Assembly: GCA_003094555.1 (NCBI GenBank)
Contig: NATW01000094.1
Location: forward strand, 1-37,569
Reading direction: 5' to 3'
From: a gamma proteobacterium symbiont of Ctena orbiculata
GTDB lineage: Bacteria > Pseudomonadota > Gammaproteobacteria > Chromatiales > Chromatiaceae
Length of the DNA stretch: 37,569 nucleotides
Part shown: positions 1 to 37,569 of the stretch, one piece after another
How positions within the stretch are numbered: position 1 is the first letter of the stretch
How the letters are laid out: each line of letters opens with the position of its first letter
Notes under the pieces: model-generated
The model's input: only the letters and a program-made list of their open reading frames with translations
Databases searched by the model: none
What the model was told of the DNA's origin: nothing
Made by a program: the position numbers and the translations under genes

Positions 1-102
1 ATCTGGAGCTTCTTCATTCCGGGCGAGAAGCGGGCCTCGGAGATGCCGGCGATGGAGCCCCAGGGTGAACAGCGCGGTGCGGTGGAGGCCGCGGCCGGAT
101 AA
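1..102 (+). CDS. 3' end of an unidentified protein (partial)
   Basis: An open frame enters from the left edge and ends at TAA (100-102), giving a 33-residue tail that starts IWSFFIPGEKRAS and ends in an Ala/Gly-rich stretch. The opening aromatic residues followed by a charged, low-complexity tail look like the last membrane segment and cytoplasmic end of a membrane protein, but too little remains to name a family. A good intrinsic terminator follows 30 bases later, which supports this being a real gene end. Confidence 0.5.
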   Translation: MWSFFIPGEKRASEMPAMEPQGEQRGAVEAAAG

Positions 103-132
103 CGAATTACGACCAACTGAAGCAACCCCCTG

Positions 133-171
133 ACCGGACGGTGAGATCACATCAAACCGTTCGGTTTTTTT
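133..171 (+). terminator. Rho-independent terminator
   Basis: ACCGGACGGT (133-142) pairs with ACCGTTCGGT (156-165), with one G-U wobble, across a 13-base loop and runs into seven T (165-171). It closes the partial gene at the left edge. Confidence 0.85.
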
Positions 172-363
172 GTGCGGCAAGAGAAAGTGGGGGGCTTTGG
201 ATGTTGTGATTGATTTTCAAAAAGCAATTAACTGACGCCCCAATATTAGAAATTTTCTGACAATTACCGGTCAACGTTTTTCTTGACGATTTGAGTGTTA
301 TTGACTTGTATGAATAGCATGTGATCCACACTTTTCAGTGTTATTACCTGCTATCGACAATCA

Positions 364-1080
364 ATGGCCTATTTCTTCAAAATTCTCCTGCTGGCTGTCT
401 TGGTCGTCCCGGTAAGCATCTGGGCATGTTTGACTGCTCTCTTCAACTTGAAACGTGCTGCGGGTATTTCCACCTGGTTTAACGCTTTCGCATTGCGTAC
501 ACTGGGTGTGAAAATTGAAATTGAGGACGAGAACGGACCTGACTTCAAATACAAAAACTGCGTCTTAACCCTGCTCAATCAAACCAGCCTTTTAGATGGC
601 GCAGTTGGACTATTGTCACTACCTCGTCCATTGATCGGCATCTCGAATATTGAGTTTGCTCTGCTTCCATTTTATGGGTGGATGATCATGATACATAGTT
701 TTGTAATCATCCGTCAGTGGCCAAGCCAAGCCATTCGAGCCGTGAAGCGAATGGAGTCATATCTATCCAAAGGCGGCAACGTTTATATTTCAATTGAAGG
801 GAGACGTTCCGCCGATCGTCAGATTCTGCCTTACAAAAAGGGTCCGGTAGTGATGGCGTTGAATACTCAGGGCCATATCGTACCGGTTTTCTACGAAAAG
901 GTTTGGGATGCGATGCCGTATGGCTCTCTTCGGGTTCGACCTACCCGAGTCAAGGTACATCTTATGAAAGCAATCAACATGAAAGGCCGGAGATATGATG
1001 AACGAGACATGATAGTAAACGAATTGAAAACCCTTGCTCGAAAAATGAATGATCCGATAATGTTATCGCCTATCGAATAA
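364..1080 (+). CDS. PlsC-like acyltransferase, catalytic His replaced
   Basis: A 238-residue protein of the 1-acyl-glycerol-3-phosphate acyltransferase (PlsC/LPLAT) type. An N-terminal hydrophobic segment (about residues 3-26) anchors it in the inner membrane. The block that should read NHxSxxD reads N72-Q-T-S-L-L-D78, so the general-base His is Gln. The later EGTRS-type block is present as EGRRS (145-149), and the PxxxKKGxxxMA-like region follows. Length is usual for the family. The family transfers acyl groups to lysophospholipids; whether this protein still does is doubtful because of the His loss. No convincing ribosome site lies before the ATG at 364. It stands alone between a terminator and a decayed gene, and is richer in A+T than the respiratory genes downstream. 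Confidence 0.75.
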   Translation: MAYFFKILLLAVLVVPVSIWACLTALFNLKRAAGISTWFNAFALRTLGVKIEIEDENGPDFKYKNCVLTLLNQTSLLDGAVGLLSLPRPLIGISNIEFALLPFYGWMIMIHSFVIIRQWPSQAIRAVKRMESYLSKGGNVYISIEGRRSADRQILPYKKGPVVMALNTQGHIVPVFYEKVWDAMPYGSLRVRPTRVKVHLMKAINMKGRRYDERDMIVNELKTLARKMNDPIMLSPIE

Positions 1081-1117
1081 AGGGAGCAATTAACGGGCGT
1101 CACCGTTTTCCCTTGCG

Positions 1118-1646
1118 CTAGAACTCAACCTCAACAGACCACTTCAACGTCGTATCAGGCGTATCGTCATTCACCCCAACCAACACCCCCACGCCAATCG
1201 AGACGGACGAGTCATCATCGGACGCACCGCCTCCGAAACCCCCGGTGTAATAGAACACAGGCCCCAGCCGATGCTGATCGTGATCACCGAACAATTCAGC
1301 CTCCTCACCCGGACTGCCTGAATCACCAAGCCGATCCACCGTACCATAGGCCTCCAGGGCAAGCTGCCAATCCTGATTCAGGATACGGCCGAATTGGGTC
1401 GCATAGGCGAAGTCGACCTTCTCGTCTCGTGGGCGCTCGCCACCCAGGTGTTTCACCAGATAGAGATTGATGATGCTCCACTATTTCTTCCTCTCGACCT
1501 GGAAGAGTGGCCCGACAACCAACACGCTTGCCTCTTCATCCTCCAGCGGTATTTCATATTCGGCCACCAGACCGAATCCCCGGTCGTTCTCTTCGATGGG
1601 ATCAAGCACTCATATGATCTCTGCCCCGACGGTGACACAGCTGGGT
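1118..1646 (-). pseudogene. Decayed outer-membrane beta-barrel protein gene
   Basis: Read on the minus strand, one frame encodes a continuous barrel-like C-terminal half with alternating hydrophobic/polar strands. It includes FGLVAEYEIPLEDEEA, VGPLFQV, DFAYATQFGRI and a final WSVEVEF before TAG, and the terminal Phe is the Bam-recognition signature of outer-membrane barrels. The frame is interrupted by TGA near 1611 and TAG near 1490, with recognisable protein continuing on both sides, so the gene is dead rather than short. The 5' half is missing; the similarity stops near 1646, where a repeat-rich stretch begins. The exact family was not identified. The last codons and flank resemble the short remnant at 7272-7307. 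Confidence 0.7.
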
Positions 1647-1677
1647 ACTGTGTGTAGGAAGAATACGGAAAAACCGC

Positions 1678-1723
1678 GTCAGAGAGCAATTGTTCCTAAT
1701 ACTAGAGTTAATTGTTCTCTGAC
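1678..1723. repeat. Imperfect inverted repeat, REP/MITE-like footprint
   Basis: GTCAGAGAGCAATT (1678-1691) is the reverse complement, with one mismatch, of AATTGTTCTCTGAC (1710-1723). The word CTCTGACCCACTT on the right recurs at about 1807-1819, so two copies bracket the stretch to 1819. It lies exactly where the barrel pseudogene loses its 5' half, suggesting a mobile-element scar. No transposase is present. Confidence 0.5.
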
Positions 1724-1737
1724 CCACTTTATTACTA

Positions 1738-1769
1738 CCGTCATATCCCGGCGCAGACCGGGATCCAGA
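1738..1769. repeat. Short GC-rich hairpin repeat
   Basis: TCCCGG and CCGGGA form a six-base stem within CCGTCATATCCCGGCGCAGACCGGGATCCAG. The same sequence type (CCGTCAT..CCGG..CCGGGATC) makes up both arms of the larger element at 11451-11521, so it looks like half of a dispersed genomic repeat. Confidence 0.5.
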
Positions 1770-1828
1770 ATGTTTGATGGTGACGGTTTAAGTAAGCATC
1801 ATTCCACTCTGACCCACTTCAATCAGAT

Positions 1829-3484
1829 TTAAGATTCCACACGAGCCAAAACATCCGCCAGCATCTTACGCTGGTCCTCGTCGGTCATCGGATAAGTCTC
1901 CAGCCACCTGTTTCCCTCGAACCCTGGCTCGATGATTCGAATCTCTTCGATTTCCCAATCCGCCGTGTCGGTATCCTGCTGTGCCACCGCTGTTGCCAGC
2001 AGGTAGATATGTGTTTCAAGATGGGTCGGATTGCGTGCCAGGGATTCGTTCAGGTTGATCAGTGCCTGCTCGTATTTGCCCATGAAGTAGTAGGCCCGTC
2101 CTAGAATCAGATAGTAGAGGTATCCGGCATTCTGGTTGAGACGAAGGGCGCTACGCAGCTGGCCGATAGTGAAATCGGGTCTGCCAAGGTAGGTGTTTAT
2201 GCCACCCATGAGGGCATAGGCATCGGCATAGGAGTGATCGACCTCCAACGCCCGCTGCAGATGCGCCAGCGCCTCTTCGTGCTGTTTGAATTGTGCCGTG
2301 ACATAGCCAAGGACCCAATAGACCTCGGCGATCTCCGGATCGATCTGCGCACCGGTCTGCGCCATCTCCTGGGCCTGCCGCAAAGCCTTCTCTCCGTCAT
2401 CGGTCCAATGATTGCGGAAATCGGCCGCATAACTCAGGGCCAGGCCGGCAAAGGCGCGGGCAAAGTTCGGATCATGTTGGATGGCCTGGCGGTACCAGTG
2501 GCGCGCCGTGGTGTTCGCCTCGCGTTCGCGCAGCAACAAGTCAGCCTGGCCACGCAAGAAATCCTCGTAAGCCAGCAGGTTCGGTGTATAACGACTGGCC
2601 AGGCGCTCCAGGTTCGCGGCAGGGACTTCGAGAGTGAGTTGATCCACCACATCGCGGCTGATCGAATGCTGAACCTGGAAGATATCATCCAGTGCGCGTT
2701 CATAGCGCTGTGACCACAACTGCCGTTGAGACGCCGTTTCCACCAAGCGTATATGCACGCTGATAAGCTCACCGACCTGCTGTACGTTGCCGTAGACCTG
2801 GTAGCGGGCCGCAACCGGCACCGCCTTGCTGATTGACGGGTTGATGACTGTCAGATCAGGCAGGCCGGAGAGGTCCGTGATCAGATCGGCGCGCATCCCC
2901 CTGGCGAAGCGCCGCTCGCGCTCGTTCTCGGAAATTGCCTCGAACGGCATGATCGTCAGGGTCGCGCCTTCGGTGACGGCGACCTCGACCGGGCCTCTGT
3001 AGGCCGGTGACGGGTCGTCGATAAACAGGTATCCGAGCATGGATGCAGCCAGAACGATAGCCAATATCGCCATCCCCGGCACCAGGTAGCGGTTTGTCCC
3101 CGGCAGACCCTGCCTGGGTTGCTCGTTTAGGGTGTCAGCGGAACCGGTCCCTGTCTGCACATCCGCCAGCAGACAGTAGCCCCGTTTGGGTATCGTCTTG
3201 ATGTAATGCGGGTCGCGAGAACTGTCGCCCAAGGCCTTGCGCAACTTGATGATCACCTGGGTGAGTGCATCATCGCTCACCACCACGTCTTTCCACACAG
3301 AGTCGAGCAGTTCCTGGCGGGTCACCGGTACGCCGGCGCGCTCAACCAGGAGCATCAACGCCAATGCCGCCTTGGGTTCCAGGTGGATGACCGAATTGCC
3401 GTCCCGAAGACGATTGAGCTCCGGATGAAACCACCATGAGCCGATGCGTATGGGTGCCTTCGGGCCACCGTTCAATTCCGGCAT
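1829..3484 (-). CDS. CadC/ToxR-type membrane transcription regulator with TPRs
   Basis: A 551-residue one-component regulator. Residues about 10-105 form an OmpR/PhoB-type winged helix (RQELLDSVWKDVVVSDDALT, then the basic wing IKTIPKRGYCL). A single membrane segment at about 133-155 follows, putting the rest in the periplasm. That part opens with a TolB/adenylate-cyclase-associated type stretch (TLTIMPFEAISE) and continues into several TPR units (about 300-520), usually protein-protein contacts. Family members bind DNA while membrane-anchored and sense periplasmic or envelope conditions. The target is unknown; the nearest divergent gene is the DUF4242-nitrilase cluster at 3687, a plausible but unproven target. 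The start at 3484 has only a weak upstream GGGATCGG. Confidence 0.85.
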   Translation of the reverse strand: MPELNGGPKAPIRIGSWWFHPELNRLRDGNSVIHLEPKAALALMLLVERAGVPVTRQELLDSVWKDVVVSDDALTQVIIKLRKALGDSSRDPHYIKTIPKRGYCLLADVQTGTGSADTLNEQPRQGLPGTNRYLVPGMAILAIVLAASMLGYLFIDDPSPAYRGPVEVAVTEGATLTIMPFEAISENERERRFARGMRADLITDLSGLPDLTVINPSISKAVPVAARYQVYGNVQQVGELISVHIRLVETASQRQLWSQRYERALDDIFQVQHSISRDVVDQLTLEVPAANLERLASRYTPNLLAYEDFLRGQADLLLREREANTTARHWYRQAIQHDPNFARAFAGLALSYAADFRNHWTDDGEKALRQAQEMAQTGAQIDPEIAEVYWVLGYVTAQFKQHEEALAHLQRALEVDHSYADAYALMGGINTYLGRPDFTIGQLRSALRLNQNAGYLYYLILGRAYYFMGKYEQALINLNESLARNPTHLETHIYLLATAVAQQDTDTADWEIEEIRIIEPGFEGNRWLETYPMTDEDQRKMLADVLARVES

Positions 3485-3686
3485 TGAGCCGATCCCGATC
3501 CGAATTCAAGCCGACTCACGATGGTTTTGGTTGGCATAAGCCTATATTTTCGCTCGTGTTTTATTTTCTTAGGAAAAACTTAGTGCTTTCTGCAGGTTTT
3601 TTATCGTCCGTGCTACGACGATTACAGCACAGGCCGGCGGGCTTCACCAATGGCCATTCAACATCAATTTTTATGAGGATTCAGAT

Positions 3687-3959
3687 ATGCCTAAATTCAT
3701 GATTGAACGCGAGATCCCCGGTGTTGGCGATATGAGCCACGAAGAGCGTCAAGGCGGCGCCCGCATGTCCAACGAGGTCATCGACAAGCTGGGCGAACAG
3801 ATTCAATGGGTTCACAGCTATCTTACACAAAATAAGTTCTATTGCGTCTATATCGCGCCAAATGCCGACATCATACTGCAACATGCCGAACTGAGCGGTT
3901 TTCCGGCGGATCGGGTGGAAGAGGTCAAAGGACTGCTGGATGCCACGACAGCGCAATAG
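3687..3959 (+). CDS. DUF4242 family small protein
   Basis: A 90-residue protein matching the DUF4242 pattern: it opens PKFMIEREIPGVGDMS, has the signature IQWVHSYLTQNKFYCVYIAPN (about 38-58), then HAELSGFPADRV. These are small ferredoxin-like fold cytoplasmic proteins; a homologue has been described as nickel-responsive, but no general function is established. A GAGGA ribosome site precedes the ATG. It leads a compact plus-strand run with the nitrilase (31-base gap) and a metallo-hydrolase, so the three are probably one operon. Confidence 0.85.
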   Translation: MPKFMIEREIPGVGDMSHEERQGGARMSNEVIDKLGEQIQWVHSYLTQNKFYCVYIAPNADIILQHAELSGFPADRVEEVKGLLDATTAQ

Positions 3960-3989
3960 TGCGTCTCAATCCATTATTGGAGCGTTTCC

Positions 3990-4964
3990 ATGAACAAAGT
4001 AGCTGTCGTGCAGAAATCACCCGTCGTATTGAATCGCGATGCCACCATTGCCCTTGCCGTCGAACTGCTAGACCAGGCAGCTTCGCAGGGTGCCGAGATG
4101 ATCGTCTTCACCGAGGCTTTCATTCCCGGATACCCGGCGTGGATCTGGCGCCTGCGCCCCGGCAGCGACTGGGGCACCAACGAAGCGCTGCATAAGCGCC
4201 TGCTCGAGAATGCCGTCGATCTGGAAAGCGATCAGCTCGACCCTCTCTATCAAGCGGCGCGGAAACATCATGTGACTGTGGTGTGCGGCATGCACGAACG
4301 CGACCACAGTTCCAGTCGCGCAACCCTCTACAACACCGTGGTGGTGATCGGCCCGGACGGCAGTCTGATGAACCGGCACCGCAAGCTTATGCCCACTAAT
4401 CCGGAGCGCATGGTCTGGGGTGCGGGTGACGCCTCGGGTCTGCGGGTTGTCGATACACCGGTCGGTCGTATCGGCACCCTGATCTGCTGGGAAAGCTACA
4501 TGCCGCTGAGCCGATACGCCTTGTACGCGCAAGGCATCGATATCTATATCGCGCCGACCTACGACAGTGGTGACGACTGGCTCGGCAGCATGCGGCACAT
4601 TGCCCGCGAAGCCGGCTGCTGGGTGATCAACAGCGGCAACCTGCTGCATGCCTCTGACATGCCGGACAACCTGGAAGCGCGTGCCACCCTCTATCCCGAT
4701 GCCGATGAATGGGTCAACGGTGGCGACTCGGCGATCATCGCACCCGGCGGCGAGCTGGTCGCCGGTCCGCTTCGCAACGAGGAGGGTATTCTATATGCCG
4801 AAATCGACACCGAACGTGCAGCCATGGCGCGTAGAACGCTGGACATTGTCGGTCACTATTCACGTCCGGATATCTTCACATTGCAGGTCGATACAAACGC
4901 CTATGCCCCGATCAGTTTCACGGAGTCGGAGCACCCGGAAATAAGCGCGGAAGCACCACAATGA
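3990..4964 (+). CDS. Nitrilase-superfamily carbon-nitrogen hydrolase
   Basis: A 324-residue cytoplasmic enzyme with the Glu-Lys-Cys triad of the nitrilase superfamily: E42 in FTEAFIPGYP, K132 in HRKLMPT and the nucleophile C166 in ICWESYMPL. The FIPGYPxW and CWExxxPLxRYALYxQG blocks resemble true nitrilases (nitrile to acid plus ammonia) more than amidases, though aliphatic nitrilase and cyanide-degrading enzymes cannot be separated by eye. Length is normal. The last four bases (ATGA, 4961-4964) overlap the start of the metallo-hydrolase gene, indicating translational coupling. Confidence 0.85.
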   Translation: MNKVAVVQKSPVVLNRDATIALAVELLDQAASQGAEMIVFTEAFIPGYPAWIWRLRPGSDWGTNEALHKRLLENAVDLESDQLDPLYQAARKHHVTVVCGMHERDHSSSRATLYNTVVVIGPDGSLMNRHRKLMPTNPERMVWGAGDASGLRVVDTPVGRIGTLICWESYMPLSRYALYAQGIDIYIAPTYDSGDDWLGSMRHIAREAGCWVINSGNLLHASDMPDNLEARATLYPDADEWVNGGDSAIIAPGGELVAGPLRNEEGILYAEIDTERAAMARRTLDIVGHYSRPDIFTLQVDTNAYAPISFTESEHPEISAEAPQ

Positions 4965-5926
4965 TGACCTGGTACTGTCGACTGCTGCTGGGCATGACGT
5001 TGTGCAGTAGCGTACTGGCACACCCACCCACATCGCTACCGGAAAACGGGGAGCTTGCGGCTAGAAAAATCTCTGAGCACGTCTACATTGTACATGGCCC
5101 TCAGGCATTCCCGAATCCCCAAACCGCCGGCTTTATGAATAACCCCGGTTTCATCCTGACCCGCGACGGTGTGGTGGTGGTTGACCCGGGCAGCAGCGTG
5201 CAGATCGGACGCAGGCTGCTGCAAAGCATTCGCAAGATAACCGGTAAACCGGTTGTCGCCGTGTTCAACACCCATGTGCACGGGGATCACTGGCTCGGCA
5301 ATCAGGCGATACGCGAATCCTATCCGCAGGCGCGTATCTATGCCCATCAACGCATGCTTGAACAGGTCGAAGCAGGGGCCGGCGAGGAGTGGATAGCCTT
5401 GTTCAGCCGGTTAACTGCAGGCGCTACCGACGGGACCAGGGTTATCGGACCCGACATTGGCCTGCAGGGCGGGGAAGTGATCCCTATCGGTGAACTCTCC
5501 TTCCGTATCCACCACACCGGCAAGGCACACAGCGATAATGACATCATGATTGAGCTACCGGCTGACAGCGCATTGTTCACTGGCGACATCGTGACCAACA
5601 AACGCATTCAATCGGCGAGGCCCGGAGACAGCGACATCTTCGGCCAGATACATGCCGTCGAGTTTGCCCTCAAGACGAACAGCCGCTGGTACCTTCCGGG
5701 ACATGGGCAGAGTGGCGGGCGTAAAATTGTCGAGCAGCAACTGCTGTTTCTGCAAAACCTGCTGAATGCGGTGCAGCGCTACTACGATCAGGGCATGAGC
5801 GATTACGAAATGGTCGAGCCGATCAAGAAAGAGCTGAGCGCTTACAGCGACTGGTACAACTTCGATGAACTGGGGCGGGTTATCGCCCATGTCTTCCTGA
5901 GGGTGGAGGAAAAGTCGTTCGAATAA
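4961..5926 (+). CDS. Secreted metallo-beta-lactamase-fold hydrolase
   Basis: A 321-residue MBL-fold protein with an N-terminal signal peptide (hydrophobic 7-19, cleavage likely after VLA). The dinuclear zinc site is complete: H105-x-H107-x-D109-H110 in NTHVHGDHW, a later His in HHTGKAHSD, Asp in LFTGDIV and His in LPGHGQ. The overall pattern resembles the quinoprotein-relay/SoxH-type periplasmic metallo-hydrolases more than antibiotic lactamases. The substrate is unknown. It overlaps the nitrilase gene by ATGA, so both are probably made from one message, although one enzyme is cytoplasmic and the other exported. Confidence 0.85.
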   Translation: MMTWYCRLLLGMTLCSSVLAHPPTSLPENGELAARKISEHVYIVHGPQAFPNPQTAGFMNNPGFILTRDGVVVVDPGSSVQIGRRLLQSIRKITGKPVVAVFNTHVHGDHWLGNQAIRESYPQARIYAHQRMLEQVEAGAGEEWIALFSRLTAGATDGTRVIGPDIGLQGGEVIPIGELSFRIHHTGKAHSDNDIMIELPADSALFTGDIVTNKRIQSARPGDSDIFGQIHAVEFALKTNSRWYLPGHGQSGGRKIVEQQLLFLQNLLNAVQRYYDQGMSDYEMVEPIKKELSAYSDWYNFDELGRVIAHVFLRVEEKSFE

Positions 5927-6052
5927 TACCGGCCAAGGCTACAACTCTACGACTCAACACTGGCATGGGCGTTACATCCGGCGGTCAGTGGCCATGCATG
6001 CCTGGAACAATTCGTATTCCCAACAGTCCCACTTCTACGCATTCACACATGG

Positions 6053-6562
6053 ATGAATCACATGATGAGACTACGCGCCCTGGGTTTTCTATTTATCCTG
6101 ATGACAGGGCAGGTGGTTGCGGTGGAGGGGCAGGCGGCCCCGGAGTGGCGTATATCCGAGTGGCTCATCTCTCAGCACCATTGTCCTTTCTGTGTGCGCT
6201 TGAAGCAGGAGATTATCCACCCCATGCGGATCAGCGGCGATTACGAAGACAAGGTTGTCATCACGGAGATCCTCCTTGACTCAGATGAAAATATCCGCGA
6301 CTTTAAAGGCGCTTCGGTGTCGCCTGGTGCAATTGCGGACTCTTATAGGGTCTGGGTGACGCCAACGCTGCTGTTTCTGGATCATACGGGCAGGGAGGTT
6401 CACAAAAGGATGCTGGGTGTGAACACCATTGAGATGTACAGCTATTACCTGGATGCGTCTTTGGCGGCTTCACTAAGAGCCGTGCACACGGGTGATCGAG
6501 GCTATGTCCTTACGAAGGATGATATCTCAGGCGATGCGCCAGGTTATGATCAACTATATTGA
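6053..6562 (+). CDS. Secreted thioredoxin-fold protein
   Basis: A 169-residue protein with a signal peptide (hydrophobic about 8-22) and a thioredoxin-like core: CxxC at C44-P-F-C47 in QHHCPFCVRLKQ, followed by the cis-Pro region VTPTLLFLDHTG. It resembles SoxW-type periplasmic thioredoxins that reduce disulfides or persulfides. Starts at 6053, 6062 or 6065 are all possible; none has a strong ribosome site, and the methionines at 6062/6065 give a more compact signal. Its last residues, DDISGDAPGYDQLY, recur almost unchanged in an orphan frame at 11918-12049. Confidence 0.8.
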   Translation: MNHMMRLRALGFLFILMTGQVVAVEGQAAPEWRISEWLISQHHCPFCVRLKQEIIHPMRISGDYEDKVVITEILLDSDENIRDFKGASVSPGAIADSYRVWVTPTLLFLDHTGREVHKRMLGVNTIEMYSYYLDASLAASLRAVHTGDRGYVLTKDDISGDAPGYDQLY

Positions 6563-6710
6563 AAATTTAAGTCCCATATCGATCGATTTCTGAAAGAACC
6601 CACAAATAATGGCCGTTGATCAGGAATTTGAGAAATATTAGGCTGGAAATGGATAAAGAGACAGGGGCGCTCGTTAATAACAATGAATACGGCGCATTGG
6701 AGTCAGGAAA

Positions 6711-7058
6711 ATGATTGAAGAATTATTTGGGGCGATAGATAAAAAAAATGCTAACGCATTTGCAGAGCATTTGACGGATGACTGCATTTTTAGATTCGGA
6801 AACCAACAGCCAGTTGTTGGGAAGGCCAAAGTGGAAGAATATGTAGCGGCATTCTTCGAATCGATTCTTGGAATTGAACATAAAATCGAAGACGTATGGA
6901 GTGCTGATGGGGTGATTGTTTGTCATGGCCTTGTTACATATACGCGTCGGAGTGGAAGCGAGTTAAGCGTTCCCTTTGCCAATGTGTTCAAGATGGCGGG
7001 GCGAAGTATCCATGAATACCTGATATTTGCCGACACTTCAGATCTGCATGAGGAATGA
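6711..7058 (+). CDS. SnoaL/NTF2-like small protein
   Basis: A 115-residue single-domain protein. The N-terminal helix with AFAEHLTDDCIFRFGNQ, the VVGKAKVEEYVAAFF stretch and the closing beta strands (VIVCHGLVTYTRRSG, then VFKMAGRSIHEY) fit the SnoaL-like/NTF2 cone fold, used for ligand binding or small isomerase chemistry. Function cannot be assigned further. A TCAGGA ribosome site precedes the ATG at 6711. The gene is A+T-rich compared with its neighbours, hinting at separate ancestry. Confidence 0.7.
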   Translation: MIEELFGAIDKKNANAFAEHLTDDCIFRFGNQQPVVGKAKVEEYVAAFFESILGIEHKIEDVWSADGVIVCHGLVTYTRRSGSELSVPFANVFKMAGRSIHEYLIFADTSDLHEE

Positions 7059-7172
7059 ATGTAGGATGTCGTGCATTTAATATGAGCGTTAACAACCTTC
7101 CTCGATCGTAACTGATTCATACAATTGCTGGACGTAGCATGTGTATATTCGTGGAGTAAGAATAGAAGAATA

Positions 7173-7257
7173 GGGGACACCCAATAAATGTTTATTTAAT
7201 TAATACTTTAAAATAGAAAAATATATTATTGATAATACAAAAAATAATAGGTGTTCC
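7173..7257. repeat. A+T-rich element with imperfect terminal inverted repeats
   Basis: GGGGACACC (7173-7181) is nearly the reverse complement of GGTGTTCCC (7250-7258), and the roughly 70 bases between are almost pure A+T. The layout resembles a small non-autonomous element. It abuts the barrel-gene remnant at 7272-7307. No coding capacity. Confidence 0.45.
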
Positions 7258-7271
7258 CGTTTGCCCTTACA

Positions 7272-7307
7272 CTACAACTCAACCTCAACCGACCACGCTG
7301 CAGTGTC
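7272..7307 (-). pseudogene. 3'-terminal scrap of an outer-membrane barrel gene
   Basis: On the minus strand this reads DTAAWSVEVEL and TAG, matching DTTLKWSVEVEF and TAG of the pseudogene at 1118. The 15-20 bases beyond the stop are also alike in both places (TTTCCCTTGCGCTAG against TTTGCCCTTACACTAC). Only about a dozen codons survive. Apart from this and the adjacent A+T-rich element, the gap 7059-7349 holds nothing recognisable. Confidence 0.45.
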
Positions 7308-7349
7308 GAGATTAGATCTTCTGCTCGGTGTTTAGAGTCGGATTAGCGA

Positions 7350-7706
7350 TTACTCCTCCTCGTTCAAGTCGGTCGGCAGGTTGAATCCGGTGGAGACTTG
7401 CAGATCATGCATGTACATCAGGCCGCCATGGGGACGGTCGATCTCTGCGAGTTCGTGGATATACTCGAACATCTCGTCCGCCTCGGCGGCGGCAACTGCG
7501 ACTGTAAGCACTTCACGTTCGGAAGTCTCGCCGATTCCGCGGTGACGCAGCGGGGTAATACGCCCGACACCCCGTGCGAAATGGATATCCACCGAGGTAA
7601 GCCTGCGTTCTCTGGCAAGCACTTCGAGTACCGGACCGGCCTTGCCCTTGGGCAGGACACATGTGATGACCTTCTGCTGTTGCATCGCTGACAACATCCG
7701 TACCAT
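7350..7706 (-). CDS. PII-like signalling protein (second copy)
   Basis: A GlnB/PII-like ferredoxin-fold protein, with QKVITCVLPKGKAGPVLEVL at the start, then a G-G-type turn region (HFARGVGRITPLRHRGIG) and EREVLTVAV, the usual PII order. PII-like proteins are small trimeric cytoplasmic sensors that gate a partner membrane protein on binding nucleotides or metabolites. A longer reading from 7760 would overlap the upstream PII gene by 44 bases; starting at the Met at 7706 (or 7697 or 7685) removes this and fits the family better, though none has a strong ribosome site. It is the last gene of the minus-strand DUF1538-PII-PII operon. Confidence 0.75.
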   Translation of the reverse strand: MVRMLSAMQQQKVITCVLPKGKAGPVLEVLARERRLTSVDIHFARGVGRITPLRHRGIGETSEREVLTVAVAAAEADEMFEYIHELAEIDRPHGGLMYMHDLQVSTGFNLPTDLNEEE

Positions 7707-7716
7707 CTCTGCTCGA

Positions 7717-8097
7717 TCAGTGCCGGTTGTTGGCCTTGTGGGCGGTGAGCCGATCGACAATTTCCGGTGGCACGAAGGTGGCGGCCTTCTCCAGCGGCGT
7801 CACCCACATAAACCCCATTCCCGGGGTGTCCATCTTGCCGGCGAGATACATCTTCTCGAACACCCGGTCTACCTGGTCGCTCGAGACCACGATATTGATC
7901 ACCTCCTTCTCCGCCTCCAACGTCAGGCCCCAGACGCCAAGACGCTCGCGCACCCCACGACCGTGTGCGTAGTGGATGCTGGCACCCTGGGCACCCGCCT
8001 CCTGAGCGGCCTTGACGATGTCGTCCGCCATGCCGCGCTGCACGCTGGCGGTGATCAGGGCCACGTCGGTGAGGACGACGATCTCTCTGGTACTCAT
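7717..8097 (-). CDS. PII-like signalling protein (first copy)
   Basis: A 126-residue PII-like protein: REIVVLTDVALITASVQRG, GAQGASIHYAHGRGVRERLG (about 35-54), EKEVINIVVSSDQV and a C-terminal segment GMGFMWVTPLEKA. It differs clearly from the neighbouring second copy, so the two may form separate or mixed trimers. Its ATG overlaps the stop of the DUF1538 gene (ATGA at 8094-8097), implying coupled translation and a dedicated regulatory role on that membrane protein. Confidence 0.8.
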   Translation of the reverse strand: MSTREIVVLTDVALITASVQRGMADDIVKAAQEAGAQGASIHYAHGRGVRERLGVWGLTLEAEKEVINIVVSSDQVDRVFEKMYLAGKMDTPGMGFMWVTPLEKAATFVPPEIVDRLTAHKANNRH

Positions 8098-9872
8098 GCG
8101 TTAGCCTCCTGCGGCTCTTGCAGTTGCATCTCCCGGTCGTAACGGCGATGCTTGTTCCGGACTTTCCAGCGAATCCACAGGCCGGTGCCAAGCACCGAGA
8201 GGATCGGGCAGATCGAGGCCATCGAAAGAATGCCAAAGCCTTCGATCGCGTTCATCGCGTTACCAAACCCCAGGCCCATCGCCAGCACCAGTGGCACCGT
8301 GACCGGACCGGTAGTCACACCCGCACTGTCCCAGGCGATATTGACGAACTCTTCGGTGGAGAAATGAGTCATGGCAATCGCCAGCAGGTAACCTGGAATC
8401 AGCAGCCAGGCGATGGAAAAGCCGTAGACGATCTTGGCCACGCCAAGCGCGATACCGAAGGCGACGCCCAATGAGACCGCGTACATCAGCACCCGCTTGC
8501 GGAAGGCGCCGTTGGTGAGGTTTTCCACGGTGAGCCCCAGGGCGTTGAGCGCGGGTTCGGCCAGGGTAGCGCCGAAGCCCAGCAGCCAGGCAAAGATGAA
8601 AGCGATGCTGAGGCCGAGTGCAAGCCCATACAACGGATCCCCGTCGACAGCGGCGATGTCGGTGAAAGATGCGGGCACCAGGCCGCCGGACTGGCCGCCG
8701 AGCTTCGCCAGGCCATAGGTCAGGCCCAGATTGAAGATGATCATGCCGAGCACCGACAGGGTGATGCCATAGGCGATATTACCGGGCTGGGCCAGGCGCT
8801 CGTTGAGCACAAGCTTCATCACTAGATAGAGAAAGATCACCAGCGGTACGATGGCGCGCAGACCGCCGATGATCTCCACCCAGGGGGTCTGTTGATGCCA
8901 GGCCGGGTCGGTGCTGACCGCGGCCGCGCTGTTGGCGGCGGCAATGATCTCCTGCGGGCTGCTCACCAGGGAGACATAGACCGCCAACAGCTCCACGCAG
9001 ATAATGGGGAACAGCGAGGCCAGGGTAACGATGCCGAAACCGGAGAGTGACGACTGTCCCTTACCCGCCGAGGCGGCGATGCCGATACCCAGCGACAGCA
9101 CCAGCGGTACGGTGACCGGGCCGGTGGTGACCGCGCCGCAGTCCCAGGCCAGACCGAGGGTCTTGCTCAACTCCGGATCCATGAGGATATACCCGGTGAG
9201 ACCGATGGTGGGCAACAGGGTGAGGTAGATCAGCGGTTTAAGGCTCCAGCCGTAGAGGAAGCGCAGGGTGCCCAGCACCGCCGCGGATCCGACACCGATA
9301 CCGACACCAAGCACCAGTACCTCGGCCCAATCGTTGAGCAGCGCATAGAGGTAGGGGGCGGACTCGACGCGCACGATCGCCCCGGCGGCCTTCAAGGCCC
9401 CAATCGCGGGTTCAGCGAAGGTCACACCTATACCCAGAAGGAAGGCGATCACCAATACAAGATTGAGGGGGGCCTTCGCCGGCAGGGTGATCCCAAGGGT
9501 CTCGCCGAAGGGCATCAGGCCAACCTTCAGCCCCTCCATGAAGAACATCAGGCCGATGATCACCGCAACCAGTCCGCCGGTGATCAGCCCGGCATCGGCA
9601 ATGTCCTGGTGTAGGATGAACAACTGAAACAGGACCAGATAGGCCGCCAGCGGTATCACCGCACGGATCTGTTCCATCAGGCGCACATTGAGATAGGGCC
9701 TGATAAGGCGATAGATGTCGATAAGACGTAATTGGATTTTCGGTGCGCGGTAGGGCAGTTCGTTACCTTCGGCATCCATGAGCATCTTGGGCGTCAGGTT
9801 ACTGTAGGGGATTCGGTCCTGTTGGATTGTTATCTCTCTTACGAAGGCACCGAAACGGATCTCTGTTGCCAT
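8094..9872 (-). CDS. DUF1538 membrane protein, likely cation/proton antiporter
   Basis: A 592-residue polytopic inner-membrane protein built of two homologous halves: AEPAIGALKAAG recurs as AEPALNALG, and WDCGAVTTGPVTVPLVL recurs as WDSAGVTTGPVTVPLVL. DUF1538 proteins have been reported, as the UmpA/UmpB pair of Halomonas, to act as Na+/H+ antiporters; here both halves are fused in one chain. A GTG at 9884 would add MEDV, but GGAGG sits five bases before the ATG at 9872, so 9872 is chosen. It is first in an operon with two PII-like genes, which suggests metabolite or nucleotide control of transport. Confidence 0.8.
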   Translation of the reverse strand: MATEIRFGAFVREITIQQDRIPYSNLTPKMLMDAEGNELPYRAPKIQLRLIDIYRLIRPYLNVRLMEQIRAVIPLAAYLVLFQLFILHQDIADAGLITGGLVAVIIGLMFFMEGLKVGLMPFGETLGITLPAKAPLNLVLVIAFLLGIGVTFAEPAIGALKAAGAIVRVESAPYLYALLNDWAEVLVLGVGIGVGSAAVLGTLRFLYGWSLKPLIYLTLLPTIGLTGYILMDPELSKTLGLAWDCGAVTTGPVTVPLVLSLGIGIAASAGKGQSSLSGFGIVTLASLFPIICVELLAVYVSLVSSPQEIIAAANSAAAVSTDPAWHQQTPWVEIIGGLRAIVPLVIFLYLVMKLVLNERLAQPGNIAYGITLSVLGMIIFNLGLTYGLAKLGGQSGGLVPASFTDIAAVDGDPLYGLALGLSIAFIFAWLLGFGATLAEPALNALGLTVENLTNGAFRKRVLMYAVSLGVAFGIALGVAKIVYGFSIAWLLIPGYLLAIAMTHFSTEEFVNIAWDSAGVTTGPVTVPLVLAMGLGFGNAMNAIEGFGILSMASICPILSVLGTGLWIRWKVRNKHRRYDREMQLQEPQEANA

Positions 9873-9942
9873 GACGTCCTCCACATCCAGCCAGTTGGGA
9901 TTCTATGATCATCCGGTTACAGTACCATGACCCGCCAATTAA

Positions 9943-10134
9943 AGGGTTTGTAGGAAACGCCTCACTCAGGGTACGCAGATCACCACGTCAGACGGCCACA
10001 TGGGGTTCTACGGATCTTATGTGTCGACCAAGCTGGCGATCAGCAGCTACGCGGTAGCGATCCTGCGGGACAGGGGGTATCAGCGAGATGGCGCAGATCG
10101 ATTGTTTCAGTCACAAGGCATATGTAAAACATAA
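9943..10134 (+). pseudogene. Possible gene remnant, no start codon
   Basis: The 395-base gap before the DM13 gene contains a plus-strand frame open from 9943 to TAA at 10132, with protein-like composition (GHMGFYGSYVSTKLAISSY, then AVAILRDRGYQRDG) but no start codon or ribosome site. It looks like the 3' end of a lost gene; I do not recognise the family. The rest of the gap shows nothing clear. Confidence 0.3.
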
Positions 10135-10267
10135 CTAGAGACAGCCTATTGACTCACCAAATTTGTGTCTTTTGGCCAATTCAGCTGAAGTCTTGCTATA
10201 AATAAGCAGACGGGCGGGGTGTTCGTCTGACTGCCAAGCGTAGCAGGCACATAGTCGTGGAGAGAGA

Positions 10268-10744
10268 ATGAAATTTCGCACACTGGTATTGCTCGTTGCA
10301 ACCCACGGCCTTGTGGGCGCGGTAGGGTTCGGCATTGGAATCTACGCGCTGCCCATTCTTACAGCGCCGCCTGCGCCCAGTGAATCCGAGATAACGGCAA
10401 TGTCCTCCACTGCCCGCTATACTGCGGCATTCAAGAGAGATCTTAAAGACAGCGACGCACTGCATTGGGGGGAGGGCAGGGTCTCGGTGGGTGCCGAATC
10501 CATCACGCTGATGGGGAAGCTTGCCCCTGGCCCGGATTACAAGCTCTATCTCTCCCCGGAATTCGTTGAGACCGAGTCAGACTTCAATCGTCTGAAGGCC
10601 GATATGGTTCGTGTGGGAGACGTCAAGACCTTCGAGAATTTCATTGTAGACGTTCCGCCAGGTATCGATCCGGGAAACTACACTAGTGTCATTGTCTGGT
10701 GTGAGTCCTTCGGCCAATTCATTACATCCGCCAAGTACCGATAA
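10268..10744 (+). CDS. Membrane-anchored DM13 domain protein
   Basis: A 158-residue protein with an N-terminal signal anchor (about 5-30) and a DM13 domain over roughly 55-158. Key features are the core GEGRVSVGAESITLMGKL, PDYKLYLSPE and the conserved Cys in VIVWCESFGQFITSA near the end. DM13 domains are thought to carry a redox-active Cys and occur in exported electron-transfer proteins; the role in bacteria is not established. GGAGAG lies at good distance before the ATG. The next gene encodes an iron-sulfur protein 40 bases downstream, so a redox pair is possible. Confidence 0.8.
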   Translation: MKFRTLVLLVATHGLVGAVGFGIGIYALPILTAPPAPSESEITAMSSTARYTAAFKRDLKDSDALHWGEGRVSVGAESITLMGKLAPGPDYKLYLSPEFVETESDFNRLKADMVRVGDVKTFENFIVDVPPGIDPGNYTSVIVWCESFGQFITSAKYR

Positions 10745-10783
10745 TGGATCCGGCCTTTTATTGAATAACAGATGGAGGATAGG

Positions 10784-11434
10784 ATGGGTAAGAAACAGGT
10801 TTTTCTCTATCCTGGTAAGCAAATCGATGTTGAATGGGACGGAAGACTCTGCATTCACATCGGTGAATGCGGATATTCGAAAGGGGAGCTTTTTGTCGCA
10901 GGAAGAGATCCCTGGTGCCAACCCGATCTTTCATCCCCTACCGAAGTTAAGGAAATCGTGGAACGATGCCCAAGTGGTGCACTGGTTTACAAAAACAAGG
11001 ATGGCCAGATAACCGAAGCCGCAGCATCAGAAAACACTGTGACCGTTATTTACCAGGGCCCCTATTTTTTGAAGGGTAATCTGGCAATAGAGCAATCACC
11101 TGGTGATATGCCTGGTGTTCAATTTCGGGCGGCATTATGCCGCTGTGGTTTGTCAAAAAACAAGCCGTTTTGTGACAATAGTCATGATGGTCAATTTAAA
11201 GACTATGGTGCGGTAGGGGAGACCGGCGAGCCATTGAAGGAAACCGGCGGAAAATTAAAAGTCGCCCCATTAAAGGATGGTCCGCTCATGTTGTCGGGAA
11301 ATGTCACAATTAAAGCCGGCAGCGGCCGCAGCGCCTGGCAGGGTGATAAAGTGGCCCTGTGTCGTTGTGGTGCTTCGAAAAACAAACCGTTTTGTGATGG
11401 GACACATAACAGTGTGGGTTTTAAAGCTGATTAG
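10784..11434 (+). CDS. Triple Fe-S protein: Fer4_19-type plus two CDGSH domains
   Basis: A 216-residue cytoplasmic protein. Residues about 5-75 resemble the divergent mono-cluster ferredoxin domain often found with CDGSH (CIHIGECGYSKGELF, PWCQPD, RCPSGALVY). Two CDGSH zinc-finger-type iron-sulfur motifs follow: CRCGLSKNKPFCDNSH (from C119) and CRCGASKNKPFCDGTH (from C193), each giving the three-Cys one-His ligand set of a 2Fe-2S cluster. An ATG at 10772 is possible, but GGAGG sits five bases before the ATG at 10784, which is preferred. CDGSH proteins act in cluster or electron transfer and sense redox state. Confidence 0.9.
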   Translation: MGKKQVFLYPGKQIDVEWDGRLCIHIGECGYSKGELFVAGRDPWCQPDLSSPTEVKEIVERCPSGALVYKNKDGQITEAAASENTVTVIYQGPYFLKGNLAIEQSPGDMPGVQFRAALCRCGLSKNKPFCDNSHDGQFKDYGAVGETGEPLKETGGKLKVAPLKDGPLMLSGNVTIKAGSGRSAWQGDKVALCRCGASKNKPFCDGTHNSVGFKAD

Positions 11435-11450
11435 GGAAGGGCTGATTGAT

Positions 11451-11521
11451 CCGTCATTTCGGCGAATGCCGGAATCTATGCGCTTGATTTTCCTGGATCC
11501 CGGCATGCGCCGGGATGACGG
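11451..11521. repeat. MITE-like inverted repeat
   Basis: The left arm CCGTCATTTCGGCGAATGCC and its extension GGAATC pair, with a few mismatches, with the right arm GGATCCCGGCATGCGCCGGG followed by ATGACGG. The element is 71 bases long, able to form one large hairpin, and starts 16 bases after the CDGSH gene. It may act as a terminator-like structure, but the relation to 1738-1769 points to a dispersed repeat family. Confidence 0.7.
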
Positions 11522-11643
11522 AAAGAGGAATCATCAGAAGTTTCTTAGTTAAAAGGCGTTATGTGTCTTTATTCTTCTACGAATGAAACGACTCAATTAA
11601 ACTAGATTTCAATAAATAATCACTAATATGAAGGAGATATACT

Positions 11644-11904
11644 ATGCCTAAAGCACTTGTATTTCATACAGTTGATGATGTAGACCATTGGTTAAATTCA
11701 CCTAAACGAGAGGAGATATTTAAGGGCGTTTTAGAAGACATTGAGACATTTGTAAGTGTAGAAGATCCCAACAAGGTAGGTTTATCCGCTAATATTCTCG
11801 ATATGGAAAAATTTAATGAACTTATGGCAAGCGAAGAAGGTGCTGCAGCCATGAAGTATGATGGTGTGCATGCAGACACCGTGCAGCTCTTTCTTAAATC
11901 TTAG
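11644..11904 (+). CDS. Small cytoplasmic protein of unknown function
   Basis: An 86-residue protein with no signal peptide or Cys (opening MPKALVFHTVDDVDHWLNSP). The helix-strand alternation and length suggest a single alpha/beta domain, possibly of the ferredoxin-like dimeric barrel kind, but I do not recognise it. Expression is likely strong: AAGGAG sits before the ATG at ideal distance. The gene is markedly A+T-rich against its neighbours and has its own upstream space, suggesting an independently acquired single-gene unit. Confidence 0.65.
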   Translation: MPKALVFHTVDDVDHWLNSPKREEIFKGVLEDIETFVSVEDPNKVGLSANILDMEKFNELMASEEGAAAMKYDGVHADTVQLFLKS

Positions 11905-11917
11905 CCGTACATAAATA

Positions 11918-12049
11918 ATGATAACGAGACAGAGGGTCTTGTTAAAACAACTGTTAAATTTCTGTGAGTCTCAGCTGATAAAGAGATATTTGATCGAGAC
12001 AGATGATGATATTTCAGGCGATGCGCCAGGTTATGATCAGATGTACTGA
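11918..12049 (+). pseudogene. Remnant carrying a copy of the thioredoxin-protein tail
   Basis: A short frame beginning at ATG 11918 ends in RYLIETDDDISGDAPGYDQMY, closely matching the end of the secreted thioredoxin-fold protein at 6053-6562 (GYVLTKDDISGDAPGYDQLY). The DNA is identical over 26 bases (TCAGGCGATGCGCCAGGTTA followed by TGATCA). The first 20 codons do not match. It is most simply the 3' scar of a lost paralogue. Confidence 0.6.
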
Positions 12050-12080
12050 TGTTGGTTGCGGCTATCCTCAATCAGTACGA

Positions 12081-12368
12081 CTATTGCAACGTGGTAAGCC
12101 GGGCAATAAGTTCCGGAAAGAGATAGACCACCACAATCATGGCCGGAATTACATAAAAGTAGACCCGCATGCTATTACGCAACAACCGATTGGCATCTTT
12201 AAGTTCCATAAAGTGATCGACAATCATGCGCCCCTTGTAGGCTACGGTGAAGGTGATCACCAGAATCAACACCAGCCCCTGATCAGGTGACTCGGCAATC
12301 GCCGCGCTGAGCAGGGTCAACCCCATCAACACCAGCCAAATGAAATCAACGGATTTGGTATCGAACAA
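12081..12368 (-). CDS. norF: NorF-like / cytochrome oxidase subunit IV-type membrane protein
   Basis: A 95-residue protein with three hydrophobic segments (about 8-25, 29-47, 70-90) and the motif TVAYKGRMIVDHFMELKD typical of the COX4-pro/NorF group. It follows its NorE partner by 13 bases on the minus strand. The start is TTG at 12368, supported by GGAG seven bases upstream. NorF-type proteins are accessory to nitric oxide reductase or related heme-copper enzymes. It parallels the plus-strand gene at 13794. Confidence 0.75.
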   Translation of the reverse strand: MFDTKSVDFIWLVLMGLTLLSAAIAESPDQGLVLILVITFTVAYKGRMIVDHFMELKDANRLLRNSMRVYFYVIPAMIVVVYLFPELIARLTTLQ

Positions 12369-12381
12369 CTGTCGTCTCCAA

Positions 12382-12981
12382 TCAACGCAATACGTATAGC
12401 AAGGGGAATATGACGATCCACGCCAGATCGATCATATGCCAGTAGACGGCGACGGCCTCCAGGCCGCTGTGATTATGCTGGGTTATTCCACCCATCCTTA
12501 TCCCCATAATAGCCCATAAAATGGCGCCGCTCCCCCAGCCGACATGGAGCAGATGGTTGAAGGTGGTGTAGTAGTAGACGGTAAAGAAGATATCGGTGTC
12601 GGTGGCCAGGCCCCGTTCGCTGTTCCAATGATACTCGTAGAACTTGATGATCAGGTAGAGCACTCCCATGGCGACGGCCGACCAGAGCCAGCGCTGGCAC
12701 ATATCGACCTGGCCGATCCTGATCGATTTGATCGCCTTGATGACGAAATAGCTGCTGGAGAGCAGCACCAGGGTATTCAGGACACCTGCGGTGGTATTCA
12801 GCTGCAGGGGTCCTGCGGCGAAAAACTCGGGATTGTGGACCTTGGCGAGGAAATAGACGATGAACATCAACGCGAACTCGGTCATTTCCGAGAGAATCCC
12901 TACCCAGATAGCCATATTGCCGGGTATATGGTGTTTTGCCGGTATGACTGCCTGTGCTGTGGGCGCTATGGGATCAGGCAT
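12382..12981 (-). CDS. norE: NorE-like / cytochrome c oxidase subunit III-type protein
   Basis: A subunit III-type membrane protein with about five membrane segments. Signature blocks are GNMAIWVGILSEMTEFALMF, YFVIKAIKSIRIGQ, KFYEYHWN, FNHLLHVGWGSG and the C-terminal YWHMIDLAWIVIFPLLYV. A longer frame runs to an ATG at 13125, but that would put the start only four bases from the FNR-type box at 13129; starting at the Met at 12981 (200 codons) matches its paralogue at 13206 in length. NorE proteins assist nitric oxide reductase assembly or activity. It is divergent from the second norE and shares the regulatory region. Confidence 0.8.
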   Translation of the reverse strand: MPDPIAPTAQAVIPAKHHIPGNMAIWVGILSEMTEFALMFIVYFLAKVHNPEFFAAGPLQLNTTAGVLNTLVLLSSSYFVIKAIKSIRIGQVDMCQRWLWSAVAMGVLYLIIKFYEYHWNSERGLATDTDIFFTVYYYTTFNHLLHVGWGSGAILWAIMGIRMGGITQHNHSGLEAVAVYWHMIDLAWIVIFPLLYVLR

Positions 12982-13128
12982 GAGAGGATTGATATCGGAA
13001 ACGGAATCCGCTTGGACCTTTGGATAGTGTGTTGGCTCATTGTCCTTCCGTCCGGCGATAGCGCTTTGACAAGGATCAAATGACTGTTTCTCTACTGAAG
13101 TAAAGCCCAGCCAAACCCCATACACAGC

Positions 13129-13142
13129 TTGATATTCATCAA
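13129..13142. promoter_or_regulatory. FNR/DNR-type box between divergent norE genes
   Basis: TTGATATTCATCAA is a perfect match to TTGAT-N4-ATCAA, the CRP/FNR-family site used by FNR, DNR and NnrR. It sits between the two divergent norE genes; with a class II position about 41 bases upstream of each transcript start, it could serve both directions. A TTTAGCAT-like -10 lies at about 13162-13169 for the plus gene. Confidence 0.8.
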
Positions 13143-13205
13143 GGTGAAGAATCGCTCCTGTTTTAGCATTGGGAAGGTGAATTTTTTATAGGAGCACTGA
13201 GGCAG

Positions 13206-13787
13206 GTGCAGGCCCAGGCAACAATCGAATCGAATCGATATCCTCCGGGAGATTTGGCGATATGGGTCTTCATACTGGCTGAACTGGCTGCATTTGCCGC
13301 GTTTTTCGCGGCTTACGCATTTACCCGTATGCAGAATGTGGAAATGTTCAACCACTACCAGGACACCCTGGACAGCGATGCGGCGCTGATCAACACATTC
13401 GCCTTGATCACCAGCAGCTATTTCGTTGTCAGGGCGGTGGCTTCCATTCGTGAAGATGACAGTAGCGGGTGTGTACGTTGGCTGTTGGCGGCATTGGTCA
13501 TGGGGGTGCTCTTCCTGATGGTGAAGGGGCATGAGTATGTCCACCATATCGATGCGGGTATCAGGCTGAGCACAAACACTTTCTATATGTTCTATCTGTC
13601 ACTGACCTTTTTTCATTTCATGCATGTCATCATGGGCATGGTGATCCTTGCCGCTGTGGCGGTGAAGGCCAACAGGGGAGGGTACAGCGACAGGGAACAT
13701 ACAGGGGTTGAAACAGGCGCCTCTTATTGGCACATGGTCGACCTGGTCTGGCTGATCCTGTTTCCCCTGGTCTACATCATGAGATGA
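13206..13787 (+). CDS. norE: NorE-like / cytochrome c oxidase subunit III-type protein (second)
   Basis: A 193-residue five-segment membrane protein homologous to 12382-12981: GDLAIWVFILAELAAFAAFF, YFVVRAVASIRED, VKGHEYVHHIDAG, FFHFMHVIMGMV and YWHMVDLVWLILFPLVYI. The start is GTG at 13206 with GAGG just upstream and AGGAG a little further. It leads a plus-strand run norE-norF-norQ-small membrane gene-norD with gaps of a few bases or overlaps, so it is the first gene of the operon controlled by the box at 13129. The role is accessory to NO reductase; no catalytic subunit is in the window. Confidence 0.85.
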   Translation: MQAQATIESNRYPPGDLAIWVFILAELAAFAAFFAAYAFTRMQNVEMFNHYQDTLDSDAALINTFALITSSYFVVRAVASIREDDSSGCVRWLLAALVMGVLFLMVKGHEYVHHIDAGIRLSTNTFYMFYLSLTFFHFMHVIMGMVILAAVAVKANRGGYSDREHTGVETGASYWHMVDLVWLILFPLVYIMR

Positions 13788-13793
13788 ACGGCA

Positions 13794-14069
13794 ATGATTA
13801 GACGCACCGTTTTTGGTATCCGTGCCTGTACCTGGGTCTGGCTGATCATGATGTGCATGACACTGGCAACCTACCTGATTGGTCGATATGGCCTGGGTGG
13901 GCTGGGTGTTTCGCTGACAGTATTGGCTTTTGCTCTGATAAAGGGGCAGATGGTGGGTGACTACTTTATGGGTCTGAAACAGATCAAGGGCTTTTGGCGC
14001 TGGCCGATCAGTCTTTGGTTGTTTCTTCCCGGTGGTTTGATCGGTGTCGCCTTTACTCTTGTCGGATGA
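13794..14069 (+). CDS. norF: NorF-like small membrane protein (second)
   Basis: A 91-residue protein with three hydrophobic segments and the motif VLAFALIKGQMVGDYFMGLKQIKGFWR, the counterpart of the block in the minus-strand NorF at 12081. Paired with norE, six bases after its stop. Presumed accessory subunit for NO reductase or a related heme-copper enzyme. Confidence 0.8.
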   Translation: MIRRTVFGIRACTWVWLIMMCMTLATYLIGRYGLGGLGVSLTVLAFALIKGQMVGDYFMGLKQIKGFWRWPISLWLFLPGGLIGVAFTLVG

Positions 14070-14079
14070 GGAAATATCG

Positions 14080-14898
14080 ATGGAAAAACCTGTAGTAGTG
14101 ACCACTCGGAATATTGACCCGTCACTCCCGTTCTATAAGCCCCAGGCACAGGAGATCGAACTCTTCGACTATGCCTTTAAACATCAGTTGCCGTTGCTGA
14201 TCAAGGGCCCGACCGGTTGTGGCAAAACCCGCTTTATCAACTATATGGCGGCCAAACTCGACCGGCCTGTCTACACGGTGGCCTGTCACGATGACCTGAG
14301 TGCGGCGGACCTGGTGGGGCGGCATCTGATCGGGGAGGACGGCACCTACTGGTCGGATGGCCCGCTGACCCGGGCGGTGAGGGAGGGGGCTATCTGCTAC
14401 CTGGATGAAGTGGTCGAGGCGAGAAAGGATACCACCGTGGTGCTCCATCCGCTGACCGACGATCGGCGTATCCTGCCCCTGGAACGGACCGGGGAGATCC
14501 TCAAGGCGCCGCCGGATTTCATGCTGGTTGTCTCCTATAACCCCGGTTATCAGAACCTGCTGAAAGGCATGAAGCCGAGTACCAAGCAGCGTTTCGTGGC
14601 ACTCCGGTTCGAGTTTCCGTCACCGGAGCTGGAACATGAAATCCTAATTGGCGAGACCGGCATCGAGAGCGACATGGCCCGGCAACTGGTACGTCTGGCA
14701 AACGCCATGCGGGCCCTCAAGGATCACGACCTGGAGGAGGCGGCCTCTACCAGACTGCTGGTATACGCGGCCACGTTGATACTGGGCGGGTACCAGCCTG
14801 TCGAGGCCTGCCGTGCCGCCCTGGTGGAACCGTTGACTGATGACCTGGAAACCGCGGCAGCCTTGATGGAGGTCGTCTATGCCACAATCGGGCAGTGA
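14080..14898 (+). CDS. norQ: NorQ, MoxR-type AAA+ ATPase
   Basis: A 272-residue AAA+ protein. Walker A is G43-PTGCGK-T50, Walker B is ICYLDEV, followed by sensor-type VVSYNPGYQ and the MoxR C-terminal lid. The annotation from 14044 would overlap norF; the ATG at 14080 has GAGGA eight bases upstream and gives the usual NorQ start (MEKPVVV). NorQ works with the VWA protein NorD to remodel NO reductase, probably driving insertion of its non-heme iron. The gene overlaps the next one by 20 bases. Confidence 0.92.
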   Translation: MEKPVVVTTRNIDPSLPFYKPQAQEIELFDYAFKHQLPLLIKGPTGCGKTRFINYMAAKLDRPVYTVACHDDLSAADLVGRHLIGEDGTYWSDGPLTRAVREGAICYLDEVVEARKDTTVVLHPLTDDRRILPLERTGEILKAPPDFMLVVSYNPGYQNLLKGMKPSTKQRFVALRFEFPSPELEHEILIGETGIESDMARQLVRLANAMRALKDHDLEEAASTRLLVYAATLILGGYQPVEACRAALVEPLTDDLETAAALMEVVYATIGQ

Positions 14899-15304
14899 CA
14901 ATTTTCCCCAGGATCCGCCGGGCACAGGCATGGCTGTCACCGCGGAATCTCTCTATCTGGCAAATCTGCTGCTGATACCGGGTATCGCGTTTGTCATACT
15001 GATGGTCATCTATTTCAAGCAGTCAAAATCCTTACCACCCCTTGCACGATCACACCTTGACCAAACCGTCTCGGCCTCTCTCTGGGCAGGGGTGCTGTTG
15101 GTGATTGTCAATCTGGTTATTCTCCTGCTTGGCGGTTATGACGGCGCCTATACCTGGATGGTGGTCATCATCTACTTCACGGTCTGCCACTCCAGCCTGA
15201 TCCTCATCGGCATGCTGGGCCTCGCCAAGGCGATGGCGGGTAAATGTTTCCGTTACCCACTTATCGGCCGGGTATTGCCCGAGGCGTGCCGGGGTATGGC
15301 CTGA
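14879..15304 (+). CDS. Small four-segment membrane protein in the nor operon
   Basis: A 141-residue inner-membrane protein with hydrophobic stretches at about 26-46, 67-86 and 92-117. The ending resembles DUF4870-type proteins (GLAKAMAGKCFRYPLIGRVL). GGAGG lies nine bases before the ATG, inside norQ, so translation is coupled. Similar short membrane genes sit between norQ and norD in some bacteria, but no function is known to me. Confidence 0.7.
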   Translation: MPQSGSDNFPQDPPGTGMAVTAESLYLANLLLIPGIAFVILMVIYFKQSKSLPPLARSHLDQTVSASLWAGVLLVIVNLVILLLGGYDGAYTWMVVIIYFTVCHSSLILIGMLGLAKAMAGKCFRYPLIGRVLPEACRGMA

Positions 15305-15342
15305 TGATCATCAACCCGATCGAGTCAACCGGAGGCTAGGCG

Positions 15343-17172
15343 ATGGAAGAGAGGATCGGCGAACTCTGGCACCGACTGATCACCCGCCTGGCACAGGACC
15401 GTTATCCGCAGGCTGCGGCGCGTCTGACCGATCTCAACCATACCCTGGGTATTCTGTTTCGCGCCTTTGGCGGTGACGGCGGACTGCGGGTCGAAGCTGC
15501 CGGGGCCACCGAACACCATGCCAGACGGGGCATGTTGCAGCGTGTGGCGGGCAGTGCAACGCGGATAGAGCTGGCCTGGCGTGACGAACATGCCTTGCGC
15601 TTACCGGAAGTCATCGATCTCTTTCCCCAGCACTCATTGAACCGGGATCTCTATTTCTGGCTGGCGGCATTGGCCGCCTGTGATCAGGGTGAAAGAGGCC
15701 CCTGGTTGCTGAAGAACCAGCAGTTGACGAAGCGGGCGCTGGAAAGATATCCGGGCATGGTGGCGCGATACGAACGCTTGCAGGCCGCACACCTGGCCCA
15801 ACGTCCGGATCCGGAAAAAATGCGGGAGGATGAAGCGGCACAGGAGCAGGCCATCAGGGGCGCACTCATCAACCCTGGCAGCATGCCGCATCTGCCGCCA
15901 GCCGGCCGCGCGCCCTGGCCGGTACCATTGTGGTTGCATCCGTCTCCCCCCGGATGGGTTCAGGGGGGTGATGCCGGTGATCAGGAGAATGGGTCTGCCG
16001 GTGAATCGAAGGCACTGGACGATGGGCGCAGTCGTCGTGGAGAGCGCAGGGAGATGCCCGAAGCGGATGGGGGATTGATCACCATCCGTATGGAGAATAT
16101 TCTTAGCTGGGGAGAGTTTGCCAAGGTCGACAGAGGGGCCGAGGAGAATGATGATCTGGACGAGGCCATGCAAGCGGCGGAGCAGATGGAACAATTCAGC
16201 GTCACCCGGGACGGGAAGTCTGTCGCATCGAAGTTGAGGTTCGATCTCGATCTGCCGTCCGAGGCCTGTGACGATGAGATCGTGGCACAAGGCATGCTGC
16301 TGCCGGAGTGGGACTGGAAACGCCAGGTCATGCAGGAGGATCACTGCCGTATCATGGCCCTGCAGGCTCAGGATGCCCCGCCCAGCGAACTGCCGCCACA
16401 CCTGAAAAAGACCGCCAGGCAGTTACGCGCCCAATTCCAACAGTTGATGCCTGCGCGCAGCTGGCAGCATGGCCAGGCGGATGGCAGCGAAATCGACCTG
16501 GAGGCCTATCTGCGCTTCTCAGCGGAACGGCAAAGTGGCCACCTCGCCGCCGCCGACAATCTCTATCGGGACCTCAGGACAGGCGCCAGGGATCTGAGTT
16601 GTCTGCTGCTGGCCGATCTCTCCCTGTCCACCGACAGTTGGATAGACAATCACCATCGTGTAATCGATGTCATTCGTGACAGCCTGTATCTATTTGCCGA
16701 ATCCCTTTCGGCCACGGGGGACAGCTTTGGCTTGTATGGTTTTTCATCGAGAAAGCGGGATCCTGTCCGGATCCATCAGATCAAGGCCTTTAATGAACCC
16801 TATTCAGCCAAATCCCGTGGAAAGATCGACGCCATCAAGCCCGGCTACTACACCCGCATGGGTGCGGCAATCAGGTACGCTCATCAACTGCTCGACCAGC
16901 AACCGGCCCAACGGCGACTGCTGTTACTGCTCAGCGACGGAAAACCCAACGATCTGGACAAGTATGAAGGGCGTTATGGCGTGGAAGACACCAGGCAGGC
17001 CGTCAGAGAAGCGCGCAGATCCGGTATCCAGCCCTTTTGCGTCACTATCGATGAAAAAGGCAACGACTATCTGCCTTACCTGTTCGGTAGCGGTGGTTAT
17101 GTGGTTATTCACAAACCTCAGGAGCTGCCCCACAAGTTACCGATGCTTTATGCCCGCCTGACTCGCGAGTGA
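15343..17172 (+). CDS. norD: NorD, VWA-domain protein
   Basis: A 609-residue cytoplasmic protein ending in a von Willebrand A domain (about 415-609). The metal-ion site DxSxS is D425-L-S-L-S429 in LLLADLSLSTDSW, with the later LLLLLSDGKPND strand. The N-terminal half is helical and charged, as in NorD/CbbO proteins. NorD partners NorQ in activating NO reductase. GGAGG precedes the ATG. It ends the plus-strand operon that begins at 13206; a 148-base gap with an FNR-type box separates it from the hemerythrin gene. Confidence 0.92.
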   Translation: MEERIGELWHRLITRLAQDRYPQAAARLTDLNHTLGILFRAFGGDGGLRVEAAGATEHHARRGMLQRVAGSATRIELAWRDEHALRLPEVIDLFPQHSLNRDLYFWLAALAACDQGERGPWLLKNQQLTKRALERYPGMVARYERLQAAHLAQRPDPEKMREDEAAQEQAIRGALINPGSMPHLPPAGRAPWPVPLWLHPSPPGWVQGGDAGDQENGSAGESKALDDGRSRRGERREMPEADGGLITIRMENILSWGEFAKVDRGAEENDDLDEAMQAAEQMEQFSVTRDGKSVASKLRFDLDLPSEACDDEIVAQGMLLPEWDWKRQVMQEDHCRIMALQAQDAPPSELPPHLKKTARQLRAQFQQLMPARSWQHGQADGSEIDLEAYLRFSAERQSGHLAAADNLYRDLRTGARDLSCLLLADLSLSTDSWIDNHHRVIDVIRDSLYLFAESLSATGDSFGLYGFSSRKRDPVRIHQIKAFNEPYSAKSRGKIDAIKPGYYTRMGAAIRYAHQLLDQQPAQRRLLLLLSDGKPNDLDKYEGRYGVEDTRQAVREARRSGIQPFCVTIDEKGNDYLPYLFGSGGYVVIHKPQELPHKLPMLYARLTRE

Positions 17173-17252
17173 ACCGCCACGGCTGCTGAGCACTAGCTGA
17201 TCTCAATGCCCAGGGAAATTACCGACAATTCTAATATTCTGATTTATCTGTA

Positions 17253-17266
17253 TTGATGCATATCAA
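17253..17266. promoter_or_regulatory. FNR/DNR-type box before the hemerythrin operon
   Basis: TTGATGCATATCAA is a perfect, fully palindromic FNR/DNR-type site centred about 61 bases before the hemerythrin ATG, which fits a class II activated promoter with a short leader. Confidence 0.8.
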
Positions 17267-17320
17267 GGAGGGTGTCACCCACACGCAGAGAATAGATGGC
17301 AGTAGCGAGGTAAAAACACC

Positions 17321-17758
17321 ATGAAAACGATCAATGATTCTATGGTACTGGATCACCGTCGCTGTGATGAACTTTTCATAGAGATGGAACAGGCCATTCT
17401 GCAACATAAATGGCCGGAAGCAAATCGTCTCTGTCAGGAATTCACTGCATCAATGGAACACCATTTCAAGATAGAGGAGGAGCTGCTCTTTCCGGCCCTT
17501 GAGGCGGCAAGCCCCCAGGCGAGTGGCCCTATCAATATGATGATGCTGGAACATGATCAAATGCGGCATCTGATGTCACAGCTGACGTCATCCCTCGAGA
17601 ATATGACAAATACATTGTCCGCGGGCTATATCGACACCTTGCTCGTCACCATGCAACAGCACAACATGAAGGAAGAGAATATCCTCTACCCCCTGGCGGA
17701 CAGTGCGGTCCCGGATATTGCCAAGAATATTGCGAAGGCGTTTACGGAGTCTTCCTAG
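17321..17758 (+). CDS. Hemerythrin HHE domain protein
   Basis: A 145-residue four-helix hemerythrin-like protein. Iron ligand positions are visible in LDHRRCDEL, SMEHHFKIEEELLFPALE, LEHDQMRHLM and QQHNMKEENILYPLAD. Such proteins bind a di-iron centre and handle O2 or NO, or help repair iron centres (compare YtfE/RIC). It heads a tight operon of four overlapping genes behind the FNR-type box at 17253. The context makes NO buffering or repair of NO-damaged iron centres during denitrification the likely job. Confidence 0.88.
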   Translation: MKTINDSMVLDHRRCDELFIEMEQAILQHKWPEANRLCQEFTASMEHHFKIEEELLFPALEAASPQASGPINMMMLEHDQMRHLMSQLTSSLENMTNTLSAGYIDTLLVTMQQHNMKEENILYPLADSAVPDIAKNIAKAFTESS

Positions 17759-18006
17759 TGGAGTTGCGGCTTGATGTTCGGGAGTTGGAACCGCCCGTAC
17801 CCCTGGAACGCATACTGGAAGCCCTGGAAGAGCTGTCAGCGGATGACTGGCTTAGAGTGGTGCACAGCCGCGAACCCTATCCGCTCTACAGTATGCTACG
17901 GGAAATGGATTTCACATGGCGCACAAAATGGCAGAGCAACATCTGCGTTATTTTGATCTGGCATGTCGGCAGTCCGCCTCCCGATAGCATCGGAAAGGAG
18001 TTGTGA
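17758..18006 (+). CDS. DUF2249 protein
   Basis: An 82-residue protein starting at a GTG whose first base is the last base of the hemerythrin stop. It opens LRLDVRELEPPVPLERILEA and holds DWLRVVHSREPYPLYSMLRE, the DUF2249 pattern: a TusA-like fold found beside hemerythrins and NO genes in denitrifiers, sometimes fused to them. The biochemical role is unknown. Its stop overlaps the next start (GTGA, 18003-18006). Confidence 0.8.
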   Translation: MELRLDVRELEPPVPLERILEALEELSADDWLRVVHSREPYPLYSMLREMDFTWRTKWQSNICVILIWHVGSPPPDSIGKEL

Positions 18007-19274
18007 AGACCAGCGGGCTGTCTCTCGATCAGGCCCCGCCTATTATCATACCTTTCAAATATTTCCTCACGGCTTCACTATTCACCATTGCCGCAGGGTT
18101 GGTCCTGGCCATACAGGCCGAGGCAGTGTTCGTTTCCCGCTGGAGTCCTCTGGCTTTAGGCATAACCCATTTAATGACAGTTGGTTTTCTTGCCCAGGTC
18201 ATGACCGGCGCCATGATTCAACTGTTGCCCGTATTGGCAGGCTCTCCCATACCGGCGGTTGTGACAGTAAGCAGAATCATCCATCTGTCACTTCTTGCTG
18301 GCGCCACCTTGATGGTGCTGGGTTTTCTGCTGTCCCATGACTATATACTTGGCACTGGCGCGGGGCTTGCGTTGTTCGCTATCTCTTTTTTCCTGCTGAC
18401 TTTGTTTTTTTCATTGACCAGATCCGGAGAAAGGCAGGCCAGTTCAATCCCCATCGGCCTCGGTTGGGCGGCAATCCTTCCCACGGTGGCAATAGGCATC
18501 TACATGGTGCTGGGGTTGTCGGGAATGGTTGAGATTGAGCATATGCCTCAGCTCACTACCATTCATCTCTCCTGGGGCCTTTTTGGTTGGGTGGGTATAG
18601 TATTATTTGCAACGGTTTTCCAGCTTCTTCCCATCTTCTATATAACCAAAGAGTTACCGGGCAAATTCAGGGATTACTCCTTCGCGGCCATTTTTATTCT
18701 CTTGTCCCTGTTTACCCTGTCACACTACATCGACAATCAACTGTTTGAATTCAGTCTGCAGATGATCCTGGGGTTGTTTCTCCTGCTGAGCCTCACACTG
18801 TTTCAGACCATTCGCACACGCAGGCGAAAAATTGTCGATATGACCTTGGTTTTTCTCTATACAGGATTGGTCTGTTTAGGGCTTACGGTCATCGTTTGGA
18901 TGTTTGGCGGCAATGATCTATTGATCGGGGTACTGCTACTTGGCGGCGTTTGCATGACCATCCCGATCGGGATCATCTACAAAGTGATACCATTTCTATG
19001 TTGGTTTCACCTGCAGAGCTTGCTGGTGAAGCAGGGAAAGCTGTCGTCCCGACTGCCATCGATGAAACACTATATCGATGACGAAGATACTAAACGCCAT
19101 TACATCTTGCATCTGGCGGCAATCTCTCTGCTGGTCGCGGCCACCCTGATGCCCGCCACCCTTGCAAGACCTTCAGGCATTGCCTTAAGCCTCTCGTCCC
19201 TCTATTTTTTTAAGAACCTGCTGGCCGCGCTGTTGAGATTCAACAAACAGCAACAGGCGATACTGGAAGAATGA
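18003..19274 (+). CDS. Polytopic membrane protein, NnrS-like
   Basis: A 423-residue protein with about 12 membrane segments. Conserved-looking His positions lie in GITHLMTVGFLAQVMTGA with the following QLLPVLAG, in TIHLSWGLFGWVGI with FQLLPIFYI, and in YKVIPFLCWFHLQSL. The length, segment number and neighbourhood (hemerythrin, DUF2249, nor, nos) fit the NnrS/heme-copper-associated group linked to NO stress, but the match is by pattern only and it may be a separate family. The start is GTG overlapping the DUF2249 stop; its stop overlaps the next ATG. Confidence 0.6.
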   Translation: MKTSGLSLDQAPPIIIPFKYFLTASLFTIAAGLVLAIQAEAVFVSRWSPLALGITHLMTVGFLAQVMTGAMIQLLPVLAGSPIPAVVTVSRIIHLSLLAGATLMVLGFLLSHDYILGTGAGLALFAISFFLLTLFFSLTRSGERQASSIPIGLGWAAILPTVAIGIYMVLGLSGMVEIEHMPQLTTIHLSWGLFGWVGIVLFATVFQLLPIFYITKELPGKFRDYSFAAIFILLSLFTLSHYIDNQLFEFSLQMILGLFLLLSLTLFQTIRTRRRKIVDMTLVFLYTGLVCLGLTVIVWMFGGNDLLIGVLLLGGVCMTIPIGIIYKVIPFLCWFHLQSLLVKQGKLSSRLPSMKHYIDDEDTKRHYILHLAAISLLVAATLMPATLARPSGIALSLSSLYFFKNLLAALLRFNKQQQAILEE

Positions 19275-20053
19275 TGGTATATGGCTTGACAATAAAACGG
19301 ATGGTGAGTGGCGTGCGCATACAACTGTTGATGGTCATCGTGCTCTTTCCAATCCTGGCATATGGCCAGGAGCCTAAGCCCCTGGCGGAGGGTGACTGCA
19401 TGCGACCTGGACCCTATCGTGACTATCGTCATTGCGATTTCAATGGCAGGGATCTCTCATCAGTCAACCTTGAGGGCAGCCTGTTGAGTGGTGTCAATTT
19501 TCAGAATGCCAAGTTGCTGGATTGCAATCTCAAGCATGCGATCCTGATCGATGCCGATCTCAAGTGGGCCATGCTCTCCGGTTGCAGGGCGGCCTCAGCG
19601 GATTTTACCAATGCCGACCTATTTCATACCAACCTGGACGACACCAGGATCGACAACGCCAATTTTACCAAGGCCTATCTTTTTGGCGCCAGTATGAACG
19701 GGGTGACGGGGGACAGGGCCAGCTTCGCAGATGCGAATCTCAAGGATATCTCGATGGAGGAGAGCCGACTGACAAACTCCAAATTTGATCACGCGTTCAT
19801 GATGCGGGCGGTACTCATAGACAGCGACCTGAGTGGCTCGAGCTTCCGCCAAGTGGTATTGACCGGGGCCGCCCTGGAATACGCCAACCTCACCCAAGCA
19901 GACCTGTCAGGGGCTCTACTGAACGGCACCACGTTGACCGAGACCAAGTTTCGGGGCGCCAGACTAACCGGATCCCGCTTTGTCAATGCGCGTATGCAAT
20001 CACCCGATTTCACCGATGTCATCGATCCGCCAAAGGATCTGGTTCCTGAATAA
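19271..20053 (+). CDS. Secreted pentapeptide-repeat protein
   Basis: A 260-residue protein: signal peptide (hydrophobic about 17-30, ending AYG), then about 40 tandem A(D/N)LxX-type pentapeptides from residue 50 to 240 (for instance ANFTKAYLFGASM, ANLTQADLSGALL). The repeats would fold as a right-handed quadrilateral beta helix, and export puts it in the periplasm. The start overlaps the preceding stop (ATGA). No function is known; the position between NO-handling genes and copper-chaperone genes suggests a scaffold in enzyme maturation. Four Cys precede or sit within the first repeats. Confidence 0.85.
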   Translation: MMVYGLTIKRMVSGVRIQLLMVIVLFPILAYGQEPKPLAEGDCMRPGPYRDYRHCDFNGRDLSSVNLEGSLLSGVNFQNAKLLDCNLKHAILIDADLKWAMLSGCRAASADFTNADLFHTNLDDTRIDNANFTKAYLFGASMNGVTGDRASFADANLKDISMEESRLTNSKFDHAFMMRAVLIDSDLSGSSFRQVVLTGAALEYANLTQADLSGALLNGTTLTETKFRGARLTGSRFVNARMQSPDFTDVIDPPKDLVPE

Positions 20054-20070
20054 GTCTGTCGAAACGGACT
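20053..20070 (+). terminator. Weak hairpin at operon end
   Basis: AGTCTGT (20053-20059) and ACGGACT (20064-20070) pair, with one wobble, around a CGAA tetraloop beginning in the stop codon of the pentapeptide gene. It is followed by CTCTCC rather than a T run, so termination may be partial. Confidence 0.35.
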
Positions 20071-20095
20071 CTCTCCAACACACTCGCGGCCGGGC

Positions 20096-20109
20096 TTGAT
20101 CTTCATCAA
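20096..20109. promoter_or_regulatory. FNR/DNR-type box before the SCO operon
   Basis: TTGATCTTCATCAA matches TTGAT-N4-ATCAA exactly. It is centred about 140 bases before the ATG at 20242, leaving a leader of roughly 100 bases. Confidence 0.78.
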
Positions 20110-20241
20110 TCTGTAATAGCTCGGGATAAGTTTTAATGGTCACAGACACCAAGCGGGTTCAGCTTCACAAAAGATGACCCGGTGACTGCTTCCCGAATCA
20201 ACCAGGTTCTGGATACAAGATCGGTTGCTTGACATAAAGGC

Positions 20242-20601
20242 ATGACTATTAAAGTTAATAAATACATATTGTTGCTTTCGGCCGGCCTTGCCCTGATGCT
20301 CTTCAAGGCCACGGACGCGGCGGCACAGAGCAGTGAACAGCTTGCCGCCATCACTGCGCTGGGTTCGCTCAATGGCATAGCGCTGCACTGTAACGCGCTG
20401 AGTGAAACCCAGCGGATCAAGCGTGAGTTGGTGGCGACGCTTCCGAAACGACGTCAGCTGGGCGAGCTGTTCGATTATGAAACCAACAGATCATTCATGG
20501 CATTTATCGAGAAAAACGACACCTGTCCCTCACCGCAATCATTGGCACAACAAGTTGACGAGGCCCTCGGCAGATTGCAATCCCTGTATCCTGCAAGATG
20601 A
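20242..20601 (+). CDS. Small secreted two-Cys protein of unknown function
   Basis: A 119-residue protein with a signal peptide (hydrophobic about 8-21, cleavage near DAAAQ). The mature part is helical and has two Cys, in ALHCNALSETQRIKREL and NDTCPSPQSLA, spaced for a disulfide or a metal site. I do not recognise a named family. The stop overlaps the ATG of the SCO fusion (ATGA, 20598-20601), so it is coupled to copper-chaperone synthesis and may assist it. Confidence 0.7.
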   Translation: MTIKVNKYILLLSAGLALMLFKATDAAAQSSEQLAAITALGSLNGIALHCNALSETQRIKRELVATLPKRRQLGELFDYETNRSFMAFIEKNDTCPSPQSLAQQVDEALGRLQSLYPAR

Positions 20602-22040
20602 AACATCGTCGCTCAAAGCAACTGTTTTATTTCGTATTTCTGATCATCGGTCTATTCGCCGTACCGGCATCCCATGGCAAGGACTCGTTGCGTGTCATGG
20701 TCAGCGTGAAACCGCTGCATTCTATCCTGGCCGGACTTATGCAAGGCGCGGAAACACCGGAACTCATAATCGATGATCAGCTCCCATACTCATTTGTACC
20801 CAGCAAGGATCAACAGGCGTCGATGGGTAACGCAGACATCGTTTTTTGGGTAGGCGCCGAACTCGAGCCGCTGCTTGCCGATACCATTCAAGGCCTGCCA
20901 CCCCAGGTGAAGGTTATCGAATTGCTATCCCATCAGGGCATGAAGATACTTCCGGCAAGGGGGTATCAAGACAATCGCGATCCCTTTTTCTGGCTGGACA
21001 ATCGCAATCTTCTCATCATTATCAACGATATTGCCCATCTTCTTCAGGAAGCCGATCCACTGCGTACCCACCTCTATGAACGAAACAGACGCACCATGCT
21101 TTCACGCCTGTCGCGTATTGATCGAGAGTATGAGTATGGCTACCGTGGAATGAAGGCCGGTTTAGGCGTTCAGTACTTCGATACGCTGCAATATTTCGAA
21201 CAGGCCTATGCCTTGGAGATCATCGACCATGTGGCCGGTGCGCCGGATAAAGAGATCGCGACAGTTGAGCTACTCAAGGTCCGGGAAAAAATTGCCAATG
21301 GCGAGGTTAGCTGCCTGTTGTCGGAAAAGGGCTTTCCCGCAAAACACAGGGAGCTGCTGACCGTCGAGAGCAGGGTCAATCATGGCCAACTGAACAGCCT
21401 GGGATTTGGCATGGAGCCGGGCCCCCAGCTCTATTTCGATCTTATGGATCACAATACCAAGGTGATTAAAAACTGTCTTACCACGGCCGCCCAGGCTGCA
21501 GTCCCCCCCGCGGCGCAGACCAGGCCGTCAAGCGCTCCAGTCCCTCAGGGTATTGGCAGAGGACAGTTTCTTCTGACCGATCATCTGGGCCGGCTGGTTA
21601 CCAATGAGAGCATGAAGGGGAAGTATCAGATTCTCTATTTTGGCTATACCTACTGCCCCGATATCTGCCCGACCTCGCTGCAGATCATGTTTCAAGCCCT
21701 GGATCTCCTGGGCGAAAAGTCGCAGCTCTTTCAACCCTATTTCATCACCATAGATCCACATCGGGACAGTGTGGCCGTGATGCGGAACTATGTCGAATAT
21801 TACGATAAGCGTCTGATCGGTCTTACCGGATCGCCCAAGATGATCGAGCGCATGGCCGAACTGTTCAAGGCGCGCTATGAAAAGGTTGTGGAAGAGGGTG
21901 CGGATCCCTCCATGTATCTGATGGACCACACCGCCAGCCTCTATATCCTTGATCCGGATGGCAGGTTTCTCACAAAACTGGCGCACGGTATCGAACCGGC
22001 GGACGTTGCCAGAGAGTTACTCAAACTCACTTCCCAATAA
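20598..22040 (+). CDS. Degenerate ZnuA-like domain fused to SCO1/SenC copper chaperone
   Basis: A 480-residue exported protein. Residues about 28-295 have the cluster A-I (ZnuA/TroA) metal-binding fold: RVMVSVKPLHSILAGLMQG, NADIVFWVGAELEPLL, DPFFWLDNRN, YFDTLQYFEQAYAL. The metal ligands appear lost: ZnuA PHDY reads LPYS (62-65), the DxH of the next block reads DPF (F130), the HD pair reads FD (F194-D195) and DPLG reads NSLG (N266). A Pro/Ala linker (about 298-318) leads to a complete SCO domain with C353-PDI-C357 and H444 in MDHTASLY. SCO proteins deliver copper to CuA centres or reduce their thiols; the FNR box upstream and nosZ 205 bases downstream make NosZ CuA the likely client. Confidence 0.85.
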   Translation: MKHRRSKQLFYFVFLIIGLFAVPASHGKDSLRVMVSVKPLHSILAGLMQGAETPELIIDDQLPYSFVPSKDQQASMGNADIVFWVGAELEPLLADTIQGLPPQVKVIELLSHQGMKILPARGYQDNRDPFFWLDNRNLLIIINDIAHLLQEADPLRTHLYERNRRTMLSRLSRIDREYEYGYRGMKAGLGVQYFDTLQYFEQAYALEIIDHVAGAPDKEIATVELLKVREKIANGEVSCLLSEKGFPAKHRELLTVESRVNHGQLNSLGFGMEPGPQLYFDLMDHNTKVIKNCLTTAAQAAVPPAAQTRPSSAPVPQGIGRGQFLLTDHLGRLVTNESMKGKYQILYFGYTYCPDICPTSLQIMFQALDLLGEKSQLFQPYFITIDPHRDSVAVMRNYVEYYDKRLIGLTGSPKMIERMAELFKARYEKVVEEGADPSMYLMDHTASLYILDPDGRFLTKLAHGIEPADVARELLKLTSQ

Positions 22041-22137
22041 ACAAAAAATCCAACACATATTTTTTTATTATAGAATGCGTCCACGTCGTCTACCCATAAG
22101 TGAGTAGTCCGCGCAGCTGAAAGCCAAAAAAATGTAC

Positions 22138-22165
22138 CATTTGACCTAAATCAATGTGTCAAATG
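22138..22165. promoter_or_regulatory. FNR/DNR-type box nested in a longer inverted repeat, nosZ promoter
   Basis: TTGACCTAAATCAA (22141-22154) fits the FNR/DNR consensus and lies about 97 bases before the nosZ ATG. It overlaps a perfect eight-base inverted repeat, CATTTGAC (22138-22145) and GTCAAATG (22158-22165), so a second dimer or different spacing could compete for the same stretch. Confidence 0.78.
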
Positions 22166-22244
22166 ACGCAATTATCAATGATTCCCCCTGTACATCATCG
22201 CTGCATCAAACAACTATCTTATTACATAACGGGGACGGGGAACG

Positions 22245-24542
22245 ATGAACATAAGTTTGAAACGTATAACCGCACTGACCCTAGGATTGGGTATCGGCCT
22301 GGGTATTGGCTCCAATGCATGGTCTCAGTCATCACTTGAGGAGGTCATGAAGGAGCGTGGTTTAACCCAAAAGGATCTGTTGGCTGCCGCCAAAACCTAT
22401 ACGCCGACAGGTGGCCGCGATGAGTATCTTGCCTTCAGCTCGGGTGGCCAGAGCGGACAGGTGATCGTCTATGGCATCCCGTCCATGAGGATTTTGAAAT
22501 ATATCGGCGTGTTCACGCCTGAACCCTGGCAGGGATATGGCTTCGATGATGAATCCAAAGCCGTGTTGGCCCAGGGCCGGATCAACGGCAAGGATATCAC
22601 CTTTGGCGATACCCACCATCCGGCATTCTCGGAAACAAAAGGCGAATACAACGGCCGTTATCTCTTCATCAACGATAAGGCCAATCCGCGCATGGCGGTG
22701 ATCGATCTGCACGACTTCGAGACCAAGCAGATCGTGGTCAATCCCTTCATGAAATCGGAGCATGGCGGCGCCTTCGTTACCCCCAATACGGAATATGTCA
22801 TGGAAGCGTCTCAGTACGCGGCCCCCTTCGAGGATGAATTCGTGCCCCTCGAGGAGTTCAACGAAAAGTATCGCGGAGCGGTGACCTACTGGAAGTTCGA
22901 CGACAAGATAGGCCGTCTCGATCCGGAAAAATCCTTTACCTTCGAACTGCCTCCCTATAGTCAGGACCTTTCCGATGCCGGTAAGGGACCCTCCATGGGT
23001 TGGGGTTTCACCAACTCTTTCTGTTCCGAGCGTTATGTGGGTGGTATCGAGCGCGGACGTCCCCCCTTCGAGGCGGGCTGTTCCCAGAAAGATACCGACT
23101 TCCTGCATGTCACCAACTGGAAGAAGGCCGCCGAGCTGGTTGCCGCGGGGAAGGTCAAGAAGTCCAAGGGCGCGTATATGATTCCCATGGAGCAGGCGGT
23201 CAAAGAGGGACTGCTCTACCTGATTCCTGAACCGAAGAGCCCGCACGGTGTCGACGTAAGCCCCGACGGCACCCATATCATCGTTTCGGGTAAATTGGAC
23301 AGCCATGCCTGGGTCTACAGTTGGGAGAAGATCCAGCAGTCCATCAAGAACAAGAAATTCGAAGGCAAGGACCCCTACGGTATCCCGATCATCGCCATGA
23401 AGGATGCATTGCATACCCAGGTGCAGGTGGGTTTGGGTCCGCTGCATACCCAGTATGACGCAAAGAAGTGCGTGGTCTACACCTCCATCTATGTGGACTC
23501 CATGGTGACCAAGTGGGACTATTGTGAAGGCAAGGTGTTGGATCAACTGCACATTCACTACAACATCGGTCATCTGGTGGCGATGGAGGGTGACTCCGTA
23601 TCGCCCGACGGCAAGTATCTTGTCTCTCTGAACAAGTTGGCCATCGACCGCTTCAATCCCGTGGGCCCACTGCATCCGCAGAACCATCAGCTGATCGATA
23701 TCAGCGGCGACAAGATGCAGCTGCTGTACGACATGCCCCTGCCTCTGGGCGAACCTCACTATGTGGTGGCGATCAAGGCCGACAAGCTGAAACCCGTGGT
23801 GCGCTACAAGTCGGGCTGGGACAGCCGCTCCGACAAGAAGTCGCCCTACAAGACCCGGGCAGGACGCGAGAAGGTGGTTAAGGATGAGAATGGTGTGGTG
23901 CACGTCTATGGCACCGTGATCCGTTCCCATATCACGCCCGAGATCATCGAGGTGGAAGAGGGTGACACAGTCTCGATCCATCTGACCAACCTGGAGCGTG
24001 CAGAAGACGAAACCCATGGTTTTGCCCTCTACAACGAGAACGTGAACCTCTCCATCGAACCCGGCAAGACCGTATCGGCCACCTTCACGGCGGACAAGGC
24101 CGGTGTCTTTCCCTACTACTGCACCGAGTTCTGCTCGGCACTCCATCTGGAGATGCAGGGCTACCTGCTGGTCAAGCCGAAGGGTTATGTGGCAAAGAAG
24201 ACAACCATGGACGAAGGTACCAAGTACACCCAGGCCGATTACGAAAAGCAGGTCAAGACCAACGTGGACACCCAGGCGGTTATCGACTCTGTGGTCGGTT
24301 TCATCACCAGCCACAACTACAAGGACTTTCCTGAAGTCGTAGCACTGGTTGAAGATGCCACTGACCAGCTGGGCTTCGCGGAAGAGGCGAAGAAAAAGTC
24401 TGAGGCGTTCGCCGGCAAGGGCGACTATCAGAACGCAACCCTCTGGGCTGGCCAATGGTGGCAGTATCAGGTCAAAACAGCTGATCTGGGACTTCGCGCC
24501 AAGACCTTCCTGGAAGAACATGGAGCGAAAAAGGTCAAATAG
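22245..24542 (+). CDS. nosZ: Nitrous oxide reductase, clade II (Sec-exported)
   Basis: A 765-residue periplasmic enzyme reducing N2O to N2. The signal peptide has a plain hydrophobic core and no twin Arg, the mark of clade II. The N-terminal seven-bladed propeller supplies CuZ His ligands: H124-H125 in DTHHPAF, H173 in SEHGG, then SPHGVDVSPDG, GPLHTQ, IGHLVA and EPHYV. The cupredoxin domain carries CuA: H591, C626-x3-C630-x3-H634-x2-M637 in YYCTEFCSALHLEM. After that comes an extension of about 115 residues with no CxxCH. A bidirectional-looking terminator follows at 24569. An FNR-type box lies upstream. Confidence 0.98.
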   Translation: MNISLKRITALTLGLGIGLGIGSNAWSQSSLEEVMKERGLTQKDLLAAAKTYTPTGGRDEYLAFSSGGQSGQVIVYGIPSMRILKYIGVFTPEPWQGYGFDDESKAVLAQGRINGKDITFGDTHHPAFSETKGEYNGRYLFINDKANPRMAVIDLHDFETKQIVVNPFMKSEHGGAFVTPNTEYVMEASQYAAPFEDEFVPLEEFNEKYRGAVTYWKFDDKIGRLDPEKSFTFELPPYSQDLSDAGKGPSMGWGFTNSFCSERYVGGIERGRPPFEAGCSQKDTDFLHVTNWKKAAELVAAGKVKKSKGAYMIPMEQAVKEGLLYLIPEPKSPHGVDVSPDGTHIIVSGKLDSHAWVYSWEKIQQSIKNKKFEGKDPYGIPIIAMKDALHTQVQVGLGPLHTQYDAKKCVVYTSIYVDSMVTKWDYCEGKVLDQLHIHYNIGHLVAMEGDSVSPDGKYLVSLNKLAIDRFNPVGPLHPQNHQLIDISGDKMQLLYDMPLPLGEPHYVVAIKADKLKPVVRYKSGWDSRSDKKSPYKTRAGREKVVKDENGVVHVYGTVIRSHITPEIIEVEEGDTVSIHLTNLERAEDETHGFALYNENVNLSIEPGKTVSATFTADKAGVFPYYCTEFCSALHLEMQGYLLVKPKGYVAKKTTMDEGTKYTQADYEKQVKTNVDTQAVIDSVVGFITSHNYKDFPEVVALVEDATDQLGFAEEAKKKSEAFAGKGDYQNATLWAGQWWQYQVKTADLGLRAKTFLEEHGAKKVK

Positions 24543-24568
24543 TCTATAGGCTTCGGTTGGTAGGAATA

Positions 24569-24592
24569 GAAAGGGGCCTCAAGGCCCCTTTC
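24569..24592 (+). terminator. Terminator-like hairpin after nosZ
   Basis: GAAAGGGGCC (24569-24578) pairs perfectly with GGCCCCTTTC (24583-24592) around TCAA, then TCTATATAG. It is strong but has a short T tract and may stabilise nosZ mRNA or attenuate read-through into the cytochrome and nosB-Y genes. Confidence 0.75.
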
Positions 24593-24690
24593 TCTATATA
24601 GCTGGGCAAATCACGTGATTTTACCAAGGTTTTTCCAGCGCGTAATTTAACCTCGCTCAAACCATCCAAAGGTTGAATGAGATAGAGTCA

Positions 24691-24711
24691 GACCATCGGT
24701 TAATGATGGTC
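24691..24711. repeat. Perfect 7-base inverted repeat before cytochrome c gene
   Basis: GACCATC (24691-24697) and GATGGTC (24705-24711) flank GGTTAAT, ending 23 bases before the cytochrome start. It could be an operator or a leader hairpin. It is not an FNR-type site. Confidence 0.4.
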
Positions 24712-24734
24712 AATTGTGAATCAAGGTGATCGAT

Positions 24735-25061
24735 ATGCTGAAAAAAGTGAACATTGCGTTGTCATCGGTTGTGCTGCTGGTTGCGACCGGTATCGGTACT
24801 CAGGCGCAGGCTGCTGATGGCGCCGAACTCTACAAGACCAAGACCTGTTGGTCCTGCCATGGCAAAGATGCCAAGACACCGATCATGCCCATCTATCCGA
24901 AGCTGGCCGGACAAAATGCGGACTACGCATTCAACCAGATGAAAGACATTAAATCCGGCGCCCGGAGTAATGGCCAGACCGCCGCCATGAAAGGTGTCAT
25001 GGGACTGGTTAACGAAGAAGAGATGCGCGCCATCGCCGACTGGCTGAGCACCCAGGAATAG
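24735..25061 (+). CDS. Monoheme cytochrome c (class I)
   Basis: A 108-residue periplasmic cytochrome with a signal peptide (cleavage near AQAA) and one heme site C38-WS-C41-H42. Distal Met candidates are in the AAMKGVMGL region. GTG at 24726 is an alternative start, but AAGG lies eight bases before the ATG at 24735. Sitting directly after nosZ, it is a likely electron donor to the CuA centre, in the role of NosC. Confidence 0.9.
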   Translation: MLKKVNIALSSVVLLVATGIGTQAQAADGAELYKTKTCWSCHGKDAKTPIMPIYPKLAGQNADYAFNQMKDIKSGARSNGQTAAMKGVMGLVNEEEMRAIADWLSTQE

Positions 25062-25084
25062 AGATGAAGGGTGAAATGTTGCAG

Positions 25085-25098
25085 TTGATGTACATCAA
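25085..25098. promoter_or_regulatory. FNR/DNR-type box before diheme cytochrome gene
   Basis: TTGATGTACATCAA is a perfect palindromic site. TATGAA at 25116-25121 is a plausible -10 at class II spacing, giving a transcript start near 25127 and a leader of about 110 bases. Confidence 0.8.
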
Positions 25099-25234
25099 AG
25101 TGCACGGATTTCGCCTATGAAAGACTGCAGTATCACTCCTGTGCAAGCATTGGCTTCAAGGGGGATTCTAATGGAACACCTGACGCGGTGGCGAAACCCA
25201 ATTAGCCCTAATGCAAGATGACGGGGCTGGAGAA

Positions 25235-25990
25235 ATGATGATGAAAGTAAAACCGATGCTAAAAACACTGAGCGTAGCTATGAGTGCTGTTATGTGCGGC
25301 ACTGTTCTGGCGGGTTGGAATGAAGCCGGCGGCGAACAGGATGAAGCAATGTTGCTCGCGCCTGACAGAGAACGGGGCATTGCTGTTTATGAAGTCTGTT
25401 CCGCCTGTCATCTGTTGGAAGGCTGGGGGCTTGATGATGGAACCTTTCCTCAGTTGGCCGGACAACATCGCAATGTACTGATCAAGCAGCTGTCTGATAT
25501 TCGCGCGCAAAACCGGGACAACCCGACCATGTATCCGTTTGCCCTCGATGACCAGATCCTGGCCGCATCGGGATATAAGGAGGGCGAGATAAATCCGGCA
25601 CAGCTGGTCGCGGACGTGACTGCCTATATCGCCGAACTGCCAATGAACCCGGACAACGGCAAGGGAACCTGGAATGCACTTTTTCCGGAATTCGAACAAG
25701 GTAAGAAGTTATACACCGACAACTGTGTACAGTGCCATGGTGAAAACGGCGAGGGTGATGACAAAAAGTTTTATCCCAAGATCCATGGGCAGCACTATGC
25801 CTATATGTTACGGCAGTTTGAGTGGATCCGCGATGGTAAACGGCGGAATGCGAATCCGGACATGGTGGAGCAGATCAAAAACTTCTCTGACAAGGATATG
25901 CAGATGGTAATCAACTATGTATCCCGGCTCCCCGTACCCAAGGATAAACTCGCACCATCCAAGGACTGGCAGAACCCGGACTACGATTGA
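25235..25990 (+). CDS. Diheme cytochrome c
   Basis: A protein of about 251 residues with a signal peptide and two heme c sites: CSACH (C55, C58, H59 counting from 25235) and CVQCH about 125 residues later, each in a class I-like domain (ACHLLEGWG, QCHGENGEGDD with KIHGQHYAYM). ATGs at 25235, 25238 and 25241 all follow GGAG; the last two have better spacing. The frame runs further upstream to 25211 without a ribosome site. It is probably a NosC-type electron carrier linking a bc1 complex or NosGH to NosZ. It has its own FNR-type box. Confidence 0.9.
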   Translation: MMMKVKPMLKTLSVAMSAVMCGTVLAGWNEAGGEQDEAMLLAPDRERGIAVYEVCSACHLLEGWGLDDGTFPQLAGQHRNVLIKQLSDIRAQNRDNPTMYPFALDDQILAASGYKEGEINPAQLVADVTAYIAELPMNPDNGKGTWNALFPEFEQGKKLYTDNCVQCHGENGEGDDKKFYPKIHGQHYAYMLRQFEWIRDGKRRNANPDMVEQIKNFSDKDMQMVINYVSRLPVPKDKLAPSKDWQNPDYD

Positions 25991-26076
25991 TCCTTTGCTA
26001 TAGGCCGTGACCTGCTGAACCGTCACCCATAATAGTCCCACCCATTGGATGCTGAGTCGCTGTTGGAGAAAACGCT

Positions 26077-27255
26077 ATGCAGTCTAAGCAAACGCTTCAA
26101 ATAACCGCACTCACCCTGATCGGGTTGGGGCTACTCGTGGTGATTTTCTATACGCCCATCTGGTGGGTTTCATTGACAGCACCCAACTACCCGCCTGAGT
26201 CGTTTCCGGATGGTGTACGCATCCACTTCCACATGAATGGGGTTTTCAACGGCTGCAAAAAACAGGAGAAAGCGGAGATCGCCGAGGAGGAGGCCCTCGA
26301 TTGCGTACATGAGATGGATACCATCAACCACTATGTGGGAATGTATCCCATCGCCGCCGGCGGTCCGGTGGAGCGGGGATTCGGCCAGTTCCTGATGGCT
26401 TTTCTGGCTGTCATGCTGCTCGGCTTTCTGTTCATCTCCCCGAAACAACGCATGATCGTTTTAAGTGTTGGTTTCGTGGGCATCGCCGCCTGGATGACTT
26501 TGACGCTCTATGGTGAGAATGGCTTCAAGCTGCAAAACACTGGCTATGTCAGCGCACTCGTTACCTCATTGGATCAGGAGGCGTCCGGCGAAACGAGCGA
26601 ACCCGAAATCGTCATTGGTGGTGTGGCCGGCATTCTCAAGGATTCCCTGGAGGAGTCGGGCGTCGAGGTGATCCTGCCTTCACAGGTGGAGGCGGCCAGG
26701 CGGGCCGCGCAGGGTACAACGAACACAGAAAAATCCCACCTGATTGAGCAACTCAAACTGACCTATGACATCGACCAGGTGAAATCGGATAGCTTGCAAC
26801 CCTGGGATGGAAGCGCCTTCCAGGTCATGTCCTGGCACTATGCGAAAAGTCTGGGTCGCTATTTCAACAATCAGGAAGAGATCGTACCGATGGTGAAGAA
26901 CCTGGAGCTGGCGATTCATGTTGTATTTTACGCCATCCTCGGAGCCATGGCGTTGGTGGTTTTCGGTTCGCGCAAAAACGGCGGGTTGCTCTACTGGCTG
27001 TTGATACTGGTCCCTGTCGCTCTACCACTGTTCTTCATCATAGACTATTCGGCTTGGCTCTGGTGGTACGGCCACACCCTGAACGATATGGGTGCGTTTT
27101 CGGTCAAACCCTTCATGCCGACGGTATTCGGCGACGGTAAGGTGGCGCAGTTCACCACCCACTCCTATCCCTATATCGGCTTTGGCCTGATGGTTTTGAC
27201 CTCTTTTATCCTGGCGTTGGCTGCGCTGTTTCGATTCAAACAACTGAATAAATGA
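26077..27255 (+). CDS. nosB: NosB-type membrane protein
   Basis: A 392-residue inner-membrane protein. One segment at about 10-32 is followed by a periplasmic loop with HFHMNGVFNGC and DCVHEMDTINHYVGMYPI, then two segments (about 107-155), a second soluble region and three C-terminal segments. This is the architecture and position of NosB, the clade II nos protein shown to be needed for N2O respiration in Wolinella; its mechanism is unknown. The conserved Cys, His and Met residues in the loop would suit metal binding. GGAG precedes the ATG. Confidence 0.82.
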   Translation: MQSKQTLQITALTLIGLGLLVVIFYTPIWWVSLTAPNYPPESFPDGVRIHFHMNGVFNGCKKQEKAEIAEEEALDCVHEMDTINHYVGMYPIAAGGPVERGFGQFLMAFLAVMLLGFLFISPKQRMIVLSVGFVGIAAWMTLTLYGENGFKLQNTGYVSALVTSLDQEASGETSEPEIVIGGVAGILKDSLEESGVEVILPSQVEAARRAAQGTTNTEKSHLIEQLKLTYDIDQVKSDSLQPWDGSAFQVMSWHYAKSLGRYFNNQEEIVPMVKNLELAIHVVFYAILGAMALVVFGSRKNGGLLYWLLILVPVALPLFFIIDYSAWLWWYGHTLNDMGAFSVKPFMPTVFGDGKVAQFTTHSYPYIGFGLMVLTSFILALAALFRFKQLNK

Positions 27256-27376
27256 ATTTTGATTGTTGAATTATGAATGTTGAATCAATGTGTTCACTGC
27301 GTTCACATCTATCGAATAGATTGTGTGCGCACGCACACTCAACAATTCAGAATTCAAAATCAATAATTCAAAATTC
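27254..27376. repeat. AATTC-rich inverted repeat inserted at the 5' end of nosD
   Basis: The left arm (27254-27285, GAATTTTGATTGTTGAAT type) and right arm (about 27338-27376, ATTCAGAATTCAAAATCAAT type) are imperfect inverted copies built of ATTCAA/TTGAAT words. A central GTGTGCG-CA-CGCACAC hairpin lies at 27324-27339. The element starts in the nosB stop codon and covers the apparent nosD start and signal n-region. Confidence 0.65.
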
Positions 27377-28727
27377 CTGCCTGTTAGTGCTGTCACTGGT
27401 CTCGTTGCAGGGATTCGCAGAGACGCCGCCCCATCCCTCGTTTCAGGCCCTGGTGGATGCAACCGAGTCCAATGGCACCTTGGTCCCACCCCCGGGGACC
27501 TATGCGGGTCCGGTCACCATCACTACCCCGATCACTATTGACGGACAGGGAAGGGTCACAATCGACGCGGGTGGTACGGGCTCGGTAATCACCCTGAAGA
27601 CCAACGGCGCCACGTTGAAAAATCTTCGCTTGACCAACTCGGGCGAATCCCATAACACCATCGATTCCGGTGTGCAGGTGCGGGGGGATTTCAATGTCAT
27701 CAAAGACAATGTCATCGATAACACCCTGTTCGGCGTAGACCTGCAACAGTCGAAAAACAATATCGTCAGAGGTAATCGTATCTCTTCAAAGCCACTGGAA
27801 CTGGGCGTGCGCGGGGACGCCATTCGGCTTTGGTACAGCTTCAACAACAAGATCACCGACAATATCATCCGCAACTCGAGGGATACGGTGGTCTGGTATT
27901 CCCGTGACAACCTGATCGCGCGCAACGATGCGCGTGGCGGGCGATACTCGCTCCATTTCATGTATGCCCAATACAACGAGGTGGTGGATAACCACTACGA
28001 AAACAACTCTGTCGGCATATTCATTATGTACAGCGACGGAGTGCATCTTAAAAACAACTACATTGCCCATGCCACAGGCGCCACCGGTATGGGCATAGGT
28101 TTCAAGGAGACCTCTGATGTGGTGGTGAGCGGGAACCGGATACTCTACTGCGCAACCGGTCTCTATCTCGATGTCTCTCCCTTCCAACCGGACACCATCA
28201 ACCGAATCGAGAACAATCTGATCGCCTATAGCGGCATTGGCGTGCTGTTTCTCAACGACTGGACCGGCAATCAGCTGACCGGTAACAGCTTCAAAGGCAA
28301 TATCACCCAGGTGGCTGTATCGGGTGGTGGCAAGACCGCCAATCGCAACCTGTGGCAGGCGAACTATTGGGATGACTACGAAGGCTTCGACATCGACCGG
28401 GATCAGGTGGGTGACAAACCCTATGAGCTGTTCAGCTATGCCGACCGGATCTGGATGGATGTGCCGTCAGCGCAATTTTTCAAAGGGTCCCCGGTACTGG
28501 AAGTAATGGACTTTCTCGAACGCCTCGCACCCTTCACCCAACCCAACATGCTGGTGCGGGACGAGCAACCCCGTATGAGTACCGCTGCCTCCACCCTGGC
28601 AACGGAGACCCTGGTCCCGATGGCGGAGGGGGATGCCGATTCAATCGATGAATCCGAATCGCCATCTGAACAGGCTGAGCAGGCCTTCGATGCCTATAAA
28701 GCACTGCGCGAATCTCTGGGACGCTAA
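27273..28727 (+). CDS. nosD: NosD, periplasmic copper-site maturation protein
   Basis: A 484-residue exported protein made of right-handed beta-helix (CASH/PbH1) repeats from about residue 70 to 370, for example RGDFNVIKDNVIDNTLFGVD and NEVVDNHYENNSVGIFIM, the NosD hallmark. It works with the NosFY ABC transporter and NosL to build CuZ. The first 35 residues are odd: most are encoded by the repeat at 27254-27376 (IQNSKSIIQNS), and the signal core LLVLSLVSLQGFA follows immediately. No ribosome site is seen at 27273. A C-terminal Glu/Ser-rich tail extends beyond the repeats. Confidence 0.92.
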   Translation: MNVESMCSLRSHLSNRLCAHAHSTIQNSKSIIQNSCLLVLSLVSLQGFAETPPHPSFQALVDATESNGTLVPPPGTYAGPVTITTPITIDGQGRVTIDAGGTGSVITLKTNGATLKNLRLTNSGESHNTIDSGVQVRGDFNVIKDNVIDNTLFGVDLQQSKNNIVRGNRISSKPLELGVRGDAIRLWYSFNNKITDNIIRNSRDTVVWYSRDNLIARNDARGGRYSLHFMYAQYNEVVDNHYENNSVGIFIMYSDGVHLKNNYIAHATGATGMGIGFKETSDVVVSGNRILYCATGLYLDVSPFQPDTINRIENNLIAYSGIGVLFLNDWTGNQLTGNSFKGNITQVAVSGGGKTANRNLWQANYWDDYEGFDIDRDQVGDKPYELFSYADRIWMDVPSAQFFKGSPVLEVMDFLERLAPFTQPNMLVRDEQPRMSTAASTLATETLVPMAEGDADSIDESESPSEQAEQAFDAYKALRESLGR

Positions 28728-28742
28728 GAGGTCGTCATAAAG

Positions 28743-29630
28743 ATGAGCAAAAGAAAAGCAGTGACGAAGAAAACCAAACGGCCTCTGACACCCAAGCGTC
28801 GGGAACAGAGTCGCCGTGAGTTTTTGCGCGCCACGGTCTTGACCGCCGGGGTGGTCGGTGTCTCCCTGTTGGGATTCGTGCCGGTTATCCAGGGAAAGGC
28901 GATGCGCCTGCGTCCCCCCGGGGCCTTGAAGACCCCGCAGGACGAGCAGGAGTTCTTCGCCGCCTGTATCAAGTGCGGCCAGTGTGTTCAGGTATGTCCG
29001 GTGGAGGCAATCAAACTGGCTGATCTGCCCGACGGTTTTGGCATCGGGCTGCCTTACATCGACGCCAGGGTTCAGGCCTGCGACTTCTCCTGTGACGGCC
29101 TGCAGTGTGTCCTGGCCTGTCCCACCGGCGCCCTGACCCACGACCTGGACTATCCGGCGGATACCCGCATGGGATTCGCCAGGCTGGCGCGCCCCAAGGC
29201 TTGCCTGGCCATGCTGGGAAAGGGCTTCAAGGGTCAGGCGAGGGGACCCGATTATGCAGGACTCCTGCGTTACGAGGAGGTCGACCGTTGGAATCCCATT
29301 CTTGTGGCTGAGCATCCCTACGATCTGGAGATCTGCGATCTCTGCGTGCGGCAATGTCCCATCGAAATCCGTATCACCCAGTGCGAGACCGCCGCGGCGG
29401 ACAAGTCGCAGCAAGTGGCGCGGGTGGCACAAAAGGTGGGCAACGAGTGTCCGCCCAAACACGCCATTGCCCTGGAACCCGTGGATCAGGGGGACGGCCT
29501 CAAACGCATGCGGCCGACGGTTTTGGAGGGGTGTGTCGGCTGCGGGGTTTGCGAAATGATCTGTCCGGTGGAGAGTGCCGCCATCGTGGTCGACCTGGAC
29601 AAAAACGCCGACACGCTGACGGAGGGTTGA
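28743..29630 (+). CDS. nosG: NosG, NapG/MauM-type polyferredoxin
   Basis: A 295-residue periplasmic iron-sulfur protein with a Tat signal (R24-R25-EFL before a hydrophobic stretch) and four 4Fe-4S cluster motifs: CIKCGQCVQVCP, CDFSCDGLQCVLACP, CDLCVRQCP with a later Cys, and CVGCGVCEMICP. With NosH it forms the menaquinol/quinol-oxidising module of clade II systems, as NapGH does for nitrate reductase. It follows nosD by 15 bases and precedes nosH by one base. Confidence 0.92.
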   Translation: MSKRKAVTKKTKRPLTPKRREQSRREFLRATVLTAGVVGVSLLGFVPVIQGKAMRLRPPGALKTPQDEQEFFAACIKCGQCVQVCPVEAIKLADLPDGFGIGLPYIDARVQACDFSCDGLQCVLACPTGALTHDLDYPADTRMGFARLARPKACLAMLGKGFKGQARGPDYAGLLRYEEVDRWNPILVAEHPYDLEICDLCVRQCPIEIRITQCETAAADKSQQVARVAQKVGNECPPKHAIALEPVDQGDGLKRMRPTVLEGCVGCGVCEMICPVESAAIVVDLDKNADTLTEG

Positions 29631-29631
29631 G

Positions 29632-30606
29632 ATGGACTATATCAAAGACTCCCTGTTACAGGTTTTCGGTTACAAGCGTCCCAGGCCCGGCAAGGATCAG
29701 CAAAGTCCGGAGGTGAGAGCGATCTACGAAAGTAAGCGGGGGGCGCTCTCGAAGGCGGACCTGGAGGCCCTGCGGGATGAACACAAGGGCCCCTTTTTCT
29801 CCAAGTGGAAGAAGCGCCGCTGGATCACCCTGATTCTGGTCAACCTGCTTTTTGTCGCGTCGTTCTACTTCGACGTTCAACTGGTGGAGGGATCGCTTAC
29901 CGGCGCACGGGTCATCGGCTTTCATTTCGCCGACCTCAATGCCGCGCTGCAGGTCGCCCTGGCCTACAAACATATCGTGCTCAATCTGGTGATCGGCATG
30001 GTCACTGTCCTGGTTATGTGGACAGTGTTGGGTGGACGCACCTTCTGCGCCTGGGTCTGTCCCTACCATCTGTTGTCCGAGTGGGCCGAATATCTTCATC
30101 TTTGGCTTGCCGATAAGAAGATCATCAAGGATCACGGCTTCAGCCGCAAGGTGCGCACTGTTTTCTATGTCATTTTCGCCCTGTTGGCGCTGCTCACCGG
30201 CTACACGGTTTTCGAAACCATTTCACCCACCGGCATCCTCAGCCGGGCGTTGATCTACGGGCCGGGCATCGCACTGATCTGGGTGGGGGTGTTGCTTCTG
30301 TTCGAGGTCTTCTACTCCCGTCGTGCCTGGTGCCGCTATGTCTGTCCCATCGGTGTGACCTATGGCATGGTGGGGGTGTTCTCGCCGATCAGGGTCAAGT
30401 ACAACGCCGAGGCCTGTCACCATGAGGGCGATTGCCGCAAGATCTGTATGGTGCCCCATGTCCTGGACCTGACAATCCGTGGTGGTGCGGCCGATGTGAA
30501 CCAGGATGTGACATCCGATTGCACCCGCTGTGGCATGTGCGTGGATATCTGTCCCACGGATTCATTGACCTTCGAGGTCAAAGGGCTGAGTAATATGCTC
30601 AAATAG
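29632..30606 (+). CDS. nosH: NosH, NapH-type membrane quinol dehydrogenase
   Basis: A 324-residue inner-membrane protein with about four segments, the two CxxxCP motifs of NapH proteins (CAWVCPYHLLSEW and CRYVCPIGVTYG), and two C-terminal cytoplasmic 4Fe-4S sites (CHHEGDCRKICM and CTRCGMCVDICP). It passes electrons from quinol to NosG. GGAGGG precedes the ATG. Confidence 0.92.
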   Translation: MDYIKDSLLQVFGYKRPRPGKDQQSPEVRAIYESKRGALSKADLEALRDEHKGPFFSKWKKRRWITLILVNLLFVASFYFDVQLVEGSLTGARVIGFHFADLNAALQVALAYKHIVLNLVIGMVTVLVMWTVLGGRTFCAWVCPYHLLSEWAEYLHLWLADKKIIKDHGFSRKVRTVFYVIFALLALLTGYTVFETISPTGILSRALIYGPGIALIWVGVLLLFEVFYSRRAWCRYVCPIGVTYGMVGVFSPIRVKYNAEACHHEGDCRKICMVPHVLDLTIRGGAADVNQDVTSDCTRCGMCVDICPTDSLTFEVKGLSNMLK

Positions 30607-30632
30607 ATGCCGACAAGATTCAGATACGAGCT

Positions 30633-31532
30633 ATGATCCAATTTGAAAACATCGTCAAAAGATTCCGGCGGCAGCGGGTACTCAAGGGCATCGATCTCAC
30701 TATCGAGCGCGGTCACCGGGTTGCCCTGGTCGGTTCCAACGGCGCTGGAAAGACCACGCTGATACGCTGCCTGCTGGGTGAATACATCTGCGAGGGCAGG
30801 GTGTTGGTGGATGGCATGAACCCCCGCCAGAACCGACGCGAGGTGTTGTCAAAGGTAGGCTTCGTACCGCAACTGCCGCCACCACTGCATATGCCGGTGG
30901 GGCAGCTGATCCGCTTCTCCGCCACCCTTTGCGATAGCGATCCTTCGCGCATGATCAGCGTGGCGGGGCAACTCGGCTTCGATGCGGAACGTTTTCACAA
31001 TCACGCCTTCGTAAAACTCTCCGGCGGCCAGAAACAGAAGCTGCTGATCGCCATCGCCCTCGGCAGAGAGAGCGAACTGCTGGTGATGGATGAGCCCGCC
31101 GCCAACCTCGATCCGGAAGCGAGACATATCTTCTTCGAACTCCTTGCCGAGAAGAAGCAGCGGGCGGCAATGCTGATATCGAGTCATCGTCTGGATGAGG
31201 TGGCGACGCTGGTTAATCGGGTCATCGAGATAGACCAGGGAGAGATCGTTTTGGATGACCGGGTAGCCGATCTTGTGGAACTCTCATCACGACTCTACTG
31301 CAGAATCCAGTTGCTGCAAGCCGAAGCGGCATTTGCCAAGGCCATCACCGAATGGGGCTTCAGGGACCTGGAGGCGGGGCTGGTGTGGGAAGGCACCATA
31401 GCCGGACCCGATCGCCTGCGTTTTCTCAGCCTGCTCTCCCGCTATGCCGCGTTGTTCTCGAATATAGAGATCTCCGAAGCGGAAGGGCAAGCGAGCACTA
31501 CAAGGCGAGGACGCACCATCAATGTGGTCTGA
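30633..31532 (+). CDS. nosF: NosF, ABC transporter ATPase
   Basis: A 299-residue ATPase: Walker A GSNGAGKT (about 34-41), signature LSGGQKQK, Walker B LLVMDEPAANLD and the H-loop SSHRLDE. Its C-terminal 80 residues form the accessory region seen in NosF/CcmA types. It drives the NosFY transporter that delivers a sulfur species or energises NosD for CuZ assembly. It overlaps nosL by 11 bases. Confidence 0.92.
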   Translation: MIQFENIVKRFRRQRVLKGIDLTIERGHRVALVGSNGAGKTTLIRCLLGEYICEGRVLVDGMNPRQNRREVLSKVGFVPQLPPPLHMPVGQLIRFSATLCDSDPSRMISVAGQLGFDAERFHNHAFVKLSGGQKQKLLIAIALGRESELLVMDEPAANLDPEARHIFFELLAEKKQRAAMLISSHRLDEVATLVNRVIEIDQGEIVLDDRVADLVELSSRLYCRIQLLQAEAAFAKAITEWGFRDLEAGLVWEGTIAGPDRLRFLSLLSRYAALFSNIEISEAEGQASTTRRGRTINVV

Positions 31533-32073
31533 CTCCATCTATCGCTATTTGGTGCCGGTCGGTATGTTGCTGCTGTCAGGCTGCTCGGGTGACGGGGATA
31601 CCGGTCCTCTCAGCATCAAATGGGACAGGGATAGCTGTGAGCGCTGTCGCATGGTGTTGAGCGATCGTTACCATGCAGCACAAATCCGCTACTTTCCCCC
31701 TGACAAACAACGCTCGGTGGTGGCGCGTTTCGATGACATCGGCTGCGCCGTTCTGTGGTTGGCGGACAAGCCCTGGCAGCAGGATCCCAGGACCCGGATA
31801 TGGGTCACCGATCACGCTACCGGGGTGTGGATCGACGCCACCCGCGCGACCTATGTGAGGGGGCGTCACACACCCATGGATTATGGTTTGGGGGCACAGG
31901 AGGAGACAACGCCCGGCGGTCTCAACTTTACTCAGGCACAGCAGTATATCCGTCTGGTGGATCAGCGCCATCAGGCACACAGCGCTCATCTGCTGGAGCG
32001 TCTCAAAGAGCAGCAACAACGCACACAGGGTGGCAACGGACAGGATGCCAATAGAGGAGTCAAGCAACCATGA
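31522..32073 (+). CDS. nosL: NosL, copper-binding lipoprotein
   Basis: A 183-residue outer-membrane-directed lipoprotein with lipobox LLSGC21 and the copper site C39-ER-C42-R-M44. NosL binds Cu(I) and hands it to NosD for NosZ. The C-terminal 30 residues are Gln/Arg-rich and extend past the usual domain. Here it sits between nosF and nosY, overlapping both (11 and 4 bases), an order that splits the transporter genes. Confidence 0.92.
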   Translation: MWSDSIYRYLVPVGMLLLSGCSGDGDTGPLSIKWDRDSCERCRMVLSDRYHAAQIRYFPPDKQRSVVARFDDIGCAVLWLADKPWQQDPRTRIWVTDHATGVWIDATRATYVRGRHTPMDYGLGAQEETTPGGLNFTQAQQYIRLVDQRHQAHSAHLLERLKEQQQRTQGGNGQDANRGVKQP

Positions 32074-32897
32074 AATATCTCTGGCTCGCGGCCTACACCG
32101 ATATCATCGAATCCCTGCGCGCCCGCTGGTTCGCGGTGTATACCATGGTATTCGGCGGATTGGTGGTGATCCTGTTCGCCTTTGGCCTGGCAGAGTCACG
32201 CATCATGGGTTTTACCGGGCTTTCACGCTTGTTGATCACCTATATACAACTCTCCATGGCGATGCTGCCCATCTTCGTCCTGATCACCACCGTGAGATCG
32301 GTGGCCGGCGACCGGGAGGCGGGTGTATTCGAGTATCTGCTTTCATTGCCGATCACCCTTGGCGCCTGGTTCTGGGGCCGGGTGTTCGGACGCTTCTTCG
32401 TGGTCTTTCTTCCGGTCTTTCTCGCCATGGTCGGCGCCACCGCCTGGGGAATGGTCAAGGGGGTCGAGGTGCCCTGGCATCTGCTGATCTACTACAGCGG
32501 CCTGTTGATGGCCCTGGCCTGGTGCTTTCTCGGCATCGGCATGTTGATCTCCACCCTGACCCGCAGTACCGATGTGGCCCAGGGGGCCGCCTTTGTGGTC
32601 TGGCTGACCCTACTGCTGTTCCTCGACCTGATTCTGCTGGGTGTCCTTATCCAGGAGCATCTGCCACCGGAGACAGCGGTGGCGATCGCACTCACCAACC
32701 CGATGCAGGTCTTTCGTACCGCCACCATGATGCTATTCGATCCCCAGCTGGTGCTCCTGGGACCGACCGCCTATGTGATACTCGATAATTTCGGCCAGGG
32801 CGGTTACATCACCTACGCGATACTCTACCCAATTGCCCTGGGTACGGCCTGCGCCGGTCTGGGATTTGCCATGTTTAAACGCAGCGATCTGCCATAG
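32070..32897 (+). CDS. nosY: NosY, ABC transporter permease
   Basis: A 275-residue permease with six hydrophobic segments and the NosY-type start (RARWFAVYTMVFGG) and RSVAGDREAGVFEYLLSLPI coupling region. It forms the NosFY transporter with NosF. The start overlaps the nosL stop by ATGA. Confidence 0.92.
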   Translation: MKYLWLAAYTDIIESLRARWFAVYTMVFGGLVVILFAFGLAESRIMGFTGLSRLLITYIQLSMAMLPIFVLITTVRSVAGDREAGVFEYLLSLPITLGAWFWGRVFGRFFVVFLPVFLAMVGATAWGMVKGVEVPWHLLIYYSGLLMALAWCFLGIGMLISTLTRSTDVAQGAAFVVWLTLLLFLDLILLGVLIQEHLPPETAVAIALTNPMQVFRTATMMLFDPQLVLLGPTAYVILDNFGQGGYITYAILYPIALGTACAGLGFAMFKRSDLP

Positions 32898-32906
32898 GCC
32901 TCACCC

Positions 32907-33416
32907 ATGCAAACAACAGATAAAACCCTCAAGCTGTTATGGGCGTCATTGGGATCGTTGCTGCTACTCGTGTCGGCTGTGGCACTGTTCAAGGCCTGGC
33001 CGATACTCTTTCCCGATGTAGTGGTCAAGCTGCCTGCCGACCCGATGTGTGATCTCCGTGCCGGGCCTTGTGTCACCCGACTCGAAGGTGGCGGTAAAGT
33101 CAGTCTATCGATCGAGCCCAGAGAACTGCCGATGATGAAGCCGTTAAAGTTGCAGGTCATGGTGCAAGGTCTGCAAGCCGACAGCATCGAGGTCGACTTC
33201 AGTGGCAAGGATATGCATATGGGATTCAACCGTTACAAATTGGAGCGCGAATCTGCCGCCATGTTCAGCGGTGAGGGGATGCTGCCGGTCTGCGTCTGGG
33301 AAGCCATGGAGTGGGAGGCCCAGGTGTTCATCGACAGCGAGATGGGGAAGATCTCCGTACCCTATCAATTCATCACGGTACGCCCAGGTGTGCCGCTGCT
33401 CGGCGCCGGTTCTTAA
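32907..33416 (+). CDS. Membrane-anchored YtkA/FixH-like protein of nos cluster
   Basis: A 169-residue protein with one N-terminal membrane segment (about 9-30) and a periplasmic domain with CDLRAGPC (two Cys, CX6C), then the Met-rich strand KDMHMGFNRYKLE, and GEGMLPVCVWEAMEWEAQVF. The pattern of a DMxMG strand followed by a Trp strand resembles YtkA/FixH-like cupredoxin-type domains that bind or traffic copper. It lies nine bases after nosY, so it belongs to the nos operon. Not a standard nos gene; copper delivery is inferred. Confidence 0.7.
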   Translation: MQTTDKTLKLLWASLGSLLLLVSAVALFKAWPILFPDVVVKLPADPMCDLRAGPCVTRLEGGGKVSLSIEPRELPMMKPLKLQVMVQGLQADSIEVDFSGKDMHMGFNRYKLERESAAMFSGEGMLPVCVWEAMEWEAQVFIDSEMGKISVPYQFITVRPGVPLLGAGS

Positions 33417-33429
33417 GCGCGTCCCAGGT

Positions 33430-34092
33430 TCAGTCGTCAACGATGGAGAGATAGGCGAATATATCGGTCAGCTCCCCATCGGTGAAATCCGATAACAGCT
33501 CATCCTCAGGCGCATCCTCGTCATGTATGCGGATCTTTTCCCGATACTTCTTCACTTGTCGCCACAGATAGTTGGTATATTGCCCGGCGAGCATCGGCAC
33601 CGCCTTTTCATTGTCCCCCAACCCTTCACGGCCGTGACAGGAGGCACACTCTTTCCGGTAGATTTTCCGGCCATTTTGTATATCGCCAGGGGCGCGCGGG
33701 ATTTGCATCAGACGCTTGGATGCCAGCAGGCGTTCATAGGCGTTGAAGTCCGGTGAGGTCTCATCCGCCGGCGGCAGTTTGGTCTTCAATACGATCTGCT
33801 CAAGAAATTTCGAGATATCTTCGATGTCCTGATCGGGCATCTGACGGTGATCCACATACTCCACCATCGCCAGGTTGGGACGCAGACGGTCACGGAAGAG
33901 ATGGAGTTGTTTCGCAAGAAAGGCGCTTGGCATACCCGCCAGCCGGGGATATTCACCCTCCTTGCCACCCTGACCGTACTCCCCATGGCAGCCCGCACAA
34001 ACCTCATTGATCTCTTCACCATTTTCAAAATCAAAGGCAGCACAGAGCGTCGGCAGCAGTGACAGGTAGATGAGAATAATAGGCCTTGGCAT
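33430..34092 (-). CDS. Diheme cytochrome c, convergent to nos operon
   Basis: A 220-residue periplasmic cytochrome with a short signal peptide and two class I heme sites: C32-AG-C35-H36 (CHGEYGQGG) and CASCHGREGLGD, each followed by a PxLAG-type loop. Length and spacing match cytochrome c4-like or NosC-type carriers. It is the only nos-region gene on the minus strand, ending 14 bases from the last nos gene; an FNR-type box upstream (34180) should induce it with the rest. Confidence 0.9.
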   Translation of the reverse strand: MPRPIILIYLSLLPTLCAAFDFENGEEINEVCAGCHGEYGQGGKEGEYPRLAGMPSAFLAKQLHLFRDRLRPNLAMVEYVDHRQMPDQDIEDISKFLEQIVLKTKLPPADETSPDFNAYERLLASKRLMQIPRAPGDIQNGRKIYRKECASCHGREGLGDNEKAVPMLAGQYTNYLWRQVKKYREKIRIHDEDAPEDELLSDFTDGELTDIFAYLSIVDD

Positions 34093-34179
34093 TGGATTGG
34101 GATCAGAGCATTATGTAAGTACTTCTGGTGAAAGTTCAGTTTGTATCAGGTGATTTCACCACAGTGGGTAGAGAAGCGT

Positions 34180-34193
34180 TTGATGTTGATCAA
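34180..34193. promoter_or_regulatory. FNR/DNR-type box before minus-strand cytochrome gene
   Basis: TTGATGTTGATCAA is a perfect match. It is centred about 95 bases before the minus-strand cytochrome start. Between them GGTGAAA (34127-34133) and TTTCACC (34154-34160) form an inverted repeat near the expected transcript start. The rest of the 339-base gap to 34431 shows nothing else. Confidence 0.78.
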
Positions 34194-34431
34194 AACGGTT
34201 AATCCCTAATGTTGAGCTACCTAAGTTTAGTTCCTGAGATTGGCAGTATTCCCTATTTTTAGTGCCTAAATAGCTTTGTTGGCGGGACCAGAATCCACAA
34301 TGTTAGCCTCAGACAATTGGAATCGCACATTCGCAACTGGGAGATGATGGGAGATTGCAGATAATTCTTGCGATCGGGGGGCATACAAAGATAATCTCAC
34401 GTTTTTTACCAAACCGACTGGAGATACTCCT

Positions 34432-34980
34432 ATGAGTGAGAGAATTGTCATGCGCACAGGTGAAGCATTGGTGGCGGGAGGACCACCATTTACCGCGGCC
34501 GAGCCAGAAGTCGTGATTGGCGAATTAGATGGTCCCTTTGGCACCGCATTCGCAAACCTCATGGGAGATCAGGTTCAAGGTCACTCGCGTGTGCTGGCGC
34601 TGATGAATACCGACATGCAGGTTCGTCCCGCGACATTGATGGTAAGTAAGGTGACTGTTAAAAAGACCGCTTACACCAATATTCTGATGGGTACTGTACA
34701 GGGAGCGATTGCGAATGGTGTTTTGGATGCTGTTCGGAACGGTACGATACCAAAAGAGAAGGCCAATGATCTGGGTATTATCGTTTCTGTCTGGTTGAAT
34801 CCAGGCATTATCACAGTTGACGATTTGGACCACGAAGCCTTGTTCGGCATTCATCGGGAGGCGACTCGCCGCGCACTTGAGAAAGCCATGAACAACGAAC
34901 CAAGCATCGATTACCTGCTCGAAAATCAGGACAAGTTGGTGCACAAGTACTATCAAAAAGAGCTTGATGCGAAAAAATAG
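34432..34980 (+). CDS. Fae-like protein (formaldehyde-activating enzyme family), His lost
   Basis: A 182-residue cytoplasmic protein matching the Fae fold throughout: GEALVAGGPP at the start, GPFGTAFANLM, PATLMVSKVTVKK, AQ-type helix GAIANGVLDAVRNGTIPKEK, EATRRALEKAMNNEPS. Fae condenses formaldehyde with tetrahydromethanopterin using a His in an AHID block; here the same place reads A-E24-P-E, so the catalytic His is absent. No other methanopterin gene is in the window. It is therefore a Fae homologue of unknown activity. GGAG precedes the ATG. Confidence 0.82.
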   Translation: MSERIVMRTGEALVAGGPPFTAAEPEVVIGELDGPFGTAFANLMGDQVQGHSRVLALMNTDMQVRPATLMVSKVTVKKTAYTNILMGTVQGAIANGVLDAVRNGTIPKEKANDLGIIVSVWLNPGIITVDDLDHEALFGIHREATRRALEKAMNNEPSIDYLLENQDKLVHKYYQKELDAKK

Positions 34981-34992
34981 AGACAGCAGCGA

Positions 34993-35103
34993 TCATGCGG
35001 CTATCCAGACCGGAGTATCGCCAATCTTCTCGAACAAATAATCGATGAAGATCCTGACTTTCGCAGTCAGCACATTCGATTTCGGATAAGAACACGCAGC
35101 GAT
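34993..35103 (-). pseudogene. 3' remnant of a LysR-type regulator gene
   Basis: The minus strand reads YPKSNVLTAKVRIFIDYLFE and KIGDTPVWIAA before TGA, the typical C-terminal end of LysR regulators (YPxxxxLSxKVRxFIDFL). Only about 36 codons remain; the sequence stops at 35103, where the next remnant begins. Confidence 0.65.
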
Positions 35104-35248
35104 TCTCGCCAAGCTGGCCGGGATTGTGGATCTGGGCGCACTCAAGCCACTGCTCGATGAACCGCGGTTTGGTCTCGAAGATGTCGGTAAGGCTCACGAC
35201 CGTCTGACCAGCGGACAAGCCGTTGGCAAGGTGGTCGTGGAGTTCTAA
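35102..35248 (+). pseudogene. 3' remnant of a zinc-type alcohol dehydrogenase / quinone oxidoreductase
   Basis: The plus strand reads KLAGIVDLGALKPLLDEPRF followed by [20 protein letters not shown] and VVVEF before TAA, the typical end of MDR-superfamily dehydrogenases. No start or N-terminal domains remain. It abuts the LysR scrap directly, so both were cut at the same junction. Confidence 0.7.
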
Positions 35249-35292
35249 CGAAGATCAAAGACGGCAAACATGACGATGAAGGAGACAGGGCT

Positions 35293-36123
35293 ATGAGAGC
35301 TAAATTCGCAGCGATATGGCTAACAGCATTGGTCGCTGTCAACTCGGTTTATGCCGCAGGAAGTCAGAACCAGCCTTCTGTAGAGGTTGTCCTGACGCCT
35401 GAAGTCGAGTGGGAGCAACTCAACCCTGCCCGTGGCGACAAAAGCCCCCAGGCCGGGACGCTCTGGGGTGATCGCAAGGGTAGTGTGCCAACGGGCTTTA
35501 TCGCCAAGTTTGTGGATGGCTTTTCGTCACCACCGCATATCCACAATGTTACCTACCGCGCAGTGGTCATTAGTGGCCGCATTCACAACGATGATCCTCA
35601 GGCCGCCGATATGTGGATGTCGGCGGGTTCCTTCTGGACGCAACCGAAAGGCGAAGTGCATATTACCGCTGCCAAGGGTGATACCAATCTGGTGCTGGTC
35701 GAAATTGACAAGGGGCCGTATCTCGTCCTGCCTGCAGAGGAGGCGTTCGATAGTGGAGAAAGGCCGGTCAACGTGGATACATCGAACATCGTCTGGGTCG
35801 ATCCGCCCGGCATGCAGGCCTCTGCCAACGGACCGAAGATCGCCTATCTTTGGGGCAAGCTGCGGGATGGTCAGTCGAATGGGACCTTTATCAAGCTGCC
35901 AGCTGGATTCACGGGGAGGATACATAGCCACGGCTCGACCTTTCGCGCTGTGGTAATCAAAGGTCGACCACAGTACCTGGATGCCGAGGTCAAGTCTTTA
36001 GATCCAGGGAGCTATTTCGGCTCGATGGGAGAGACGGTGCATCAGGTCGCGTCCAAAGCGGATGAAGAGAGCATCATCTACGTGCGTACGGATGGCAAGT
36101 ATGAAGTGATTCCGGCGAACTAA
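35293..36123 (+). CDS. Secreted DUF4437 double-cupin protein
   Basis: A 276-residue exported protein: signal peptide (cleavage after VYA) and two cupin repeats. The first is around [20 protein letters not shown] with the following [11 protein letters not shown], the second around [20 protein letters not shown] with [12 protein letters not shown]. Each keeps a PxHxH or IHSHG-type metal-binding core. DUF4437 proteins have no settled function. GAAGGAG precedes the ATG. It is the only intact gene within a run of gene remnants (34981-36670). Confidence 0.85.
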
Positions 36124-36190
36124 CAGCGCCCGACACACTCGCTGAACAGGGATTAGAAATGAACAGACATGCCAACAATCAGGCACAACA

Positions 36191-36328
36191 GACTATCGTT
36201 CCTACCTGAAAGCCCTTGACCAGATCGGCGTCAATCATGTAGCCCTGAACCTGCGCTTTAATCAGGCCGATATGGAGACCACCCTACAACGTGTTGCCCA
36301 CGAGCTATTGCCGGACTTCCCGGGGTAA
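36191..36328 (+). pseudogene. 3' remnant of a luciferase-like monooxygenase
   Basis: The frame DYRSYLKALDQIGVNHVALN continuing LRFNQADMETTLQRVAHELL and PDFPG before TAA matches the C-terminal end of F420/FMN-dependent luciferase-like oxidoreductases. The rest is gone. Confidence 0.65.
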
Positions 36329-36333
36329 GGAGT

Positions 36334-36543
36334 ACCGGTTACACCGACGGCATCGGACTTGAAATGGCCAAGCAACTCTATTCAAAGGGACACCAGGTCC
36401 TGTTACACGGTCCCAATCCATTAAAGTTGGAAGCGGCTGAAAAAGCTATCTTGGCGCTGCAGGGCAATTCGCCTCACCGCACCACGACGCACTTGATGCA
36501 AGGAAATCCGCACAGGTGGTACGTGCTATCGAGACGATCTTAG
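36334..36543 (+). pseudogene. 5' remnant of a short-chain dehydrogenase
   Basis: TGYTDGIGLEMAKQLYSKGH followed by QVLLHGPNPLKLEAAEKAI is the Rossmann start of an SDR (TGxxxGIG motif, then the first helix and second strand). It breaks off after about 45 codons; the reading then turns unlikely (HRTTTHLMQGN). A second frame (DARKSAQVVRAIETILADSG, ending TGA at 36558-36560) may be a shifted continuation. Confidence 0.65.
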
Positions 36544-36571
36544 CCGATAGCGGACATTGACAGAATCAAAA

Positions 36572-36664
36572 TATCTTATGATTCCACCCCGCTTCACCCT
36601 TCAGGTTGAACAGCAGCCCGCCAGAATTGACTGGGTTGATAGCCGCATCGGTCTGAAAAAACCA
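36572..36664 (-). pseudogene. Internal scrap of a DegP/HtrA-type protease
   Basis: The minus strand reads FQTDAAINPVNSGGLLFNLK, matching the active-site block QTDAAINPGNSGGPL of HtrA proteases, with the catalytic Ser kept but neighbouring Gly and Pro changed. No flanking domain survives. From 36665 to 36750 I see nothing. Confidence 0.65.
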
Positions 36665-36750
36665 TCCTTAAGCAGGAGCAGTTTCAAGGCTGATTTCGTA
36701 TTTATAACAGTCAATTCATTAAAGTGGGTGGATTGACCGGGGGTAGGGCA

Positions 36751-37518
36751 TCAAGTTGGGTTCGTTAAAGAGTCGAGTAATTTATAGAGAAAGTTTATAT
36801 ATTTTTTGTCGTCCTCCACTCCGTCAAAAACATTAATACTCAACTGATCTATTTTTTTATTGAAAGTGACCCTATCACCAGAGCATATCTCATCGATCAA
36901 CATTTTTGCATTTTTGTATAGCTGCTGGTGCCCCTTTTGATGTTCAATGAAATCGGGGTAGTAGTGCTCTGACATGAACTTCTCTTCAAAATCAAAGTGC
37001 ATCTCAATATCAGTAAGGATACCACCCAAACTCTCTTTTATCTGCTTTTGACTCTGTATATTGGCTAAATTCTTGATCTTTGTTCCAAGCTGAATATGTT
37101 GCCGATTGACCTCTCTGATGTGAGCATCCAGACTTTTACTGATACAGTTACAAATCTCCTGGATAAATCGACGTGGGTCATACGGCTTTAAGATGGCGGA
37201 ACAGACATTTGTTTTGTCGGACTCTTGAAAAATGCTGGTGCTGCTGTCTGAGGTGAGCACCAACCTGGGAATATCTTTCCAACCGGGCCGGCTCGACATA
37301 AGCTCCATCAGTTGACTTGCACCGATTCTAACATTTCCGTTTAGAGGGAGATCTGTGTCGATAAGAACCAAATCCGGTGGATCGCTGCCAAGGATCAGAT
37401 TCCAGGCAACGGGGCCACATTCCACTGACTTTACACGAAATTTTTCAGGTGCAAGCATGAGGTTAATCAGTTGCGAATCAAGGCCTGGCGGCTCAATCAA
37501 TAGTGTCGTGAAGTGCAT
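36751..37518 (-). CDS. Receiver domain-hemerythrin fusion
   Basis: A 255-residue cytoplasmic protein. Residues 1-122 look like a response-regulator receiver: acidic pair region near the start (IEPP, weak), phospho-acceptor D54 in LVLIDTDLP, LTSDSS switch and K in ILKPYDP. Residues about 130-250 form a bacteriohemerythrin: RQHIQLG, HFDFEEKFMSEHYYPDFIEH and QKGHQQLY provide most di-iron ligands, but the usual closing HxxxD is not obvious (VEDDKKYINFL). Such a fusion would couple phosphorylation to O2 or NO sensing. The receiver lacks a clear double-acidic pocket, so phosphorylation is uncertain. A+T-rich; no ribosome site seen at 37518. Confidence 0.8.
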   Translation of the reverse strand: MHFTTLLIEPPGLDSQLINLMLAPEKFRVKSVECGPVAWNLILGSDPPDLVLIDTDLPLNGNVRIGASQLMELMSSRPGWKDIPRLVLTSDSSTSIFQESDKTNVCSAILKPYDPRRFIQEICNCISKSLDAHIREVNRQHIQLGTKIKNLANIQSQKQIKESLGGILTDIEMHFDFEEKFMSEHYYPDFIEHQKGHQQLYKNAKMLIDEICSGDRVTFNKKIDQLSINVFDGVEDDKKYINFLYKLLDSLTNPT

Positions 37519-37569
37519 GGTATAGGTCGCTTGATTTCTTGTAAAAATATTGTAATTAATTATTTTTTT

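Follow-up and report, generated by a model that had tools for sequence, protein, structure and literature searches.

Nitrous oxide (N2O) is a greenhouse gas, and NosZ is the key enzyme that removes it. The filling of the CuA site of NosZ, above all in clade II organisms, has in our judgement been poorly known so far. When copper is scarce, Paracoccus denitrificans that has lost senC2 or pcuC reduces less N2O (PMC7558416, section 6.4). The parts of that review that deal with these genes describe Sco proteins as serving CuA, report SenC2 with PCuAC as proposed for the CuA of NosZ in Paracoccus, and name a third gene, Pden_4445, alongside senC2 and pcuC with its function left unassigned (PMC7558416). 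A dedicated NosZ copper factor, NosL, serves CuZ, according to the passages that concern it in a second source (PMC6530538), which also gives 480 and about 540 nm as the CuA bands of NosZ in Paracoccus.

The locus described here has in common with SenC2/PcuC a Sco-family protein tied to N2O reduction. The Paracoccus system, in contrast, consists of a separate Sco protein with a PCuAC partner, and neither a ZnuA-like domain nor a small helical partner is mentioned in the same parts of the review (PMC7558416). NosL and the fusion protein of the present locus are unrelated, and the module occurs in clusters that have NosL too. No account of a ZnuA-like/SCO fusion, or of the three-part module to which it belongs, was found in the literature covered, for which subscription papers were mostly outside scope. 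We class the module as a variant of the Sco pathway already described for CuA, plus a small family matching no Pfam or NCBIfam entry. Our main reading, to which we give a probability of about 60%, is that it acts as a periplasmic aid to the building of Sec-type (clade II) NosZ, with the ZnuA-like half as a docking domain.

SCO domains have a thioredoxin-like fold, and a CxxxC sequence with a distal His, the latter a copper ligand in Sco proteins, is the Sco motif; ScoI and Sco1 also carry a transmembrane anchor. The second domain of AdcA, a longer zinc protein, is not a SCO domain. ScoI and Sco1 (4wbj, 2ggt) have the fold, the CxxxC and the distal His in common with the SCO half of our protein, which lies C-terminal to a soluble-looking ZnuA-like domain rather than behind a transmembrane anchor. 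ZnuA (E. coli 2osv, C. koseri 7rcj) and AztC share with the other half a fold, a motif order and two conserved Cys, whereas here the ligand His and Asp are replaced, the His-rich loop is missing, the domain falls in a clade of its own, and no zinc-importer genes were seen in the window. In AdcA (7jj9), as in our protein, a ZnuA-like domain is joined to further protein (titles of 7jj8 and 7jj9), and there the domain binds zinc (title of 7jj8).

The window, that is, the whole stretch of DNA analysed, comprises 37,569 nucleotides of contig NATW01000094.1 (assembly GCA_003094555.1) from a gamma proteobacterium symbiont of Ctena orbiculata. The features on which the analysis rests are as follows.

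20096..20109, + strand: FNR-like palindrome TTGATCTTCATCAA, perfect, preceding the small gene and the fusion gene
20242..20601, + strand: small secreted helical protein, 119 aa; partner gene with a 4-base overlap with the fusion start
20598..22040, + strand: ZnuA-like/SCO fusion protein, an ORF of 480 aa (Pfam, model, fold search)
20694..21476, + strand: ZnuA-like domain, residues 33-293 (Pfam PF01297, 105.9 bits, cut-off 29; ZnuA fold match)
20787..20789, + strand: codon 64, Tyr (Y64) at the first ZnuA His-ligand position (profile alignment, family columns)
20985..20987, + strand: codon 130, Phe (F130) at the second ZnuA His-ligand position (profile alignment, family columns)
21177..21179, + strand: codon 194, Phe (F194) at the third ZnuA His-ligand position (profile alignment, family columns)
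21393..21395, + strand: codon 266, Asn (N266) at the Asp of the LDPLG motif (profile alignment, family columns)
21501..21560, + strand: inter-domain linker, residues 302-321 (pLDDT <50 in the predicted structure)
21561..21968, + strand: SCO1/SenC domain, residues 322-457 (Pfam PF02630, SCO1-SenC, 154.7 bits, cut-off 22.8; ScoI fold match)
21654..21668, + strand: CPDIC copper/redox motif (C353, C357), both Cys in 50/50 aligned fusions
21927..21929, + strand: distal His444 (H444) of the SCO site, present in 50/50 aligned fusions
22141..22154, + strand: FNR-like palindrome TTGACCTAAATCAA, one base off TTGAT-N4-ATCAA, upstream of nosZ
22245..24542, + strand: nosZ, for a nitrous oxide reductase of the Sec-dependent type, presumed to be the client (TIGR04246, 880.7 bits, cut-off 625)
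27273..28727, + strand: nosD (TIGR04247, 388.3 bits, cut-off 300)
30633-31532, 31522-32073 and 32070-32897, + strand: nosF-like, nosL-like and nosY-like, ORFs named by eye

The first-pass annotation had taken the ORF at 20598-22040 for a SCO copper chaperone fused to a domain that keeps the ZnuA fold landmarks, and both halves were borne out: each Pfam match lies above its cut-off at the positions listed, and the predicted structure of the protein (mean pLDDT 87.1, pTM 0.60) has ZnuA and ScoI as its top solved fold matches. In the fold search, which used this predicted model, the ZnuA half matched 7rcj_A with a TM-score of 0.91 by target length (rmsd 2.2) and E. coli ZnuA 2osv_A with 0.90, and the SCO half matched ScoI 4wbj_A with 0.87. 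The NCBIfam equivalog cut-offs for AztC (77.1 against 350 bits), ZnuA (65.7 against 268) and MntC (45 against 400) were all missed. An N-terminal secretion signal was read by eye. Among named relatives, Candidatus Thiodiazotropha endolucinida is the closest, with 73% identity over the ZnuA-like domain, which places the window in a genus of lucinid symbionts.

The SCO half retains CPDIC and the distal His, as also noted at first, and C353, C357 and H444 are invariant in an alignment of 50 fusions (the window and 49 loci chosen from the 62 with a fused frame). We think it unlikely that this half is a thiol-disulfide reductase only, keeping the cysteines of NosZ reduced and carrying no copper. 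Its thioredoxin-like fold would suit that role, and in one relative (G048) the ZnuA-like gene comes after DsbA-like and DsbD_TM (CcdA-like) genes, but a pure reductase would have no need of the His444 found in every aligned fusion. The module SCOs form a distinct lineage. In a tree from a short search (SH-aLRT 95, no bootstrap; L098, L099 and shorter rows absent), one clade holds all 61 fused rows used together with the SCOs of G352, G048 and G159 and the long-branch L174, and none of 21 other SCO paralogs falls inside it.

Profile alignments place Y64, F130, F194 and N266 of the ZnuA-like domain opposite the three His and the LDPLG Asp of 2xh8 and 2ogw; at the second motif, the 7rcj alignment is out of register and the 4bbp alignment has a gap in coverage. 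We take the aligned His columns to be the zinc ligands of ZnuA (E. coli H60, H143, H207). Since these columns read Y, F, F, N in the window protein, the complete His-Asp set is gone from it, and the His-rich loop of 2ogw is missing as well in the profile alignment; two conserved Cys of ZnuA-type proteins, C239 and C293, are retained. While all 14 canonical ZnuA rows have H, H, H and D at the four positions, 65 degenerate rows (L098 and the partial L105, L107 and L115 being absent from the counts) have mainly Tyr or Phe at position 64 (Y 35, F 12, H 9) and position 130 (F 31, Y 24, H 8), a majority of Tyr or Phe at position 194 (Y 23, F 22, H 17), and D 48, N 16 and K 1 at position 266. The family rule, as far as the aligned columns tell, is a swap of the three His for aromatic residues with the Asp usually kept, and the four changes together are a feature of the window sequence and its near kin rather than of the family.

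The claim that all four zinc-ligand positions are changed therefore stands for the window protein but not as a uniform loss. In five loci, L061-L065 (Candidatus Thiodiazotropha endoloripes and its kin), each of the three positions is His and the fourth Asn, a pattern shared by L036 of genome G002. A tree from which the ligand columns and L098 were left out separates the 68 degenerate rows, as a single clade (100/99), from three canonical rows, and nests L061-L065 as a clade (100/100) within the Tyr/Phe family. Because of this nesting, their His reads as a regain, retention being the other possible history. A candidate explanation, that the His-bearing genomes compensate in this way for a missing canonical ZnuA, was rejected: separate matches to ZnuA, called by score (above 200 bits), are present in G002, G008, G011, G013 and G016, so replacement of ZnuA offers no general explanation. 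G009 has no ZnuA match above the fusion's own score among the matches listed.

These columns also bear on whether the ZnuA-like half might still bind copper or zinc through other residues and pass the metal to the SCO half in a two-site relay, a reading we hold to be rather unlikely. It would be in keeping with the intact ZnuA fold seen in the predicted structure and its fold matches, with the retention of D266 in 48 of the 65 rows, with the His that fill every one of the three positions in one clade and single positions in other rows, and with H41, a residue just after the first strand that is nearly invariant (>=90%) in the 50 aligned fusions. Phe, however, cannot bind metal, and it occupies ligand positions in the window protein and many relatives, up to forms with Phe at all three His positions (FFFD); nor does the window protein have a His-rich loop to draw on. 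H41 is also found in the canonical relatives L041 and L017, which keep all ligands, and is thus no replacement ligand as such. At 23 positions a residue is kept in at least 93% of degenerate rows and in less than half of the 14 canonical ZnuA rows, from which the degenerate domain looks maintained for a new use, not decaying.

The small gene at 20242-20601 is found upstream of the domain in 64 of 68 loci; those without it are L073, which starts at a contig end, L104, L114 and L116. Spacing was measured in 54 loci (in seven others no start codon could be assigned to the small gene, and in two the assigned one was wrong), and in 51 of these the two genes lie no more than 100 bp apart, the exceptions being L067, L076 and L108. 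An alignment of 43 small proteins, from 58 extracted rows, has nine invariant residues, two of them Cys. The predicted model (pLDDT 91.0) consists of a signal-like helix followed by four helices. The 43 members have no consistent Pfam family, the NCBIfam search gave no match for the small protein, and the fold search returned no solved fold at E 0.001, the best hit having an E of 3.5. The distribution of the small protein follows that of the degenerate domain closely: among 369 genomes sampled evenly across the class it is present in 11, nine with the domain plus G159 and G241, and in a sample of 56 relatives it is present in 25, 24 with the domain plus G033, where the match is partial. The unit is larger than was first seen and includes the small upstream protein.

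The ZnuA-like and SCO domains share one frame in 62 of the 68 loci (61 recognised by a CPxxCP motif, L098 by reading the frame), which makes the fusion first seen in the window a conserved architecture. Among the remainder, L105 and L107 are cut by a contig end and L115 ends near one, and L104, L114 and L116 are standalone ZnuA-type genes; L116 is a canonical (HHHD) match from the scan and is excluded wherever 49 genomes are given below. Seven of the nine domain-bearing genomes of the class sample have the fused form, judged by open-frame length, and two, G048 and G352, do not. In G352 the small protein is instead fused to SCO in a chain of 297 aa (Pfam recognises the SCO half, and tblastn the small-protein half at 35%), while a different contig carries the gene for the ZnuA-like protein. 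In G048 and G159 the small gene adjoins a lone SCO, and the ZnuA-like gene of G048 is located elsewhere. Such rearrangement of parts is a classical sign of proteins that work together.

The gene next to the fusion is nosZ, as annotated at first, and TIGR04246 places it in the Sec-dependent type, which we take to be clade II. It is followed by two cytochromes c, NosD and NapG/NapH-like genes, and then by the nosF-, nosL- and nosY-like genes; the names nosB, nosG and nosH in this cluster were assigned by position. On a relative, L037, the counterparts of the last three match ABC_tran (an ABC ATPase) for nosF, Pfam NosL for nosL and ABC2_membrane_2 (an ABC-2 permease) for nosY. By eye, no permease or ATPase of the zinc-type ABC class was found in the ORF lists of the window (minimum lengths 80, 150 and 200 aa), where the ABC genes at 30633-31532 and 32070-32897 resemble nosF and nosY; canonical ZnuA copies on contig C107 do have neighbouring ABC-type genes, likewise read by eye.

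Physical linkage to nos genes is strong in the window's genus and weaker elsewhere. Within the genus, nosZ lies in the locus in 16 of 17 cases; outside it, nosZ was seen in five of 51 fetched stretches and other nos genes in seven more. At the genome level, 19 of the 20 fusion-bearing genomes of the genus in the relatives sample have nosZ, and in the twentieth (G012) the contig stops about 200 bases after the fusion, with NosD elsewhere. The sole genus genome of that sample without the fusion, G015, is also without the small protein and without nosZ or NosD over the cut-off. Four relatives, G022, G030, G033 and G048, have Sec-type nosZ without a full fusion.

In the class sample, where the degenerate domain was called above 300 bits (next score 225) and up to six candidates were scored for each genome in one scan and up to three in the other, Sec-type nosZ over the cut-off is present in 9/9 genomes with the domain against 12/360 without it (one-sided Fisher p 9e-13 over 369 genomes, a test that ignores kinship; the nine positives span six families). 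A family-level Fisher test used 182 as the approximate family count. The result refutes the possibility, raised in the first-pass annotation, that the fusion occurs mainly in genomes without nosZ, and upholds the tie to Sec-type nosZ proposed there. As 12 of the 21 Sec-nosZ genomes do without the domain, Sec-NosZ in general does not require it, and it would be an aid specific to certain lineages. G241, an 87%-complete genome, has the small gene and a contig-end piece of the degenerate domain and no Sec-type nosZ over the cut-off; its nosZ match of 473.9 bits is taken as Tat-type.

Genomes reached through the named loci form a set of 50 with L116 left out to give 49; at least four are also in other samples, and L089 was omitted as the same strain as L079. 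Full nosZ is present in 39 of the 49, nosZ fragments with NosD over the cut-off in two and NosD over the cut-off in four; the rest have a partial NosD below the cut-off (two), nosF/L/Y beside the locus (one) or a nosY-like gene only (one). This last genome is that of the Solemya velum symbiont, where the fusion is kept, yet no nosZ or nosD was found. Since many of these genomes are MAGs that are not complete, gaps in assembly may account for a nosZ that is not seen.

We consider it distinctly improbable that the protein serves cytochrome oxidases or periplasmic redox as a SCO factor of general use, with the nosZ tie a reflection of the lifestyle of denitrifying sulfur oxidisers. That account would explain why the gene is often not seen within a nos cluster; Sco and PCuAC chaperones can serve more than one enzyme, as described in part of PMC7558416, and the Fisher test of the nosZ tie takes no account of genome kinship. 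It sits poorly, however, with the presence of other SCO paralogs in the same genomes (at least four more in G000), with the confinement of the full domain to 9 of 369 class genomes, each with Sec-type nosZ, and with its distribution among class genomes with nosZ matches of about 430-510 bits, taken as Tat-type, where a full domain is found in G118 alone, which has Sec-nosZ too, and a fragment in G241.

On our main reading, the periplasmic aid to Sec-type NosZ, the most likely site served is CuA rather than CuZ. By analogy with SenC2 and PCuAC in Paracoccus, the SCO half would deliver copper to the two CuA cysteines of Sec-type NosZ or keep them reduced. The ZnuA-like half would no longer feed an ABC importer and may serve as a docking domain for apo-NosZ or another Nos factor, and the small four-helix protein would be a partner, perhaps bound to the SCO or the ZnuA-like half. 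We infer these three roles from the anatomy; what the analysis shows is the domains themselves, an SCO site that is intact, ligand positions that have been replaced, co-occurrence with Sec-type nosZ and parts that have been shuffled. Loci from Sedimenticola selenatireducens and S. hydrogenitrophicus carry the module, and both genomes have a Sec-type nosZ. Among the points against the main reading are a further SCO near nosY in G030 and G048 and the three His in one Thiodiazotropha clade, which a pure docking domain does not explain. A bolder version, possible though doubtful, is a dedicated three-protein assembly complex in which the former zinc-binding protein would be a pseudo-receptor. Its aromatic pocket, in which Tyr/Phe and His can replace each other, would take up either a ligand other than metal, or part of apo-NosZ, or a carrier of sulfur or copper for CuZ, and show it to the SCO domain, with the small protein, a wholly new family, as third subunit. 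The module suggests the reuse of an importer's binding protein as a chaperone part, and it marks Sec-type NosZ in many marine sulfur oxidisers, among them lucinid symbionts, Sedimenticola and Candidatus Thioglobus. With named genes now on hand, the metal loading of clade II NosZ is open to experiment.

The FNR box reported at the locus was found again, as two palindromes judged against TTGAT-N4-ATCAA, which we take as the FNR consensus: the perfect one lies 132 bp before the start codon of the small gene, and the second precedes nosZ. As a family-wide feature, an FNR-like site before the small gene was rejected, being present at 17 of 61 loci, compared with 35 of 340 random stretches. In the window's genus, FNR-type control may turn on the module and nosZ together when oxygen is low, and in several loci of that genus an FNR-like site recurs before the small gene.

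Seven exact TTGAYNNNNRTCAA sites are present in the window (13066, 13129, 17253, 20096, 22141, 25085 and 34180), and matches with up to one mismatch number 18 against 4.6 expected by chance. Four of the exact sites lie just before ORF starts: 17253 before 17321, 20096 before the small gene of the module at 20242, 22141 before nosZ at 22245, and 25085 before 25211. The following genes also lie in the nos region:

18003-19274, membrane-type protein, NnrS-like as read by eye
19271-20053, pentapeptide-repeat protein with a signal-like N-terminus, upstream of the module
26077-27255, membrane-type protein, named nosB by its position

Neither membrane-type protein matched any model in a search of Pfam and NCBIfam at an E-value of 0.01. 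A pentapeptide-repeat gene precedes the module in 14 of the 17 loci of the window's genus, as well as in the compared loci L068, L109, L113 and L117.

A menA-type prenyltransferase recurs near the module, which perhaps ties the latter to menaquinone-fed electron transfer. The exemplar scores over the TIGR00751 cut-off:

L037, 11733-12644, menA-type prenyltransferase

Others were located near the module in L066, L074, L078, L082, L091 and L098 (tblastn, 43-63%) and in L111, which belongs to the same genome as L037.

In the fusion genes of one Thiodiazotropha clade (L061-L065 and L036), all three former zinc-ligand His positions carry His and the fourth carries Asn. These His-bearing fusions are nested among Tyr/Phe forms, and it is possible that the metal site was regained in this clade.

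In the Solemya velum gill symbiont (L112, L039), both the small gene and the fusion are retained, as is a nosY-like permease, close to a transposase-like gene. A search of this genome for nosZ and nosD found neither, and the module there looks like a remnant of a lost nos cluster.

In the nos clusters of G030 and G048, two relatives with Sec-type nosZ and no full fusion, SCO genes near nosY constitute a further SCO/nos gene pairing, from an SCO clade separate from that of the module:

L155 (G030), 7127, SCO gene about 1 kb or less after nosY
L153 (G048), 19295, SCO gene about 1 kb or less after nosY

In another compared genome, G017 (L031, 10400-12614), the nosZ match is split into two pieces of 689 and 44 residues, which suggests a frameshift or assembly error near the nosZ 3' end.
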